DNA from: Alloprevotella sp. oral taxon 473 str. F0040
Lineage (GTDB): Bacteria; Bacteroidota; Bacteroidia; Bacteroidales; Bacteroidaceae
Assembly: GCF_000318095.2 (NCBI RefSeq)
Contig: NZ_KB290716.1
Location: forward strand, 204,679 to 264,103
Direction: 5' to 3'
Length of the DNA stretch: 59,425 nt
Numbering within the stretch: position 1 is the stretch's first letter; each line of letters starts with the position of its first letter. Of this stretch, positions 1 through 59,425 are shown piece after piece. The notes under the pieces were generated by a model. It was given only the letters and a program-made list of their open reading frames with translations, ran no database searches and had not been told where the DNA came from. Both the position numbers and the translations under genes were made by a program.

Positions 1-328
1 AAACACGCGTAACTTATTGACATGCACGATATTGTATCACTTTGTAACAAAAACACCAGCAAAGCCCACAAAAAGCACTCCTAAACACGCGTAACTTATT
101 GACATGCACGATATTGCATCACTTTTCAGTAAAAACACCAGCAAAACTCACAAAAAGCACTCCTAAACCCGCGTAACTTATTGACATGCACGATATTGCA
201 GCACTTTGGAGCAAAAACACCAGCAAAACCTACAAAAAGCACTCCAAAACACACGTAACTTATTGACATGCACGATATTGCAGCACTTTGCAGCAAAAAT
301 ATCAGCAAAGCCCACAAAAAGCACTCCA
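1..328. repeat. 82-bp tandem repeat, four units (cut by window edge)
   Basis: Four consecutive 82-bp units begin at 1, 83, 165 and 247. Each starts AAACnCGCGTAACTTATTGA or a close variant and ends in CAAAAAGCACTCC(T/A). Units differ at only a few positions, such as CATCACTTTT versus CAGCACTTTG. A degenerate fifth unit start follows at 329. Open frames here are only side effects of the periodicity; I see no gene. The array probably continues left of the window. Confidence 0.93.
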
Positions 329-335
329 AAACATG

Positions 336-448
336 TGCAAGTTCCTGCAAATGAAGATATTGCAGCAAGTTGCACAAAACGCTAAAAAGTCCTGTTTTTG
401 AATCTGCAAGAAACGCACTTGCAAGTTCTTCATTTGCAGGAACTTGCA
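336..448. repeat. 21-bp perfect inverted repeat, 71-nt loop
   Basis: TGCAAGTTCCTGCAAATGAAG at 336-356 is the exact reverse complement of 428-448. The loop (357-427) holds the tail of the degenerate fifth 82-bp unit. It could form a long hairpin in either transcript. It lies at the edge of the tandem array and may mark a rearrangement end. Confidence 0.85.
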
Positions 449-787
449 ACACTTTCCCTCGCGTACGTACGCGCGCGATAACAAACAAACAAACGAACAA
501 ACAAACGAACGAACAAACGAAAATAGAAAAAGAGAATAAAAAGAAAAGATGGAACATTACCCAAGACATCCTTTCTCCTTCTTCAACTCTCACTCACCGC
601 TCGAGAGATAAACACAAACAAATCTTAATTCGTCTAATTCCCCGAAACATGGGTTTCAAGGAGGAAGTAGAGAACAAAGTCTGTCGGAGAGGCAGTGCCT
701 GAACCCATGGTAAGAGCATTCTTGCTAAAATAGCCAAGAAATAGCGAGATATCGCAGAAAAATGTAGCCTACTTACTGAATTATTTG
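449..787. other. Non-coding stretch before the C69 peptidase
   Basis: Low-complexity A-rich sequence after the microsatellite. It contains an imperfect hairpin with arms near 648-661 and 697-709 (CATGGGTT against AACCCATG). No coding sequence is recognised. Confidence 0.5.
481..520. repeat. Tetranucleotide microsatellite (AAAC/GAAC)n
   Basis: About ten 4-bp units of ACAA/ACGA type in a row. No reading frame recognisable as a gene spans it, so there is no evidence that it switches a gene. Confidence 0.8.
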
Positions 788-795
788 TAACTTTG
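788..795 (+). promoter_or_regulatory. Bacteroidota -7 box TAACTTTG
   Basis: A TAnnTTTG match about 118 nt before the C69 peptidase start. No convincing TTTG -33 element lies 19-21 nt upstream, so support is the -7 box only. Confidence 0.5.
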
Positions 796-912
796 TCGCA
801 GCGACCCTCTGTGAAGCAAATCTAGAAAAAGGCAGGAGATACGGCCAAAAACACAACCTTTTGCTATCATATATCGCGCAGCACCTATCAGAATCATCTA
901 AATCATCCATAA

Positions 913-2565
913 ATGAAACGAATACTGCTACTCTTTGTCGCCCTCTTTGCATTGGGGGCATCGGCTTGTACCAACCTACTCGTGGGCAAGAAGGCTTCCA
1001 AGAATGGTGAAGCCTACCTCACCTATAGTGCCGACTCCTACGGCATGTATGGCCGCTTGCTCCACTTCCCTGCTGGCACGCATGCTCCTGGCACGATGCG
1101 CCGTATTGTCGATGGCGACACACAAAAATATCTAGGTGAAATCCCCGAAGCTCCTGTGACCTACAACGTGGTGGGTAACATCAACGAACACCAAGTGGCC
1201 ATCACCGAAACCACCTTCGGCGGACGTCATGAACTTGCTCCCAAGAACCCGATGGGAGGCATCGACTATGTGTCGCTCATGGCACTCGGTTTGCAGCGTG
1301 CTAAGACCGCTCGCGAAGCCATCAAGGTGATGACCGATCTCGTGGCTCGTCATGGCTATTCATCTGAAGGCGAATCTTTCTCCATCGCTGACCCCAATGA
1401 GGTGTGGATCATGGAGATGATCGGTAAAGGCGACGAAAAGAAAGGTGCAGTGTGGGTGGCAGTACGCATCCCCGACGACTGCATCAGTGCACACGCCAAC
1501 CAAAGCCGCATCCACAAGTTTGACTTGAAAGACAAGAAGAATGTGATGTACGCCAAAGACGTGATCAAGTTTGCTCGCGAAAAGGGATATTTCTCTGGCA
1601 AAGATGCTGACTTCTCCTTCTCTGCAGCCTACTCTCCTGCCGACTTCGGTAGCCAGCGTTTCTGCGATGCTCGTGCTTGGTCGCTCTTCAACCGCTTCGT
1701 GGACGGTATGGACAAATATGTGGACTTCGTAGACGGTAAACACATCGGCACCAGCGAAGTGATGCCCCTTTATTTCAAGCCCAAAGCTCCTTTGGCACTC
1801 ACGGATGTGATGGAAGCTATGCGCGACCACTACGAAGGTACGCCTTTCGACATCACCACCAACGCGGGTGCTGGCACCAATGGAGCACCTTATCGCCCTT
1901 CTCCTTTGACTTGGGAATACCAAGGCAAGAAGTATTTCAACGAACGTCCTGTCTCTACCCACCAAGCTAGTTTCGTGATTGTAGCACAGCTGCGTGGCCA
2001 TCTGCCCAACCCCGTGGGTGGTGTGCTGTGGTTTGCCAACGACGAAGCCAACACCACTCCATTTGTGCCCATCTACTGCTCATTGACCAAGGTGCCTGAA
2101 TGCTTCGATGATGCCACAGCCAACGACCACACCTTCTCGTGGAAGAGTGCTTTCTGGCTCTGCAACTGGGTGTCTAACATGGTGTATCCACGCTACGACC
2201 AACTCTACCCTACCGTGGCAAAGCGACGCGACAACATGGAAGAATATATGCTCAATGCTCAGAAGGCAGCGGATGCTTCTTTGCTCCGCACCTTCCAGCA
2301 AAATCCTAGCGATTTCTCGGCTGAAGTGAATGGCTATGCACAAGAATGGGCCAATATCCTGATGACCGACTGGAAGGCCTTGGGAGAATATCTCGTGATG
2401 AAATTCAACGACCAAGTGGTGAAAAAAGAAACACGTGATGGCAAATGGGAGCTTACGCCCGATGGCATCTGCGTGTCGCCCGAACGTCCTGGTTATCCCG
2501 AACAATATCGTGGCATCCTCATTCGCGAAACGGGAGATAAATACCTCGTTCCCGAAAAGAATTAG
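913..2565 (+). CDS. Secreted C69-family dipeptidase (PepD-like)
   Basis: A 550-residue peptidase of family C69, an Ntn hydrolase that splits small peptides. Residues 1-18 form a signal peptide (MKRILLLFVALFALGASA) directly followed by Cys19 in ACTNLLVGKKAS. In this family the first residue after processing is the nucleophile, so signal-peptide removal would expose the active cysteine in the periplasm. Cys19 is not preceded by a good lipobox (A at -3), so the nucleophile reading is preferred over a lipoprotein. Length fits secreted Bacteroidales members. The gene stands alone and is followed by a strong hairpin at 2571-2611. Start chosen by the signal peptide. Confidence 0.92.
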   Translation: MKRILLLFVALFALGASACTNLLVGKKASKNGEAYLTYSADSYGMYGRLLHFPAGTHAPGTMRRIVDGDTQKYLGEIPEAPVTYNVVGNINEHQVAITETTFGGRHELAPKNPMGGIDYVSLMALGLQRAKTAREAIKVMTDLVARHGYSSEGESFSIADPNEVWIMEMIGKGDEKKGAVWVAVRIPDDCISAHANQSRIHKFDLKDKKNVMYAKDVIKFAREKGYFSGKDADFSFSAAYSPADFGSQRFCDARAWSLFNRFVDGMDKYVDFVDGKHIGTSEVMPLYFKPKAPLALTDVMEAMRDHYEGTPFDITTNAGAGTNGAPYRPSPLTWEYQGKKYFNERPVSTHQASFVIVAQLRGHLPNPVGGVLWFANDEANTTPFVPIYCSLTKVPECFDDATANDHTFSWKSAFWLCNWVSNMVYPRYDQLYPTVAKRRDNMEEYMLNAQKAADASLLRTFQQNPSDFSAEVNGYAQEWANILMTDWKALGEYLVMKFNDQVVKKETRDGKWELTPDGICVSPERPGYPEQYRGILIRETGDKYLVPEKN

Positions 2566-2570
2566 TCGCT

Positions 2571-2611
2571 CTATGCAGCAGGAATATCGGGATATTCCCT
2601 GCTGCATGTAG
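2571..2611 (+). terminator. Strong hairpin after C69 gene, possible terminator
   Basis: ATGCAGCAGGAATATC (2573-2588) pairs with GATATTCCCTGCTGCAT (2591-2607), with one bulged base. It begins six bases after the stop codon. There is no T-run, so termination is inferred from position and strength. Confidence 0.5.
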
Positions 2612-2614
2612 ACC

Positions 2615-2687
2615 AACAATGAGGGGGGTATGTCAAAAGCCGAAAGGTGATTTCCTAACGAATGTTTTGGCATAGCCCCCTATTGTT
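2615..2687. repeat. Long imperfect stem-loop between C69 peptidase and relA
   Basis: Arms 2615-2638 and 2665-2687 (AACAAT..GGGGG..TATG against CATAGCCCCC..ATTGTT) pair over about 23 nt with few mismatches. The loop is 26 nt. It lies 24 bp before the relA start, so it may be part of the relA leader. Confidence 0.6.
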
Positions 2688-2711
2688 CCACCTCATCATC
2701 CACAAGAACTT

Positions 2712-4727
2712 ATGAATGCTTTTGCTCCACACCATTTTACCGACAAAAGACTCATCGCAGAGTTTGGATTTGATGCACAAGAAATCGCACAAGCTACGCT
2801 CGATTTGGCAGCCAACGAGATTGGTCTGAAAGACTGGACTCCCTCGGCCGAAGACATTATGGCCTTTGAACGCGTGCACGAACTGGAATCGCTCAACGAA
2901 GAGATGTTGAAGACGGACAACTTTCGCAACTTGCTCGTTTCGCAGGCGGCGGATATGCGCGTGGTGCTGTTGCTCATAGCAGGATGTGTGGTGATGATGC
3001 GCCGCGTCAAAGACACGGAAGCTAAAGCGGCACAACGCAGACTCGCCATAGAAGCCGCTCATATCTATGCACCTTTGGCGCACAAACTCGGACTCTACAA
3101 ACTGAAGTCGGAGCTGGAAGACCTTTCGCTCAAATATCTGGAGACGGAAGCCTACTACATGATCAAAGAGGCACTCAATGCCACCAAGAAATCGCGCGAT
3201 GCCTACATTGAAAACTTCCTCGCACCTATCCATACCATGCTGCAAGAAGCTGGACTGCGCTACCACATGAAAGGGCGCACGAAGAGCATCCACTCCATTT
3301 GGCAGAAGATGAAGAAGCAGAAGTGCGGATTTGAGAAAGTGTATGACCTCTTTGCCATCCGCATCATCTTAGACTCAGCTCCCAACAAAGAGGTGGCGGA
3401 GTGCTGGAAGGTCTTTTCGCTCATCACCAACAAATATGAGTCGAACCTCAAACGCCTGCGCGACTGGGTGACCGTGCCCAAGAGCAATGGGTATGAGAGT
3501 TTGCACGTCACAGTACTAGGCCCTGAAAATAAGTGGGTGGAAGTGCAGATCCGCACGGAGCGCATGGACGAAGTGGCAGAGCGTGGTCTTGCCGCACACT
3601 GGAGATACAAGGGCGTGAAGAGCAGCGAAGGTGGTGTGGACTCGTGGTTGGCTGGCATCCGCACAGCTCTCGAGGAAGGGCGCGACCCACACGTGGACGA
3701 CAATGAGGGATTGAAAGAAAACTCCATCTATGTGTTCACCCCTAAAGGCGACTTATTCAAACTGCCCGTGGGCAGCACCGTACTTGACTTTGCCTACCTC
3801 ATCCACTCTAAAGTGGGCAACCGTTGCGTGGGAGGCATCGTAGACGGCAAGAACGTGTCTCTTCGCCAAGTGTTGGCCAGTGGACAGCGCGTGGAGGTGC
3901 TCGTGTCGAACAATCAACAACCGCGCCTCGAATGGCTCAACCTTGTGGTGTCGGGGCATGCAAAGTCGAAGATTCGCCAATCGCTCCGCGAAATCAAGAG
4001 CCGCGATAGTGCGATGGGCAAGGAGGTGCTGGAGCGCAAACTGAAGAATCGCAAGTTGGAATGGGATGAAAGCATACTCAACCAGCTCATCAAGAAATTG
4101 AACTACAAGGAAGCGGGCGATTTCTTTGCAGACATCCTGGACAATAAGATTGACCTCAACGCAACGCTCGACACGTATGTGGAATTGCAGAAGCGCGATG
4201 CGGGTGTGGGTGAACGGGCTGAGGTGAAGAGTGCCGAAGAGTTCAACTTCCGCGAGGTGGTAGAACCCATATCTGGAGCTTCAGACGATGTGCTCGTGAT
4301 CGACCGCAACCTCAAAGGTGTGGAATTTCAAATGGCACGCTGCTGTCACCCTGTCTACGGAGACGACGTCTTTGGCTTTGTGTCGGTGTCGGGCGGGATT
4401 AAGATTCACCGCGAAACGTGTCCCAATGCGCACGACATGCGTACCCGCTTCCCCTATCGCATCGTCAAGGCACGATGGGCAGGCAAAGGGGGCAGCACGT
4501 ATCCCATCACTCTGCACGTGGTGGGGCAAGATGACTTGGGCATCGTGAACAATATCACCTCCATCATCGCTAAAGAAGAACACATCATGCTCCGCAACAT
4601 CTCGATAGAAAGCAATGAGGGATTGTTCTATGGCGAACTGACGGTGATGGTAGACGACACCACTCAGCTCAATGGACTCATCAAAAAAATCCGCACCGTG
4701 CGGGGAGTGAAAGCAGTGAGCCGATGA
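2712..4727 (+). CDS. relA: RelA-type (p)ppGpp synthetase with degenerate hydrolase domain
   Basis: A 671-residue RelA/SpoT-family protein that transfers pyrophosphate from ATP to GTP/GDP in the stringent response. The synthetase domain shows GRTKSIHSIWQKM, VYDLFAIRII, the nucleotide-binding PKSNGYESLH and EVQIRTERMDEVAERG. A TGS domain follows (IYVFTPKGDLFKLPVGSTV) and a C-terminal ACT domain ends near the stop. The N-terminal HD hydrolase is shortened: no HD motif is present, and the usual ADRLHNMR block reads AGCVVMMRR. The protein is about 70 residues shorter than bifunctional Rel. It should therefore make but not degrade (p)ppGpp, as in E. coli RelA; a second enzyme is expected elsewhere. 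Confidence 0.9.
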   Translation: MNAFAPHHFTDKRLIAEFGFDAQEIAQATLDLAANEIGLKDWTPSAEDIMAFERVHELESLNEEMLKTDNFRNLLVSQAADMRVVLLLIAGCVVMMRRVKDTEAKAAQRRLAIEAAHIYAPLAHKLGLYKLKSELEDLSLKYLETEAYYMIKEALNATKKSRDAYIENFLAPIHTMLQEAGLRYHMKGRTKSIHSIWQKMKKQKCGFEKVYDLFAIRIILDSAPNKEVAECWKVFSLITNKYESNLKRLRDWVTVPKSNGYESLHVTVLGPENKWVEVQIRTERMDEVAERGLAAHWRYKGVKSSEGGVDSWLAGIRTALEEGRDPHVDDNEGLKENSIYVFTPKGDLFKLPVGSTVLDFAYLIHSKVGNRCVGGIVDGKNVSLRQVLASGQRVEVLVSNNQQPRLEWLNLVVSGHAKSKIRQSLREIKSRDSAMGKEVLERKLKNRKLEWDESILNQLIKKLNYKEAGDFFADILDNKIDLNATLDTYVELQKRDAGVGERAEVKSAEEFNFREVVEPISGASDDVLVIDRNLKGVEFQMARCCHPVYGDDVFGFVSVSGGIKIHRETCPNAHDMRTRFPYRIVKARWAGKGGSTYPITLHVVGQDDLGIVNNITSIIAKEEHIMLRNISIESNEGLFYGELTVMVDDTTQLNGLIKKIRTVRGVKAVSR

Positions 4728-4924
4728 TTCGCTCAGTCTTCAACTATAAAGAAAAAGAGCGTTCTCTGCTCTAAAAGGCTTTCAAGCTTTGTCTTATGCG
4801 ATATTTTCGAGGTAGAATGACTGATTCTTCCTCGAAATTTCGTATCTTCGCAAGCACGTTTTTCAAGCCCAAATGAAATACTTATAAAATCATCAACTCA
4901 ACATAGCAAAAACGACCAAAAAAG

Positions 4925-4956
4925 TTTGGAGAATTGCTGAAGTTGAGTTATATTTG
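4925..4956 (+). promoter_or_regulatory. ppdK promoter (TTTG-N20-TATATTTG)
   Basis: TTTG at 4925-4928, a 20-nt spacer, and TATATTTG at 4949-4956, which is the canonical Bacteroidota sigma-ABfr arrangement. Start codon lies 35 nt downstream. Confidence 0.85.
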
Positions 4957-4990
4957 CAGCAACGAAATATAATTAAATATCACAAGCAAT

Positions 4991-7717
4991 ATGGAACAAG
5001 TAAAAAGAGTGTACACTTTCGGTAACGGACAGGCTGAAGGTGATGCTACTATGCGAGATCTCCTCGGTGGTAAAGGTGCCAACCTTGCAGAAATGAACAA
5101 GATTGGTGTGCCTGTACCTCCTGGATTCACCATCACCACCGACACCTGTAACGACTATTATAAAGTAGGTCAAGAAGAGATTATCCGTCAGCTCACCGAC
5201 CAAGTGAATGCGGCTATCGCTACAACTGAACAAAGCATGAACAGCAAGTTTGGCGATCCCACCAATCCTCTCTTGCTTTCTGTACGTTCGGGTGCTCGTG
5301 CTTCAATGCCTGGTATGATGGACACCATCCTCAACCTCGGTTTGAACGACACTGTAGCCGAAGGTCTTGTGGCTAAAACTGGTAATCCTCACTTCGTTTA
5401 CGACTCTTATCGTCGTTTCGTGCAAATGTACGGTGACGTCGTGCTTGGCATGAAGCCCGAAAACAAGGAAGATATCGACCCATTTGAAGCTATCATCGAA
5501 GAGGTGAAGGCTATCCGTAGCATCCACCTCGACAAGGATCTCACCGTAGAAGAACTCAAAGATCTCGTAGAGCGCTTCAAGAAGGCTATTAAAGACAACA
5601 CTGGTCACGACTTCCCCACAGATCCTAAAGAACAACTTTGGGGTGCTGTGTGCGCTGTGTTCCGCAGCTGGATGAACGAACGCGCTATCCTCTATCGTAA
5701 GATGGAAAGCATCCCCGACGAATGGGGTACGGCTGTGAACGTGCAAGCCATGGTGTTCGGTAACATGGGCGAAACTTCAGCTACTGGTGTTTGCTTCAGC
5801 CGCGATGCTGGTAATGGTGAAAACCTCTTCAATGGTGAATACCTCGTTAATGCACAAGGTGAAGACGTGGTGGCTGGTATCCGCACTCCACAACAAATCA
5901 CCAAGATTGGTGCTCAACGCTGGGCTGAACGCGCTGGTATTAGCGAAGAAGAACGCGTAGCTAAGTATCCTTCTATGGAAGAAGCTATGCCCGAAATCTA
6001 CGCTGAACTCGATGCCCTCCAAAACAAGCTCGAACAGCACTACCGCGACATGCAAGACATGGAATTTACCGTACAAGAAGGTAAACTTTGGTTCTTGCAA
6101 ACTCGTAACGGTAAGCGCACGGGTACGGCTATGGTGAAGATCGCTATAGACCTCCTCCACGAAGGTATGATCGATGAGAAGACGGTCATCAAGCGTTGCG
6201 AACCCAACAAGCTCGATGAGCTCCTCCACCCTGTCTTCAACAAGAAGGCACTCGCTGGTGCACACGAGATCACTCGCGGTCTTCCCGCTTCTCCTGGTGC
6301 AGCTTGCGGTCAAATCGTCTTCCACGCTGACGATGCTGAAGCTTGGCACGAAGCTGGTAAGAAGGTGATCATGGTGCGCATCGAAACTTCTCCCGAAGAC
6401 CTCGCTGGTATGGCAGCCGCAGAAGGTATCCTCACCGCTCGTGGTGGTATGACTTCGCACGCAGCTGTTGTGGCACGCGGTATGGGTAAGTGCTGCGTGT
6501 CTGGTGCTGGCGGCATCGTGGTAGACTACAAGGCTCGCACGATGACCGTTGATGGTCTTACTTTGAAAGAAGGTGACTTCATCTCATTGAACGGTACCAC
6601 TGGTTGCGTATACGCTGGTGAAATCCAAACTGAAGCTGCTGAACTCAGCGGTGACTTCGCAGAATTGATGGAACTCTGCAGCAAGTATGCTAAGCTCCAA
6701 GTGCGCACAAACGCTGACACTCCTCAAGATGCGAAAGTGGCTCGTGACTTCGGTGCTGTAGGGATCGGTCTTTGCCGCACAGAGCACATGTTCTTCGAAG
6801 CAGAGAAGATCGTGGCTATGCGCGAAATGATTTTGAGCGAAACTGCAGAAGGTCGCGAAAAGGCTTTGGCGAAGATTCTTCCTTACCAAAAGGCTGACTT
6901 CCTCGGCATCTTCCGCGCTATGGATGGTTGCCCCGTGAATGTTCGTCTCCTCGATCCTCCTCTCCATGAATTTGTGCCTCACAACCAAGCAGGTCAAGAA
7001 GAAATGGCGAAAGCAATGGGTGTGACTGTGGAATACATCCACCAACGCGTGAACAGTCTTGTTGAAGCGAATCCAATGCTCGGTCACCGTGGTTGCCGTT
7101 TGGGTAACACTTACCCCGAAATCACCGCTATGCAGACTCGCGCTATCCTCGGTGCAGCTGTGGAATTGAAGAAGGAAGGTCTTGATCCTCACCCCGAAAT
7201 CATGGTGCCTCTCACGGGTATCCTCTATGAGTTTGAAAACCAAGAGAAGGTGATTCGCGACACTGCTGCTGCTCTCTTCGCAGAAGAAGGTGTGAGCGTA
7301 GACTTCAAGGTGGGTACGATGATCGAAATCCCCCGTGCTGCTTTGACTGCTAACCGCATTGCAACTCGCGCTGAATACTTCTCATTCGGTACCAACGACC
7401 TCACGCAGATGACCTTCGGTTACTCTCGTGACGACATCGCTAGCTTCCTCCCCGTATATCTCGAGAAGAAGATTTTGAAGGTAGACCCCTTCCAAGTGCT
7501 CGACCAAAACGGCGTAGGTCAGCTCGTAGAGATGGCAGTAGAGAAGGGTCGCGCTGTACGTCCCGAACTCAAGTGCGGTATCTGCGGTGAACATGGTGGT
7601 GAACCAAGCTCTGTGAAGTTCTGCCACCGCGTAGGCCTCAACTATGTGAGCTGCTCACCTTTCCGTGTGCCTATCGCTCGCCTCGCTGCTGCCCAAGCTG
7701 CTGTCGAAGAACTCTAG
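4991..7717 (+). CDS. ppdK: Pyruvate, phosphate dikinase
   Basis: A 908-residue cytoplasmic enzyme interconverting pyruvate + ATP + Pi and PEP + AMP + PPi, a glycolytic/gluconeogenic step common in anaerobic Bacteroidales. The N-terminal ATP-grasp domain begins GGKGANLAEMNKIGVPVPPG. The phosphohistidine swivel motif GGMTSHAAVVARG places the catalytic His near residue 490. The C-terminal PEP-binding barrel shows GTNDLTQMTFGYSRDD and CGICGEHGG with the catalytic Cys. Strong biased codon use suggests high expression, in keeping with the near-perfect promoter upstream. A canonical terminator follows at 7817. Transcribed alone. Confidence 0.97.
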   Translation: MEQVKRVYTFGNGQAEGDATMRDLLGGKGANLAEMNKIGVPVPPGFTITTDTCNDYYKVGQEEIIRQLTDQVNAAIATTEQSMNSKFGDPTNPLLLSVRSGARASMPGMMDTILNLGLNDTVAEGLVAKTGNPHFVYDSYRRFVQMYGDVVLGMKPENKEDIDPFEAIIEEVKAIRSIHLDKDLTVEELKDLVERFKKAIKDNTGHDFPTDPKEQLWGAVCAVFRSWMNERAILYRKMESIPDEWGTAVNVQAMVFGNMGETSATGVCFSRDAGNGENLFNGEYLVNAQGEDVVAGIRTPQQITKIGAQRWAERAGISEEERVAKYPSMEEAMPEIYAELDALQNKLEQHYRDMQDMEFTVQEGKLWFLQTRNGKRTGTAMVKIAIDLLHEGMIDEKTVIKRCEPNKLDELLHPVFNKKALAGAHEITRGLPASPGAACGQIVFHADDAEAWHEAGKKVIMVRIETSPEDLAGMAAAEGILTARGGMTSHAAVVARGMGKCCVSGAGGIVVDYKARTMTVDGLTLKEGDFISLNGTTGCVYAGEIQTEAAELSGDFAELMELCSKYAKLQVRTNADTPQDAKVARDFGAVGIGLCRTEHMFFEAEKIVAMREMILSETAEGREKALAKILPYQKADFLGIFRAMDGCPVNVRLLDPPLHEFVPHNQAGQEEMAKAMGVTVEYIHQRVNSLVEANPMLGHRGCRLGNTYPEITAMQTRAILGAAVELKKEGLDPHPEIMVPLTGILYEFENQEKVIRDTAAALFAEEGVSVDFKVGTMIEIPRAALTANRIATRAEYFSFGTNDLTQMTFGYSRDDIASFLPVYLEKKILKVDPFQVLDQNGVGQLVEMAVEKGRAVRPELKCGICGEHGGEPSSVKFCHRVGLNYVSCSPFRVPIARLAAAQAAVEEL

Positions 7718-8121
7718 TCGAAAAAGGCTAGACAAAGAAGGCTAGTCCAAAATGTCTAGAAGACCGTCTTACCTCAAAGCATTCCCTCGAATGTCTTTGA
7801 TTAAGACCATAACATCACTTCATCCACCTCTTTCGAGGTGGATGAAGTTTTTTGTTGCTGTCAAGAAATCGGATGAAGAGGATTGTGTCTACCAAGAAAA
7901 AGTAGATGAAGACTTCTTTGTCTGTATGGAGAGCTAGTGTATAATAGAAAGAGATACAACATAACCCATCATAACTATCCGAGCATCACTGCATTATATT
8001 CAGCAACGGAGCATGCTACAAAGCGGCTTTGAGAGAAAATATAGCTTTGTAGCTACTGACCAATCAGTATATTCCTGTTTTTGACTCCAAACACACTGAA
8101 TCCTACTACTGAATACCACAA
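7718..8121. other. Intergenic region ppdK-fic
   Basis: Starts with a run of CTAG-bearing short repeats (GGCTAGaC, GGCTAGtC, GTCTAGaa at about 7728-7760), then the ppdK terminator. The remainder (about 7855-8121) is AT-rich with no gene recognised. Confidence 0.5.
7817..7853 (+). terminator. Rho-independent terminator after ppdK
   Basis: Perfect 14-bp stem ACTTCATCCACCTC / GAGGTGGATGAAGT with a TTTC loop, followed by six T. Confidence 0.95.
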
Positions 8122-8154
8122 ATTCTTTCCAATATTTGCAAGATTGGAAAGAAT
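8122..8154. promoter_or_regulatory. Palindrome (operator candidate) in the fic promoter
   Basis: ATTCTTTCCAAT (8122-8133) and ATTGGAAAGAAT (8143-8154) are perfect 12-bp arms around a 9-nt spacer. The spacer region contains the -33 TTTG element, so a bound protein would block RNA polymerase. The same arms and spacing recur just after the gene at 9505-9537. Confidence 0.85.
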
Positions 8155-8166
8155 AGGATAACTTTG
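8135..8166 (+). promoter_or_regulatory. fic promoter (TTTG-N20-TAACTTTG)
   Basis: TTTG at 8135-8138, a 20-nt spacer and TAACTTTG at 8159-8166; start codon 17 nt further on. It overlaps the palindrome at 8122-8154, which suggests repression. Confidence 0.88.
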
Positions 8167-8183
8167 TACTAAACTCATAAGTT

Positions 8184-9491
8184 ATGGTAATAGAACAACC
8201 TCCTCATATCGAAGACAAGGATTTACTTTCTGCAATGATTCTGCCTGAAAATTCTCAAGTTAGTGAGATAATAGACAAAATCAATGAAACCTTTGAATAC
8301 TGGGATTCTATAAAATATAGGAAGTGTCCATTAGGTTGCACTTCACATCAGTTGTGGACTCTAGTTAAGGCTTCAAGAATAAAAAACTCAATAAGAATAT
8401 GGAATAAATATGGTGTAAAATTGAGTTTGACAAATTCAATGCAGAGAATATGCCATCTTTTTGATATGAGTTGGGGCGGTAGCTGGGGGCATAGTTCAAC
8501 TATTGACTCTAACAACAAAGAACAATACTTGATTAGTTCTTTGATGGAAGAGGCCATTTATTCTAGCCAAATGGAAGGTGCAGCAACCACAAGAAAAGTG
8601 GCAAAAGACATGCTCCGAAAAAAGATGACTCCCAAGGACAAGTCTCAACAAATGATTCATAATAACTTTCAAACCATACAATATATTGTAGAACATAAGA
8701 ATGAACCTTTGTCTGAAGAGTTATTGCTACAAGTGCACTGGCTTATGACCGATAAAACGATGCAGCATCCAGAAGATGCTGGGCGCATCAGAAACAATAA
8801 TGATGTTGTTGTAGAGAATGGCATTACTCACGAAACCGTACATGTCCTACCTTCTTATGAAGAGATTCCGCAATTCATAGAAGAACTCTGCAGTTTTTTC
8901 AACGAACAAAACCCTCGCCAATTCATACACCCAATCATTCGTGGTATAGTAATCCACTTCATGATTTCATATATTCACCCTTTTGTTGATGGTAATGGTC
9001 GAACAGCCAGAGCTATGTTCTATTGGTATATGCTAAAACAAGGATATTGGCTCACTGAATACCTATCAATTTCACGAGTCATAGCTAAGTCAAAAAAAGC
9101 ATACGAAAAAGCCTTCCTATCTACAGAGGCTGACGAGATGGATATAGGCTACTTCGTCGCATACAACTTGAAAGTTTTGGAACAGTCTTTTCAGCAACTA
9201 CAAAATTATATCAAAAGAAAGCAGGAAGAGAAAAAGGCAGCAAGCATAATTTTGCGTATGGGAAACTTCAATGAGCGTCAGGCACAAATCATTAAAATGT
9301 TTGATGATGATCCTAATACATTAGTTACCATCAAAGACTTGCAGGTGAAATTTGGCATAAGCCCAACAACTGCAAAGACAGATATCATCGGCTTATTGGA
9401 AAAAGAGCTGATTTCAGAAATTGCATTGAACAGAGTCAAGAGAGCCTATATTAAAGGCAATAAGCTAGACGAACTGCTATCCTCAAAGTAA
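8184..9491 (+). CDS. Fic-domain AMP-transferase with C-terminal HTH
   Basis: A 435-residue Fic protein. The catalytic loop HPFVDGNGRTAR is at residues 265-276 (His265 general base, Asp269 for Mg2+). An inhibitory helix motif S127-xxx-E131-G132 lies N-terminal to the Fic core, as in class II self-inhibited Fic enzymes. These usually attach AMP to a target protein. The C-terminal 80 residues look like a winged helix (DLQVKFGISPTTAKTDIIGL). Composition is AT-rich compared with neighbours, suggesting transfer. No antitoxin partner is adjacent. The operator-like palindromes on both sides and the HTH make self-regulation plausible (inference). Target unknown. Confidence 0.9.
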   Translation: MVIEQPPHIEDKDLLSAMILPENSQVSEIIDKINETFEYWDSIKYRKCPLGCTSHQLWTLVKASRIKNSIRIWNKYGVKLSLTNSMQRICHLFDMSWGGSWGHSSTIDSNNKEQYLISSLMEEAIYSSQMEGAATTRKVAKDMLRKKMTPKDKSQQMIHNNFQTIQYIVEHKNEPLSEELLLQVHWLMTDKTMQHPEDAGRIRNNNDVVVENGITHETVHVLPSYEEIPQFIEELCSFFNEQNPRQFIHPIIRGIVIHFMISYIHPFVDGNGRTARAMFYWYMLKQGYWLTEYLSISRVIAKSKKAYEKAFLSTEADEMDIGYFVAYNLKVLEQSFQQLQNYIKRKQEEKKAASIILRMGNFNERQAQIIKMFDDDPNTLVTIKDLQVKFGISPTTAKTDIIGLLEKELISEIALNRVKRAYIKGNKLDELLSSK

Positions 9492-9504
9492 AAACTACAA
9501 TACA

Positions 9505-9537
9505 ATTCTTTCCAATCTTGCCAATATTGGAAAGAAT
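9505..9537. promoter_or_regulatory. Second copy of the fic palindrome
   Basis: ATTCTTTCCAAT (9505-9516) and ATTGGAAAGAAT (9526-9537), with the same 12-bp arms and 9-nt spacer as the promoter copy. Pairing extends one base further (A9504/T9538). It begins 13 bp after the fic stop and lacks a T-run, so it is not an obvious terminator. Confidence 0.88.
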
Positions 9538-9893
9538 TCTCAGAATACAAGAGAAAAAACTGACCTATGGAATCCTAGAATTGTAGGACTTACAGCCTAT
9601 TATTTGTCGTTCTGTGGGGAGGGTAATAACTGTATGTTCGAGCGATTAGATAGAAGTTATATCGCTATCATCAAGCCGCTAAATTAAAATCTAGATAACT
9701 AAAATGATGGCTGACAAAGGTTCAGCTCAGAAAAGAAAGCAAGCCTCAAGGTTCTTGTTGTGGTCAATCGCACACAAACAAGAACAATGGGGCTTACTGT
9801 GAAACATAGTATAGAAAGTATAGAGATGACGCTCATGGCCTACCTCCAAAAAGGCAGAGAGGAGCGTTGAGAGAATGGTATTACACGGAAGTC
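9538..9893. other. Intergenic region fic-thiN
   Basis: No gene, strong terminator or long repeat recognised. A short possible hairpin (ACGCTC near 9829 with GAGCGT near 9862) is weak. The sequence changes from AT-rich to core-like toward thiN. Confidence 0.4.
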
Positions 9894-10502
9894 TTAGTCC
9901 GGCTGCGCAACATAGAGTAAGAAAGTGCCCTTGGCATGCACGGCAATGTCGGGACGAGTCGCCACATTCAGCGTGCCTTGCCAGAGTTTGGTGAAGTCAT
10001 AGAGCGGATACTGCAATCCCTCGGCTGAAAAATAGCTTGCGCCAAAATTCCAGATGGAGATTTCTTGCCCCACCCCCACCGTCAAACGCTTCGTATCGCG
10101 GCAAGGATAGAAGGTGCCAAAGTCACTCACCATGATTACCTCGCGGTGCTCCTCGGCATAGTCCATGAGTAACGCCAGATTCGCCAAGGCATGATCTTCA
10201 CGCCTACCCGTAGCACCGAGAATCACATACTCATCGCGACGCCCCAACTTGAGACAGTGGTGAAAAGTCTTGGAGAGATCATTAGTTTCTTGTTCGGAGA
10301 TGCGCACGATGCGATCGGCAAAAGTAGCGGCCACCTCGGGAGCTATCGAATCGCCGTCGCCCACGATGACATCAGGATGGAAGCCCGCAGCCACACAAGC
10401 ATTGGCCGCTCCATCGCAACAAGCGATGAAGTCTGCCTCACGCAAGTATTGCAAGGCATGCAAAGTCGTAGGGAAAAGCCCAGAAGCAAGAATAACGGTC
10501 AT
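9894..10502 (-). CDS. thiN: Thiamine pyrophosphokinase
   Basis: A 202-residue cytoplasmic enzyme that transfers pyrophosphate from ATP to thiamine, giving thiamine diphosphate. Family motifs are visible in order: CCDGAAN, PDVIVGDGDS, EQETNDLSK, and GATGRREDHALANLALL, which form the ATP and metal site. The small C-terminal thiamine-binding beta domain ends near the stop. Third gene of the TPP-riboswitch operon, 59 bp after pnuT. It traps imported thiamine as the cofactor, completing the salvage route. Confidence 0.95.
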   Translation of the reverse strand: MTVILASGLFPTTLHALQYLREADFIACCDGAANACVAAGFHPDVIVGDGDSIAPEVAATFADRIVRISEQETNDLSKTFHHCLKLGRRDEYVILGATGRREDHALANLALLMDYAEEHREVIMVSDFGTFYPCRDTKRLTVGVGQEISIWNFGASYFSAEGLQYPLYDFTKLWQGTLNVATRPDIAVHAKGTFLLYVAQPD

Positions 10503-10561
10503 AACTAGTCAACGCTAGAAGGTGAGAAAAAGGATATAGAGGATAGCAGCTAGCAAACGCG

Positions 10562-11224
10562 CTACGCTACAGCCTGCTGTTGATGGTGGAGCTTGCGCCA
10601 TTCTGCCCAACCCACAAACGACATCACGAGATAGAGCATGAAGAGGGCAGCCCAAAAGAAGTTGGCTTGCGCCACATACATGGCCACATAGCCCACATTG
10701 ACGACTATCCAAACAATCCAGTTTTCCATATACTTTCGTGAAATCAACCACATTCCCGTGCAGCTCAAGGCAGTTGCGGCTGCATCGATAAGCGGATTTT
10801 GTGGCGTGGCTACAGAAATACCCAACCAACTACTGCCCAGCAAAGCGTGGATGTTGGTGAGAAACACATAGATCATCAGGAAGATGAGGGCGGAGATTAG
10901 CAACAGGGGAAGAAGTTTTCGGTGGGGTGTACGATAGATCACGAACACTCCCTCATCGGTCACCTCCTCTTTTTTGAAGAAAATGGCCTGAAGTGCCACG
11001 ACAAGATAATAGAAAAACAAGGCAGCCGTAGCAAAATTTCCTTGCACAAAATTCACATACACAAACGGCAACGCATTGAGTGCCGAGGCAATCCAAAACT
11101 TAGGATTGGCCTTATATTGCAGATACACATAAGGCAAACCGAGCAAGGTGCCCAAGAGAACCAACGCTCCATTCACTGCATTGTCGGAAGAGAAAAAGAG
11201 TAAAAAATCAGTGAGTGTAGTCAT
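10562..11224 (-). CDS. pnuT: PnuT thiamine transporter (PnuC family)
   Basis: A 220-residue inner-membrane protein with about seven hydrophobic segments and the PnuC-family block WIVWIVVNVGYVAMYV followed by a C-terminal GWAEW. PnuC relatives carry nicotinamide riboside, but in Bacteroidota copies within TPP-riboswitch operons are assigned to thiamine (PnuT). Here the gene lies between a thiamine-regulated TonB receptor and thiamine pyrophosphokinase, which supports thiamine as substrate. A 229-bp gap with a strong hairpin separates it from the receptor gene. Confidence 0.9.
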   Translation of the reverse strand: MTTLTDFLLFFSSDNAVNGALVLLGTLLGLPYVYLQYKANPKFWIASALNALPFVYVNFVQGNFATAALFFYYLVVALQAIFFKKEEVTDEGVFVIYRTPHRKLLPLLLISALIFLMIYVFLTNIHALLGSSWLGISVATPQNPLIDAAATALSCTGMWLISRKYMENWIVWIVVNVGYVAMYVAQANFFWAALFMLYLVMSFVGWAEWRKLHHQQQAVA

Positions 11225-11323
11225 GATGTTAAGGAGTTATGCGAAGAAGGCGAGGAATCGAAAATGATAGTTTTTATATTCTTCGAGAAAGCTAAGGAGT
11301 TCTTCCCTGAAGGGCCATCACTG

Positions 11324-11385
11324 CTCCAATGCAGCTGCCACTTGTCACTATCATCGACAGCAACAAGTGGCAGGGCAATGATGGC
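11324..11385. repeat. Two-tier hairpin between TonB receptor and pnuT
   Basis: The inner stem CTGCCACTTGT (11335-11345) / ACAAGTGGCAG (11363-11373) is perfect over 11 bp. An outer pairing GCCATCA / TGATGGC (11324-11330, 11379-11385) extends it. No T-run on the minus strand. It lies within the thiamine operon and may act as an mRNA processing or partial termination site. Confidence 0.65.
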
Positions 11386-11453
11386 ATTAATCTCGCGCGA
11401 GTGCGTTTGTCCCCCAAAAACAAAGGACAAATACCTGGCACAAGCACGAAATA

Positions 11454-13631
11454 CTAGAACTTCAAGGAGAGATTGACCATGAAGTTGCGATCCGCCATGG
11501 GATAGAAACGAGGATCGCTCATGATTTCGTTGGTAGCACTCAAATATGATTGCGAGTATCCGTTGGTCTCATACATCGTGTCGAGGAGGTTATACACGGT
11601 GCCTCCCACAGTGATTTCCTTGAAACCACGAAGTTTGAAGGTGTAGCTCGCATTGAGGTGCGACACAAAGTAGGCATCGAGCGAGTTTTCCTTCATTTCC
11701 AGGTTGTCGAGATATTGACGTCCCACATATTGTGAGGTCAAACTAGCGGCAAATCCTTTGTAGTTGTAGGCAAGAATGCTATTCGCCACGACAGCTGGAG
11801 AGAAAGAAATCGTGGTACTGCTCTTGGTGGGTAGGGCAACAGACTTTTCCCAGTTAGCATCGGGGAGGTAAGGGGTGTAGTCCTTGATCTTATTTTCGCT
11901 CAACGACACATTGATGTCCCAGCGGAAGTGCTGACTGGGCTTCCAAGCACCAGCCAACTCCACACCCATGCGGTAGCTCTTCGCTACATTTTCAGACACC
12001 GCTTCGCCAATGTCGTTCAAACGTCCATTGAGCACAAACTGGTTCTTGTAGTCCATGAAGTAACCACCCACAGAGGCTTCCCAAGTGCGGTTAGCGATGC
12101 GATAGCCCACCTCATAGTCCATGAGACGCTCCGCCAGAGGAGAGTGCGCATTGTCAAACTCCTTCTCGTAGTTGTTGCGCGTTGGTTCGCGATGCGCCAC
12201 ACTCAGCGAAGCATAAGCCTGCTGGTTGCGAGCGATGAGCCAAGTGGCACCCACTTTGGGATTGAAGAAGTGGAACTGCTCGTTGGTGTCGTGCACCGCC
12301 TTCTTGTCGGACGTGCCGTCGATGCGGTAGTCGATGTTGCGATATTGGAGATCGGCAAAGAGGTTGAGCTGATTGAACAATTTATAATTGGCACGTGCAA
12401 AGATGTTGTAGTCCAACTTCTTACCCGTGTTGTCGTAATATCTGCGTTTCGTGTCGAGCGTACCCACATAGTCCTTCACCCAATGCACTTCACCAAAGTG
12501 GTCATTGTTGAAGTAGTTGAGCGCTTGTCCGAAAGTGAAATCAAAACCACCATCCTTGTATTCCAAAGAAGTGATGGCACCGCCGAAGTTACCTTCAAGG
12601 TTCTTGCGGCGCACGATGTCAGTTTTTGCGATTTCCTTTCCATTGAGCATGAAAGGCTTCAGCCCGAAACTCTTCAGTTTCTTGTTGTTTTTGTATTCTT
12701 CATAGTAACCAAAGCCATAGGTGTAGTGCAAAGCTGCATTGAAATTCCAATGCTCGTCGATGCGCTGCGTGAGCAGAGCTTGAGCGTGCTGTTGGAAATA
12801 GTAGTCAATCTGATTATCATAGAAAGACTTTGTGGCCTTGATGTATCCGTTAGGGTTGTAGGTGCGGTTGGTTTTGAGCTGCTCACGGCTGATACCGTCC
12901 CACGCATGGTAGGTGCGCTCCTTACCGCCAAAGGCGATGAGCTTCAAAGTCGTTCCTTCGTTGATATAAGCCAACTGGGCGAAATAGGAACCCAGGCGAG
13001 CAGAACTGCGGTCGCGATAGCCCTCGGAAGAGAGATAAGACAGACGGGCATCAAAAGTCCAGTGGTTGGCGAACAATCCCGTACCAGCCTTCACCGTGTT
13101 TTTGGTGGTAGTGAACGAGCCAAACGAACCAGCATACAAGGCATAAGGCGAAGCACTCAAGCGGTCGGTGGTCATGTTCACACTCGCGCCAAAAGCAGCA
13201 GCACCATTGGTGGAGGTGCCCACACCGCGTTGGAGCTGAATGTCATTGACCGACGACACCAAGTCGGGCGTGTCCACCCAGTAGAAGGTGTGTGCCTCAG
13301 GGTCGTTGAGAGGAATGCCGTTGTTGGTCACATTGATGCGCTCTCCCACGGTGCCACGCACGCGCATGCTGGTGTAGCCAATGCCAGTGCCGGCATCGGA
13401 TGTAGTCACCACATTGGGAAGCGTGGAAAGAAGGAAGGGAATATCTTGCCCGAAATTCACCTTTTCAATCGCTTTCTTGTCGAGGTTAGAAAAGGCCAGA
13501 GGGGTCTTGTTGGTGGCACGATTGGTCACTACTTGAGCTTCGCCCAAATGTTTCGTGCGAGTGGTATCCGCCTTTTGGGCAGATGCCACCAAAGCTGCAG
13601 CAAAGCAGCTCAGGAGAATGGTTTTTCTCAT
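11454..13631 (-). CDS. TonB-dependent outer-membrane receptor, thiamine-regulated
   Basis: A 725-residue outer-membrane receptor for energised uptake. A signal peptide (about residues 1-18) is followed by a TonB-box region, a plug domain (AQVVTNRATNKTPLAFSNL through MRVRGTVGERINVTNNGIPL) and a 22-strand-type barrel ending in aromatic MVNLSLKF. It is the first gene behind the TPP riboswitch, so its likely substrate is thiamine or a phosphorylated or peptide-bound form. With pnuT and thiN it forms a complete route from outer membrane to cofactor. The long antiparallel open frame across it is a shadow of codon bias. Confidence 0.93.
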   Translation of the reverse strand: MRKTILLSCFAAALVASAQKADTTRTKHLGEAQVVTNRATNKTPLAFSNLDKKAIEKVNFGQDIPFLLSTLPNVVTTSDAGTGIGYTSMRVRGTVGERINVTNNGIPLNDPEAHTFYWVDTPDLVSSVNDIQLQRGVGTSTNGAAAFGASVNMTTDRLSASPYALYAGSFGSFTTTKNTVKAGTGLFANHWTFDARLSYLSSEGYRDRSSARLGSYFAQLAYINEGTTLKLIAFGGKERTYHAWDGISREQLKTNRTYNPNGYIKATKSFYDNQIDYYFQQHAQALLTQRIDEHWNFNAALHYTYGFGYYEEYKNNKKLKSFGLKPFMLNGKEIAKTDIVRRKNLEGNFGGAITSLEYKDGGFDFTFGQALNYFNNDHFGEVHWVKDYVGTLDTKRRYYDNTGKKLDYNIFARANYKLFNQLNLFADLQYRNIDYRIDGTSDKKAVHDTNEQFHFFNPKVGATWLIARNQQAYASLSVAHREPTRNNYEKEFDNAHSPLAERLMDYEVGYRIANRTWEASVGGYFMDYKNQFVLNGRLNDIGEAVSENVAKSYRMGVELAGAWKPSQHFRWDINVSLSENKIKDYTPYLPDANWEKSVALPTKSSTTISFSPAVVANSILAYNYKGFAASLTSQYVGRQYLDNLEMKENSLDAYFVSHLNASYTFKLRGFKEITVGGTVYNLLDTMYETNGYSQSYLSATNEIMSDPRFYPMADRNFMVNLSLKF

Positions 13632-13649
13632 TAGAAACTATTTTAATTA

Positions 13650-13720
13650 CTACGCCGGCATTATCCGGATCAGTTCATAAGGGTGTATTCTCAGCTCCGT
13701 AGTTATCGGGGCACCCCCTT
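13650..13720 (-). promoter_or_regulatory. TPP riboswitch (THI element)
   Basis: Read on the minus strand: GGGGGTGCCCCGAT, then CTGAGA (13694-13689), ACACCC, and the conserved GATCCGGATAATGCCGGCG ending near 13653. These are the hallmark blocks of the TPP aptamer. It ends about 18 nt before the receptor start codon, so control is probably at translation initiation. High thiamine diphosphate would shut off the operon. Confidence 0.97.
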
Positions 13721-13731
13721 AAAATCGGCTG

Positions 13732-13739
13732 CAAAGGTA
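13732..13739 (-). promoter_or_regulatory. -7 box TACCTTTG of the thiamine operon
   Basis: TACCTTTG on the minus strand, about 12 nt before the riboswitch, which fits transcription starting just ahead of the aptamer. The -33 element is not clear. Confidence 0.75.
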
Positions 13740-13833
13740 GCGATTTATTTCGAGATGACATGATTATCAATGTACATTCTATCTTTTTATCGGATTTATA
13801 GGATTAAGATGCGCCACGCATGCCAGAAAATTG

Positions 13834-13841
13834 TAATTTTG
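13834..13841 (+). promoter_or_regulatory. -7 box TAATTTTG
   Basis: TAnnTTTG match 87 nt before the helix-hairpin-helix gene; divergent from the thiamine operon promoter. No -33 TTTG seen. Confidence 0.5.
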
Positions 13842-13928
13842 TAAAACTGAACATCACGTCTTTTCCATTTTTCCTCTGCTTGTCTTTGTGTCCTCCACAA
13901 GAACATCGCAGAAGCCTCCCTTCTTCCT

Positions 13929-14705
13929 ATGAAAAAGAAAACACCTCGTTCTTCACATCCACATCAAGGAGTCTTGGCACTCGCCATCGCCCTTGTAGTG
14001 ATTGTTGTGGTCAAAATCTTCCTCCTCCCCTTGCTCTCTCCCTCTTCTACGGAAAAGTCTGTGACCACTTCGGCTGCCGACCAACAAGAGATACTGGCCT
14101 TTGAGCGACAAAGGCTGCGCGACTCTTTGGCACGTGTGGAGAGATGGGCTGCAGAACGCAAAGCCCGACAGTGGGCACGCGAGGAACGACAACGCGCCTA
14201 TGATGCACAACGCGCCATTTGGGCTGCTGAGAAGGCCGAACGTGCAGCTCTTCGCGCTGCTCAACAAGCACGCTATGACAGCCTTGTGCGTAGCCGTCCG
14301 CAAAAGCTCGCCAAAGGGGCACAGGTGGATGCCAATGCTGCCGACACCACACAGTGGCAGCGCGTGCCTGGTGTGGGACATGCCTACGCACAAGCCATTG
14401 TGCGTTATCGCGAACGGCTGGGAGGCTTCGTTTCGACAGCGCAGCTTCATGACATCGAGTCATTGCCTCACGACATCACCCGATATGTCTCCATTGCTCC
14501 GCATCCTACGGTGCATCGCATTGCGGTGAATCGTGCCACCTTCAAAGAGCTGCTTCGACATCCTTATCTCAACTACGATCAGGTGAAAGCCATCATGCAT
14601 CATCGACAACGCATCGGCCCATTGCGCGATTGGGAAGACTTGCGTGGGAATGCGGCTTTTAACGAAAAGGATTGGGAGCGACTACAGCCATATTTTTCAT
14701 TTTAA
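13929..14705 (+). CDS. Membrane-anchored helix-hairpin-helix (ComEA-like) protein
   Basis: A 258-residue protein. Residues about 15-38 form one transmembrane helix (VLALAIALVVIVVVKIFLLP). A charged, Ala/Arg/Glu-rich coiled-coil segment covers about residues 55-120. The C-terminal half has helix-hairpin-helix repeats (DANAADTTQWQRVPGVGHAYAQ, then VNRATFKELLRHPYLNYDQV), the fold used by ComEA and competence proteins to hold DNA. The DNA-binding part is probably periplasmic. A role in DNA uptake is suggested by the family, but no other competence gene is nearby. Followed by a terminator at 14794. Confidence 0.8.
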   Translation: MKKKTPRSSHPHQGVLALAIALVVIVVVKIFLLPLLSPSSTEKSVTTSAADQQEILAFERQRLRDSLARVERWAAERKARQWAREERQRAYDAQRAIWAAEKAERAALRAAQQARYDSLVRSRPQKLAKGAQVDANAADTTQWQRVPGVGHAYAQAIVRYRERLGGFVSTAQLHDIESLPHDITRYVSIAPHPTVHRIAVNRATFKELLRHPYLNYDQVKAIMHHRQRIGPLRDWEDLRGNAAFNEKDWERLQPYFSF

Positions 14706-14761
14706 GAGCTTCTTGACAGGGCCGAACCTCACCTTCTGCGCAGGCTTCACCCTTAAAGCTC

Positions 14762-14799
14762 GCAGCTGTGTCCCAAAAAGGCAGCTGTGTCCCAAAAAG
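14762..14799. repeat. 19-bp perfect tandem duplication
   Basis: GCAGCTGTGTCCCAAAAAG occurs twice head to tail at 14762-14780 and 14781-14799. The second copy runs into the left arm of the terminator. Confidence 0.95.
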
Positions 14800-14832
14800 T
14801 CGGAGAGTTCTTGGAATATCTCCGACTTTTTT
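14794..14832 (+). terminator. Terminator built on CTCCGA motif
   Basis: AAAAAGTCGGAGA (14794-14806) pairs perfectly over 13 bp with TCTCCGACTTTTT (14819-14831), with a 12-nt loop and a T-run. It ends transcription of the helix-hairpin-helix gene. Its right arm is the first unit of the 21-bp CTCCGA array. Confidence 0.9.
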
Positions 14833-14924
14833 CTGTATCTCTCCGAGATTTCACCTCATCTCTCCGAGCATTTAGTTCATATCTCCGAGCGTTTCACTCA
14901 TCTCTCCGAAATATATTGGAGCAT
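14820..14924. repeat. CTCCGA array, five units at exact 21-bp period
   Basis: CTCCGA begins at 14820, 14841, 14862, 14883 and 14904, exactly 21 bp apart. Between the motifs the sequence is T-rich and loosely conserved (GnTTTnnnnTCATnT). The same period and motif occur in the gene at 29736-29798 and, inverted, at 35720-35811. Confidence 0.9.
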
Positions 14925-15379
14925 CATAGAGCTTGAGCTTCTGTAGAGCTTATTATTGTACAAACAAATTCGGCATATTTTTATAAATAAGGAAATTGAG
15001 AAAATAAACGAGTTGAGAGGAAATATAACAATCTGCACCTCTCTACCATTTTTCTCGTCCGGTAGCCTCGTTGAGAAGCGCAAGTTTTATCTTGACAAGT
15101 GGCTAGAATGCCCTCATTCAGGGTCTTTTCGATGAGCCAACAAAGCCACAGGCTATTTCTAAAATCACGTGCATACGCGTGAGGATCACACAAATCCTCT
15201 ACAACAGTGATTGCTCACCCTAAAAAATGAGCAAATAGAGACAAAGTTTTCAATAATTTGATACCCAAATTGAGATACTTTACTGCATAGAGCAACAAGC
15301 AAAACTAGGAATTTATGTTAAATATCTTGACTCCCTAGGATTCATAGATAAACAAATATGCTTCTGTCTCAAAATTGTT
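14925..15379. other. Intergenic region before rprX
   Basis: AT-rich, no gene, RNA or long repeat recognised beyond short chance hairpins. Confidence 0.4.
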
Positions 15380-15387
15380 TATTTTTG
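15380..15387 (+). promoter_or_regulatory. -7 box TATTTTTG next to the rprX start
   Basis: TAnnTTTG ends only four bases before the rprX ATG. If it is active the mRNA would be leaderless. No TTTG -33 element at the right distance. Confidence 0.5.
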
Positions 15388-15391
15388 CAAT

Positions 15392-16894
15392 ATGAAGAAG
15401 AGAACCATTTGGAGCATTGCCATTGCCATGGGGATAGCACTCGCTGCACTCATCGGCACGCAGTTCTACTATCTCAACGAGGTGGTGGAAACGCGCCGCA
15501 AGCAGTTTGACGAGAATGTCAAGCGTGCCCTCTACCAGGCAGCTCGCAATTTGGAACTCCGTGAGGTGGAAGCCAACCTCGAAAAGGAATTGCTCGCCAA
15601 TGAGTCCATGCACCGCCAGCAAATGACTGCCGAGAAAGCCACAGAGGCTCTCAAACAAGCTGATGCAGACACGAGCGTTGCCATCAAAGGAATGGCCTAC
15701 CCCACCCCTATTCGGCTATCAGACAGCGCAGCTCTCTCTTCGGTGATGACCGAAAAAATGCGACAGCGACTGCTTCACCAAAAAGATTTACTCAATGAGG
15801 TGATCTACGAGAGCCTGTACATGCCTGATGATCGACCTCTAGAACAGCGCATCCGGCGCACTGATGTGGATAACGCGCTCAAAACTGAACTCCAACACAA
15901 TGGCATAGACTTGCGCCAAGTGGGCTATCATTTCCAAGTGCTCACCGTGGATGGCCGAGAAGTGGTGCGATGCCCAGACTTCAGCACTGCGTTCAACGAA
16001 GCGGTCTACCGCGAACCGATTTTCGAGCATGGCTCTCCTGCTCACATGGGTTTCCTCTTGGTACGCTTCCCTGGTGCTAACGAGTATATCCTGAGTTCCA
16101 CGAAATTCGTTCTGCCTTCCATCGGATTCAGTTTTTTGGTGCTGGGCATCTTTGTATTCACCATCTACAGCATCTTCCGCCAAAAGAAACTCTCGCAGAT
16201 GAAGACGGACTTCATCAACAACATGACCCACGAACTGAAGACACCCATCGCTTCGATTTCACTGGTGTCACAAATGTTATCGGACGAAAGCATGCACTTC
16301 AGCGAAGAGTCCCTGCGACGAAACTATAAGGTAATTGCTGACGAAACGAAACGACTGCGCCTGCTTGTCGAGAAAGTGCTGCAACTCTCGATGTTTGACA
16401 ACACACAAGCAGCTAACTTTAAGTTTGACGAGCTCGATGCAGATGCAGTGGTGGCCGAAGTGGCATCGACCTTCCAGCTCAAAGTAGAAGCTGCTGGGGG
16501 TAAACTAGAGACAATGCTCGATGCAGAAGATCCCATCATATTGGCCGACTCGATGCACTTCACCAACTTGATCAACAATCTCCTCGAGAATGCTCTCAAA
16601 TATAGCCGGCCTGACGTTCCTCCACACCTTGTAGTGAGCACACGCAACGAAGGAAAAGCTCTCAAAATTAGCATCTCGGACAATGGATTGGGCATCAAGA
16701 AAGAAAATCTCAAACGCATCTTTGAACGCTTCTACCGTGTGCACACGGGCAATGTGCACAATGTGCGCGGCGTGGGCATTGGACTGGCCTATGTGGCAGG
16801 CGTGGTGAAAGCCCATAATGGAACGATAGTTGCGGAAAGCGAATATGGCAAAGGCACTACGTTCACCATCTCCATTCCTTTGCTCTCTCCCTAA
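15392..16894 (+). CDS. rprX: Sensor histidine kinase RprX
   Basis: A 500-residue inner-membrane kinase. Two transmembrane helices (about residues 5-27 and 232-256) enclose a periplasmic sensor of about 200 residues. The HisKA motif FINNMTHELKTPIA places phospho-His at residue 280. The ATPase domain shows the N-box NLINNLLENALKYS and G-boxes DNGLGIKKENL and GVGIGLAYVAGVV. It pairs with the response regulator downstream, whose sequence closely matches Bacteroides RprY from memory, so this is called RprX. The signal is not identifiable from sequence. Confidence 0.88.
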   Translation: MKKRTIWSIAIAMGIALAALIGTQFYYLNEVVETRRKQFDENVKRALYQAARNLELREVEANLEKELLANESMHRQQMTAEKATEALKQADADTSVAIKGMAYPTPIRLSDSAALSSVMTEKMRQRLLHQKDLLNEVIYESLYMPDDRPLEQRIRRTDVDNALKTELQHNGIDLRQVGYHFQVLTVDGREVVRCPDFSTAFNEAVYREPIFEHGSPAHMGFLLVRFPGANEYILSSTKFVLPSIGFSFLVLGIFVFTIYSIFRQKKLSQMKTDFINNMTHELKTPIASISLVSQMLSDESMHFSEESLRRNYKVIADETKRLRLLVEKVLQLSMFDNTQAANFKFDELDADAVVAEVASTFQLKVEAAGGKLETMLDAEDPIILADSMHFTNLINNLLENALKYSRPDVPPHLVVSTRNEGKALKISISDNGLGIKKENLKRIFERFYRVHTGNVHNVRGVGIGLAYVAGVVKAHNGTIVAESEYGKGTTFTISIPLLSP

Positions 16895-17062
16895 CTCAAG
16901 AGAAAACTGCAGGCGCAAGCTAGGGCCAGCTTATGAACTAAGCCATTAAAGACCAAGCCTTGCTGCCTCAACAATAGAAAGAAAGTGGACAAGCTGTTCC
17001 ACCAACGTGGCTCAAATGCCACACAACAAATCGATTTATTCACCTATAAAACCCATACAATT

Positions 17063-17776
17063 ATGACACTGGACGGAAAAATGAGAATCCTGCTTTGCGA
17101 GGATGACGAAAACCTCGGTATGCTTCTCCGCGAATATCTTCAAGCCAAGGGCTATGACACCGTGCTGTGCAGCGACGGTGAAGAAGGCTATCGCGAATTC
17201 TTGCGTAGCAAATATAATCTTTGCGTCTTTGACGTGATGATGCCTAAGAAAGATGGCTTCACCTTGGCCAAGGAAATCCGCATGACCAACTCTGAAGTGC
17301 CCATCGTGTTCTTGACTGCAAAGACATTGAAGGAAGATGTGTTTGAAGGCTTCAAGATTGGTGCAGATGACTATCTCACTAAGCCTTTCTCTATGGAAGA
17401 ATTGACCTTCCGCATTGAAGCTATCTTGCGCCGTGTGCGTGGCAAGCGCAATCGCGAACGCACACAATACCAAATTGGCTCTTTCTTCTTCGATGCTCAA
17501 AAGCAAACCCTTTCTCAAAATGGTGAAACCAAGAAGCTCACCACCAAAGAAAGCGAACTCCTCGGTCTGCTTTGCGCTCACATGAACGAAATCCTTCAAC
17601 GCGATTTCGCTCTCAAGAAGATTTGGATTGACGACAACTACTTCAACGCTCGCTCTATGGACGTGTACATCACAAAGCTCCGCAAACACCTCACTGGTGA
17701 TCCTGATGTACAAATCATCAACATCCATGGTAAGGGCTACAAACTCATTGCACCTGAAGTGGAAGAAGAAAACTAA
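17063..17776 (+). CDS. rprY: Response regulator RprY (OmpR family)
   Basis: A 237-residue regulator from the chosen start. The receiver domain opens MRILLCEDDENLGMLLREYL; phospho-acceptor Asp57 lies in CVFDVMMPKKDGF. The OmpR-type winged helix at the C-terminus includes RDFALKKIWIDDNYFNARSM and IINIHGKGYKL. An in-frame ATG 78 bp upstream gives a non-conserved extension (MDKLFHQRGSN...), so the ATG at 17063 is preferred. The gene lies 168 bp after rprX. Together they form a phosphorelay; Bacteroides RprXY affects stress and outer-membrane genes (family knowledge). A canonical terminator follows. Confidence 0.93.
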   Translation: MTLDGKMRILLCEDDENLGMLLREYLQAKGYDTVLCSDGEEGYREFLRSKYNLCVFDVMMPKKDGFTLAKEIRMTNSEVPIVFLTAKTLKEDVFEGFKIGADDYLTKPFSMEELTFRIEAILRRVRGKRNRERTQYQIGSFFFDAQKQTLSQNGETKKLTTKESELLGLLCAHMNEILQRDFALKKIWIDDNYFNARSMDVYITKLRKHLTGDPDVQIINIHGKGYKLIAPEVEEEN

Positions 17777-17829
17777 ACAGAGGCAATGATGCACGCTAAC
17801 TTTGAATATTTGCGTGCCTATGGCTTTAC

Positions 17830-17866
17830 AAACGGAAGTCCCTCAACGGGACTTCCGTTTTATTTA
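17830..17866 (+). terminator. Rho-independent terminator after rprY
   Basis: AAACGGAAGTCCC / GGGACTTCCGTTT, a perfect 13-bp stem with a TCAAC loop and the T-rich tail TTTATTT. Confidence 0.94.
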
Positions 17867-17939
17867 TGCACCAAAATCTACAACATAACGCCCTTAAAGC
17901 ATAAAATTTCATTTGCACTACTAAAAATGTCATCTCCAC

Positions 17940-17970
17940 TTGCTTAAATCAAGGATAATCATTACTTTTG
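17940..17970 (+). promoter_or_regulatory. Promoter of the M60 peptidase (TTG-N20-TACTTTTG)
   Basis: TTG at 17940-17942, 20 nt, TACTTTTG at 17963-17970. The start codon is 87 nt downstream. This excludes the in-frame ATG at 17940 as start. Confidence 0.75.
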
Positions 17971-18056
17971 CCTTTCGTATTGCTGGGGCGCGTAATGATG
18001 CGCGCAGCAGCTTCTTAGCAAGAAACAGTCTTTCTCTTGATTCTTATCACCTTAAT

Positions 18057-21000
18057 ATGAAATTTTCTGCTCAATTACTCCTCTCCGCTCTCCTTCTTTC
18101 AGGAGCGGCGGTGCCGGCTTCGACCTTTGCTAGCAAAGCAGAAGTCAATGAACTCCTCAAAAAAGGAGGGATTTTTCGTTTGAAAAATCGCCGCTCGGGC
18201 AACTATGCAACGGTGAATGCCACATCTAGCGCAATTACAGGTAGTGCTAAGCGCACTGGTAATAGCATTTACAGCCAGCTTTGGATTATCACTCCTATGG
18301 GTGACAAGCATTTTACTCTCCGCAGTGCACTCAATCTCAACTACCTCACGGACAAGCCTCAAAAGACCATGAACGTGATGTTGCCATTGAGCATCTTTTA
18401 TAGCGGTGGCAATACCAATGATAATGCTTCTACGAACTATGTTACCATCACTTGGTCGCAAGATGCAGATAAATATAATGATGCGAACTTCAGCAACGCC
18501 AACGATAAAACAAGCCTGAACGAAAGTCCAGACCACAGTATGGCTGGGTGGCATGCGAACCGCAAGAATACGCCTGATACTGGTTCTGACTGGGTGCTTG
18601 AACCTGAAACAAGCATTACTAATGCTCAAATCCGTGAAAACGTGGGTAAGAGCTTAGGGGCATCAGATCCCAAAGAAGGTTGGTTCTTCCTTCGCAACGT
18701 GGGACTCAATTTGAATGCTGCCGCCAGTGTCACCACACCAAGAATCTCTGGTGTACCTCACGACAACAAAGACTTTTCACAAATTTGGTATCTCACCAAT
18801 GTGAATGGAAAGTATAAATTCCAAAACGCACTCAATCAACGCTATATCATCAGTGTGGGAAGTTCAGCCAGTCAGAACTACCAGACTGGAAGCACTCAGT
18901 CTACTTTCACCGCAAAATCTACTGGCGAAGTTTACGTTCCCTCTTATAATATCATGGATCAAGGTAGCGTGGGCTTCAACATCAACGGTGGCAGCAAAAC
19001 TATGCTTAGCTGGTATGAGGGAGATCCCGCATCAGAGTGGTATTTCATCCCTGCTAAAGTGGATGAGGCTGCGCTAGCTGCTGCGCGCAGTGAAGGACTT
19101 GAAACTAAAGCACTCAACCAGTATCGCGCAAACTATACGAATGTTCTCAAACAATTCTTCAACGATCTTGCTTTCGTGGAGTTGAAGGAGGAGTATAAAT
19201 CACTCACCGATGAGAAACTTCGTGAGGAACTCAACAAAGCTACGGCTACTGAACTTGCGAATAAAGCAGATGCTCCCAAAGAGTTTCCTGCTGGACTCGC
19301 CAACATGGTGCTCAAGGTGAAGAACGACTCTTGGTCTTACCGCGAAAAAGAGTTCCGTTTTTATGATTATAAACCTTACTCTGATCCTGTCATTTGGGCA
19401 GGAGACAATTACGTCGGCACTGGCCATCAGTTTAGCCCACAAACAGGTCCCACTGGAGTTAGCGTGAAACGTGGCGAACAGCTCATTGTTTTCGTTGGAA
19501 CAGCTCAGCTCAAGAGTGGCACTAGTTTGAGAGCCATGGTCTGCAATGAAATGGAAGTAGTGGGCACCTACTACGATTTGAAGCCTGGTTTTAACTTAAT
19601 CATTTCAGATGCCGAAGGTCATCTCTTTATCGACTATCGCATCACCAATGCCAATATCAAATTGGCTAGCATTCCAGCACTTCCTATCCACATCGAAGGT
19701 GGCCGCGTCAATGGATACTTCGACATCACTCGCGGACATACCAACAAGGATTTTGAAGAAATGTCTAGAAAACTCTTCAAAGATCCTATCCTCCACATGA
19801 AGAACCAATACTATCAGTTCAACATGCACTTGGATGGCGTGAAGCAACAACACAGCGAGAGCATACGTGGTTTGAAGGGTGGTTCAAGTTTTGTCTATGC
19901 TGATGGTGTAGCTGCTGGTATCCAAGGTGTACTCCAACGATGGGATTCTCTCGTGAAAGTGGAACATGATTTGATGGGTATCGATCAATATCTCGATCGC
20001 TTCAACTGCATGCTCTCGGCTTCTGCCTCTTCTAAAGGCAATCCCTATGCCACCAACTATGGTACTTACTATCCTGGCACTGGCGACTACCTCAACCAGG
20101 CCAAGTTCACCAAGGGTTGGGAAAACGACGAAGGTGCCCCCATCTGGGTGGTGGCTCACGAAACTGGTCACATCCACCAAAAGGCCATCAACATGGCGGG
20201 TGACACAGAAATGTCTGTGAACTTCTTCTCACAAGTGTACTCATGGTTCCGTGGTAGCAACGTGGGTCGTGGTCGCCCTCTCTCCAACCCTATTGAGTCT
20301 TTCCACAAAAATCAATTCCGTGATGAGTTTAACATCTGGACTCGCTCACGTCTCTATTTCCAACTTTGGTTGCACTACCAGCTCCAAGGTCATCACCCCA
20401 ACTTCTTCCCCGAAGTTTTCGCTCGTCTTCGCAAGACTCCTATGCGCTACTCCACTGATGCAAGAAATCCTCTCAGTGGCCTAGAAAACTACCTACGCTT
20501 TGCGATGGTTTGCTCTGATGTGGCACAAGAAGACCTCAGTGAATTCTTCCAATTCTACGGTTTCTTTAAGCCTGTGAAGAACCACAACACGGGTGACTAT
20601 CACGACAATTGGTTTACCACCACTCAAGCTGACATCAACAAAGCCATCGCCCACATGAAGAAATACCCCAAGGCTCACCCTGGTATCATCTTCATCGACG
20701 AACGCATCGAAAGACTTCCTGCTATCTACCCTGGTGCTCCTCAAGGTGCATTGCGCGTAGCCACATCTGACGATGCTACTCCTGGCGATGCTAAAGAAGT
20801 AGGTGACGTAGGTTTCGTGCTCCATTTCACCAAGGACAACGAAGCTAAGGTCTACGAGACCAAGATCAGTGGTAACCGCATTACCGTAGATCGCAAGAGC
20901 GGTAAGGGAGCAGTAGGTTTCAAGATCTATGACCTCAATGGTAAATTAGTGCGTGTGTCTAACACTTACACCTTCACCATTCCTTCTGAAATCGTAAAAG

Positions 21001-21230
21001 CAGGTTACTTCATGACCATTGCCCATGGTAACGGAAAGGAATCTATTGCGCTTGACCCTAACGATGTAGCCAAGAACTTCGTACAAGGAGAACGCTTGCT
21101 CACGGGGGTAACCACAGTTGCTGCCGACAAGGCTGAAAAGACTGGAGAAGTTTACGACCTATCTGGCCGCAAAGCTGAAAAGACTCAACATGGTGTCCTC
21201 ATCCAAAATGGTAAGATTGTGATGAAATAA
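18057..21230 (+). CDS. Secreted M60-family zinc peptidase, multidomain
   Basis: A 1057-residue extracytoplasmic protease from the ATG at 18057, where a signal peptide begins (MKFSAQLLLSALLLSGAAVP). Residues about 35-370 contain two ricin-like/beta-trefoil segments (GGIFRLKNRRSGNYATV; WYLTNVNGKYKFQNALNQRY). The M60 catalytic part carries HETGH at 701-705, a zinc-binding HExxH, in a VVAHETGHIHQ context; M60 enzymes attack mucin-type glycoproteins. The C-terminus ends GEVYDLSGRKAEKTQHGVLI, a tail typical of Prevotella/Bacteroides secreted proteins, possibly a type IX sorting domain. A longer frame from 17940 overlaps the promoter and adds an unlikely leader. A mucin substrate is inferred from family. 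Confidence 0.9.
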   Translation: MKFSAQLLLSALLLSGAAVPASTFASKAEVNELLKKGGIFRLKNRRSGNYATVNATSSAITGSAKRTGNSIYSQLWIITPMGDKHFTLRSALNLNYLTDKPQKTMNVMLPLSIFYSGGNTNDNASTNYVTITWSQDADKYNDANFSNANDKTSLNESPDHSMAGWHANRKNTPDTGSDWVLEPETSITNAQIRENVGKSLGASDPKEGWFFLRNVGLNLNAAASVTTPRISGVPHDNKDFSQIWYLTNVNGKYKFQNALNQRYIISVGSSASQNYQTGSTQSTFTAKSTGEVYVPSYNIMDQGSVGFNINGGSKTMLSWYEGDPASEWYFIPAKVDEAALAAARSEGLETKALNQYRANYTNVLKQFFNDLAFVELKEEYKSLTDEKLREELNKATATELANKADAPKEFPAGLANMVLKVKNDSWSYREKEFRFYDYKPYSDPVIWAGDNYVGTGHQFSPQTGPTGVSVKRGEQLIVFVGTAQLKSGTSLRAMVCNEMEVVGTYYDLKPGFNLIISDAEGHLFIDYRITNANIKLASIPALPIHIEGGRVNGYFDITRGHTNKDFEEMSRKLFKDPILHMKNQYYQFNMHLDGVKQQHSESIRGLKGGSSFVYADGVAAGIQGVLQRWDSLVKVEHDLMGIDQYLDRFNCMLSASASSKGNPYATNYGTYYPGTGDYLNQAKFTKGWENDEGAPIWVVAHETGHIHQKAINMAGDTEMSVNFFSQVYSWFRGSNVGRGRPLSNPIESFHKNQFRDEFNIWTRSRLYFQLWLHYQLQGHHPNFFPEVFARLRKTPMRYSTDARNPLSGLENYLRFAMVCSDVAQEDLSEFFQFYGFFKPVKNHNTGDYHDNWFTTTQADINKAIAHMKKYPKAHPGIIFIDERIERLPAIYPGAPQGALRVATSDDATPGDAKEVGDVGFVLHFTKDNEAKVYETKISGNRITVDRKSGKGAVGFKIYDLNGKLVRVSNTYTFTIPSEIVKAGYFMTIAHGNGKESIALDPNDVAKNFVQGERLLTGVTTVAADKAEKTGEVYDLSGRKAEKTQHGVLIQNGKIVMK

Positions 21231-21256
21231 TCGCATCTTTCCAGCATACTCTACTC

Positions 21257-21295
21257 AAACGTCCTCACGACACAACGATCGTGAGGACGTTTTTT
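21257..21295 (+). terminator. Terminator after M60 gene
   Basis: AAACGTCCTCACGA (21257-21270) / TCGTGAGGACGTTT (21279-21292), perfect, followed by TTT. Confidence 0.95.
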
Positions 21296-21548
21296 GTGTA
21301 TTTGTGCAGCTACGATATAGAGAAGGTGAAAAAAAATCTCTCCGGACAATTCATAAATTCGTTGTTCGGAGAGATAAAGTCAAAAACAGAAGAAGGGACT
21401 AGTCAAAGGCTAGAAGGGACGAACCATAATCTCTAAAGGGAATAAGCCCATCTCACAAAAGAGCTAAGCCAGTCCCTCGAAGGAATAGGTCAGATGCAAG
21501 GAGGCTCTACCGTTAGTTCTTCCTTCTTTGCAAAGATATTACCGCAGA
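21296..21548. repeat. Intergenic region with a CTCTCCG hairpin and CTAG repeats
   Basis: ATCTCTCCGGACAA (21336-21349) and TTGTTCGGAGAGAT (21362-21375) form a 14-bp stem with one G-T wobble, related in sequence to the CTCCGA repeat family. It is followed by CTAG-bearing fragments (GACTAGTC, GGCTAGAAGGGA, 21397-21420). No gene. Confidence 0.6.
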
Positions 21549-23054
21549 CTATCCGCAATGGAAGAATTGCTCAACGAGGCGAGCCATTTCTCTAGGCTTA
21601 CCTTGGAGATCGGCACGCAGAGTAAGGTCATCGAAGTCGCGAAGTTCTTTGGCGATGCCGTCAATCATGGCAGGCGAGAACACGCCTTGCGCTTCGTAGA
21701 CTGCGCGTTGAGCAAGCAAACGGTCGGCAGAGGCCACGCAGCTATCGGGCAAGGTGGCAAGCCCTTGCAGACGATCGGCATGCTCAGCTGCGTGGATATT
21801 GACATCAACATAGGTGCGCTCTGCCACTTCAAGGGCATCGGGCATCTCAAATCCATGGCGAGCAGCCACACAAATACCAGCAAGCAACTGATAAACGTCG
21901 GCAGAACCATCACCATTGCGGATTTCCACGGTCTGCTTAAGCGAAGTGTCTAGACGTTGCTCTGCCTCGAGAGGATTGGCGAGATGGCACATATCGGTCT
22001 GCGAGGTCCATCCAAGTGGCACGCGAATGAGCACAGAGCGGTTGCGATCGCCCCAGCACACATTGGTGGGTGCTTCTTGATGAGGCACAAGACGGAAGTA
22101 GGACGTTGGATTCTTGTTGCCAAAAGCCGTGAGACTCGGAGCAAGATCTATGAGACCTGCGATCATGCGACGTGCATCATTGCTCAACTTGCTATCGCTG
22201 CCCAACATCTTATTCTGGCCATCTTGCATAATGCGCATGTGGATGTGAAGTCCTGAACCAGCCTTTCCCGTAGTAATCTTCGGAGCAAAGGTGACATTGA
22301 GTCCCTCTTGGTAAGCCAGATTACGAATAATCCATTTTGCCACCACCAACTGGTCGGCTGCTTGACACACAGGTACAGGGAGGAATTCGATTTCTCCTTG
22401 TTCGTAGACCAAATCGTCTTGCACGAAGTTGCCCACCTCTGAGTGACCATATTTGATTTGTCCACCAGCGCGCGCAATATAGTCCATGCACTTCACGCGG
22501 AAATCATTGGTTTTTGCAAAGGGAGCCGACTCATGATAGGCACGCTGGTCAACGGCAGGATAGCGTTCTTCGTCAGGCTTGATGACGTAATACTCAAGTT
22601 CTCCCATGGCTTCGAATTCAAAGCCAGTGGCCTCTGTGAAAGCTCGAGCCGCTTTGACCAAAGTTTGTTCAGGAGAAGAAGAAAGGGGTTGGCCATCTTT
22701 GTCAAAATAAGAACAAAGCAGGCATAGTGTAGGGATTTCGGCAAAGGGATCTACAAAAGCAGTGGAGAAACGAGGCACCACATAGAGGTCGCTGCTGCCC
22801 GCTTCAATGAAGCGGAAAAGACTAGAACCATCGACACGCTCTCCACAAGTGAGGACAGTGTCCAGATAAGCGTAGTCAGTGATGACAAAGTTGAGTGTTT
22901 TCAAGCGACCATCTCCTCCAGGATAGAGGAAATTGACCATTCTGATGCCATTCTCGGCAACAAAGCGTAGGATGTCAGCCTTGGTAAATGCAGTAGTGGG
23001 CTTCTGCAGATAAGCCACCAAAGCATTGGCGTGATAGAAGGTTGTTTGTGACAT
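21549..23054 (-). CDS. glnA: Glutamine synthetase (type I fold)
   Basis: A 501-residue cytoplasmic enzyme making glutamine from glutamate, ammonia and ATP. The N-terminal beta-grasp domain includes GERVDGSSLFRFI. The catalytic domain includes MGELEYYVI, a GSGLHIHMRIM glutamate/ammonia-site block, NKNPTSYFRLVP and WGDRNRSVLIRVP with the conserved arginines, and NPLEAEQR. Length is near the usual 470-500. Transcribed alone from a minus-strand promoter at 23116-23145. In Bacteroidales several glutamine synthetase types coexist; this is a GSI-like copy. Confidence 0.92.
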   Translation of the reverse strand: MSQTTFYHANALVAYLQKPTTAFTKADILRFVAENGIRMVNFLYPGGDGRLKTLNFVITDYAYLDTVLTCGERVDGSSLFRFIEAGSSDLYVVPRFSTAFVDPFAEIPTLCLLCSYFDKDGQPLSSSPEQTLVKAARAFTEATGFEFEAMGELEYYVIKPDEERYPAVDQRAYHESAPFAKTNDFRVKCMDYIARAGGQIKYGHSEVGNFVQDDLVYEQGEIEFLPVPVCQAADQLVVAKWIIRNLAYQEGLNVTFAPKITTGKAGSGLHIHMRIMQDGQNKMLGSDSKLSNDARRMIAGLIDLAPSLTAFGNKNPTSYFRLVPHQEAPTNVCWGDRNRSVLIRVPLGWTSQTDMCHLANPLEAEQRLDTSLKQTVEIRNGDGSADVYQLLAGICVAARHGFEMPDALEVAERTYVDVNIHAAEHADRLQGLATLPDSCVASADRLLAQRAVYEAQGVFSPAMIDGIAKELRDFDDLTLRADLQGKPREMARLVEQFFHCG

Positions 23055-23115
23055 GGTAATGATATTTGAGGATGAGGTTCTGCGCTGCGCTGATAAGAGC
23101 GTAAGTTTCTAACCA

Positions 23116-23145
23116 CGAATATAGGGATAAAATCTGAAAAGACAA
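23116..23145 (-). promoter_or_regulatory. Possible glnA promoter (TTG-N19-TATATTCG)
   Basis: On the minus strand TTG at 23145-23143, 19 nt, then TATATTCG at 23123-23116, one base off the -7 consensus. It lies about 60 nt before the start codon. Confidence 0.5.
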
Positions 23146-23168
23146 CATCTTCTCTAAAATTTTCGCAC

Positions 23169-23199
23169 AAAAAACGAGATACACGGGATGTGTACCTCG
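23169..23199 (-). terminator. Terminator after mfd
   Basis: On the minus strand CGAGGTACAC / GTGTATCTCG with an ATCCC loop, then six T. One wobble in the stem. It lies 27 bp past the mfd stop and upstream of the glnA promoter, insulating the two. Confidence 0.88.
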
Positions 23200-23225
23200 C
23201 TAAGAAAGAAAATCATGTCTAAGAT

Positions 23226-26200
23226 TTAGGACTGAGCAGTAGGACTCACAATGTGACCAAGCACCTTCACCGCAGCCTCAACACTGGGCACCTGCTTGAT
23301 GCGAAGGAAACGCTTACCTTTCTTCTCGCCAAGTTCGCAGCGGCGCATTTGTGCTGGATGAAGGGCAAAGTCAAGCACTCGCTGGAACACTTGGCTTTTG
23401 TAGAAAGGACTCTCGGCATTGGCCACAAAATAGAGGGTCATATTGCCAGCTTTCAGCACCAAACGCTCTGCACCGCAACGACGACCTAAGCGACGTAGAG
23501 GAACCACACGAAGGAGTTCCTCAGCTTCTGCAGGAAGTGCCCCAAAGCGATCGAGCAAACGCTGGCGGAAGGCTGCAATTTCTTCATCACTCGAAAGCCC
23601 ATCCAACTCACGATAGAGCAACATTCTCTCACTTGCTCCAGGCACATAAGTTTCGGGGAAGTAGGCGCGAAGGTCACAATCCACATTGCACTCAGCCACA
23701 TAGCTATCGCCTAACTCCGCAGTGTTCTGCTGCGCAAGTTCTTCTGCAAAGAGATCACCAAACTCTTCGTTCTTGAGTTCTGCCACGGCTTCTGCCAGAA
23801 TCTTCTGATAAGTTTCATAACCAAGGTCGGCTACAAAACCACTCTGCTCTGCTCCAAGGAGATTGCCTGCCCCTCGGATGTCAAGATCTTGCATCGCAAT
23901 GTGAATGCCACTGCCCAAATCGGAGAAGTTCTCGATGGCTTGCAAACGACGTCGGCTATCATCGGGCAACAAGCTTAGAGGTGGTGCCATGAGATAGCAA
24001 AAGGCCTTGCGACTTCCTCGGCCTACACGGCCACGCATCTGGTGAAGGTCTGAAAGACCGAAATGGTGCGCATTGTCAATGAGAATGGTGTTGGCGTTAG
24101 GTACGTCGATACCATTCTCTATGATAGTAGTAGAAAGCAGCACATCATACTCGTGATTCACGAAGTCGACAATCACTTTTTCTAACTTTGAGGGCTCCAT
24201 CTGACCATGTCCCACCACTACTCTAGCATCGGGAACGTGCTTGCGAATCAAGGACTCTATGTTGCTCAACGAGGAAATGCGGTGCGTCACGATATACACT
24301 TGCCCATTGCGGCTTAGCTCAAAGTTGATGGCATCAGCAATAATCTCGTGACCAAAGGTGTGAATCTCCGTCTGGATGGGGTGACGGCTGGGTGGTGGTG
24401 TGTTGATTACGCTCAAATCGCGTGCGCCCATGAGTGAAAACTGGAGCGTGCGCGGAATGGGCGTGGCCGACATGGTGAGGGTGTCCACATTGACCTTGAG
24501 CTGGCGCAGCTTTTCTTTGACACTGACTCCAAACTTCTGTTCTTCGTCGATAATGAGGAGGCCGAGATCTTTGAATTTCACGGATTTTCCGATGAGTTTG
24601 TGCGTACCCACCACGATATCTATCTTTCCTTCTGCCAAATCCTTGAGCAGAGCTTTGGTTTGCGCTGGGGTGCGCGCTCGAGAAAGATAGTCCACTCTCA
24701 CAGGAAAATCCTTCAATCGCTTGAGGAAGGTCTTGTAGTGCTGGGGTGCCAACATGGTGGTGGGCACCATCACCGCCACTTGCTTGCTGTCGGCAGCGGC
24801 TTTGAAGGCTGCACGAACGGCAATCTCTGTCTTGCCGAATCCCACATCGCCACACACCAAACGGTCCATAGGACGAGGACGCTCCATGTCGGCCTTCACT
24901 TGCTGGGTCACTTTGAGTTGGTCGGGCGTATCTTCATAAGGGAAAGAGCCCTCTAGCTCATGCTGCATAAAGCCATCGGGCGAGAAAGCATAGCCTTGTT
25001 CTTGACGACGACGGCTATAAAGCAGAATCAAGTCGCGCGCTATGTCTTTGAGTTTTTCCTTGGTGCGACCTTTGAGTTTCTCCCAAGCTCCTGTGCCAAG
25101 GCTAGACAGACGAGGAGGTTCTCCCTCCTTACCTTTGTATTTCGACACCTTATGCAGGGCATGAATCGAAACAAAGATGGCATCTCCCTTTTGATAGGTA
25201 ATCTTGATTACCTCTTGCATCGCGCCATCTGCCCCAGGGATACGCACCAAACCGGCAAATTGTCCTACACCATGATCCACATGCACCACATAATCTCCTG
25301 GTTCAAAGAGCATGATTTCCTTAAGGGTCAAGGCTATCTTGGCATTGCGCGCATGGTCAGAGCGAAGGGCATACTTGTGGAAGCGATCAAATATCTGGTG
25401 ATCGGTGAATAGTGCAATCTTGCCTGTGAGGTCTTCAAAGCCAGCATGGAGGGTGAGATGGACGGGCGTGAAGAGACGAGGCAGATGATCAGCATGGTTG
25501 TCCACAGATGTGCCTTTGCGAGTGATCTCATTCATTTGCGTTGCTTGGTCACTCTGGTCTGTGTTTGTGCGCAGCTGGAGTTCGCTAAGAATGTCGTGCA
25601 AACGCTCGTTTTGCTTCTCGCTGTCGGCCAATACATAAGTGCGTATTCCTTCGGCAGCATGTCTCTGAAATTGCTCCAGCACGAGCTGGAAGTTCTTATG
25701 GAAAAGTGGCTGAGCACGAGTGTGAAAACCTATACGCACCACCTTCTTGGCTAAATCTTCATCCGTAGCTTTGTGGGTTGCCCCTGAGACTATCCATTGC
25801 GAGAAACCACTCATCGCGCGCAGCAAAGCATCTCCCTTCACCAGTTGGTGAGCAGCGGAGAAACGTTCATGTACTTCGGCAAGTTCCATCTCTGAAGTGG
25901 CGGCCTGCTCTACCACCGCTTGTTGGGCGAAGCCTTCCTCAAAGATGCGATTAATAACATCTCCGACAAACGTCAGGTCTTTAGCCACTATCGTGGTGTG
26001 CTGTGGCCAATAGTCTGTGATGGGGACTAAGCTGCCCACAGCGGTCTCCGACTCCACATCAGGCACGATGCTTATGGTGCTACAAACCTCTTGTGACAAC
26101 TGGGTTTGCACCTCAAAGGTGCGGATGCTCTCTATATCATCTCCAAAAAAATCTACGCGATAGGGATATTCAGAAGCAAAACTAAAGATATCGAGAATCG

Positions 26201-26813
26201 AACCACGGAGGGCATACTCCCCAGGTTCGTAAACGTAGTCGCGACGTTTGAATCCTAATTCTTCCAAAGCCTTGACAAAAACAGTGACATCTTGTTCTTG
26301 CCCCACGCTCAAGGTGAGGGTTTGCTCGTCCATCGCTTTGGGGGAAGCCACTTTCTCTGCAAGCGCAGCAGGAAAAGACACCACAAAGAGGCCCTTACTA
26401 GCTCCTTGCTGCGCCTGAGATGTGACAGAAAGGGAGCTCTGGCGAGGCACCTCATTAGGCTTCTCAGACAGTCGTGTGAGCTTTGACAACACATCTGTGC
26501 GAAGTATCTCGTTGGCAGCATCGCGATGTCCATACTTCACTGCTCTACGATACGACGAAGGGAAGAAGAGCACCCGGTCGTCTCCCAAGAGTTGGCGCAA
26601 ATCATTGTAGAAATATCCGGCTTCTTCCTCATCGTTCATCACCACCATATAGAGACCTTGGGCAGCATGCGCGGCCGTGGCGAGCATGACAGGGGCGGCA
26701 GAACCTTGCAATCCATCGAGAAAGACGAGAGGGTTCTGCTCCTTCCAACAGCGTTCGAGGGCTTTCACCCCAGGATGATGCTGAAAAAGCTGAATGAGTT
26801 CAGAGAGTTGCAT
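23226..26813 (-). CDS. mfd: Transcription-repair coupling factor
   Basis: A 1195-residue DNA translocase that removes stalled RNA polymerase and recruits UvrA. The N-terminal UvrB-like modules hold GLQGSAAPVMLATAAH. An RNA-polymerase-interaction domain starts at FEPGDYVVHVDHGVGQF. The superfamily 2 helicase core shows Walker A VCGDVGFGKTEIAV, Walker B LLIIDEEQKFGV and motif VI QMRGRVGRG. The C-terminal TRCF domain is present (RMLLYRELDGLSSDEEIAAF). Full length for the family. It reads toward glnA, with its own terminator; ppiD lies 97 bp upstream in the same direction. Confidence 0.96.
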   Translation of the reverse strand: MQLSELIQLFQHHPGVKALERCWKEQNPLVFLDGLQGSAAPVMLATAAHAAQGLYMVVMNDEEEAGYFYNDLRQLLGDDRVLFFPSSYRRAVKYGHRDAANEILRTDVLSKLTRLSEKPNEVPRQSSLSVTSQAQQGASKGLFVVSFPAALAEKVASPKAMDEQTLTLSVGQEQDVTVFVKALEELGFKRRDYVYEPGEYALRGSILDIFSFASEYPYRVDFFGDDIESIRTFEVQTQLSQEVCSTISIVPDVESETAVGSLVPITDYWPQHTTIVAKDLTFVGDVINRIFEEGFAQQAVVEQAATSEMELAEVHERFSAAHQLVKGDALLRAMSGFSQWIVSGATHKATDEDLAKKVVRIGFHTRAQPLFHKNFQLVLEQFQRHAAEGIRTYVLADSEKQNERLHDILSELQLRTNTDQSDQATQMNEITRKGTSVDNHADHLPRLFTPVHLTLHAGFEDLTGKIALFTDHQIFDRFHKYALRSDHARNAKIALTLKEIMLFEPGDYVVHVDHGVGQFAGLVRIPGADGAMQEVIKITYQKGDAIFVSIHALHKVSKYKGKEGEPPRLSSLGTGAWEKLKGRTKEKLKDIARDLILLYSRRRQEQGYAFSPDGFMQHELEGSFPYEDTPDQLKVTQQVKADMERPRPMDRLVCGDVGFGKTEIAVRAAFKAAADSKQVAVMVPTTMLAPQHYKTFLKRLKDFPVRVDYLSRARTPAQTKALLKDLAEGKIDIVVGTHKLIGKSVKFKDLGLLIIDEEQKFGVSVKEKLRQLKVNVDTLTMSATPIPRTLQFSLMGARDLSVINTPPPSRHPIQTEIHTFGHEIIADAINFELSRNGQVYIVTHRISSLSNIESLIRKHVPDARVVVGHGQMEPSKLEKVIVDFVNHEYDVLLSTTIIENGIDVPNANTILIDNAHHFGLSDLHQMRGRVGRGSRKAFCYLMAPPLSLLPDDSRRRLQAIENFSDLGSGIHIAMQDLDIRGAGNLLGAEQSGFVADLGYETYQKILAEAVAELKNEEFGDLFAEELAQQNTAELGDSYVAECNVDCDLRAYFPETYVPGASERMLLYRELDGLSSDEEIAAFRQRLLDRFGALPAEAEELLRVVPLRRLGRRCGAERLVLKAGNMTLYFVANAESPFYKSQVFQRVLDFALHPAQMRRCELGEKKGKRFLRIKQVPSVEAAVKVLGHIVSPTAQS

Positions 26814-26910
26814 AATGAAAATGGCATAAAGCGCAACGGAGTCGAGAGGTTATCACTCCCAACTCCGTTAAATCAAATAATAAGTCTGTGGTTACAACAC
26901 AGCACAAGGT

Positions 26911-29079
26911 TTAGAACTTGTAGCGATTGTCTTCTACCTTAGCATTGTGACGGAGCACTTCAAAAGTGGCTTGTCCCAATTGCTGCATCATGGCCTGCTG
27001 TTGTTGTTGCATCACGGCCTTTGCATCAAACTTCTCCGTAGAGATGTTCTTGCGGTCGATGACACGAGCAATGTAAGCTCCAGCAGCACCCACTACCAAA
27101 GGAGTAGTAGCTCCCTTCTTAGCAGCAGCGATGGCACCAGTGAGAACTGGCTCAGGCACACCTACAGCAGCTACTGTAGTTTGTCCTGCAAAAGTGACAT
27201 TCTCAAGGTTGTCTACGATAGCACCCTTGGCTTTTGCTTCTGCGATAGACTTCACACCAGCATATTTTTGTGCTGCAATTTCAGCTTTCTTCTCACTCTT
27301 CACAATGGCTGTGAGATACTCCTTTACTTGCTTGCTGTCCCAAGCGTAATAACCTTCGTCATTCACCTTAGACAAACCGACAACAAGGAGGTGGTTGTTG
27401 GCTTCACCTACTTGGTAGAGGGGAGAGACCTCACCTTCATTAGCCACGTCAAACACCCACTTCACAGCTTCTTTTGAACCACGAACACCTGGGTTGTACA
27501 TGCCTTCAGCACCAATGTTTCGATCAGAAGTCATGAAGTTGTCTTGATCTACCACGCGATAGCCTTCCTTAGCAGCATTCTTGACGAGTGCTTCGAGGGT
27601 TTGGTTAGCAGCAAGGAAGCGATTCATCTTGCTCACTGCTGCATCGTAAGTAGCCTTAGAGAAGTTGACAGGCACCTTCACCACAGCAGCGGTGTACTTG
27701 GTCTTCATTGCCTTGCGATCAAGCACTTGGACGAGCACCTTCATACCTTGCATATCCACCGTAGTAAATTGCTTGAGAGGAGCATTGAGAAGGGTTTGCA
27801 CAAACTTGAGGTTGTCGCCTGCAAGCTGGGGAGTCTCAAACTGCTGAGCAGTCATCCACACAGAGTCAGTGGGAACGCCGAGCTTCTTAGCCAGTTCTGC
27901 CACGCTAGCACCACCATTAAGTGCCTTGAGCATGGAGTCAGCACGAGTGGCAGAAGCAGCGGCATCTGCAGCTTGTGCAGGAAGGGCACGATACAAGATA
28001 GAGTCGGGTGACTGAGTCTTTGCCACAAGTTTCACGATGTTCATCGTGTTGTCTTGTGCATTGTATTGAGGAGCGGTCAATTGACCAGGAGCCATCTTGT
28101 CCAACTCAGCCTTAATATCGGCAGGGAAAAGGTTGTCAGAGAGGGGAAGATTCACATAGTGCATCACACTCTTTGAGCTGTTGACGATAGCAGCGAGGTC
28201 ACCACCTTCTTGCAGCTTCTGATAGGTAGCTTGCATCTGCTCTTCGAGCGCCTTGCGGTCAGCATCGCTGGCAGTAACTTCTACGTCGATGTACTTAATG
28301 TCACGAGTTTCGCCATCCAAACGGAAGAGCTCTTTGCGTGCCTTATAAGCAGTCTTCAAATCATCATCAGAAATCTTCACATCCTTGTCGGAGATTGCTG
28401 CGAAAGGCAAAGCAGCAACTTCAGCACTTGAAGCCATGGTGGCAGCTTCATATTGCATCTTTGCAGCAACGGGATTGGTGGTGAAAGAAGTCATGAAGAG
28501 AGTTTGATACTTCGTCATCAACAATTCGCGGCGCAATTGCTTTTCGGTATAAGCCCAGAGCTTATTGATCATTGCCACTTGCTCAGCTACTTCAGGAGAA
28601 GTCTGCTGGCTTTGCATGGTCTTAGCTTGCTTCAAAAACTCTTGCAAAGCGGTATAATCAAAACGTCCGCTTTGTCCCATGAACATGGGGACATTTTGAA
28701 AAGCTTGAGCAGTACCGTCTTTGATGGCTTGCTCCATTTCTTTTTCCGTAACTTTAAGACCGAGCTTCTCAGCTTCGTGCTTCACGAGTTCAAATTGGAC
28801 ATATTGCTGCCAAACCATCTCGCGCACTTGATCCGTTTGTTCATCGGTGAGATTACCACCATTGCGGAGCTTGGCTACTTCTGAGGCTTCATTGACCATC
28901 TCGTAAAACTCTTGTTGCGAGAGGCTGTTGCCATACACAGAACCAGCGTTGTTGCTGGAATTTCTCAGCACAGACAAGGTGTTTTGGTCAAGCACCATGG
29001 TGAGGATGAAGAGAAACAAGCCCACACCCATCAGACCGATGATCCATGAACTGCTTCTGATTTTTTGTAATGCTGCCAT
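26911..29079 (-). CDS. ppiD: PpiD/SurA-like peptidyl-prolyl isomerase, membrane-anchored
   Basis: A 722-residue periplasmic folding factor anchored by one N-terminal helix (residues about 13-32, IIGLMGVGLFLFILTMVL). A SurA-N-type chaperone region follows (YGNSLSQQEFYEMVNEASEV through EQAIKDGTAQAFQNVPMF). Parvulin-like PPIase segments lie about residues 240-370 and 510-620 but are diverged. Overall shape matches PpiD/SurA_N_3 proteins of Bacteroidales (about 710 residues). It likely helps outer-membrane proteins fold after export. Minus strand, upstream of mfd. Confidence 0.88.
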   Translation of the reverse strand: MAALQKIRSSSWIIGLMGVGLFLFILTMVLDQNTLSVLRNSSNNAGSVYGNSLSQQEFYEMVNEASEVAKLRNGGNLTDEQTDQVREMVWQQYVQFELVKHEAEKLGLKVTEKEMEQAIKDGTAQAFQNVPMFMGQSGRFDYTALQEFLKQAKTMQSQQTSPEVAEQVAMINKLWAYTEKQLRRELLMTKYQTLFMTSFTTNPVAAKMQYEAATMASSAEVAALPFAAISDKDVKISDDDLKTAYKARKELFRLDGETRDIKYIDVEVTASDADRKALEEQMQATYQKLQEGGDLAAIVNSSKSVMHYVNLPLSDNLFPADIKAELDKMAPGQLTAPQYNAQDNTMNIVKLVAKTQSPDSILYRALPAQAADAAASATRADSMLKALNGGASVAELAKKLGVPTDSVWMTAQQFETPQLAGDNLKFVQTLLNAPLKQFTTVDMQGMKVLVQVLDRKAMKTKYTAAVVKVPVNFSKATYDAAVSKMNRFLAANQTLEALVKNAAKEGYRVVDQDNFMTSDRNIGAEGMYNPGVRGSKEAVKWVFDVANEGEVSPLYQVGEANNHLLVVGLSKVNDEGYYAWDSKQVKEYLTAIVKSEKKAEIAAQKYAGVKSIAEAKAKGAIVDNLENVTFAGQTTVAAVGVPEPVLTGAIAAAKKGATTPLVVGAAGAYIARVIDRKNISTEKFDAKAVMQQQQQAMMQQLGQATFEVLRHNAKVEDNRYKF

Positions 29080-29153
29080 TATCTATTGTATTTATTGTTT
29101 TTATTCTCAACTTATTAGCACCACTTCTAAAGAAAAGGGTACACATTTGGCGA

Positions 29154-29161
29154 CAAAGTTA
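29154..29161 (-). promoter_or_regulatory. -7 box TAACTTTG for ppiD
   Basis: Minus-strand TAACTTTG, 74 nt upstream of the ppiD start. No TTTG at -33, so only half a promoter is visible. Confidence 0.55.
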
Positions 29162-29283
29162 CACAAAAAACCTCAAATAGCGGAAGGTTCTCCCTAAAAA
29201 TAATGTTGCTACTTAGAGATTTTGCGCATTCTCCTCTGCAATGCAACAAGCACATACAGAAGGACATCGCCAAAATTTGCGGT

Positions 29284-30264
29284 CTAGCGCAACTCCATCA
29301 ATTCGGAAGGCACCGTGCGACGCAGCACCTCCACCAAAGGTTTTGGAGAGAAAGTAAGGGCATCAATGGCTTCCTGCACGGTGGCTGCGGCCTTCTCGGG
29401 ATGATTGTTTTCGGCACTGAGGTGACAGAGCCAGATGCGCCGAGTAGTGGGGGTCAAGTGCGTGCGCAAAGCCGCAGCAGTGAGCACATTGGCCAAGTGT
29501 CCGCGACCACTCGAAATGCGATCTTGAAGATACTTCGGATAGGGCCCATGCTCCAACATCTCAGCATCGTAGTTGGCCTCAATCACCAAGTACTTGGCAC
29601 GCTGCACAAAGGGAATCATCTCGTCGGTGAATTGGCCCGCATCGGTGATGAGACAGAAAGTGGGCAACTCCGCTGACTGATGCTGCATCTCATCTCCTTG
29701 TTTCTGGAAATCACCTCCAACTATTCCTGAAGAATCTCCGACGTTTTTGGAAGAATCTCCGAGATTTCCTTGAGCAACTCCGAGATTTTCCGGAGAAGTG
29801 TTCACGTTATCGAACAGACTGCCGAAGAGATTCTCCTCCACTGGTTCCGCTTGTATCAGTTCAATGAAGTATCCGTTGTTGTCATTAGAGTCGTGCGGCA
29901 CAGTAAAGGGGGTGATGCGGAAATTTCCCACTTCAAAAGGGGTGTGCAGTTCGGTGTAATGTTTAAGCTCAGCCGGAATCTTTTTGGTCATAAAACGATT
30001 GCGGTCTATGCCTTCATGCACACGCTGAGAAGCATAGACAGGCGTGCGATAGGTTATCGCCATAGGGCCAACGGCCTTGATGTGATCCGTGTGGTCATGA
30101 GTGACAATGATGGCAGCAATCTTGGGAATGGTGAGCCCATAATTGCTCATATAGCGTTTGAAAGCACGAATCCCGATGCCCAGATCAATGAGAATCGCTG
30201 TGCCACGTGACTCAAGGTAATAGCAATTGCCGGAGCTTCCGCTACCGAAGCTAATAAACTTCAT
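29284..30264 (-). CDS. WalJ/YycJ-like metallo-beta-lactamase-fold hydrolase with repeat insertion
   Basis: A 326-residue cytoplasmic metallohydrolase. It opens MKFISFGSGSSGNCYYLES, typical of the YycJ/WalJ group, with metal motif HDHTDH at residues 56-61 and further ligands in VPHD (123-126), ITDAG and LCHLSAENN. Relatives are about 260-270 residues. The extra length comes from a low-complexity block at about 137-200 containing heptads (NLGDSSK, NVGDSSG) encoded by the 21-bp CTCCGA repeat. The insertion sits between the VPHD and ITDAG strands, in a probable surface loop, so the fold may survive. WalJ relatives are thought to be phosphodiesterases or nucleases; exact substrate unknown. Confidence 0.88.
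   Translation of the reverse strand: MKFISFGSGSSGNCYYLESRGTAILIDLGIGIRAFKRYMSNYGLTIPKIAAIIVTHDHTDHIKAVGPMAITYRTPVYASQRVHEGIDRNRFMTKKIPAELKHYTELHTPFEVGNFRITPFTVPHDSNDNNGYFIELIQAEPVEENLFGSLFDNVNTSPENLGVAQGNLGDSSKNVGDSSGIVGGDFQKQGDEMQHQSAELPTFCLITDAGQFTDEMIPFVQRAKYLVIEANYDAEMLEHGPYPKYLQDRISSGRGHLANVLTAAALRTHLTPTTRRIWLCHLSAENNHPEKAAATVQEAIDALTFSPKPLVEVLRRTVPSELMELR
29736..29798. repeat. CTCCGA array inside a gene, three units at 21 bp
   Basis: CTCCGA begins at 29736, 29757 and 29778 (exact 21-bp steps) within the WalJ-like gene. Read on the coding strand it gives seven-residue repeats. The motif and period match the non-coding array at 14820. Confidence 0.92.
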
Positions 30265-30460
30265 AGATTATATATGTACAAGATGTTTTGATGTAATGAC
30301 ACGTTTTGCCGAATATCATAGTCGTGCCCCACCTCTTGGGATTGGGGCATCACTACTGTCTAACGAAACGCTTTCAATGATATCTTCTTTCTCCTCTATT
30401 GCACTAAATTAACGCAGAAGGATGAAGAAGGTATTTAGGGGGATATGGGGAAATCGCAAC

Positions 30461-32797
30461 TTAAAATGGAAGTCCTACGGCAAAGTGTAAGGCCAAATCG
30501 CGCGACAAGCTGGGAGAGAATATGGGGTAATGCCCACGGCCACTCATCACGGATGGATTGATGGCTTTCATGCCTCCATCTAATCGAATGATGAAGTAGT
30601 TGAGATTTAATCTCAATCCCAAGCCATAAGCGACAGCGATTTGACGGTAGAAATTGTTGAACTGGAATTGTCCATTGGACAAATCGGCATGATTGCGGGT
30701 GTTCCACACATTGCCAGCATCTACAAAGGCCGCTCCTTCAAATTTCCAGAAGAGAGCAGCACGATACTCCACCGAGAGGTCCAACTTCAAGTTGCCCGTT
30801 TGATTGATGAAGTCGATATTGCCATCGCGGCCTACATAGCCACCAGGGCCGAGTGTGCGCACATTCCATCCTCGCACAGAGTTGGCACCACCAGCAAAAT
30901 AGCGTTTCTCATACGGAATGATTTCGGAATTGCCATAAGGTATAGCTAGTCCAAAGGCAGCATGCACGGCGAGTGAACTGGCTTCTGTGAAGCGAAACGA
31001 CTTAGAATAGTCGAAGTCGAACTTCACATATTGGGAGAAGGGGATGTTTAAGATGGCATAAGCATTGTTGAGATTGCGACGTATTTGCAGCATCTTGGCC
31101 ACACCATAGAGCACATTGCCTGCCGTTTCTACATTCGCCTTGATTTGATAGCCATTGGTTTGGTTGAGCGAACCGCCATTGCGCCCACGCAATGAATTGT
31201 AGACTATGCCATAAGCAGAGCGCATGATGAAGAGATTCTCATAGGAATTGCGCAGCACGGCATAGCGCGGATTATCTCCTTCTAAATATTCTCGGCGGAA
31301 GGTGGAGGAAATCCAAGGCATAAACACATAGTTGAGCGAAACGATGTCAAACCTGTGCTGAAGATTGGGCTTGCGGTGCGCATTCCAGGTGGTAGACCAT
31401 GTGCCTGTGAGCAAGCGACGATAGAACTCGGGACGATTTTGAGAGTTATAAAGGAGGGAGAACTCTGTGATGCCTCGATAGGATCTAAACATGCGCTCAC
31501 CAAAAGAGAGGGGCAACGAAGGGAATCTCAGTGCTGCTTCCGCGCCATACTCGATATAGTTTTGGTTGGCATAGCCTTGCAAACGACTGATCGTTTCGTA
31601 AGCACCGCGCAGTTTCAGCGAGAAATTCTCGGCTCCTTTGAAAAGATTGCGGTGTGTGTAGGTGAATGAAGCTGCTCCGCCCAAGTCACCTGCCGTATTG
31701 GTGCCTTCGATGTCAAAACTGATGCCATGAGGTTTGGCCAACTGCACCGCCACATTGACATCAAGCGTGCTATCTCCCAGCTCAGGAGTGGCATAGTGGA
31801 TGGTCGAAAAATTGATGGCTCCCAGACTATTCAAGTTTTGGTAGGAGTATTGTGTCGCCACATCTCGGTAAAGACTATCTGGTTCGATAAAAAGATGTCG
31901 CGCATAAACTCTACGATTGATGCGCTGACCACCATGCGACACGAAATAGAGTTTTCGATAATAGGTGGTGTCGGCTTGTGCTTCTTCCATTGCATTTTCT
32001 TGCACAGTCACTTTACCGATGCGATAACGCTGATAGCCCAATCTGGATTCAACCTTGGGGGGAAGCAGAATGCGCAAAGTGAGATTCACAGCATGGCTAT
32101 GTGCAGTGGTGTCGGCCGTGAAGGTGACGAACTCATTGTTGATGTTCATGAAACCCGCATTCTGCAAACGATGCACAATGCGGCTTCTTTCTTCGTTGAG
32201 TAAGCCCAAATCTAGTGGCATCCCTTTGTAGAGCAACGAAGAGGCTGAGTCGCGCTCAACGACTTGACGCACTGCTTCGTTGTCAAACTCGCGATAGACA
32301 TTGACCACATAAGATCTCTGACGAGGGTGCATCGTATAGCGCAAATACACTCGTCGGCCTTTCAAAGTGGAATCCACCGATACCGTAGCCTGCAAATAAC
32401 CTTTGGCACGAAGTGCTGAGGCAAGAGAGGCTTGAGAGTACTGCATCAACGCTGGATCATACACCACAGGAGCTTCGCCTACGCGGTGCATCACGCGATT
32501 GATGAGCAATTTTTCATTCGTCCCTGACAAACAATAGATGCCCAAAGGCACTTTTACGGTGCTCAACCAGCGAGAGTTGGCTTCTTGACGCACATAAGTT
32601 CGATAGTCAGATGGGAGCACTTCTGGCTGCTCACTGCGCAAACGCACACTCGAAAGGAGATATTGACCTTCTGGCACAAACCTTGTGGCCGAACAAGAAG
32701 ACAATATCACCCCGATGCTGAGCAAAAGAAAGAGCTGATACGCTCGATTTCGCGCATAGCACCTATATATATGTGTGATTATAGGGAAGAACTTCAC
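30461..32797 (-). CDS. tamL: TamL-type lipoprotein of the BamA/TamA family
   Basis: A 778-residue outer-membrane assembly protein from the GTG at 32797. A signal peptide ends in lipobox LSSC (ILSSCSATRFVPEGQYL), so it is lipid-anchored, as in Bacteroidota TamL. POTRA-like segments fill about residues 45-320. The C-terminal surface-antigen barrel includes GGANSVRGWNVRTLGPGGY and ends aromatic. An ATG 75 bp upstream (32872) would put the start above the -7 box at 32821-32828 and add an odd leader, so the GTG is chosen. TamL normally works with TamB; no tamB is next to it here. Confidence 0.85.
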   Translation of the reverse strand: MKFFPIITHIYRCYARNRAYQLFLLLSIGVILSSCSATRFVPEGQYLLSSVRLRSEQPEVLPSDYRTYVRQEANSRWLSTVKVPLGIYCLSGTNEKLLINRVMHRVGEAPVVYDPALMQYSQASLASALRAKGYLQATVSVDSTLKGRRVYLRYTMHPRQRSYVVNVYREFDNEAVRQVVERDSASSLLYKGMPLDLGLLNEERSRIVHRLQNAGFMNINNEFVTFTADTTAHSHAVNLTLRILLPPKVESRLGYQRYRIGKVTVQENAMEEAQADTTYYRKLYFVSHGGQRINRRVYARHLFIEPDSLYRDVATQYSYQNLNSLGAINFSTIHYATPELGDSTLDVNVAVQLAKPHGISFDIEGTNTAGDLGGAASFTYTHRNLFKGAENFSLKLRGAYETISRLQGYANQNYIEYGAEAALRFPSLPLSFGERMFRSYRGITEFSLLYNSQNRPEFYRRLLTGTWSTTWNAHRKPNLQHRFDIVSLNYVFMPWISSTFRREYLEGDNPRYAVLRNSYENLFIMRSAYGIVYNSLRGRNGGSLNQTNGYQIKANVETAGNVLYGVAKMLQIRRNLNNAYAILNIPFSQYVKFDFDYSKSFRFTEASSLAVHAAFGLAIPYGNSEIIPYEKRYFAGGANSVRGWNVRTLGPGGYVGRDGNIDFINQTGNLKLDLSVEYRAALFWKFEGAAFVDAGNVWNTRNHADLSNGQFQFNNFYRQIAVAYGLGLRLNLNYFIIRLDGGMKAINPSVMSGRGHYPIFSPSLSRDLALHFAVGLPF

Positions 32798-32820
32798 TAA
32801 GATGGTCTTTTTTTGATTTG

Positions 32821-32828
32821 CAAAGATA
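32821..32828 (-). promoter_or_regulatory. -7 box TATCTTTG for tamL
   Basis: Minus-strand TATCTTTG, 23 nt upstream of the chosen GTG start. It decides against the upstream ATG. It is divergent to the + promoter at 32850. Confidence 0.65.
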
Positions 32829-32849
32829 GTTCTTTTCAGAAAAAGCGCG

Positions 32850-32857
32850 TACTTTTG
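32850..32857 (+). promoter_or_regulatory. -7 box TACTTTTG for the SpoU methyltransferase
   Basis: TAnnTTTG match 35 nt before the start at 32893. The divergent tamL -7 box is about 20 bp away, so the two promoters overlap. Confidence 0.65.
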
Positions 32858-32892
32858 CAACATCTTTTTCACCTAAATTCCGACGCAACAAC

Positions 32893-33663
32893 ATGATTGG
32901 CAAAAATCGCATCAAACACATTCGACAATTGGCGCAAAAAAAGCATCGCGACACTGAAGGACTCTTCCTTGCCGAAGGGGCGAAAGTGCTGCGCGAACTC
33001 TTGCCCTTGCTCAGATGTAGCTTGTTGTGCGCCACTCCTGACTTTCTCGACTCTTGCCCTTCGGAATGGCTAGAACCCGTGGAGGAGGTTATCGTCATCA
33101 CGCAACGCGAATTGGAGCAAATGTCGCAGCTCAAAACCCCACGACACGGCTTAGCCTTGTTTCACATGCCCCTAGCTGTTGAAACAAAATCTCTGACTGC
33201 AGCCACCGAGCAACAGTTGGTGCTGGCGCTAGATGGGGTGCAAGATCCAGGGAATTTGGGCACAATCATTCGCATTGCCGACTGGTGGGGCATAGACCAT
33301 GTGGTTTGCTCGCACGACACGGCCGATGTGTTTGCCCCAAAAGTGGTGCAAGCCACCATGGGAGCCATAGCACGAGTCCAAGTGTCGTATGTGGATTTGC
33401 CACAATGGCTCTCCGTTTTGCCCAACAAAGTGGCGGTGTGTGGCACTTTCCTTGATGGCGACAACATCTATGCGGCTCCTCTTCCACACTCTGGGGTTTT
33501 GGTGATGGGCAATGAGGGAAAAGGCATCAGTGCTGCCGTGGAAGCTACGGTGAATCATCGTTTGCTCATCCCGAGTTTCCCAGCTCATCGCCCCACCAGC
33601 GAGAGTCTCAACGTGGCCATTGCCACTGCTGTTGCCGTTGCTGAGTTTCGCCGACAGGCCTAA
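32893..33663 (+). CDS. SpoU/TrmH-family RNA 2'-O-methyltransferase
   Basis: A 256-residue SAM-dependent RNA methyltransferase. The N-terminal substrate-binding part opens MIGKNRIKHIRQLAQKKHRD. The trefoil-knot SPOUT domain has all three motifs: LDGVQDPGNLGTIIRIADW (motif 1), VMGNEGKGIS (motif 2) and SESLNVAIATAVAV (motif 3). This architecture is typical of 23S rRNA or tRNA ribose methylases (RlmB/TrmH group); the exact nucleotide cannot be told. Divergent from tamL. Confidence 0.9.
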   Translation: MIGKNRIKHIRQLAQKKHRDTEGLFLAEGAKVLRELLPLLRCSLLCATPDFLDSCPSEWLEPVEEVIVITQRELEQMSQLKTPRHGLALFHMPLAVETKSLTAATEQQLVLALDGVQDPGNLGTIIRIADWWGIDHVVCSHDTADVFAPKVVQATMGAIARVQVSYVDLPQWLSVLPNKVAVCGTFLDGDNIYAAPLPHSGVLVMGNEGKGISAAVEATVNHRLLIPSFPAHRPTSESLNVAIATAVAVAEFRRQA

Positions 33664-33750
33664 GCCTAGAGTATCGTAGATTTTACGCTTGTCTACTGCC
33701 GATAACAGCAGTTTTCCTTAGGCTATTGCCTATTTTCCTCTTATATATAG

Positions 33751-34938
33751 ATGTTCATTATGCTGCAAATCATATTTTCCGCCACGCTTTCTCTGCTACT
33801 CATTGGTTGTGGTTTGACCTATGGTCTGTGTCGTACTTGGAGTTTTCGCAAACTCTCTCGCCTGATGCGCAGACAAGCCAAGGAGGCTCTCCCTTTTGTG
33901 GTTCCCACAGCAGGAATAGTAAACTCCCCCATAGCTCCTCGCGCCATCCGTCCTGAACTATCTGTAGTCATAGCGACTGAGAACGATGATTGGTGGATTG
34001 AACGCCATCTTCCGCTGTGGCTGCAGCAACAGACCACCTTCCCTTTTGAAATCGTGGTAGCCGATGCTTCCGACCATGAGGATGAAACGCGCAACATCGT
34101 GCAACGCCTACAAAACGAACACCCGAACCTGCGCTACACCTTTGTGCCGCAAACGCATCGCAACCTCCATCCGCGCAAACTAGCTCTCACACTCGGTGTG
34201 CGTTCGGCGCGTGCTCCATGGGCAGTCATCGTGACTCCTCAAAGCACTCCAGCATCGCCTCACTGGCTTCAACGCATGCACCAACAATGCACTGAGGAGT
34301 GCGACCTCGTGCTAGGCTATGTAGAAGCGACCAGCGACTGGGAACAACCCAAAGCTCAACTAAAATCCATGGAATGGCAAGCCTCCAATTTTCGTCTTTG
34401 GCTGAAAAAACATCCAGCAGGCTGCGAGGCTTCCAATGTGGCACTGCGCAAATCATGGGCCATCCAACAAGGACTTTTCACCGATAGTTTGGACATTCCT
34501 TTTGGTGAATGCGCGCTCTTAGTCAGTCATGCTTCAACCGAGCGAGTGGGTTTTGCCTTACATCCAGAAGCCTTTGTGCAACAACCACTTCCTGACGAAC
34601 CATTGGCCGGAGCAGCTCTACGTTGTGAAGAACGAACACTCCGACGTCGCCTATCACAAAGAGGCATCCATCCGCTCCGTTGTAAGAAAGTAGCTTCAAC
34701 AGTTTTGTACTTTGGCCTTGTCCTATTCTTAGGCACTGTTGGTTTTCGCACTTTTCAAAGTTGGCCAGAAGCGAATGCTTGGTTCAACGATACCATAACC
34801 CCGTTACCCTTCGTGCCTTACGAGCATTGGCAAATCCTTTGGGATATTCTTCCCACCCTATCTTTCTTATTGCTCATCATCCAACCGTGGTGTAGTCGTC
34901 GGAGAATCCGTCGTCTCTTCACAGATAGTCCGGCTTAA
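33751..34938 (+). CDS. Membrane-bound family 2 glycosyltransferase-like protein
   Basis: A 395-residue protein with an N-terminal helix (about residues 5-27) and two C-terminal helices (about 318-336 and 362-382). The GT-A domain between them shows ELSVVIATENDDWWIERHL, FEIVVADASDH in the DxD-like nucleotide-sugar region and APWAVIVTPQSTPAS where acceptor-side motifs usually lie. Conservation is weak past the first half, so donor and acceptor are unknown. It begins 87 bp after the methyltransferase and may share its transcript. A strong two-way terminator follows. Confidence 0.75.
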   Translation: MFIMLQIIFSATLSLLLIGCGLTYGLCRTWSFRKLSRLMRRQAKEALPFVVPTAGIVNSPIAPRAIRPELSVVIATENDDWWIERHLPLWLQQQTTFPFEIVVADASDHEDETRNIVQRLQNEHPNLRYTFVPQTHRNLHPRKLALTLGVRSARAPWAVIVTPQSTPASPHWLQRMHQQCTEECDLVLGYVEATSDWEQPKAQLKSMEWQASNFRLWLKKHPAGCEASNVALRKSWAIQQGLFTDSLDIPFGECALLVSHASTERVGFALHPEAFVQQPLPDEPLAGAALRCEERTLRRRLSQRGIHPLRCKKVASTVLYFGLVLFLGTVGFRTFQSWPEANAWFNDTITPLPFVPYEHWQILWDILPTLSFLLLIIQPWCSRRRIRRLFTDSPA

Positions 34939-34939
34939 T

Positions 34940-34985
34940 AAAAACGAGCGCGCTCAAACAAAATGTTTTAAGCGCGCTCGTTTTT
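34940..34985. terminator. Bidirectional terminator
   Basis: AAAAACGAGCGCGCT / AGCGCGCTCGTTTTT, a 15-bp perfect stem at 34940-34954 and 34971-34985, with A-run and T-run on both sides. It separates the + glycosyltransferase gene from the converging lipoprotein gene. Confidence 0.95.
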
Positions 34986-35027
34986 AGAGCTATACACTCC
35001 CCCGCTTAAGACGAGGAAAGTAAATAC

Positions 35028-35065
35028 ACAAAAAAACCAGCAGGAACTTGCGTTCCAACTGGTTT
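35028..35065 (-). terminator. Terminator of the small lipoprotein gene
   Basis: On the minus strand AACCAG..GGAAC pairs with GTTCC..CTGGTT around a GCAA loop, with a small internal loop, then a T-run (35035-35029). It lies about 65 nt after the stop at 35130. Confidence 0.85.
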
Positions 35066-35129
35066 CAATTCTCTCAGTTGCCCAATCTGGGCGTGTAATC
35101 CGAAGATTACGTGTTGTAGCTTCAGCTAA

Positions 35130-35306
35130 TTACTTAACGCTGTCAGCAGCAACAGAGTCAGTAGCTACGCTATCCATAGAAGCAGAGTCATTAGCTGCAC
35201 TATCCATAGTAGTAGAATCAGTTGTTGCAGGAGCTTCAGCCTTGTTACCGCAAGAAGCGAAAGAGATAGCTGCGAGAGCTACGAACATGAAAACTAACTT
35301 TTTCAT
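35130..35306 (-). CDS. Small Ser/Asp-rich lipoprotein, 58 residues
   Basis: A 58-residue lipoprotein with its own promoter (35354-35383) and terminator (35028-35065). The signal peptide MKKLVFMFVALAAISFASC ends in a lipobox-like FASC, so Cys19 would be lipidated. The mature part is only about 40 residues, of repeated D-S pairs with Ala/Thr/Met (MDSAAND, MDSVATD, SVAADSVK), acidic and probably unstructured. Codon use is highly biased, as in abundant proteins. Similar tiny lipoproteins are common in Bacteroidales but have no known job. Confidence 0.88.
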   Translation of the reverse strand: MKKLVFMFVALAAISFASCGNKAEAPATTDSTTMDSAANDSASMDSVATDSVAADSVK

Positions 35307-35353
35307 TGTCTTTTGAGTTTAGAGTGAAACAATCAATTGCTATTAAAACAATG

Positions 35354-35383
35354 CAAAGGTACGGACTATTTTGAAGCTAGCAA
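35354..35383 (-). promoter_or_regulatory. Promoter of the small lipoprotein (TTG-N19-TACCTTTG)
   Basis: Minus strand: TTG at 35383-35381, 19 nt, TACCTTTG at 35361-35354; the start codon is 47 nt downstream. Confidence 0.8.
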
Positions 35384-36051
35384 GTCTTCGGCCTTTTTTT
35401 TTGAAGAAAAATCGACTAATACCTACTTTTTCCACTAAAATGCACCTATTTTCACATCTTCACATTACATTTTGGGTATAAACATTCTCACTTTCTAGTC
35501 AAACTCAGCGCGTGATATCTCCGTATTCAAAACTAAATCGTATCTTATTCTCACCAATTTAGGACATTCTTCCTCGTCTTTCTCTATAGGTTGTGACAGA
35601 GACTAGCTAATTACAATGCGTTTCCTTAAAGAATAGCATATATATTAGTTGTAACTTTATATTGGTTGTGTCCTATGGCGTTCATTCTTCCGCATCACCC
35701 AAAACTATTCCATCAAAACTCAGAGAGTTGCACCTAAAAACTCGGAGAGTTTGAAAAAGTTCTCGGAGAAAATTCAAAAACTCTCGGAGTTTTTTTTGAA
35801 AGAAGTCGGACATATTCGGAAAGAGCCTTTGAGATTTCGCTTCTCAGCCTGTTTGAGAGCGAATCAGCCATGGCTGCTCTTGCAGCAAAAACAGCGAGAT
35901 TAAAGCCCCTCCTTCCCCCTTGTCGCGACAGAAATGCAGTCCTTACGGCAAGATGATGAAGAATGACAGCTAGAAATAACCTTTGGCACGGATGTTGCAA
36001 ACCACATAGCCAAATAAAAAGTCATTAACTCATCATTAAAACGCTGACAAC
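35384..36051. other. Intergenic region before htpG
   Basis: AT-rich with no recognised gene; an 88-codon minus-strand frame at 35734-36000 is largely the repeat array and is not accepted. An imperfect -7 box TAACTTTA lies at 35651-35658. No clear htpG promoter or CIRCE element was seen. Confidence 0.5.
35720..35811. repeat. Inverted CTCCGA array (TCGGAG), 21-bp period
   Basis: TCGGAG begins at 35742, 35763 and 35784, exactly 21 bp apart, flanked by degenerate units at 35720 (TCAGAG) and 35806 (TCGGAC). On the minus strand it reads CTCCGAG followed by a T-rich spacer, as at 14820. Confidence 0.9.
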
Positions 36052-38112
36052 ATGGCCACACAAAAAGGACATATCGGCATCACGACCGAAAACATATTCC
36101 CCGTTATCAAGAAGTTCTTGTATAGCGACCACGAAATTTTCCTCCGCGAAATCGTAGCTAACGCAGTGGATGCTACCCAAAAGCTCCGCACCCTTGCGAG
36201 CAAAGGCGAATTCAAAGGCGACACCACAGACGTGAAAGTGTCGGTGAGCATTGACAAAGAGGCAGGAACGCTTACCATCAGCGACCAAGGTATTGGTATG
36301 ACGGCAGAAGAGATTGACCGCTACATCAACCAAATCGCTTTCTCTGGTGCCACGGACTTCCTCGAAAAATACAAAGACGATGCTGCCACCATCATTGGTC
36401 ACTTCGGTCTTGGCTTCTATTCTTCGTTCATGGTGTCTAGTCGCGTAGACATCGTGACCAAGAGCTATCGCGAAGATGCAGAAGCGGTGAAATGGAGCTG
36501 CGATGGCACTCCCGAGTTTACGCTCGAACCAGTCGAAAAGGCAGAACGCGGCACAGACATTGTGCTACACATCGACGAGGAAAACAAGGAGTTCCTCGAA
36601 GAAGGTCGCATCCAAACTTTGCTCAACAAATACTGCCGTTTCCTCCCCATCCCCGTTGCCTTCGGCAAAAAGAAGGAGTGGAAGGACGGCCAACAGGTGG
36701 ATACCGCAGAGGACAACGTGATCAACGACACGCACCCTCTATGGACGAAGACACCTTCTACACTCACCGATGAGGATTATCGCAATTTCTATCGCGATCT
36801 CTATCCCATGCAAGATGAACCCCTCTTCTGGATTCACCTCAATGTGGAATATCCCTTCAATCTCACGGGTGTTTTGTACTTCCCCAAGATTAAGAATAAC
36901 ATCGAAATCCATCGCAATAAGATTCAACTCTATTGCAACCAAGTGTTTGTCACAGACTCTGTGGAAAACATTGTACCCGACTTCTTGACGCTCTTGCATG
37001 GTGTCATCGACAGTCCCGACATTCCGCTCAACGTGAGCCGTTCTTATCTCCAGAGCGACCGGAATGTGAAGAAGATTTCGCAATATATCACGAAGAAGGT
37101 GGCAGACCGCCTCTCTTCTCTTTTCAAGAGCGACCGCGCTCAGTTTGAAGAAAAGTGGGACGACCTCAAACTCTTCATCCACTACGGCATTCTCTCTGAA
37201 CCCGACTTCTACGATAAGGCGAAGAACTTCGCACTTCTCAAAGATATTGACGGAAAGGCTTACACTTACGAGGAATATCGCGAGGCCATCAAGGAGAACC
37301 AAACCGACAAAGATGACCAACTGGTGTGTCTCTACACCAACGACCGTGAAGCACAATTCTCTTATATCGAGGCTGCGAAGGCTAAGGGCTACAATGTACT
37401 CTTGCTCGATGGCCAACTCGATGCACCTCTGGTGAGCCAGCTCGAACAAAAGTGGGAAAAGACTCGCTTTGTGCGCGTGGATGGTGACACTCCCGAACGC
37501 CTCATCCCCAAGAAGGATGAATCGGTAAACGAGGCGGACAAGGCTGCGAACGAGAATTTGACCTCGGTGTTCAATGCCGGGTTGCCTCAAGTGGAGAAGG
37601 CACAATTCCATGTCGAAACTTCTGCTATGGGTGCGGCTTCTGCTCCTGTGCTCATCACACAAAGCGAATACATGCGCCGCATGAAAGAGACTGCACGCTT
37701 GCAACCTGGCATGTCGTTCTATGGCGAAATGCCCGACATGTACAGTTTGGTGCTCAACACGGATCACCCTCTCGTGAAACAAGTGGGAGAAGGTGTGGTG
37801 TCGGCTACGGGCGAAAAACTTGCGCCCATCGATGCTGAACTCCGCGGTCTGCAAGCTCGTCGCACCGCACTCGAAGCTGCACAAAAGGATCTCAAACCCG
37901 AGGACGTGACTCCCGAAGAGAAGGCTGAACTCGAACAAGTGAACAATGACATCGCTGCTCAGTACAATCAGCGCAATGAGGCTCTCGCTGGCTATGCTCG
38001 CGAAAATCAGGTGGTATCACAGCTCATCGACCTCGCACTCTTGCAAAATGGCTTGCTGCGCGGCGAAGCACTCAATGCGTTTGTGAAGCGTTCGGTGGAT
38101 CTCATCCGATAA
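36052..38112 (+). CDS. htpG: HSP90-family chaperone HtpG
   Basis: A 686-residue cytoplasmic ATP-driven chaperone. The N-terminal GHKL ATPase domain shows FLREIVANAVDATQKL (catalytic Glu and metal Asn region), ISDQGIGMTAEEI and GHFGLGFYSSFMV. The middle domain carries NLTGVLYFPKI and NVSRSYLQSDRNVKKI. The C-terminal dimerisation part (about 560-686) is rich in charged helices (QARRTALEAAQKDL). Length is somewhat above the usual 620-640, as in Bacteroidales. It has a hairpin terminator before the next gene. Confidence 0.97.
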   Translation: MATQKGHIGITTENIFPVIKKFLYSDHEIFLREIVANAVDATQKLRTLASKGEFKGDTTDVKVSVSIDKEAGTLTISDQGIGMTAEEIDRYINQIAFSGATDFLEKYKDDAATIIGHFGLGFYSSFMVSSRVDIVTKSYREDAEAVKWSCDGTPEFTLEPVEKAERGTDIVLHIDEENKEFLEEGRIQTLLNKYCRFLPIPVAFGKKKEWKDGQQVDTAEDNVINDTHPLWTKTPSTLTDEDYRNFYRDLYPMQDEPLFWIHLNVEYPFNLTGVLYFPKIKNNIEIHRNKIQLYCNQVFVTDSVENIVPDFLTLLHGVIDSPDIPLNVSRSYLQSDRNVKKISQYITKKVADRLSSLFKSDRAQFEEKWDDLKLFIHYGILSEPDFYDKAKNFALLKDIDGKAYTYEEYREAIKENQTDKDDQLVCLYTNDREAQFSYIEAAKAKGYNVLLLDGQLDAPLVSQLEQKWEKTRFVRVDGDTPERLIPKKDESVNEADKAANENLTSVFNAGLPQVEKAQFHVETSAMGAASAPVLITQSEYMRRMKETARLQPGMSFYGEMPDMYSLVLNTDHPLVKQVGEGVVSATGEKLAPIDAELRGLQARRTALEAAQKDLKPEDVTPEEKAELEQVNNDIAAQYNQRNEALAGYARENQVVSQLIDLALLQNGLLRGEALNAFVKRSVDLIR

Positions 38113-38137
38113 ATAGTTCTTCGTTCTACATAAATCT

Positions 38138-38185
38138 GGTAGTGGAGTGGGCTTCGGTCTGCACTCCACTGCCTTCTTTGCTTTT
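38138..38185 (+). terminator. Terminator after htpG
   Basis: GGTAGTGGAGTG (38138-38149) and CACTCCACTGCC (38162-38173) pair with one wobble; a T-rich run follows (TTCTTTGCTTTTTT). An in-frame ATG at 38147 for the next gene lies inside it. Confidence 0.8.
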
Positions 38186-38203
38186 TTATCCTTCCTTGAA
38201 ATT

Positions 38204-39124
38204 ATGCCCTTACTGAGTCTTTTTAGCCTACTCTTTTCGTTGTGGACGTGTCTGCCTTGGATGCAAACCGCAGCAGTGGCGCAAACTTCTGCTGTATCCT
38301 CTTCTCTTGCACCAGCGCAGTCGGACAAGGTGCTGCAAGGCGTGGTATGTGCTGCTACAGATGCGGCGGAGGTCCAACGACTGCTTTCGGACAAGTCGCT
38401 CAAGACTCCACTAGATTTTGCCCGCAAATTCCTGGGTCGCCCCTACGTGGCTGCGACGTTGGAAGTGGCAGATCCCGAACAGGTGGTGGTGAATCTCCAA
38501 GGATTGGACTGCGCCACTTTGGTAGAAACAAGCCAAGCACTGGCGATGACGCGTCGCGAAGGCAAAACGGATGTGGCGAGCTACACAAGAAATCTGGAGA
38601 AAATCCGTTATTTCGATGGAAAAAATCGAGGTTATACCTCACGCTTGCACTATCTCTCGTTTTGGATGGCTGATTTGACGAAGCGCAAAGTGGCAAAAGA
38701 AGTGGTGCTCCCCCAAACGCTCACACTGCCCTTAGAGATTCGCCTCAACTATATGAGTACGCACGCGAATGCTTACCCTTTTCTCAAAAATCATCCCGAA
38801 CGCGTGAGCGAGATGGCACGATTAGAGCGCAAATACTCCGGCAAAGTGGGTCGATATCTCCCCAAGTCTAATGCCGGTCTGTCGCGCAAACAACTTGGAG
38901 CTATCCAAGATGGTGACATCATCACGGTGGTGACACAAAAAGCGGGACTGGATTATTCTCACCAAGGTATTGCTTTTTGGGGCAATGATGGGAAACTCCA
39001 CATGCTCCACGCCTCGAGCGAGCGCAAACGTGTGATTGCCGACGAGCGCACTCTGGAGGATTATCTGAAAAGGATTTCCCATGCTAAGGGTATCCGCGTG
39101 TTTAGAATCATCAACAAGGGATAA
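38204..39124 (+). CDS. Secreted DUF1460 amidase-like protein
   Basis: A 306-residue periplasmic protein from the ATG at 38204, which begins a signal peptide (MPLLSLFSLLFSLWTCLPW). It belongs to the DUF1460 family, an NlpC/P60-like fold regarded as an N-acetylmuramoyl-L-alanine amidase or peptidoglycan fragment hydrolase. The likely catalytic Cys lies in LQGLDCATLVETSQAL; a His-bearing block YSHQGIAFWG and HMLHASSERKRV follow. The upstream ATG at 38147 falls within the htpG terminator and is rejected. A cell-wall recycling role is from family knowledge. Confidence 0.85.
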   Translation: MPLLSLFSLLFSLWTCLPWMQTAAVAQTSAVSSSLAPAQSDKVLQGVVCAATDAAEVQRLLSDKSLKTPLDFARKFLGRPYVAATLEVADPEQVVVNLQGLDCATLVETSQALAMTRREGKTDVASYTRNLEKIRYFDGKNRGYTSRLHYLSFWMADLTKRKVAKEVVLPQTLTLPLEIRLNYMSTHANAYPFLKNHPERVSEMARLERKYSGKVGRYLPKSNAGLSRKQLGAIQDGDIITVVTQKAGLDYSHQGIAFWGNDGKLHMLHASSERKRVIADERTLEDYLKRISHAKGIRVFRIINKG

Positions 39125-39163
39125 ATAGGCTGCGAAAGACGGAGAAGACTCGAAAATCTAATT

Positions 39164-39236
39164 TCTAACGTCTAATCTCTAAAGTCTAAGGTCTATGCCC
39201 CCTCTAACGTCTAATCTCTAAAGTCTAACGTCTAAA
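39164..39236. repeat. Heptamer TCTAANN array upstream of mnmE
   Basis: TCTAACG, TCTAATC, TCTAAAG, TCTAAGG repeat at 7-bp steps. A 26-bp block (39164-39189) recurs exactly at 39203-39228. The array ends five bases before the mnmE start, whose first codons ATGTCTA continue the motif. Confidence 0.9.
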
Positions 39237-39240
39237 TAAG

Positions 39241-40740
39241 ATGTCTACTCATACTATCTGTGCAGTTTCTACCGCTACGGGTGGGGCTATCGGTGTGGTT
39301 CGTGTGTCAGGGCCACAAGCCATTGCCGCCACAGAGCGCATATTTCGGGCTGCCAACGGCAAACCGCTGAGTGAACGCAAAGCCAGTTCACTCACCTTTG
39401 GTCATATCGTCGATGAAAACGACAAAGTGGTCGATGAAGTCTTGGTGAGCCTTTTCCGCGCGCCCCATTCTTACACGGGAGAAGATGCCACGGAGATTTC
39501 GTGTCACGGCTCTTCCTATATCCTTCAACGCGTGGTGCAGCTGCTCCTTGCCGCAGGTTGTGAAGCAGCCGCCCCAGGTGAGTTCACGCAGCGCGCTTTT
39601 CTCAACGGCAAGATGGACTTGTCGCAAGCGGAAGCCGTTGCAGACGTCATCGCCTCCACCACTGCCGCTAGTCACCAAGTCGCGATGAGCCAAATGCGCG
39701 GTGATTTCAGTAAGCAACTTGGAGTGTTGCGCGAACAATTGGTGCATCTCACCTCGTTGCTCGAACTTGAGTTGGATTTCTCCGACCATGAGGATTTAGA
39801 ATTTGCCGACCGCTCGGCACTCGATGCCATTGCATCGCAAATCGAAAGCGTGACTCAACGTCTTGCCGACTCTTTTGCCACAGGAAATGTGCTGAAAAAC
39901 GGACTTCCCGTTGCCATTGTAGGCAGCACCAATTCGGGAAAATCTACACTCCTCAACGCATTGCTCCACGACGATCGCGCGATTGTGAGCGATGTACACG
40001 GAACTACGCGCGATGTCATCGAAGATACCTTCACGCTCGGTGGCACGCTCTTCCGATTTATCGACACAGCAGGCCTCCGCTCCACGGATGATGTGGTGGA
40101 ACAAATGGGCATTGCACGCAGCCGTCAAAAGTTGGAAGAGGCTAAAATTGTGCTTTTCGTAGTGGATTCTACGCAAGTGGCTTCGCAGATGGAGGCACTC
40201 GGCACGGAGATTCTCGAAGCGATGAATGGCCGTCCGCTCGTGGTACTTTTCAATAAGTCTGATTTGATTGAGGAACAAGCCATGAACGAGTTGCTCGCTC
40301 AACCACTGAAACATTGGATTTCCAGTACTTCTCTCTGTGAAAATGCCGAAACCACAGGGGATTCCGCCGACCTTCCCTCCAACGCACAAGCCGTGACGCT
40401 CCCTTCACAACAAGGGCAACAGGTCGTAAAATTGGCAATCAGTGCGAAAAATGCCATCGGATTGGATGCCCTCACCGACACCCTCGTCCGTTTGGCACAA
40501 GAAAACACCACTTCTGCTGGTGACATCATCGTGACCAATGCCCGTCACTATGCTGCACTCACCGCAGCTCTTGCCGACATTCGCCGCGTGCGCCAAGGAC
40601 TTTCCACCCACCTCTCTGGTGACTTTGTGGCACAAGATCTCCGTGAGTGTCTCTTCCATCTCGCCGAAATCACTGGCGGTGCTGTCACCACCGACGAGGT
40701 GCTAGGTACCATCTTCAAAAACTTCTGCGTGGGCAAATGA
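39241..40740 (+). CDS. mnmE: tRNA modification GTPase MnmE
   Basis: A 499-residue GTPase that with MnmG adds carboxymethylaminomethyl (or aminomethyl) to U34 of tRNAs. The N-terminal folate-binding domain has APGEFTQRAFLNGKMDLSQA. The G domain shows P-loop GSTNSGKSTLLNAL, GTTRD switch, DTAGLR and NKSD. The C-terminus ends FCVGK, carrying the catalytic Cys of the C-x-GK motif. Between NKSD and SAKN the G domain has about 30 extra residues rich in Ser/Asn/Gln (ENAETTGDSADLPSNAQ). Start follows directly on a heptamer repeat array. Confidence 0.97.
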   Translation: MSTHTICAVSTATGGAIGVVRVSGPQAIAATERIFRAANGKPLSERKASSLTFGHIVDENDKVVDEVLVSLFRAPHSYTGEDATEISCHGSSYILQRVVQLLLAAGCEAAAPGEFTQRAFLNGKMDLSQAEAVADVIASTTAASHQVAMSQMRGDFSKQLGVLREQLVHLTSLLELELDFSDHEDLEFADRSALDAIASQIESVTQRLADSFATGNVLKNGLPVAIVGSTNSGKSTLLNALLHDDRAIVSDVHGTTRDVIEDTFTLGGTLFRFIDTAGLRSTDDVVEQMGIARSRQKLEEAKIVLFVVDSTQVASQMEALGTEILEAMNGRPLVVLFNKSDLIEEQAMNELLAQPLKHWISSTSLCENAETTGDSADLPSNAQAVTLPSQQGQQVVKLAISAKNAIGLDALTDTLVRLAQENTTSAGDIIVTNARHYAALTAALADIRRVRQGLSTHLSGDFVAQDLRECLFHLAEITGGAVTTDEVLGTIFKNFCVGK

Positions 40741-40780
40741 TTTCTGATTACAACCGATAATCAAGCATCACCAAATATCG

Positions 40781-40811
40781 AAAAGGCGTTCATTATGAGC
40801 GCCTTTCTTTT
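40781..40811 (+). terminator. Terminator after mnmE
   Basis: AAAGGCGTTCA (40782-40792) / TGAGCGCCTTT (40796-40806) with one wobble, then CTTTT. A near-copy stands at 51159-51190 at the other side of the island. Confidence 0.88.
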
Positions 40812-41729
40812 GTCCTTTTTCCTCGTTAGGCATTATTCGAAGCCTTTCTTTCGCTCATTCTTGTACCTTATTTGTACCGCACGCTTCTCGCCAACCCTTC
40901 AGCCCCTCGCGTATATACCGAGATGCTGGACAAATGAGACATGGTGCTACACCAATAGGCAGTACAAAACTAAATATGGCGAAATGAAAGTGAGCAAAAT
41001 TCTAATAAAAAATCTGCCAGCATTGCAAATATGAGTTTATAGCTTTGAAAACGACTACCAAGTACTGCTCACATAGATATAATAGCAGAGCCTACAAAGC
41101 TCAAAAGAGAAAAAGGATACGCAGAACAGAACATTCTGAACAAGAGAAAAATGTCAGTGATATTATAGATAAACCTTATCTCTCCATCTCAGAAACTAGG
41201 CGATTACTTTGTATTAGCCCCTATTTGGGTTAAGGAGCAAAGTTAAAACATAGATGAGTAAAATATTCCCGTAAACCCATAAGGAAGAGAATGGAGAGAT
41301 AGGGATCTTTCATGCTTACTTTTTGAGCAATAAAGCAAGGATTATACTCATTTTCCTATGTAATAATATTTCTTATTATAGGTTGGGATATAGTTCGATA
41401 ATATAGACAGCGATGTGTCATAAGGTGCAAACGACATGTTGTTATCGACATTTGGGCTTGGTGACATACGGTATAAGCACCCTGTGCTATCAAGTCTCAG
41501 TGTCTTGCATTTTATGCATTCTGTTGCACCTATACAGGGCTGTGACACAAATCAGATTTTAGTACAGCCATATAGACACAACACACACTCAGTCCTATAA
41601 TCACTCCCTATTGATCAGTTCCCTAAAGACTCATAAACAAGAGAATTGTATAGTTTATATTACAAGTTAATCTCAAGCTTACTACCTATGAAACAATTGT
41701 TAGAAAAATATCAATTCGGAAATTCTATC
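40812..41729. other. Left flank of the island, non-coding with gene remnants
   Basis: AT-rich sequence. It holds TATTTGTACCG at 40869-40879 (repeated at 51030-51040), a possible excisionase remnant (41045-41233), and then about 500 bp with no recognised gene, promoter or repeat. Confidence 0.5.
41045..41233 (+). pseudogene. Possible truncated excisionase-like HTH remnant
   Basis: A 62-codon frame whose end, KPYLSISETRRLLCIS, resembles the opening of the helix-turn-helix in excisionase/MerR-like proteins (usually YLSIxEAxxLLGIS). It stops right where the recognition helix should follow, so it would be a broken gene. The match is short; chance similarity is possible. It lies at the left edge of the island, where a mobile-element remnant would be expected. 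Confidence 0.35.
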
Positions 41730-43643
41730 TTACAACCCCATCCTTGTCAATATTTTATCCCTTCTGATGGTGATTGCTTGCCTAGCCCCTCCTTTTTTAA
41801 TTAGGCTTACAATATCGTAATCTTGATGAGCCTTAACAGTGTTCTTATTAATGTTCACCTCGTGGTCATATATCTTCTGTAATGCATCATCTAGGCATTC
41901 ATAGCAAAATTGATCATATATTTGCATTTTGTGGTTCGGAGCGAAAGGCTCCAACGGACTACCATTCTTGAGTCCTGTCATATATATCATCTTGCACCCA
42001 CCTCCTGTAATATGGGAATTCCCTGCTAAATCCTTATATATCCAAATGTTATCCTCTAAAAGTACAGAATAATATGCTTGATATGAACCATCAGCAGTCT
42101 TGTACTCTATATCTAACTGATTTCCTCGTGCTGTTAACAGATTACATCTTTGCGCTAAGCTTTCAATCTGTATCTTTAATCCAGAAATAGCCTCTTCCAC
42201 CTCTACTAATTCATTTCGATAGATTTGTACCTCTTCCTCATAATGAGATAGTGGATGGATTAAGGAATGAAGATATGATTCTAAGAAAGAGATATTCTTC
42301 GTACACTCCTCTATCTTTGAGAAAAAGATCTTTACAGCCTTTACTCGCTGTGTCAACTTAAAACCTGGCACAATCGTATAATCATCATTCATAAATAACT
42401 CTTTAGGTAGACGAGAAAGCAACTCCTCAAGTGCTTTCCTGAAATAGTTTGCCGAAGCAGGTAGGTCTATATCCCTGTGACCATGTAAGTATTCTTTGGC
42501 ACGGTCCAAAGATGAGACTCCATCAACCATAACCGGTACGGAGAAAGACTTACCGTCTTCTTTCTTTATCACAGAAAATAGATTAGTATACTTCCATCTA
42601 CCTTTGGCGTGTGCTTCAAGATAATTTTTTGCCATATGATACCATGAACGATCATAAGTAGCTATTACTATCTGGAAGTGCTTGAACTCGTTATTAAGTA
42701 TTTCCAATATAGGTTTCCGATTGACCGAGTCTATGCCTATGAAGATATCATCTAGAAACATGAAGTGCAATTCTTTACCAGGAGTTGCCTGCAGAGCTGC
42801 CAAGTATAGACAGATAGCAATAGCGGAAAGTCTAGCCTCGTTCAACCCTTCTGCATAGTTGTCAATATGAATATTATCTAAATCTATATTCAATCGTAAA
42901 TCTTGCTGGATAGCCCATTCCCGCTTATTATTCCCATACGAGAATTTCATAGGCTTTAGATCAAAGCTTATCGCCAATCTAAAGTAAGGAAAGTAGCTTT
43001 GCAGATAGTAATTCACTTGAGTAAATAAATTATCAAGGACTGATCTTAACACTTTCTCAAAACTAAGAAGGTCTTTCTTACCTTTTTTGTGTTTATTCTC
43101 CTGTCTATTGTGAACCTCAAAAATATCTTTTTTGATCGATTTCCATTCCTTTGCCAACGGACTGTTTCTTCCCTGTCCTACAGGTATATGATTACCAAGT
43201 AGTTGTGTAATAAAAAAATGAAATAGATTAGGACTCCCTTCATCATACAGATAAACTTTTAGCAGGTCTCGATAGCTCAGAAACCCCTTGGTAAGAGCCA
43301 AGGCTTTAAGGTATCCAGTATTTTGAATATTTGTATTATCAATCCCACACCCAAATTTATGCTCCTCTATTTGAGAGAATTGTCTTGTAGATTCATCAAA
43401 GTCTCCAATACTTAGGACAATCTCTCCAGTCGCTCCAGCAGGCTTGTGCCTGTTGCTAACGTATAGAACAGAAGAACGAAAACTATGGATAAAATCACTC
43501 AAGGATTTGAATAGTGAACTCTTGCCGCTCCCATTTTCTCCATATAGAAGAAGATTCTCTCCATTCTCAAAGGAAAATGTCAGCCGATCGTAATAGGCTC
43601 GAGAATTTTCTATTTCAATTTGCTTTATTCTCTTCATATACAT
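41730..43643 (-). CDS. SMC/RecF-like ATPase partner of the DUF262 protein
   Basis: A 637-residue protein of ABC-type ATPase fold. It opens MKRIKQIEIENSRAYYDRL with Walker A GENGSGKSS at residues 35-43. A signature-like LNEARLSAIA (267-276), Walker B LHFMFLDDIF (292-301) and D-loop GIDSVNR follow. The usual H-loop His is replaced (IVIATYDRSW). Residues about 470-520 look coiled-coil, and a C-terminal region of about 120 residues is unrecognised. Its start overlaps the end of the DUF262 gene by 29 bp, so the two are co-translated. RecF/OLD-like ATPases of this size are common in phage defence. No HNH or TOPRIM domain was seen. Confidence 0.8.
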   Translation of the reverse strand: MYMKRIKQIEIENSRAYYDRLTFSFENGENLLLYGENGSGKSSLFKSLSDFIHSFRSSVLYVSNRHKPAGATGEIVLSIGDFDESTRQFSQIEEHKFGCGIDNTNIQNTGYLKALALTKGFLSYRDLLKVYLYDEGSPNLFHFFITQLLGNHIPVGQGRNSPLAKEWKSIKKDIFEVHNRQENKHKKGKKDLLSFEKVLRSVLDNLFTQVNYYLQSYFPYFRLAISFDLKPMKFSYGNNKREWAIQQDLRLNIDLDNIHIDNYAEGLNEARLSAIAICLYLAALQATPGKELHFMFLDDIFIGIDSVNRKPILEILNNEFKHFQIVIATYDRSWYHMAKNYLEAHAKGRWKYTNLFSVIKKEDGKSFSVPVMVDGVSSLDRAKEYLHGHRDIDLPASANYFRKALEELLSRLPKELFMNDDYTIVPGFKLTQRVKAVKIFFSKIEECTKNISFLESYLHSLIHPLSHYEEEVQIYRNELVEVEEAISGLKIQIESLAQRCNLLTARGNQLDIEYKTADGSYQAYYSVLLEDNIWIYKDLAGNSHITGGGCKMIYMTGLKNGSPLEPFAPNHKMQIYDQFCYECLDDALQKIYDHEVNINKNTVKAHQDYDIVSLIKKGGARQAITIRRDKILTRMGL

Positions 43644-46530
43644 TATAAGAATCTATTATACCTGTAGCAGCGGATAGTTCTGCATAAACGCCATCTTTAT
43701 CAGAGATAATAGCATAATAAACACTCTTTATCTGCTCATACTGCTGTGACGGCTCTAGATTTGTCAAGTCTATCAACTCTTTATCTATGCCTAATAGAGA
43801 AACATCATAGAACTCAAATAACTTACGGAGATATACTTCTTCCACCATTTTGTCTACCATATTTGTAAAAAAACTTCGATGTATATACTCTTGTGCTTGG
43901 GTATAGGGCATAATTTTATCAAACGTCTTCTGGAGCTTTAGTGGTAGTATCGGAATCTTGATAAGTTTAAGAATGCTAGTGGTCAGATTTCTCTTGGCTA
44001 GGTCGTGCTCCCGGAATACATAACTACTCTGTAATATTGCAGCAAGATATCCATTAGTAAACCCTTTTCTCTTAATTTTTAGTCCGATATAATTTTCATT
44101 CTTCTCGGGTTTATTAAAGAGAACTTCTAGCCTATTCTCGATTTTATTATCTCTTTTTATATAGATATCGCAGAGAACCTCCTCTTCTAATTTCTCAGAA
44201 GTAAGATAGTATAGTGTGGTGATGTCTCCAATTTTCCCCCACAGTCTCGTATTATTTCCGGTGTTCTCATATTCATGTCGGAACGCTTCAACCTTCTGCT
44301 TAAACTCATTAATACTGATATCTGATGACATTCTTTCGAACAGCCATCTAACTTCTTTTCGGACCTTTTCCTGATTCTCCTTTAGGCTATTCCGATTAAG
44401 GTTCTTCAAGAAATACCAAAGAGCATAGAAACTTTGCTGAGTACGCTTATTATTTTCTGCTCCAAGCATCTCATCCAAGTTTCTAGTTAGTACTTTATCG
44501 CTGTCATCATCTCTATTAGCTAATAGAACCCTCAGATTGCTGATAAATGAAAATTCGAAATTATTCACTGCCTCAATAAAGTCATCTTTCTTCTCTACAT
44601 TTTCTAAAATTTTGGATATCTCTCCTTTTGAACGTAAACGAAAAGCTATGCGAGAGCCCACTTTATAGATATCAAGTGGACCTTTGTCTATAGCGTCTTG
44701 CTGATTTCCCTCAAGGTAAGAAAAGTATGAGAGTACAGTATAATTGTTCTCATTCTCCATGCGGTTACTCGTTTTCCGCATGAAGAACCAGTTTGAGCAG
44801 TTATTGTAAGATGACTTAATTGTATCTATTATCCCCCGATCTAGATATGAGTTCCACATTTCAAAAGTATCAGACTTTATAGGATAAGGCTTATTATTCA
44901 AACGAATAAACAGATCTAAAGGATCAAATTCAGGATTGTTTCTTTGGCTAATTTCTATGACCCACAAATCAAAACTTGTTATCTTTTCTTGCATATCCTC
45001 AGCTAATTGACTGAAATGTTTTCCCTGAAGATTGGTAAGAATACTATCTTTTAATTGGAGGGAAAAGCCATCTTTCTTCGACTTTGTGTCCTCTCCCATC
45101 TCATTCATATAGCCCCTTCCTAAGAAAGCAAGAATAGATAGAATACGCTGTTGACCATCGATTACCTCCGAAATTCCATTTTCTTTTTTGAATATGAAAA
45201 TAGGAGGTAATTTAATACCCAATAATAGACTTTCTATGATTTCCGATGATTTTTTCTTGTTTATAACCTCTTCACGCTGATAGGGTGGACGAACCAAGAA
45301 ACGTTGTCGTTTCATTAAACGACAGATGTCGTCAATTGTATATGTTGTCGGCTCAGGTTTATTGATGCGTAATTCTTGGTAGTTTGTGGTCGTGGTCTCC
45401 TTACCTTGACTCAACTCACGATTCTTCTGTTTAAATGTGTTGTCTGTTTCAATGTATAACTCCCTGTTAATATTATATACATCATCCAAATAATCAGCTA
45501 TGATTCCATAGCGATTCGTTATCTGACTGTAGAATGAACTTCGATCCATCTCAAATGCATTGATATTTTCCACTATATGCATAGAGATTTTTTTTAAATC
45601 AGAAGAATTCTTCTTTGGTAAGCTGATATCGTTATTTTCCAAAATTGACAATGCCCAAAACATTACTTCGGATATTAGACGATTATAGGAGATTCCTTCT
45701 CTACTTACCATCTTCTTTAGCTCATCTAATAACTCCAGCTTTCTCTTGAATGAGTCAAATAGTTCTTCAAATTCTTCATTCGTAATTTGAGCAGACAATA
45801 AGTCATAGTATTTGTCTGTAATCCTCTGTTTAGCAATTGAATAGTACTTGATTGGAATTTGATGAATAACCAACAATTGACGAATCTTTTGCAACGACAA
45901 CTCTACCTTCTTGTCTTCATACTTAAAAAGTCTGTCAAATTGCTCTTGAAAGTCCTTGTCTTGGAACTTTTCTCTGAAAAAGCTATTTAGATCGTCATCA
46001 AAATATATCGCTTGATCTATCTCGATGCTCTTCAGAGGTGTGATCCCCGAATTATAGCGTTTGAAAATTTCCTGTTTTACGGAATCCTCTTCCACTTGCG
46101 TGATGCCATCGAAAGATGCAAAACTAAACTCTATTATTCGGAGCTTAGTATCCCAAAAATCATTTTTTAATTCAGTAGGGAGTGACTCGAAGGTCTTTTT
46201 GTAAATTTTTAAGCCATCCAATTTCTTTAGACCAGACTTACTAAGCCGAAGCTCACCTCGCAAAAACCTCAAAATTGTTTCATAGCGCTGCCTGCCATCA
46301 ATGATTTCCAAACTTCCTCTACTACGAAAAAATATAAGTGGAGGGATTTCAGTTCCTATTAGTATACTTTCTATGAAGTAGGTGGCTTTTTCTCCATCCC
46401 ACACATAGTTACGCTGATAAGGAGGTGCATACTGAGTCTTTTTCACCTTTCCATCATCAAATAAACTGTCTATAGTAACAACTTTAGACTCAATCTTTAG
46501 TTTGTCTACAAATATTTCTCTTAGATTCAT
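43615..46530 (-). CDS. Protein with two DUF262 (ParB-like NTPase) domains
   Basis: A 971-residue protein with tandem DUF262 domains. The first has APPYQR (35-40) and IDGRQR (77-82); the second has PPYQR (415-419) and IDGQQR (457-462). In GmrSD and related enzymes this motif set hydrolyses NTP and senses modified DNA. No DUF1524 HNH motif (H..P) is visible in the C-terminal 400 residues, so it lacks the usual nuclease half. The next gene supplies an ATPase and overlaps by 29 bp. A small HTH gene lies 89 bp upstream. AT-rich. Function likely defence, but the effector activity is unidentified. Confidence 0.82.
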   Translation of the reverse strand: MNLREIFVDKLKIESKVVTIDSLFDDGKVKKTQYAPPYQRNYVWDGEKATYFIESILIGTEIPPLIFFRSRGSLEIIDGRQRYETILRFLRGELRLSKSGLKKLDGLKIYKKTFESLPTELKNDFWDTKLRIIEFSFASFDGITQVEEDSVKQEIFKRYNSGITPLKSIEIDQAIYFDDDLNSFFREKFQDKDFQEQFDRLFKYEDKKVELSLQKIRQLLVIHQIPIKYYSIAKQRITDKYYDLLSAQITNEEFEELFDSFKRKLELLDELKKMVSREGISYNRLISEVMFWALSILENNDISLPKKNSSDLKKISMHIVENINAFEMDRSSFYSQITNRYGIIADYLDDVYNINRELYIETDNTFKQKNRELSQGKETTTTNYQELRINKPEPTTYTIDDICRLMKRQRFLVRPPYQREEVINKKKSSEIIESLLLGIKLPPIFIFKKENGISEVIDGQQRILSILAFLGRGYMNEMGEDTKSKKDGFSLQLKDSILTNLQGKHFSQLAEDMQEKITSFDLWVIEISQRNNPEFDPLDLFIRLNNKPYPIKSDTFEMWNSYLDRGIIDTIKSSYNNCSNWFFMRKTSNRMENENNYTVLSYFSYLEGNQQDAIDKGPLDIYKVGSRIAFRLRSKGEISKILENVEKKDDFIEAVNNFEFSFISNLRVLLANRDDDSDKVLTRNLDEMLGAENNKRTQQSFYALWYFLKNLNRNSLKENQEKVRKEVRWLFERMSSDISINEFKQKVEAFRHEYENTGNNTRLWGKIGDITTLYYLTSEKLEEEVLCDIYIKRDNKIENRLEVLFNKPEKNENYIGLKIKRKGFTNGYLAAILQSSYVFREHDLAKRNLTTSILKLIKIPILPLKLQKTFDKIMPYTQAQEYIHRSFFTNMVDKMVEEVYLRKLFEFYDVSLLGIDKELIDLTNLEPSQQYEQIKSVYYAIISDKDGVYAELSAATGIIDSYNVYEENKAN

Positions 46531-46619
46531 CGATACTGTACCTTATACTGTTTTCCCTTATTATAATTAATTCGCAAAACGGAATTCAATTGGTTGCTTC
46601 TCACAAACAACAGCTTGCT

Positions 46620-46844
46620 TTATACTTGATTTCTGTCTCTTTTGACCCGTACGGGGCCACACTCTGAGCCAAAGAATTCGAATACATTGTTGACTTTATC
46701 AAGGAGAAGCGGGGGCTTGCCATGCTCCGATTCACGAACGAAGCGCAGTCCCACTCCTGCTTTCTCAGAGAGGTCTACTTGTATCAGCTTATATTTCTTG
46801 CGCACCTCTTTCACGAATTGCCCTGTGGTTGTCTTTGCTACCAT
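46620..46844 (-). CDS. HipB-like (y4mF family) HTH regulator, no HipA partner
   Basis: A 74-residue DNA-binding protein resembling HipB antitoxins of the y4mF group: GQFVKEVRKKYKLIQVDLSE and AGVGLRFVRESEHGKPP. Members normally read LTQVDL and FVRELEQGKPTL, so this copy has drifted. The usual downstream hipA is absent; the DUF262/ATPase genes take its place. It may now control that operon and the similar promoter at 49081. Alternatively it is a decaying antitoxin leftover. Confidence 0.75.
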   Translation of the reverse strand: MVAKTTTGQFVKEVRKKYKLIQVDLSEKAGVGLRFVRESEHGKPPLLLDKVNNVFEFFGSECGPVRVKRDRNQV

Positions 46845-46960
46845 GTTACATCAATTACTTTGTACAAGCTCTACAAACGTGTATACGAAATGCCTTCTCT
46901 GGGTACATATTCAAGGCATATCATTGTACACAGCCACTTCTCTTCAAAGTCATTTTACCT

Positions 46961-46990
46961 TATCAGTAGCAAATATAGGGAATAAAAGTC
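46961..46990 (-). promoter_or_regulatory. Promoter/operator A of the island
   Basis: Contains minus-strand -7 box TATATTTG (46977-46970), about 125 nt before the HTH gene. The 30-bp block matches 24 of 30 bases with 49081-49110, in the same position relative to a -7 box. Confidence 0.7.
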
Positions 46991-47036
46991 ATTATCCCCC
47001 TTTTCGGAGATACATTTTTAATGAGAAATCGTTAGA

Positions 47037-49004
47037 TTATGCCTCCATATTCTCAACAATTTTGGATCCAATTCTGAGCTCATCTTCAATTTTGAGCAGA
47101 AACAGAATCAGTAGCATAAGAAAGATGTAATAGTTCTTGGTATGGATTTGTACATTGTCACCCACAGGTATTGCTCCATGTGCATATTGGTTCCGGATAG
47201 CAGGGCCATTGGTGTATTTCTCATTATTGAGATAGTAAGAAAACAGATTACGCTCAGATTCACAAAATAGATGATCGTCAATCTCTAACAAATCTTCGTC
47301 TTTCCATTTGTCTAGCATTTCACGAACAGACTTGTCATGATGCCAATACGACACTATACGATTGCGCCAAAGACAACCTAGTATTTCAATTGCAGATTTG
47401 TTGTCTGGTCTTAGTATCCCTTGCTCATCGATCTTGATGTATCCTCCGGTAATCAATTTATCTATCATATTCTTACGGTAATCCTTATAAACAGAATAAG
47501 GGACTTCACAACTTGTGATAAAATCATAGAAGTTATGAATCCTTGTAGTATCAACCTCTTCAACAACATGAAGGATTTTTGCTGTTTGGAACAAAAGCCT
47601 CATCGGTTCTAAAATTTCCTTAGAATGTCCCTTAATCACATAATACTTATTGCAGAAAAGGCTTTTAGTCTCTGTTATCAGCAACGGTTTCTCAAATGAA
47701 AATAGTCTAGGCTCTATATCTCCCTCTTCTACAAACAAATTGTATTGCTTTGAAACCGAATCCAACTCGGGCATTATAGTTCGACATTTAGCCACCCAAT
47801 CGACATCTTCTGCTGGCAATGTTAATTGTAAAGTTGGATAGCCATAGTCTTCCTTAAAATGTTTCTCATAGAAGTTTTTCACCAAGGATTCCAATCTTTT
47901 TCCTATTGTGGGAAGCATTATCGAATAGAGGTTTATATTGGCTAGTGCAAGATTATTCCTAATCTGACAACTTTGATTCATGAAATAGGCATCTTTTCCA
48001 TGGCCCATAAAAGCCCATTCCAAACTACTTGTTTCAGAATCTTTATTGACAAGATCTATCAGACAATCCTCACCTATCAGATTAAAAAGATATCCAAAAA
48101 CGTGAATCATCTCCACTTCATTCAAGCTCTCTATGTATTTCAAACTATGAACTTGTATAAACCCATCTTCTCGTTGCTCTATTCTGGTTGGTGGAATATT
48201 ATCACTTTTATCATACTCTACACCATAATCAAAATGAATCACATTTGCCTTTTCAAAGAACTTTTCATTCAATTGCTTTTCCACATCTTGTGCAAGAAGT
48301 CTTGTCTTTGGAGTAAGAATCATCTGATTAGCATTGTCCTTTACTTGCATCACCAGCCTCACGTAGTTGAGGTTTGGCTCGCTCTGGTTCAAGAAATCTA
48401 CAATAATCTGCTCCTTGTCTGCAGATGTCAATGATGACGGGAAGAAGTACGTCCTATTATTATCATTTAAGCTACTGCGTGCATATTGGTCCAAGAGGAT
48501 ATGAGCAGATAGACTATTACTCATCATCTTGCTCTTGAGATATTTCGCGAACTTATTTACGATCCGTTCCTGTTGCAGAATCAGACGCAAATTTCCATCT
48601 TCAGTAAGGACCTTGTCCAAAAAAGACTCATCAAGCAAACCTAAAAGATTATAATTGGCGACCACCTCCCAGAATGATTCTTTATAGCTCCAGTCTATCG
48701 ACTGGTAATAATCATATAGTGTATCTTTGGGTATAGCTCGTAGATATTTCACAATAATCCCTGAGAAACTCTTGACCCTTGATTTCAGACTATCAATATA
48801 ATCCTCTTTCCAAGTTGATAGATGGTTGTCACGATCTATATGTTTTTTGATGTGATAGAGTTCCAGAACATCATTGATATCCTTGACGAATTTTGAGGTA
48901 TCAAAATTCATCAATAGGTCCTCTATTTGCTGTAAACTCCAACCTATGCTCAAATCATGTTGGGAATAGTATTGTACTCTATGTCTTTCTATATTTATAT
49001 CCAT
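47037..49004 (-). CDS. Large unknown protein with C-terminal RNxxxHG (DUF4209/HEPN-like) motif
   Basis: A 655-residue protein with no recognised N-terminal domain. Near the C-terminus R604-N-Q-Y-A-H609-G matches the RNxxxHG motif I recall for DUF4209, and also fits the Rx4-6H pattern of HEPN RNases. It is followed by a hydrophobic helix (NYYIFLMLLILFLLKI). The rest is helical, AT-rich and rich in Asn/Lys/Tyr. Its promoter shares a 30-bp block with that of the HTH-DUF262-ATPase unit just downstream, suggesting joint control. If HEPN-like, it could be an RNA-cleaving effector; this is inference only. Confidence 0.7.
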   Translation of the reverse strand: MDINIERHRVQYYSQHDLSIGWSLQQIEDLLMNFDTSKFVKDINDVLELYHIKKHIDRDNHLSTWKEDYIDSLKSRVKSFSGIIVKYLRAIPKDTLYDYYQSIDWSYKESFWEVVANYNLLGLLDESFLDKVLTEDGNLRLILQQERIVNKFAKYLKSKMMSNSLSAHILLDQYARSSLNDNNRTYFFPSSLTSADKEQIIVDFLNQSEPNLNYVRLVMQVKDNANQMILTPKTRLLAQDVEKQLNEKFFEKANVIHFDYGVEYDKSDNIPPTRIEQREDGFIQVHSLKYIESLNEVEMIHVFGYLFNLIGEDCLIDLVNKDSETSSLEWAFMGHGKDAYFMNQSCQIRNNLALANINLYSIMLPTIGKRLESLVKNFYEKHFKEDYGYPTLQLTLPAEDVDWVAKCRTIMPELDSVSKQYNLFVEEGDIEPRLFSFEKPLLITETKSLFCNKYYVIKGHSKEILEPMRLLFQTAKILHVVEEVDTTRIHNFYDFITSCEVPYSVYKDYRKNMIDKLITGGYIKIDEQGILRPDNKSAIEILGCLWRNRIVSYWHHDKSVREMLDKWKDEDLLEIDDHLFCESERNLFSYYLNNEKYTNGPAIRNQYAHGAIPVGDNVQIHTKNYYIFLMLLILFLLKIEDELRIGSKIVENMEA

Positions 49005-49080
49005 GAAATTATAATAGGTGGATTTCCTTTATCTACTGTACTATAATTATCTTCGTTAGCATATAAAACAACTTATACCC

Positions 49081-49110
49081 CATCAGTAGCAAATGTAAGG
49101 AATGGAAATC
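49081..49110 (-). promoter_or_regulatory. Promoter/operator B of the island
   Basis: Minus-strand -7 box TACATTTG (49097-49090), about 86 nt upstream of the 655-aa gene. The block matches 24/30 positions of 46961-46990, which is more than the -7 box alone explains. Confidence 0.7.
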
Positions 49111-49144
49111 TATTATACAACCCCTCGGGGTTATTCATTTTGTT

Positions 49145-50404
49145 CTAATGACTTGCCGAAAATTCCCAGCGATCAGCAAAGAGGGCTATTTCTCTCTTGG
49201 TAATTCCCTGTCGAGTAGCCAAGGATAGCCAATCTTTCAGGGCATTACACACTTCCCCAATAATGGTATCGGCAATCTCCTTGCTCAGCATATATTCCTC
49301 TGAAGCATCTCTGAGAAGTGAGAGGTCTGCCTCGTTGGACGTAGAAGTAACCAGTAAACTCTGATGTTTACTTAATGTTGGGTTTATGTCGTAAGCAGGA
49401 GATAGTGTCCAGCCTTTGGGTGTAAGTAAGAATCCGTGATTTCGGAAGTGATCATCACTATTGCCAATGCAGATATTGAAAACAACACGACGATATAGTT
49501 CCCTTAGGTTACTCTCCACATCTGTACAGTGGCGAATGATAAAATCCACAATATCTAAGTAACCGTAACCATTCATGGCATTATCTCCATCATGCAATCC
49601 AAGAAGCGTCATAGCCGAGGCAAAGTGGATACGTTTCCCTTGCTCTGTTCTATCAAAACGCTTGGAGATTAGGGTGTGATGGGTCTCTGATGTTTGTAAT
49701 ACCCTTGTTTCAGCTACAGTAATCCCAGCCCTTTTCGCAAGCAAATGACAAAGATGTTCCCACAATTCCGCATCGTAGTCATCGTTACGAGAGGGGAATT
49801 TAGCAATCCATAGCGCACCATTAACATCGGAAACACTGGCTTTGGGACGTGCCCCTCCAAGAGAAGAACCAGGCTGAACCAATTGTGCTATCCATTTTTT
49901 GCCAGGAAGTTCGTTTCTGTCCTCACTATATTCTAATTCCTTACTGGCTTCTTGCAGTGCACGAATCTCAGTTAGAGGGGGAATCCTTAAAGTGGGGGTG
50001 CAATTGATAAAGTCAGCATCTGCACTTTCTTTAAAACGGAAACCTCCCATTCGGGAATAATCATCAATCCCCAAGAGGTAATCAAAGGAGGTAAGACGAC
50101 GAAGAGGGCGTTTCTCCTCTTGTGCTAAAATCTGCTCTCTGCGATTAAGTAGTGTTCGCCCCCATCTATCGGGCAATGCATCCGAAAAGCATCCAAAAAT
50201 ATCACCACCTCCTGTTGTATATTGTACGCCCGAGTAATTGTTAAGATCTGCACTTAGGAATAATCCTCCCTGTGTTCGTAGCCATTCTTCATTGAGGCAG
50301 AAGCCATAGCTGTCTGTCCCCCGCAGAGACTCGTAGCTCAATTCCCCAACAAGTGTCGGTTCTTTCAGCCAATAAAAATCAGCATATACAAGTAGTTTCT
50401 GCAT
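49145..50404 (-). CDS. hipA: HipA-type serine/threonine kinase toxin
   Basis: A 419-residue full-length HipA. The P-loop-like GSSLGGARPKAS (179-190) contains the Ser region autophosphorylated in E. coli HipA. Kinase motifs LISKRFDR (245-252), catalytic NICIGNSDDHFRNHG (310-324) and metal-binding SPAYDIN (335-341) are intact. HipA phosphorylates an aminoacyl-tRNA synthetase and halts growth; HipB neutralises it. It begins three bases after the hipB stop, so the pair is translationally coupled. Likely active. Confidence 0.92.
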   Translation of the reverse strand: MQKLLVYADFYWLKEPTLVGELSYESLRGTDSYGFCLNEEWLRTQGGLFLSADLNNYSGVQYTTGGGDIFGCFSDALPDRWGRTLLNRREQILAQEEKRPLRRLTSFDYLLGIDDYSRMGGFRFKESADADFINCTPTLRIPPLTEIRALQEASKELEYSEDRNELPGKKWIAQLVQPGSSLGGARPKASVSDVNGALWIAKFPSRNDDYDAELWEHLCHLLAKRAGITVAETRVLQTSETHHTLISKRFDRTEQGKRIHFASAMTLLGLHDGDNAMNGYGYLDIVDFIIRHCTDVESNLRELYRRVVFNICIGNSDDHFRNHGFLLTPKGWTLSPAYDINPTLSKHQSLLVTSTSNEADLSLLRDASEEYMLSKEIADTIIGEVCNALKDWLSLATRQGITKREIALFADRWEFSASH

Positions 50405-50407
50405 AGT

Positions 50408-50728
50408 TTATTCTTTCTTGGAGGCACGGCGGCGATTGATGAGAGAAAGGTCTTGGAGGCGCCGTCCCAGTTCATCGTCTTTAGCAAGGTGGAGAATGTC
50501 GTCCTCAAGTTGAAGGGCATAGAGTACTCGCAAGTAAATTCCGATTGACACAGTAGGGACTCCCTTCTCCACACGAGAGACAGTCAAAGGGGAACAAGTA
50601 GCACGCTCAGCAATCTGTGCCAAACTAAGATTACGACGCAGTCGGGCTAACTTGATTTGCTCTCCTACAATCTGCATCTTCTGCTCTAATTTTCGGGGCA
50701 ACTTAGTCCCCATTGTATTCTTTGCCAT
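50408..50728 (-). CDS. hipB: HipB-type antitoxin, HTH repressor
   Basis: A 106-residue XRE-family protein. The helix-turn-helix (IKLARLRRNLSLAQIAERAT, then CSPLTVSRVEKGVP) is in residues about 25-60; the C-terminal tail is basic (NRRRASKKE). As in HipBA it would bind HipA and repress its own promoter, whose -7 box is 25 nt upstream. The start follows a weak leader. This antitoxin differs in sequence from the other HTH protein at 46620. Confidence 0.88.
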   Translation of the reverse strand: MAKNTMGTKLPRKLEQKMQIVGEQIKLARLRRNLSLAQIAERATCSPLTVSRVEKGVPTVSIGIYLRVLYALQLEDDILHLAKDDELGRRLQDLSLINRRRASKKE

Positions 50729-50749
50729 ATCTTCAACATATCATATAAT

Positions 50750-50869
50750 ATGCAAATATACGATTTTAATCTCACTATAATGATTGTTGGAAGAAAAATA
50801 AGTATCTCAAGTGTTTTTCCTGCACCACATTTCCTTAATATGCTCCGAAATGGGTACTTTTGCAGTGAG
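50750..50869. repeat. Duplicated divergent promoter segment, copy 1 (hipBA side)
   Basis: Holds the minus -7 box TATATTTG (50760-50753) of hipB within a 22-bp block (50750-50771). Its right end is the 23-bp block 50847-50869 with the + box TACTTTTG. The same two blocks recur at 52295-52316 (20/22) and 52381-52403 (22/23). The middle parts are also alike (CTGCnCnAnATTTC). The + side leads to no gene here, only a hairpin. Confidence 0.85.
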
Positions 50870-51158
50870 CAAGCGTGCTAAGTACAAATAGGAGGTGTTT
50901 TAATCTATTGATTTATAGAGTAAAACACCCAAAAGAAGATTGAAAGACTGAGAACTAAGCTATGCGGTACAAATATGTAAATTCCTATAAAACAATGAGA
51001 TAAAGCTGTTTTCCTATTTATTTAAGGGGTATTTGTACCGATTAAAAGGCTAATCGCCTAATTGATAGATAGGTAAATATATTGCATCGGCAAATGATTT
51101 GTTGAGGCAGATACCCCTCAATTGCAGAAAATCACCCTCAGCAATTCGTAAAATCAAT
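50870..51158. other. Non-coding remnant between hipB and mrr
   Basis: Contains a hairpin GGTGTTTTA / TAAAACACC (50894-50902, 50921-50929) and TATTTGTACCG at 51030-51040. No gene recognised. Confidence 0.5.
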
Positions 51159-51190
51159 AAAGGCGTTCGTATTGAACGCCTTTATTTTTG
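51159..51190. terminator. Terminator downstream of the mrr-like gene
   Basis: AAAGGCGTTC / GAACGCCTTT, a 10-bp perfect stem with a GTATT loop, then ATTTTTG on the + strand. Sequence closely resembles the mnmE terminator at 40781. Confidence 0.85.
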
Positions 51191-51220
51191 TCTAAACTAA
51201 GCTTTAGGTTACTCGAGAAA

Positions 51221-52150
51221 TCATTCATTATCCATTGCATCCCAGAAGTCCATGTCCATTTTCATGACTTTAAGCACCTTTTCGGTTTGCAAGCCAAAAC
51301 CATAATCATAAATATATTCTGTCAACTGCTGACCATTTATCAAAATAATGGTAGGTGTTCCATTCAGACTTTCCACAAAGTCTATTGCTCCTTTACTGAA
51401 GTCCGAGGTAGTAATGAACACTCCTTTCTTAGAGGGTGTCCCTGCAACAGCCCCCACAAAACTTTGAACTTCATTACGACCAACCTTATTGTCTAAAGCA
51501 TATCGCTTAGCTTGTATGGAAATATGATTGAAGCCAAATATATCTTCTTTGATAACCCCATCAATACCACCATCATTTGATAGTTTCGTAACGATACCAG
51601 AGTTCTTGACCTCACCACCATATCCCAATGTTTGAAGCAATTGAACCACTAATCGCTCAAACTCTTGTGGCTTTTTACTCAATATTGTCGTTAGAATCTG
51701 AGATTGTATATTCTTCTTTATTCTATCATAGGAATCTAACAAGCCCTCTTCTGGGGTTTGTTCATCTTCTTCCTTCATTTCTGATGAACTGTTGGTTTGC
51801 TTGTGAGATGTAGCCTTCTGCGATCTTCTTGCGCTGACTTTTCCTTTGACAAACTCTATAATTTCCTCATCAGTACATGAAGAAAGCATAGACAACCCTT
51901 TCTCACTGATTTTGTAATCCCCTCTTTGAGGCTTTTCTACAAGCCCTGCAATAAAGAGATAGGATAAAGCCCACAAAATACGGTCTAAGAATATTTCTAT
52001 ATTTCCAGAAGGATGCCTAGCTAGGAGCTCTTCCTCGGTCAACTGAAAGTACTTTGCCAAAGGTTCTCGCAAGTCTTTAGCACGCATTACTTTCCCGTTT
52101 TGCAATTCTTTTAGTACCGGTATTTCTATTTCGTTATATTTAGGTATCAT
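51221..52150 (-). CDS. Mrr-type restriction endonuclease
   Basis: A 309-residue protein from the ATG at 52150, giving MIPKYNEIEIPVLKELQNG, the usual opening of Mrr proteins; an ATG 27 bp upstream is less likely. The N-terminal winged helix (about 1-90, ending GDYKISEKGLSMLSS) binds DNA. The C-terminal Mrr_cat domain has FERLVVQLLQTLGYGG and the D-(x)n-QxK nuclease core GGIDGVIKED with ISIQAKRY. Mrr enzymes cut methylated foreign DNA. An acidic Ser/Glu linker joins the two domains. No modification methylase is nearby, as expected for Mrr. Confidence 0.9.
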   Translation of the reverse strand: MIPKYNEIEIPVLKELQNGKVMRAKDLREPLAKYFQLTEEELLARHPSGNIEIFLDRILWALSYLFIAGLVEKPQRGDYKISEKGLSMLSSCTDEEIIEFVKGKVSARRSQKATSHKQTNSSSEMKEEDEQTPEEGLLDSYDRIKKNIQSQILTTILSKKPQEFERLVVQLLQTLGYGGEVKNSGIVTKLSNDGGIDGVIKEDIFGFNHISIQAKRYALDNKVGRNEVQSFVGAVAGTPSKKGVFITTSDFSKGAIDFVESLNGTPTIILINGQQLTEYIYDYGFGLQTEKVLKVMKMDMDFWDAMDNE

Positions 52151-52294
52151 AGTTAGACTTCTAATATTAAATCTCAATCGGAAAGGGTCGGAATTCTCAT
52201 GAAGAGTACGTTATTCTCCCACTCCTCTGCTCAATGTGTCAAGAAAAATTCGTCCCTGTTGCGTTATTGTCAAATCATAAACGCATTAAATGAA
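52151..52294 (-). other. Leader region of the mrr-like gene
   Basis: About 145 nt between the -7 box and the start codon. AT-rich, no gene; no obvious structure. Confidence 0.4.
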
Positions 52295-52403
52295 ATGCAA
52301 ATATACTATTTTAGTCCTACAAGTATGAGTATTGGGCACTGAAACATCATTCTCTGCGCTATATTTCTTCAAAGTCCTTTGAAATAGGTACTTTTGCAGT
52401 GAG
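52295..52403. repeat. Duplicated divergent promoter segment, copy 2 (mrr/Nudix)
   Basis: Contains the minus -7 box TATATTTG (52305-52298) for the mrr-like gene and the + box TACTTTTG (52389-52396) for the Nudix gene. Homologous end to end with 50750-50869. Confidence 0.85.
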
Positions 52404-52524
52404 GACTGATACTTTATTCTAGGATCACAAACGCTTTATTCGCAAGAGAGATAAGAGCAATCGAAGGCTATCTGATAGAGAGTAAGCAGCAGAAATTTAG
52501 AAACTATTTAACACACAACTAACA

Positions 52525-52923
52525 ATGTCAGAAGAACGAAAGAGCATCGAAGTTGTAGCAGCCGTGATTATCGATCAACAACGGGTATTTGCTACACAAC
52601 GAGGATATGGAGAATGGCAAGGATGGTGGGAATTTCCTGGTGGAAAATTAGAAACTGGAGAAAGTCCCGAAGCAGCTTTGCGCAGAGAAATTCTGGAAGA
52701 ACTAGCTACCCACGTGGATGTAGGGGAACGGTTGTGCACAGTGTCGCATGATTATCAGAATTTTCACCTCACGATGCACTGCTATCTGTGTCGAGTGGTG
52801 GCAGGAACTCTGTCACTTTTGGAGCACAATGCCGCTCGATGGTTGAGCCGCTCGGAATTGGAAGAAGTGCAATGGTTGCCCGCTGACGTAGAAGTGGTGG
52901 AATTATTGAAGGAAATGCTCTAG
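52525..52923 (+). CDS. mutT: MutT-type Nudix hydrolase (8-oxo-dGTPase)
   Basis: A 132-residue hydrolase that removes pyrophosphate from oxidised nucleotides such as 8-oxo-dGTP to prevent mutation. The Nudix box is complete (GGKLETGESPEAALRREILE, then ELA), with the MutT-type lead-in GWWEFPGGK and the C-terminal ARWLSRSELEEVQWLPAD. Its + promoter is in the divergent segment at 52389. The tail sequence LPADVEVVELL is typical of MutT. Confidence 0.92.
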   Translation: MSEERKSIEVVAAVIIDQQRVFATQRGYGEWQGWWEFPGGKLETGESPEAALRREILEELATHVDVGERLCTVSHDYQNFHLTMHCYLCRVVAGTLSLLEHNAARWLSRSELEEVQWLPADVEVVELLKEML

Positions 52924-52970
52924 AAAGCTGACTTGCAGCAGCAAAGAAATCGCACGAAACACGCTCAAAA

Positions 52971-53002
52971 TTTGGCATTCCCACCAGATAGCCGTAATTT
53001 TG
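52971..53002 (+). promoter_or_regulatory. mtaB promoter (TTTG-N20-TAATTTTG)
   Basis: TTTG at 52971-52974, 20 nt, TAATTTTG at 52995-53002. A TTG codon at 53000 sits inside the -7 box, so it cannot be the start; the ATG at 53012 is used and the leader is at most a few bases. Confidence 0.88.
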
Positions 53003-53011
53003 CAGTTGAAT

Positions 53012-54457
53012 ATGAATACAAACGACTTGACTACTCATAACAAGAACAATACTAAAGCCGCAGAAGCCCCAACAACACAGGAGCAACATGCGGCTTCTAC
53101 TGCGCATTCTTCCTCCATCATCTCCAACAAAAAGGCAACTTTCGTGACGCTGGGTTGTAAACTCAACTATGCCGAAACGTCTACGCTGCGCGACCGCTTG
53201 ACCGCGCGCGGATGTTTGCCTGCCGAAGAGAAGGAAACTGCCGACATCTGCATCGTCAATACGTGTAGTGTCACGGGAGAAGCCGATGCCAAGTGCCGAC
53301 ACGCCATCCGCAGTCTACACCGTGAGCACCCCAACGCCTTTATTGCCGTGATGGGATGCTACGCGCAACTTTCGGGCGAAGACATAGCCAAGATTGAAGG
53401 TGTGGACCTCGTGGTGGGACAAGAACAAAAGGGGCGCATCATTGAGCTCATCGAGGAGCACTACGAAGCTCACTCCATGGGCGTGAAAGCCGAGACCGAA
53501 TCGCATGGCGGCATCTTCTACACCACTCCACTAAAGGACATCAAGACTTTCGTGCCTTCTTGTTCCAGAGGTGAGCGCACACGCTATTTCCTCAAGGTGC
53601 AAGATGGTTGCAACTACTTTTGCACCTATTGCACCATTCCCGCAGCCCGCGGTTTGTCACGCAATGGCACCATAGCAGAAGTTGTGGCACAAGCGGAAGA
53701 AGCTGCGGCTGCTGGCGGACGTGAGATTGTGCTCACCGGCGTGAACATCGGTGACTTTGGCCGCTCCACGGGCGAGAACTTCTTTCAACTGGTGCAAGCT
53801 CTCGATCAAGTGCAAGGCATAGCGCGCTATCGCATCTCGAGCATCGAGCCCAATCTTCTCACGGATGAAATTGTGGAATACTGTAGCAAAAGCCGCGCCT
53901 TCATGCCGCACTTTCACATTCCCCTACAAAGCGGAAGCGATGGGGTGTTGAAACTGATGAAACGTCATTACGACACGGCACTTTTTCGCTCTAAAGTGGA
54001 ACTCATTCGTCGCATTATGCCTGATGCCTTCATTGGCGTAGACGTAATCGTGGGCACGCGTGGCGAAACAGACGAATTCTTTGAGGAAGCCTACGAATTT
54101 ATCGCTTCACTTCCCATTTCTCAACTCCACGTTTTTAGTTATTCCGAACGTCCTGGCACGGCAGCGTTGCGCATTCCTCACGTGGTGGATGCTCCCACCA
54201 AGCGCGAACGCAGCAAACGCCTCCTTGCCCTCTCTGAAGAAAAGCGCAAAGCACACTATCGCCAATTCATCGGTGCTGAAAGAACCGTGCTTTGGGAACA
54301 CCTGCGCGAAGGAAAACCCCTCATGGGATGGACCGACAATTACATCCGCGTACAGTTGGCTGAGGGCGCAACAACCACTCCCGACGAACTCGAACGCGTG
54401 CGCCTAGGCAATTTCACGGAAAATGAGGAAGCATTGATTGCCACTCCCGTGGAATAA
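53012..54457 (+). CDS. mtaB: tRNA t6A37 methylthiotransferase MtaB
   Basis: A 481-residue radical-SAM enzyme adding methylthio to t6A37 in tRNA. The N-terminal UPF0004 domain holds three cluster Cys (TLGCKLNYAET, VNTCSVTG, MGCYAQ). The radical-SAM motif CNYFCTYC binds the second 4Fe-4S cluster. A TRAM-like tail ends the protein. The first 33 residues are low-complexity (Asn/Thr/Ala/Gln/Ser) and lack a counterpart in the family, whose members usually start close to the ATFVTLGCKLNY strand. No in-frame ATG closer to that strand exists. Confidence 0.93.
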   Translation: MNTNDLTTHNKNNTKAAEAPTTQEQHAASTAHSSSIISNKKATFVTLGCKLNYAETSTLRDRLTARGCLPAEEKETADICIVNTCSVTGEADAKCRHAIRSLHREHPNAFIAVMGCYAQLSGEDIAKIEGVDLVVGQEQKGRIIELIEEHYEAHSMGVKAETESHGGIFYTTPLKDIKTFVPSCSRGERTRYFLKVQDGCNYFCTYCTIPAARGLSRNGTIAEVVAQAEEAAAAGGREIVLTGVNIGDFGRSTGENFFQLVQALDQVQGIARYRISSIEPNLLTDEIVEYCSKSRAFMPHFHIPLQSGSDGVLKLMKRHYDTALFRSKVELIRRIMPDAFIGVDVIVGTRGETDEFFEEAYEFIASLPISQLHVFSYSERPGTAALRIPHVVDAPTKRERSKRLLALSEEKRKAHYRQFIGAERTVLWEHLREGKPLMGWTDNYIRVQLAEGATTTPDELERVRLGNFTENEEALIATPVE

Positions 54458-54576
54458 TCGCATCGCCCTCCGCGCTGCACCCGATTTTGCGCGTGAGGGT
54501 AGCTCTTTGTTTTCGTTCTGAAACGACTTTTCTTTTATGAAGAAGAGCAAAAGCCATTAAATATAACCAAGCATTC

Positions 54577-55629
54577 ATGATAGCTGTCGTCATACTCAAC
54601 TGGAACGGAGCCGAGATGTTACGCCGCTTTCTCCCTTCGGTGGTGGAGCATTCCCACCACTTGGGGGAAGTCATCGTGGCGGACAATGGTTCAACCGACA
54701 ACTCTTTGGAAATCCTGCAACAAGAGTTTCCTGAAGTGCGCCCCCTCGTGCTAGACCACAACTACGGTTTTGCCGAAGGCTACAACGAGGCTTTCCGCCG
54801 CTTGGAAGAAATCGCTCCTCATCACTACGACTACTACCTACTACTCAATAGCGATGTGCGCGTTACCGCCCAGTGGCTCCGTCCGCTGCACACCTATATG
54901 GAGCAACACCCCGAGGTAGCAGCAGCGCAACCCAAGATACGTGCCGAATGGGCGCATGACACGCTGGAATACGCAGGAGCATCGGGAGGTTTTATCGACC
55001 GATATGGGTATCCTTTCTGCCGTGGCCGTCTGCTCTCTGTGGTGGAGACAGACCACGGGCAATACGACGACATCGCCTCTATCTTTTGGGCAACGGGTGC
55101 GGCACTTCTCATTCGTCAGGCAGACTGGTGGGATGTGGGCGGACTAGATGGCCGCTTCTTTGCGCACAACGAGGAGATTGACCTCTGTTGGCGTCTGCGC
55201 GCTCGTGGTCGTGGCATCGTGTGCATCCCAGAGAGTGTGGTTTATCATGTGGGCGGTGGCACACTGCCGCAGGAACATCCGCGCAAAACCTACCTGAACT
55301 TCCGCAACAATCTCACGATGCTCTTCAAGAATCTCCCCGAAGCGGAGTTGAAGCCCGTGATGCGTGTGCGCTGTTTGCTAGATTTTGTGGCCTTTGTTCA
55401 GTTCTTGCTCAAAGGTGACCTCGCGAATGCCAAAGCCGTGCGCAAAGCGCGTCGCGACTTCCACCAATGGCGCAAAGATTTTGTGAAAGATCGCCAAGAG
55501 AATCTCGCCCTCACAGTGGAACATCCCATCGCAGAGCGCATACAGCGCAGCTTAATTGTCGGCTTTTTCCTCAAAGGTCAAAAGACTTTCTCTGCTTTTA
55601 TGAAGCGTAAGCAAGGAACTAATATATAG
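54577..55629 (+). CDS. Family 2 glycosyltransferase, rhamnosyltransferase-like
   Basis: A 350-residue GT-A glycosyltransferase. It opens MIAVVILNWNGAEMLRRFLP; the nucleotide-sugar site shows IVADNGSTDNSLEIL and the DxD-like LLLNSDVRV. Acceptor-side motifs FWATGAALLIRQADW and FFAHNEEIDLCWRLRARG (ED/DLCWR) fit WcaA/RfbN-type rhamnosyl or related transferases that build surface polysaccharide. A short hydrophobic stretch near residue 265-275 may anchor it peripherally. The sugar is not predictable. It lies 119 bp after mtaB. Confidence 0.88.
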   Translation: MIAVVILNWNGAEMLRRFLPSVVEHSHHLGEVIVADNGSTDNSLEILQQEFPEVRPLVLDHNYGFAEGYNEAFRRLEEIAPHHYDYYLLLNSDVRVTAQWLRPLHTYMEQHPEVAAAQPKIRAEWAHDTLEYAGASGGFIDRYGYPFCRGRLLSVVETDHGQYDDIASIFWATGAALLIRQADWWDVGGLDGRFFAHNEEIDLCWRLRARGRGIVCIPESVVYHVGGGTLPQEHPRKTYLNFRNNLTMLFKNLPEAELKPVMRVRCLLDFVAFVQFLLKGDLANAKAVRKARRDFHQWRKDFVKDRQENLALTVEHPIAERIQRSLIVGFFLKGQKTFSAFMKRKQGTNI

Positions 55630-55641
55630 AATCCGCGACAT

Positions 55642-55769
55642 GCTAACGTCTACTTTCTAACGTCTAAAATCTAGCGTCTAATCAACGTCTAGCTAATGCC
55701 CAAGCCACGCTTGTCGTGGCGAGCTGAAAGGGGTCTGTGACCCTCTAATGTCTAATTTAAGTCTAGCTC
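55642..55769. repeat. Heptamer TCTAANN array and hairpins upstream of the RsmI-like gene
   Basis: Units GCTAACG, TCTACTT, TCTAACG, TCTAAAA, TCTAGCG, TCTAATC run from 55642. A hairpin GCCACG-CTTGT-CGTGGC (55704-55720) follows. A second heptamer run (TCTAATG, TCTAATT, TCTAGCT) continues into the start codon at 55770. Confidence 0.85.
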
Positions 55770-56477
55770 ATGTCTAGTCTCTATCTCATCCCAGTCACCT
55801 TGGGCGATACGCCCCACGAACGCGTGCTTCCTGCTCACAATGCAGCGATAGTGCGTGGCATCCGTCATTTCATTGTCGAAGAAATCCGCACAGCACGTCG
55901 ATTTCTCAAAGCTGTCGATCGCAACATCGACATCGATAGCCTCACCTTCTATGAAATGGGAAAGCATGCCGACCGCGCTCGTTTCAGCGAATACCTCAAT
56001 CCCCTGCGCAAGGGCGAGGATGTAGGCGTAATCAGCGAAGCCGGTTGTCCTGCGGTGGCAGACCCAGGAGCAGACCTCGTGGCCATCGCCCAACAAGAAG
56101 GATTGAAAGTCGTGCCACTCGTAGGGCCATCCAGCATCCTTTTGGCAGTGATGGCTTCGGGTTTCAATGGCCAGAGCTTCGCTTTCCATGGATATCTCCC
56201 CATTGATGGCGGAGCGCGCAGCAAACGCTTGAAGCAACTAGAAAGCCGTTCGCGCGAAGAGCACCAGACGCAGTTGTTTATCGAGACCCCCTATCGCAAT
56301 GCAAAACTCTTTGCAGACATCCTCTCCGCTTGTTCTCCCAAGACCCGCCTTTGCGTTGCTGCTGGCATCACCACAGATCAAGAATGGATTTGCACGCGCT
56401 CTCTCAAAGCTTGGAAACAAACAGGCTTCCCCGACTTAGGTAAGACTCCTGCCATCTTCTTGATTTACGCTGGATAA
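55770..56477 (+). CDS. RsmI-like SAM-dependent methyltransferase
   Basis: A 235-residue methyltransferase of the tetrapyrrole-methylase fold. It shows GVISEAGCPAVADPGADLV (SAM-site loop), PLVGPSSILLAVMASGFNGQ and FAFHGYLP, all typical of RsmI, which methylates C1402 of 16S rRNA. It lacks the longer RsmI C-terminal extension, and its N-terminal part reads SSLYLIPVTLGDTPHERV, as in a Bacteroidota paralogue group whose target is unknown. The start codon is embedded in a heptamer repeat (ATGTCTAGTC). Confidence 0.88.
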   Translation: MSSLYLIPVTLGDTPHERVLPAHNAAIVRGIRHFIVEEIRTARRFLKAVDRNIDIDSLTFYEMGKHADRARFSEYLNPLRKGEDVGVISEAGCPAVADPGADLVAIAQQEGLKVVPLVGPSSILLAVMASGFNGQSFAFHGYLPIDGGARSKRLKQLESRSREEHQTQLFIETPYRNAKLFADILSACSPKTRLCVAAGITTDQEWICTRSLKAWKQTGFPDLGKTPAIFLIYAG

Positions 56478-56550
56478 CATTTAACATCTAGGGATGATTA
56501 ACAGATAGCACTAGGGCAACCAACGTACGATGGAAAGCCGCGCAACACAC

Positions 56551-56715
56551 TAATCTCAAAGTCTACCTGCGCAGCCTCTAACGTCTATCCCCTAACATCA
56601 AAACTGCCCAAGGCCTGCGAAGTAGAAGTCGACTAGAAAGATTTCGTGCAGCCCCCTAAGCTCTAAAGTCCATCTGCGCAGCCTCTAACATCTAACGTCT
56701 ATTCTCTAATGTCTA
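56551..56715. repeat. Heptamer array with 50-bp imperfect direct repeat upstream of crcB
   Basis: A block CTAATCTCAAAGTC..CTGCGCAGCCTCTAAC at about 56551-56597 recurs at about 56656-56693 with few changes. TCTAANN heptamers then run straight into the crcB start (TCTAATG-TCTAACT). Confidence 0.82.
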
Positions 56716-57074
56716 ACTTCTTATCTGTTGGTTTAGGTTGCTTCTTGGGTGGTTGCCTTCGTTATCTCCTCAGTCTGTGGTTAGGCGCGCCCAACTTCCA
56801 ACACTTTCCGTGGGCTACATTGGCAGCCAACCTCCTCGGTTGCCTACTCCTCGGGCTTTTCAATGGATGGATGTTGCAACATTCCTCCTCCACTGCCCTA
56901 CGACTCTTTCTCACCGTTGGACTTTGTGGAGGTTTTACTACCTTTTCCACCTTCACCAACGACCTCTTCCTTCTCGCACGCGGAACGCAATGGGGCACTA
57001 CCCTCGCTTACACCTTGGTCAGCCTCATCGGTGGCGTAGCACTCTTGATTGTAGGCTACAAACTGACCACGTAA
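56709..57074 (+). CDS. crcB: Fluoride channel CrcB/Fluc
   Basis: A 121-residue inner-membrane protein with four helices, acting as a dimeric fluoride exporter. Family motifs are seen: GGCLRYLLSLW, ANLLGCLLLGLFNG and the GGFTTFSTF signature of the pore. Length is normal (120-130). The start codon falls within a TCTAANN heptamer run. No fluoride riboswitch was found upstream; only repeats lie there. Confidence 0.95.
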   Translation: MSNFLSVGLGCFLGGCLRYLLSLWLGAPNFQHFPWATLAANLLGCLLLGLFNGWMLQHSSSTALRLFLTVGLCGGFTTFSTFTNDLFLLARGTQWGTTLAYTLVSLIGGVALLIVGYKLTT

Positions 57075-57167
57075 GCAGAAGAAGAATTTCACAAATACAC
57101 TCCTAATTTCAGAGTTTTCTCAGAAATTTACACTATAGTTTCTACTGAAGAATGAACTCGTCAATCT

Positions 57168-57175
57168 TAACTTTG
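57168..57175 (+). promoter_or_regulatory. -7 box TAACTTTG of the acyltransferase gene
   Basis: TAnnTTTG match, 22 nt before the ATG at 57198. No TTTG at the proper -33 position. Confidence 0.55.
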
Positions 57176-57197
57176 CTACTATAATAAGCACGCTCTC

Positions 57198-59141
57198 ATG
57201 ACCTATCGTCCCGACATAGACGGACTGCGCGCAATTGCCGTATTAGCCGTCATTCTCTTCCATCTAAACTCCTCGTGGTTGCCTGGAGGCTTCCTCGGAG
57301 TGGACATCTTTTTCGTCATTTCTGGCTACCTCATTGGCGGCATCCTCTATCGCGAGCTTTCCACTAACACCTTTTCTCTCAAACGATTCTATCTCCGAAG
57401 AATGCGCCGCATCCTGCCCGCCTTCTTCGCGGTGGTTATTATTAGTGTTCTCGTTGGAATGTTCTTAATAATTCCAGGTAGTAATGAATCTATAGCCTTA
57501 AAGAGAACTGCACTTGCTAGTGTCTTTTTTGCCGGAAACCTCTTCTGCGCTCTAAATGCTGGCTATTTCACAGCCTATGCGGAAATGCAACCACTAAACC
57601 ATTTATGGTCCTTAGCTGTAGAAGAACAATTCTATCTGATTTACCCTCTTATACTATGGGCATTATAGAGAATAATAAAAAAAATAAACTATCAGAATTC
57701 TATTCTAATTCTTCTTTCTATCCTATTCATCTTTATCATCAGTAGTTTTTCTTTAGCTTTCCTTCCTATTCACTTCAGAGGTTCAGTTATGGTAGCCTAC
57801 TACCTACCTCATTTGAGGTTTGGAGAACTCTTGATTGGAGCTTGTTACGGCATTTGGGTTAATCGTATCAGCATAAATACTCAATCAGAAAATAATATTA
57901 CGACAAACAAAAGTCAACCAGCGAATCATTTTTACAACAAGAGGAGTCTTTTAGCAATCATCTCCGTCTGCTTACTTTTGGGAACTCTCATACTCCCGTT
58001 CCCTACCAAGTTACCATGGTTCCCTGGCTTTTCAGCAATTATTCCATGTCTAGCAACTGTAGGAATAATGCACTGTGGTTTAAACTCCGCATGTAGCATC
58101 TCACGTTTCTTATCTCATCCCATTATTGTTTACATCGGAAAGCTATCCTATTCTCTTTATCTATGGCATTGGCCTGTCCTTGCCTTTGCGCGCTACATAC
58201 TACAACGCCCTTTAGACACCACGCAGCTATTTTATTGCATGCTCGTCATCCTTTTCCTATCGGTTGTATCATATTATACTATAGAATATCCTCTTCGTCA
58301 CAAACAATGGACTTTTACTAAAACTTTCTCTATATACTATCTCGTCCCAGCCACTATAACGATCATATTATGGTTTGTTGTTCCTTACAAAAATACGATG
58401 GAACCATACACCGTATGCGGAGCACCCAATTATACTACTGAACAATACCAAAATATGATAATTGGCGATAGTTCTAAAAAAGCGAATGTATTAATAGCAG
58501 GAGATTCATATACGATTCATCTTCTAGGCTTCGTACAAAAAGTGGCTAAACATGAAGGATGGTCTGCAAAATTTTCGGGAATTCATGGGAGTCCATTTTT
58601 ATTAGATTATGTTCTCCCTAAGTTCCATGCCGATAAGGATATTAAGAAAATGGTTTCTTCTAGGAACTCACAACTAATCTCCCAACTTAGAGATTACAAG
58701 ACCGTAATTCTTTCCAGCAACTGGTCTGAATATATGGATGATACTCCGACTTTCATGACCGAAATAGACCGAACACTAGATTACTTAACATCACATGGTC
58801 ACCACACTATAATGGTTTTCTCAGCACCAAACTTAGAAACCTCGCGATTGCCTGAAACATTTGCTCGTCTACAAGGATTTTCGCTCCCAGTGCATTTCAC
58901 AGAGCAAGAAATCAAAGGTAAAGCATATCACGAAGATATAGCTATTCGCAAACACCTAATGCAGCATATTAAAACGAAGTTTCCGAAAGTTGTATGTATT
59001 GATTTGCTTCCTCTTGTCCCTAAAGACATTATGGTCGAAGGGAAATCTGTGATGAGAGACAATTACCACTTCAGCTTTTTTGGTGCGCAATACGTAGCAG
59101 ACCAGTTTATCCAAAGGGGATATCATCTAATAGCTTCGTAA
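57198..59141 (+). pseudogene. Acyltransferase-3/SGNH O-acetyltransferase interrupted by amber codon
   Basis: A 647-codon frame broken by a single in-frame TAG (57666-57668, codon 157). The N-terminal acyltransferase-3 domain opens [20 protein letters not shown], with FFVISGYL and LAVEEQFYLIYP; further membrane helices follow the TAG in the same frame. The C-terminal SGNH hydrolase domain has IAGDSYTIHLLG and the DNYHFS Asp/His motif. Such OafB/OatA-type proteins O-acetylate surface sugars or peptidoglycan. Either one base change inactivated it, or readthrough occurs. A restart at the ATG at 57789 would give only the second part. Base composition shifts to AT-rich near 57430. Confidence 0.88.
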
Positions 59142-59241
59142 CTGCAACAAACATTCTAAGGAAAACTCAATCTATTCAGAGTCGCTACCAGCTATCATGA
59201 CTTTTCTCTCATCTTGCACAAAGCGATTTTCTTAATAAACT

Positions 59242-59425
59242 ATGACCTATCGTCCCGACATAGACGGACTACGCGCAATTGCCGTATTAGCCGTCATTCT
59301 CTTCCACCTCAACTCCTCGTGGTTACCTGGTGGTTTCCTCGGAGTGGACATTTTTTTCGTCATCTCAGGCTATCTCATTGGTGGCATTCTTTATCGCGAA
59401 CTTTCCACTAACACCTTTTCTCTCA
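59242..59425 (+). CDS. Second acyltransferase-3 gene, cut by window end
   Basis: The 61 residues visible ([20 protein letters not shown] through STNTFSL) are identical to the start of the gene at 57198. The DNA differs at about 14 sites, all silent. The gene continues past the window. It begins 100 bp after its paralogue and is presumably another O-acetyltransferase. Upstream sequences of the two differ, so the shared part starts at the ATG. Confidence 0.9.

Follow-up and report, generated by a model that had tools for sequence, protein, structure and literature searches.

What does a protein with two DUF262 domains and no recognisable HNH nuclease do, and why does its gene run into that of an ABC-type ATPase? 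The locus raising this question lies in a window of 59,425 nucleotides (the whole stretch of DNA analysed; 204,679 to 264,103 of NZ_KB290716.1, from a genome of 2.55 Mb). It consists of gene A (43615..46530; 971 aa, DUF262-DUF262-TRD-dock, TRD being a target-recognition domain) and gene B (41730..43643; 637 aa, ABC-type ATPase plus a C-terminal helical domain), both of which, with all their features given below, are on the minus strand. The two open reading frames overlap by 29 bp, in agreement with the original prediction for this locus, or by 23 bp if the second ATG (MKRI) is the start of B. Our data suggest, with a probability of roughly 0.5, that A-B is a two-gene guard-type immune system in which A would be the sensor and scaffold and B a PrrC/RloC-like HEPN RNase.

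Genomic setting and conservation of the A-B pair

The GC content is 0.345-0.389 over 41-49 kb, against about 0.50 across most of the window, and the low-GC stretch containing A-B is flanked on one side by an ORF that we take from its sequence to be mnmE-like (39241-40740) and on the other by a NUDIX/MtaB pair. In an empty-site test at mnmE, covering about 1.5 kb or less beside that gene, NUDIX/mtaB was found in 0 of 21 relatives' loci. Adjoining A-B is a 655-aa protein (47037-49004, minus strand) without a clear Pfam family, which is a candidate single-gene defence protein going by its match to the PADLOC profile PDC-S56 (3.4e-155). A HipA-like kinase (49145-50728, minus strand) forms a HipBA-like pair with an upstream HTH gene in the same island, and an Mrr-type modification-dependent restriction enzyme is encoded at 51221-52177 (minus strand; Mrr_N, Mrr_cat; PADLOC mREase_IV 8e-60).

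A scan of a genome collection with a five-row A alignment returned 182 confirmed loci, the best 80 of which were analysed with flanks of up to 7 kb, often less. Long C-terminal tails (208-292 aa beyond A residue 746) occur in 24 of these best 80 of 182 loci. B is the next gene in all 23 that have downstream sequence, at a distance of -50 to +42 between longest frames, and the remaining long-tail locus ends at a contig edge; the flanks of the other 56 A loci, again up to 7 kb, contain no B. The A-B pair is a real, conserved two-gene unit, which upholds the coupling originally proposed. The nearest named kin in this survey (best 80 of 182 loci) are mostly Bacteroidota. Among 150 genomes, comprising the window's own and its relatives, a near full-length A is present in two, the window's own and G087 (64%; also the source of locus L100), whose B (58%) lies directly behind its A, while G144 has a shorter A with no B beside it. 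None of the plasmid and phage records covers 80% of A, and three plasmid records match B, none covering 80%.

Protein A combines two DUF262 domains with a restriction-type tail

As first predicted, A holds two complete DUF262 motif sets. The first DUF262 domain, of ParB/Srx fold (45991..46518; residues ~5-180), contains IDGRQR (46285..46302; residues 77-82) and the second (44881..45354; residues ~393-550) contains IDGQQR (45145..45162; residues 457-462), with D78, G79, R80, Q81 and R82 as well as D458-R462 (DGQQR) invariant across the 24 long-form A sequences, the window counted. Pfam GmrSD_N matches two stretches of A (5.7e-31), with otherwise no notable Pfam family, and the predicted model shows ParB/Srx folds at both DUF262 regions (residues ~5-166 and ~393-549), with no Foldseek match at E <= 0.001. 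The domain arrangement of A and B is unsure, because their predicted models have pTM values of 0.54 and 0.59, respectively.

Neither HNH nor DUF1524 has a Pfam match in A at E <= 1; a hidden copy of either was rejected on this ground, which bears out the earlier statement that A lacks an HNH nuclease. The locus resembles GmrSD, BrxU and SspE in its DUF262 with the IDG[QR]QR motif, but differs in its tandem DUF262, its ATPase partner and its lack of DUF1524, and the nuclease-bearing sisters of A use a Pfam HNH instead; GmrSD was rejected as an identity for A-B on the absence of DUF1524 at that threshold. The original prediction erred in supposing that known DUF262 systems carry DUF1524, since Menshen, Dazbog and PD-T4-2 are DUF262 systems without it, as given in an excerpt of PMC10952713.

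Two parts of A absent from the original prediction lie at its C-terminus, which is a restriction-type TRD (43915..44253; residues ~760-872) followed by a dock of about 85 residues (43618..43875; residues 886-971) common to methyltransferases paired with B-type ATPases. The TRD fold is present in the predicted model of the window's own A, and relatives' A tails match an HsdS profile as well as Pfam TaqI_C (5 of 7 at E <= 1, two over the cut-off). The window's tail has no TaqI_C match; in its clade the TRD is about 66 aa shorter and likewise lacks this match, and sequence-specific DNA reading may therefore be lost there.

An HMM of the A tail matches 18 of 20 genes directly upstream of B-type ATPases (best 1.1e-25; L028 and L095 missed), and hhalign of A tails against the C-ends of those 18 gives E 1.5e-25 with a score of 180, whereas none of 20 shuffles scored above 17.8. 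TaqI_C is found in 19/19 and Eco57I in 16/19 of the partners upstream of B-type ATPases. The dock (E <= 0.01) is present on 19 of the 20 listed methyltransferases paired with B relatives (weakest 0.0013, L091), which do not represent 19 independent cases because L090/L092 and L182/L183/L189 are close kin. It is on 0 of 30 TaqI_C control loci without B, each with about 1.5 kb or less of flank per side; the A-tail HMM, unlike the dock, matches 4 of these 30. This distribution suggests that the dock of A contacts B directly, and that B relatives would dock on RM-type methyltransferases. Pairs of a type IIG-like Eco57I/TaqI_C methyltransferase and a B-type ATPase share with A-B the TRD-dock tail, the ATPase family and, often, a 4-bp overlap, but have a methyltransferase domain where A has two DUF262. 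A methyltransferase followed by a B-type ATPase is also seen on viral-labelled contigs (L090, L091, L092 and L094), and in L092 both are preceded by a Snf2/HKD-type helicase.

By Pfam, A has no methyltransferase or restriction nuclease domain. A-B was rejected as a restriction-modification (RM) system for lack of a methyltransferase, yet these missing domains, like the shortened TRD of the window's clade, might be expected if A-B played no part in defence and were a regulator or the remnant of a restriction system. We regard this as very improbable, since many Bacteroidota, as well as one bin labelled Lachnospiraceae, retain the motifs, and the window copy adjoins Mrr and the HipA/HTH pair. 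Little weight attaches to a further point against it, that profiles of methyltransferases or restriction enzymes are matched by a small number of the 90 neighbours, with at most two members per profile (best 25 of 68).

Protein B joins an ATPase head to a putative RNase domain

B begins with an SMC/Rad50/RecF-type ATPase head (42516..43637; residues 3-376; Pfam SMC_N 2.5e-11), and the VIA rows on the fold of B likewise cover mostly residues 3-376. The head contains a Walker A motif, GENGSGK (43521..43541; residues 35-41), and a Walker B motif, FLDDIF (42741..42758; residues 296-301). The place of the canonical ABC signature, LSGGQ, is taken by LNEARLS (42825..42845; residues 267-273), of which N268 and E269 occur in 44/44 sequences with letters there. 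At the H-loop position, where His is usual, B reads TYD (42651..42659; residues 329-331); the altered H-loop reported earlier is thus genuine, and 30 of 45 B sequences have Tyr here and 15 have His.

The C-terminal domain, which the original prediction called unknown, is likely to be HEPN. Residues 378-499 (42147..42512) are helical in the predicted model, probably HEPN-like, and contain a putative triad of Arg402 (42438..42440), Glu406 (42426..42428) and His467 (42243..42245), each present in 44/44 sequences with letters, the His being preceded by Ser (Ser466) in 41 of 44. The order Arg-X3-Glu...His, kept in 44/44 with letters, is that of PrrC and RloC. In an excerpt of PMC2610378 the RloC triad is given as Arg-X3-Glu-X36-52-His, often with Ser before the His, and Ala mutants are inactive. 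The Glu-to-His spacing is 60 in the window's B and, by alignment count, 55-68 in 40 of 44 family members, with one other at 83 and three at 114-116, values outside the 36-52 published for RloC. A beta-rich C-terminal extension follows in the predicted model (41733..42146; residues 500-637) and is absent from L091, L092 and L095.

Profile homology to HEPN is weak. Pfam gives HEPN (0.021) and DUF4145 (0.035), each weakly and for one member of 17, and the best one-member match is DUF5615 (8.8e-4), ahead of HEPN. A PDB profile search with the HEPN-like part of B gave no HEPN match, and hhalign against HEPN only was weak (E 0.017 and 0.033, probability < 3%), PrrC scoring as weakly against the second reference family (0.049). 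In full-length hhalign, R402 and E406 of B align to the R and E of an AAA_13 reference family (L206, PADLOC PDC-S06) with H467 off its His, whereas against PrrC the SH is aligned and the R/E is not, so the triad homology of B receives partial support. The original statement that no nuclease is visible is probably wrong, given the invariant PrrC/RloC-type Arg-X3-Glu...His.

An SMC/Rad50/RecF-like head coupled to a domain of weak HEPN profile homology would also suit a B that is no nuclease but a DNA clamp or loader driven by ATP, docking on A much as such ATPases would on type IIG-like methyltransferases and leaving A to do the damage through NTP hydrolysis by its DUF262 domains, nicking by the same domains or an unrecognised part. 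Nicking is stated for the ParB/Srx superfamily in an excerpt of PMC12839542. We consider such a clamp doubtful, because Arg402, Glu406 and His467 are the sole polar residues at 28/28 in B 376-499, and because HNH or PIN serves as a dedicated nuclease in the sister systems.

In a guard-type system, B would correspond to PrrC, which works with a type I RM system (EcoprrI), or to RloC. Like them, it has an SMC/Rad50-like ABC ATPase with a C-terminal Arg-X3-Glu...His and a gene adjoining that of an RM-type protein; unlike them, it is 637 aa long with a longer Glu-to-His spacing and a beta-rich extension, and it is paired with a DUF262-TRD protein rather than an active RM enzyme. A PrrC gene (L208, genome G156; PADLOC 2.3e-130) was seen between frames that resemble hsdM and hsdS by eye.

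Proposed mode of action

As a guard-type system, A-B would work as follows. A would be sensor and scaffold: its two ParB-like DUF262 domains would bind NTP and probably respond to DNA that is modified or foreign, or to a nucleotide change, its restriction-enzyme-type TRD would contact DNA, and its last ~85 residues would hold B, whose C-terminal HEPN RNase would stay silent while in the complex. When A met invader DNA, or a phage disturbed the A-B complex, an ATP-driven rearrangement would release the RNase, and the freed B would cut RNA, most likely tRNA, so that growth would stop before phage release. The ribonuclease activity of B and its RNA target, like the antiphage role of A-B and its trigger, are suggested here from sequence features and from the example of PrrC, which an excerpt of PMC3710099 describes as kept inactive by the type I RM system linked to it, and as released once a phage disables that system. 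A carries a methyltransferase-type tail, and the simplest reading is that a guard RNase has been re-attached to an NTP-dependent DNA sensor. This also fits the sister systems, in which an HNH or PIN nuclease goes with the shared core.

Relation to Menshen, MADS and Lamassu

The Menshen genes are NsnA, NsnB and NsnC, while MADS is made up of mad genes and Lamassu includes LmuA and LmuB. PADLOC returned NsnA (9.2e-52, two stretches) and PD-T4-2_A (4e-17) for A, and LmuB (1.5e-14), mad3 (1.8e-14) and NsnB (2.5e-7) for B (best 25 of 60 matches). Judging from these profiles, A-B appears to be related to Menshen, with which it shares a DUF262 protein and an ABC-type ATPase, and the pairing of DUF262 with an ATPase is already known in kind. 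The earlier suggestion of a new system holds only in part: the two-gene unit is unnamed by the PADLOC matches seen, but its pairing is not new (NsnA 9.2e-52).

It could further be argued that A-B is simply a divergent Menshen, A being NsnA and B being NsnB, with a third component that is now missing or is supplied in trans; the NsnA and NsnB matches favour this, as does an excerpt of PMC10952713 in which the Menshen DUF262 gene is accompanied by a predicted OLD nuclease. We find this improbable, hardly more credible than a remnant restriction system. The NsnA profile is 385 aa, whereas A has two DUF262 domains, a TRD and a dock; B matches NsnB weakly, below LmuB and mad3; and the genes after B vary among loci in length and strand. 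Plain Menshen was rejected on the double DUF262, the TRD tail and the lack of an OLD/TOPRIM partner, for which Pfam (E <= 1) gave no match in the pair or in the 655-aa protein beside it.

MADS and Lamassu resemble A-B in that mad3 and LmuB are the best PADLOC profiles of B. Among six window proteins no other mad gene was found, B alone matching mad3 and mad8 (3e-4; best 25 of 60 for B), and none of the five other window proteins, whose match lists are complete, hits LmuA at E <= 1 (best 25 of 60 for B). Tandem DUF262 with a TRD and an ABC ATPase is undescribed among the literature matches listed (titles and abstract starts), a set that does not cover Li et al. 2025, which reportedly deals with domain polymorphism in Menshen, may contain the A-B arrangement and may reduce its novelty.

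The tandem-DUF262 core and its effectors

Sorted by tail, the best 80 of 182 A-like loci comprise 24 long forms, 31 with a tail of 80-89 aa and 25 short forms. The 80-89 aa tails are an HNH in cis (Pfam HNH in 30 of 31), a class first defined with an HMM of its own member sequences and then checked by Pfam. Among the short forms of the same best 80 of 182 loci, 11 are followed by PIN_8 (Pfam 11/11), four are preceded by putAbiC (Pfam 4/4) and two are preceded by kin of the mad2-like protein of L172 (1.7e-5, weak); the remaining eight have no recognised partner, two lying at contig ends and some being fragments. A quick, midpoint-rooted core tree places the B and PIN forms on one side (39 rows, 3 unlabelled; support 100) and the HNH, putAbiC and mad2-like forms on the other (42 rows, 5 unlabelled; support 100). 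B needs two changes on this tree because five PIN rows nest inside its branch. From the effector distribution and the core tree together, the tandem-DUF262 core therefore appears to be a module whose effector is exchanged.

We tentatively extend this, at slightly less than even odds, to a modular immune family in which a sensor of ~750 aa with tandem DUF262 takes interchangeable effectors, the TRD and dock having been transplanted from type IIG-like methyltransferases. If so, the effectors of the ~750-aa core would be a fused HNH, PIN, a putAbiC membrane protein, a mad2-like protein and TRD-dock with ABC-HEPN, and a single sensor core would drive DNA, RNA and membrane effectors, which would account for the action of some DUF262 proteins that lack DUF1524. 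A PrrC-like guard RNase would then answer to an NTP-dependent sensor instead of an RM enzyme, and RNases of the B type would generally use the docking tail as their adaptor; the tail would also mark those PrrC-like guard ATPases that are attached to restriction enzymes.

Several members of the survey deserve separate mention. Single-gene DUF262-DUF262-HNH proteins (L125, L130, L134, L141 and others) occur in Bacillota, Cyanobacteriota, an archaeal bin and others, and are probably a type IV-like nuclease family by their domain content. PIN_8 lies directly behind the tandem DUF262 in L115-L118, L121, L123, L126-L129 and L166. A membrane/coiled-coil protein, putAbiC by Pfam, lies directly before it in L164, L170, L173 and L174, and a putAbiC-like partner, by resemblance only, precedes it in L023 and L036. 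In L172, L136 and, by eye, L037, the preceding partner is a protein of ~460-506 aa; that of L172 has a weak mad2 match and no Pfam match. The tandem DUF262-HNH proteins of L140, L152 and L160 reach 1093-1225 aa by longest frame owing to a long N-terminal part, which in L160 contains Cys-rich repeats.
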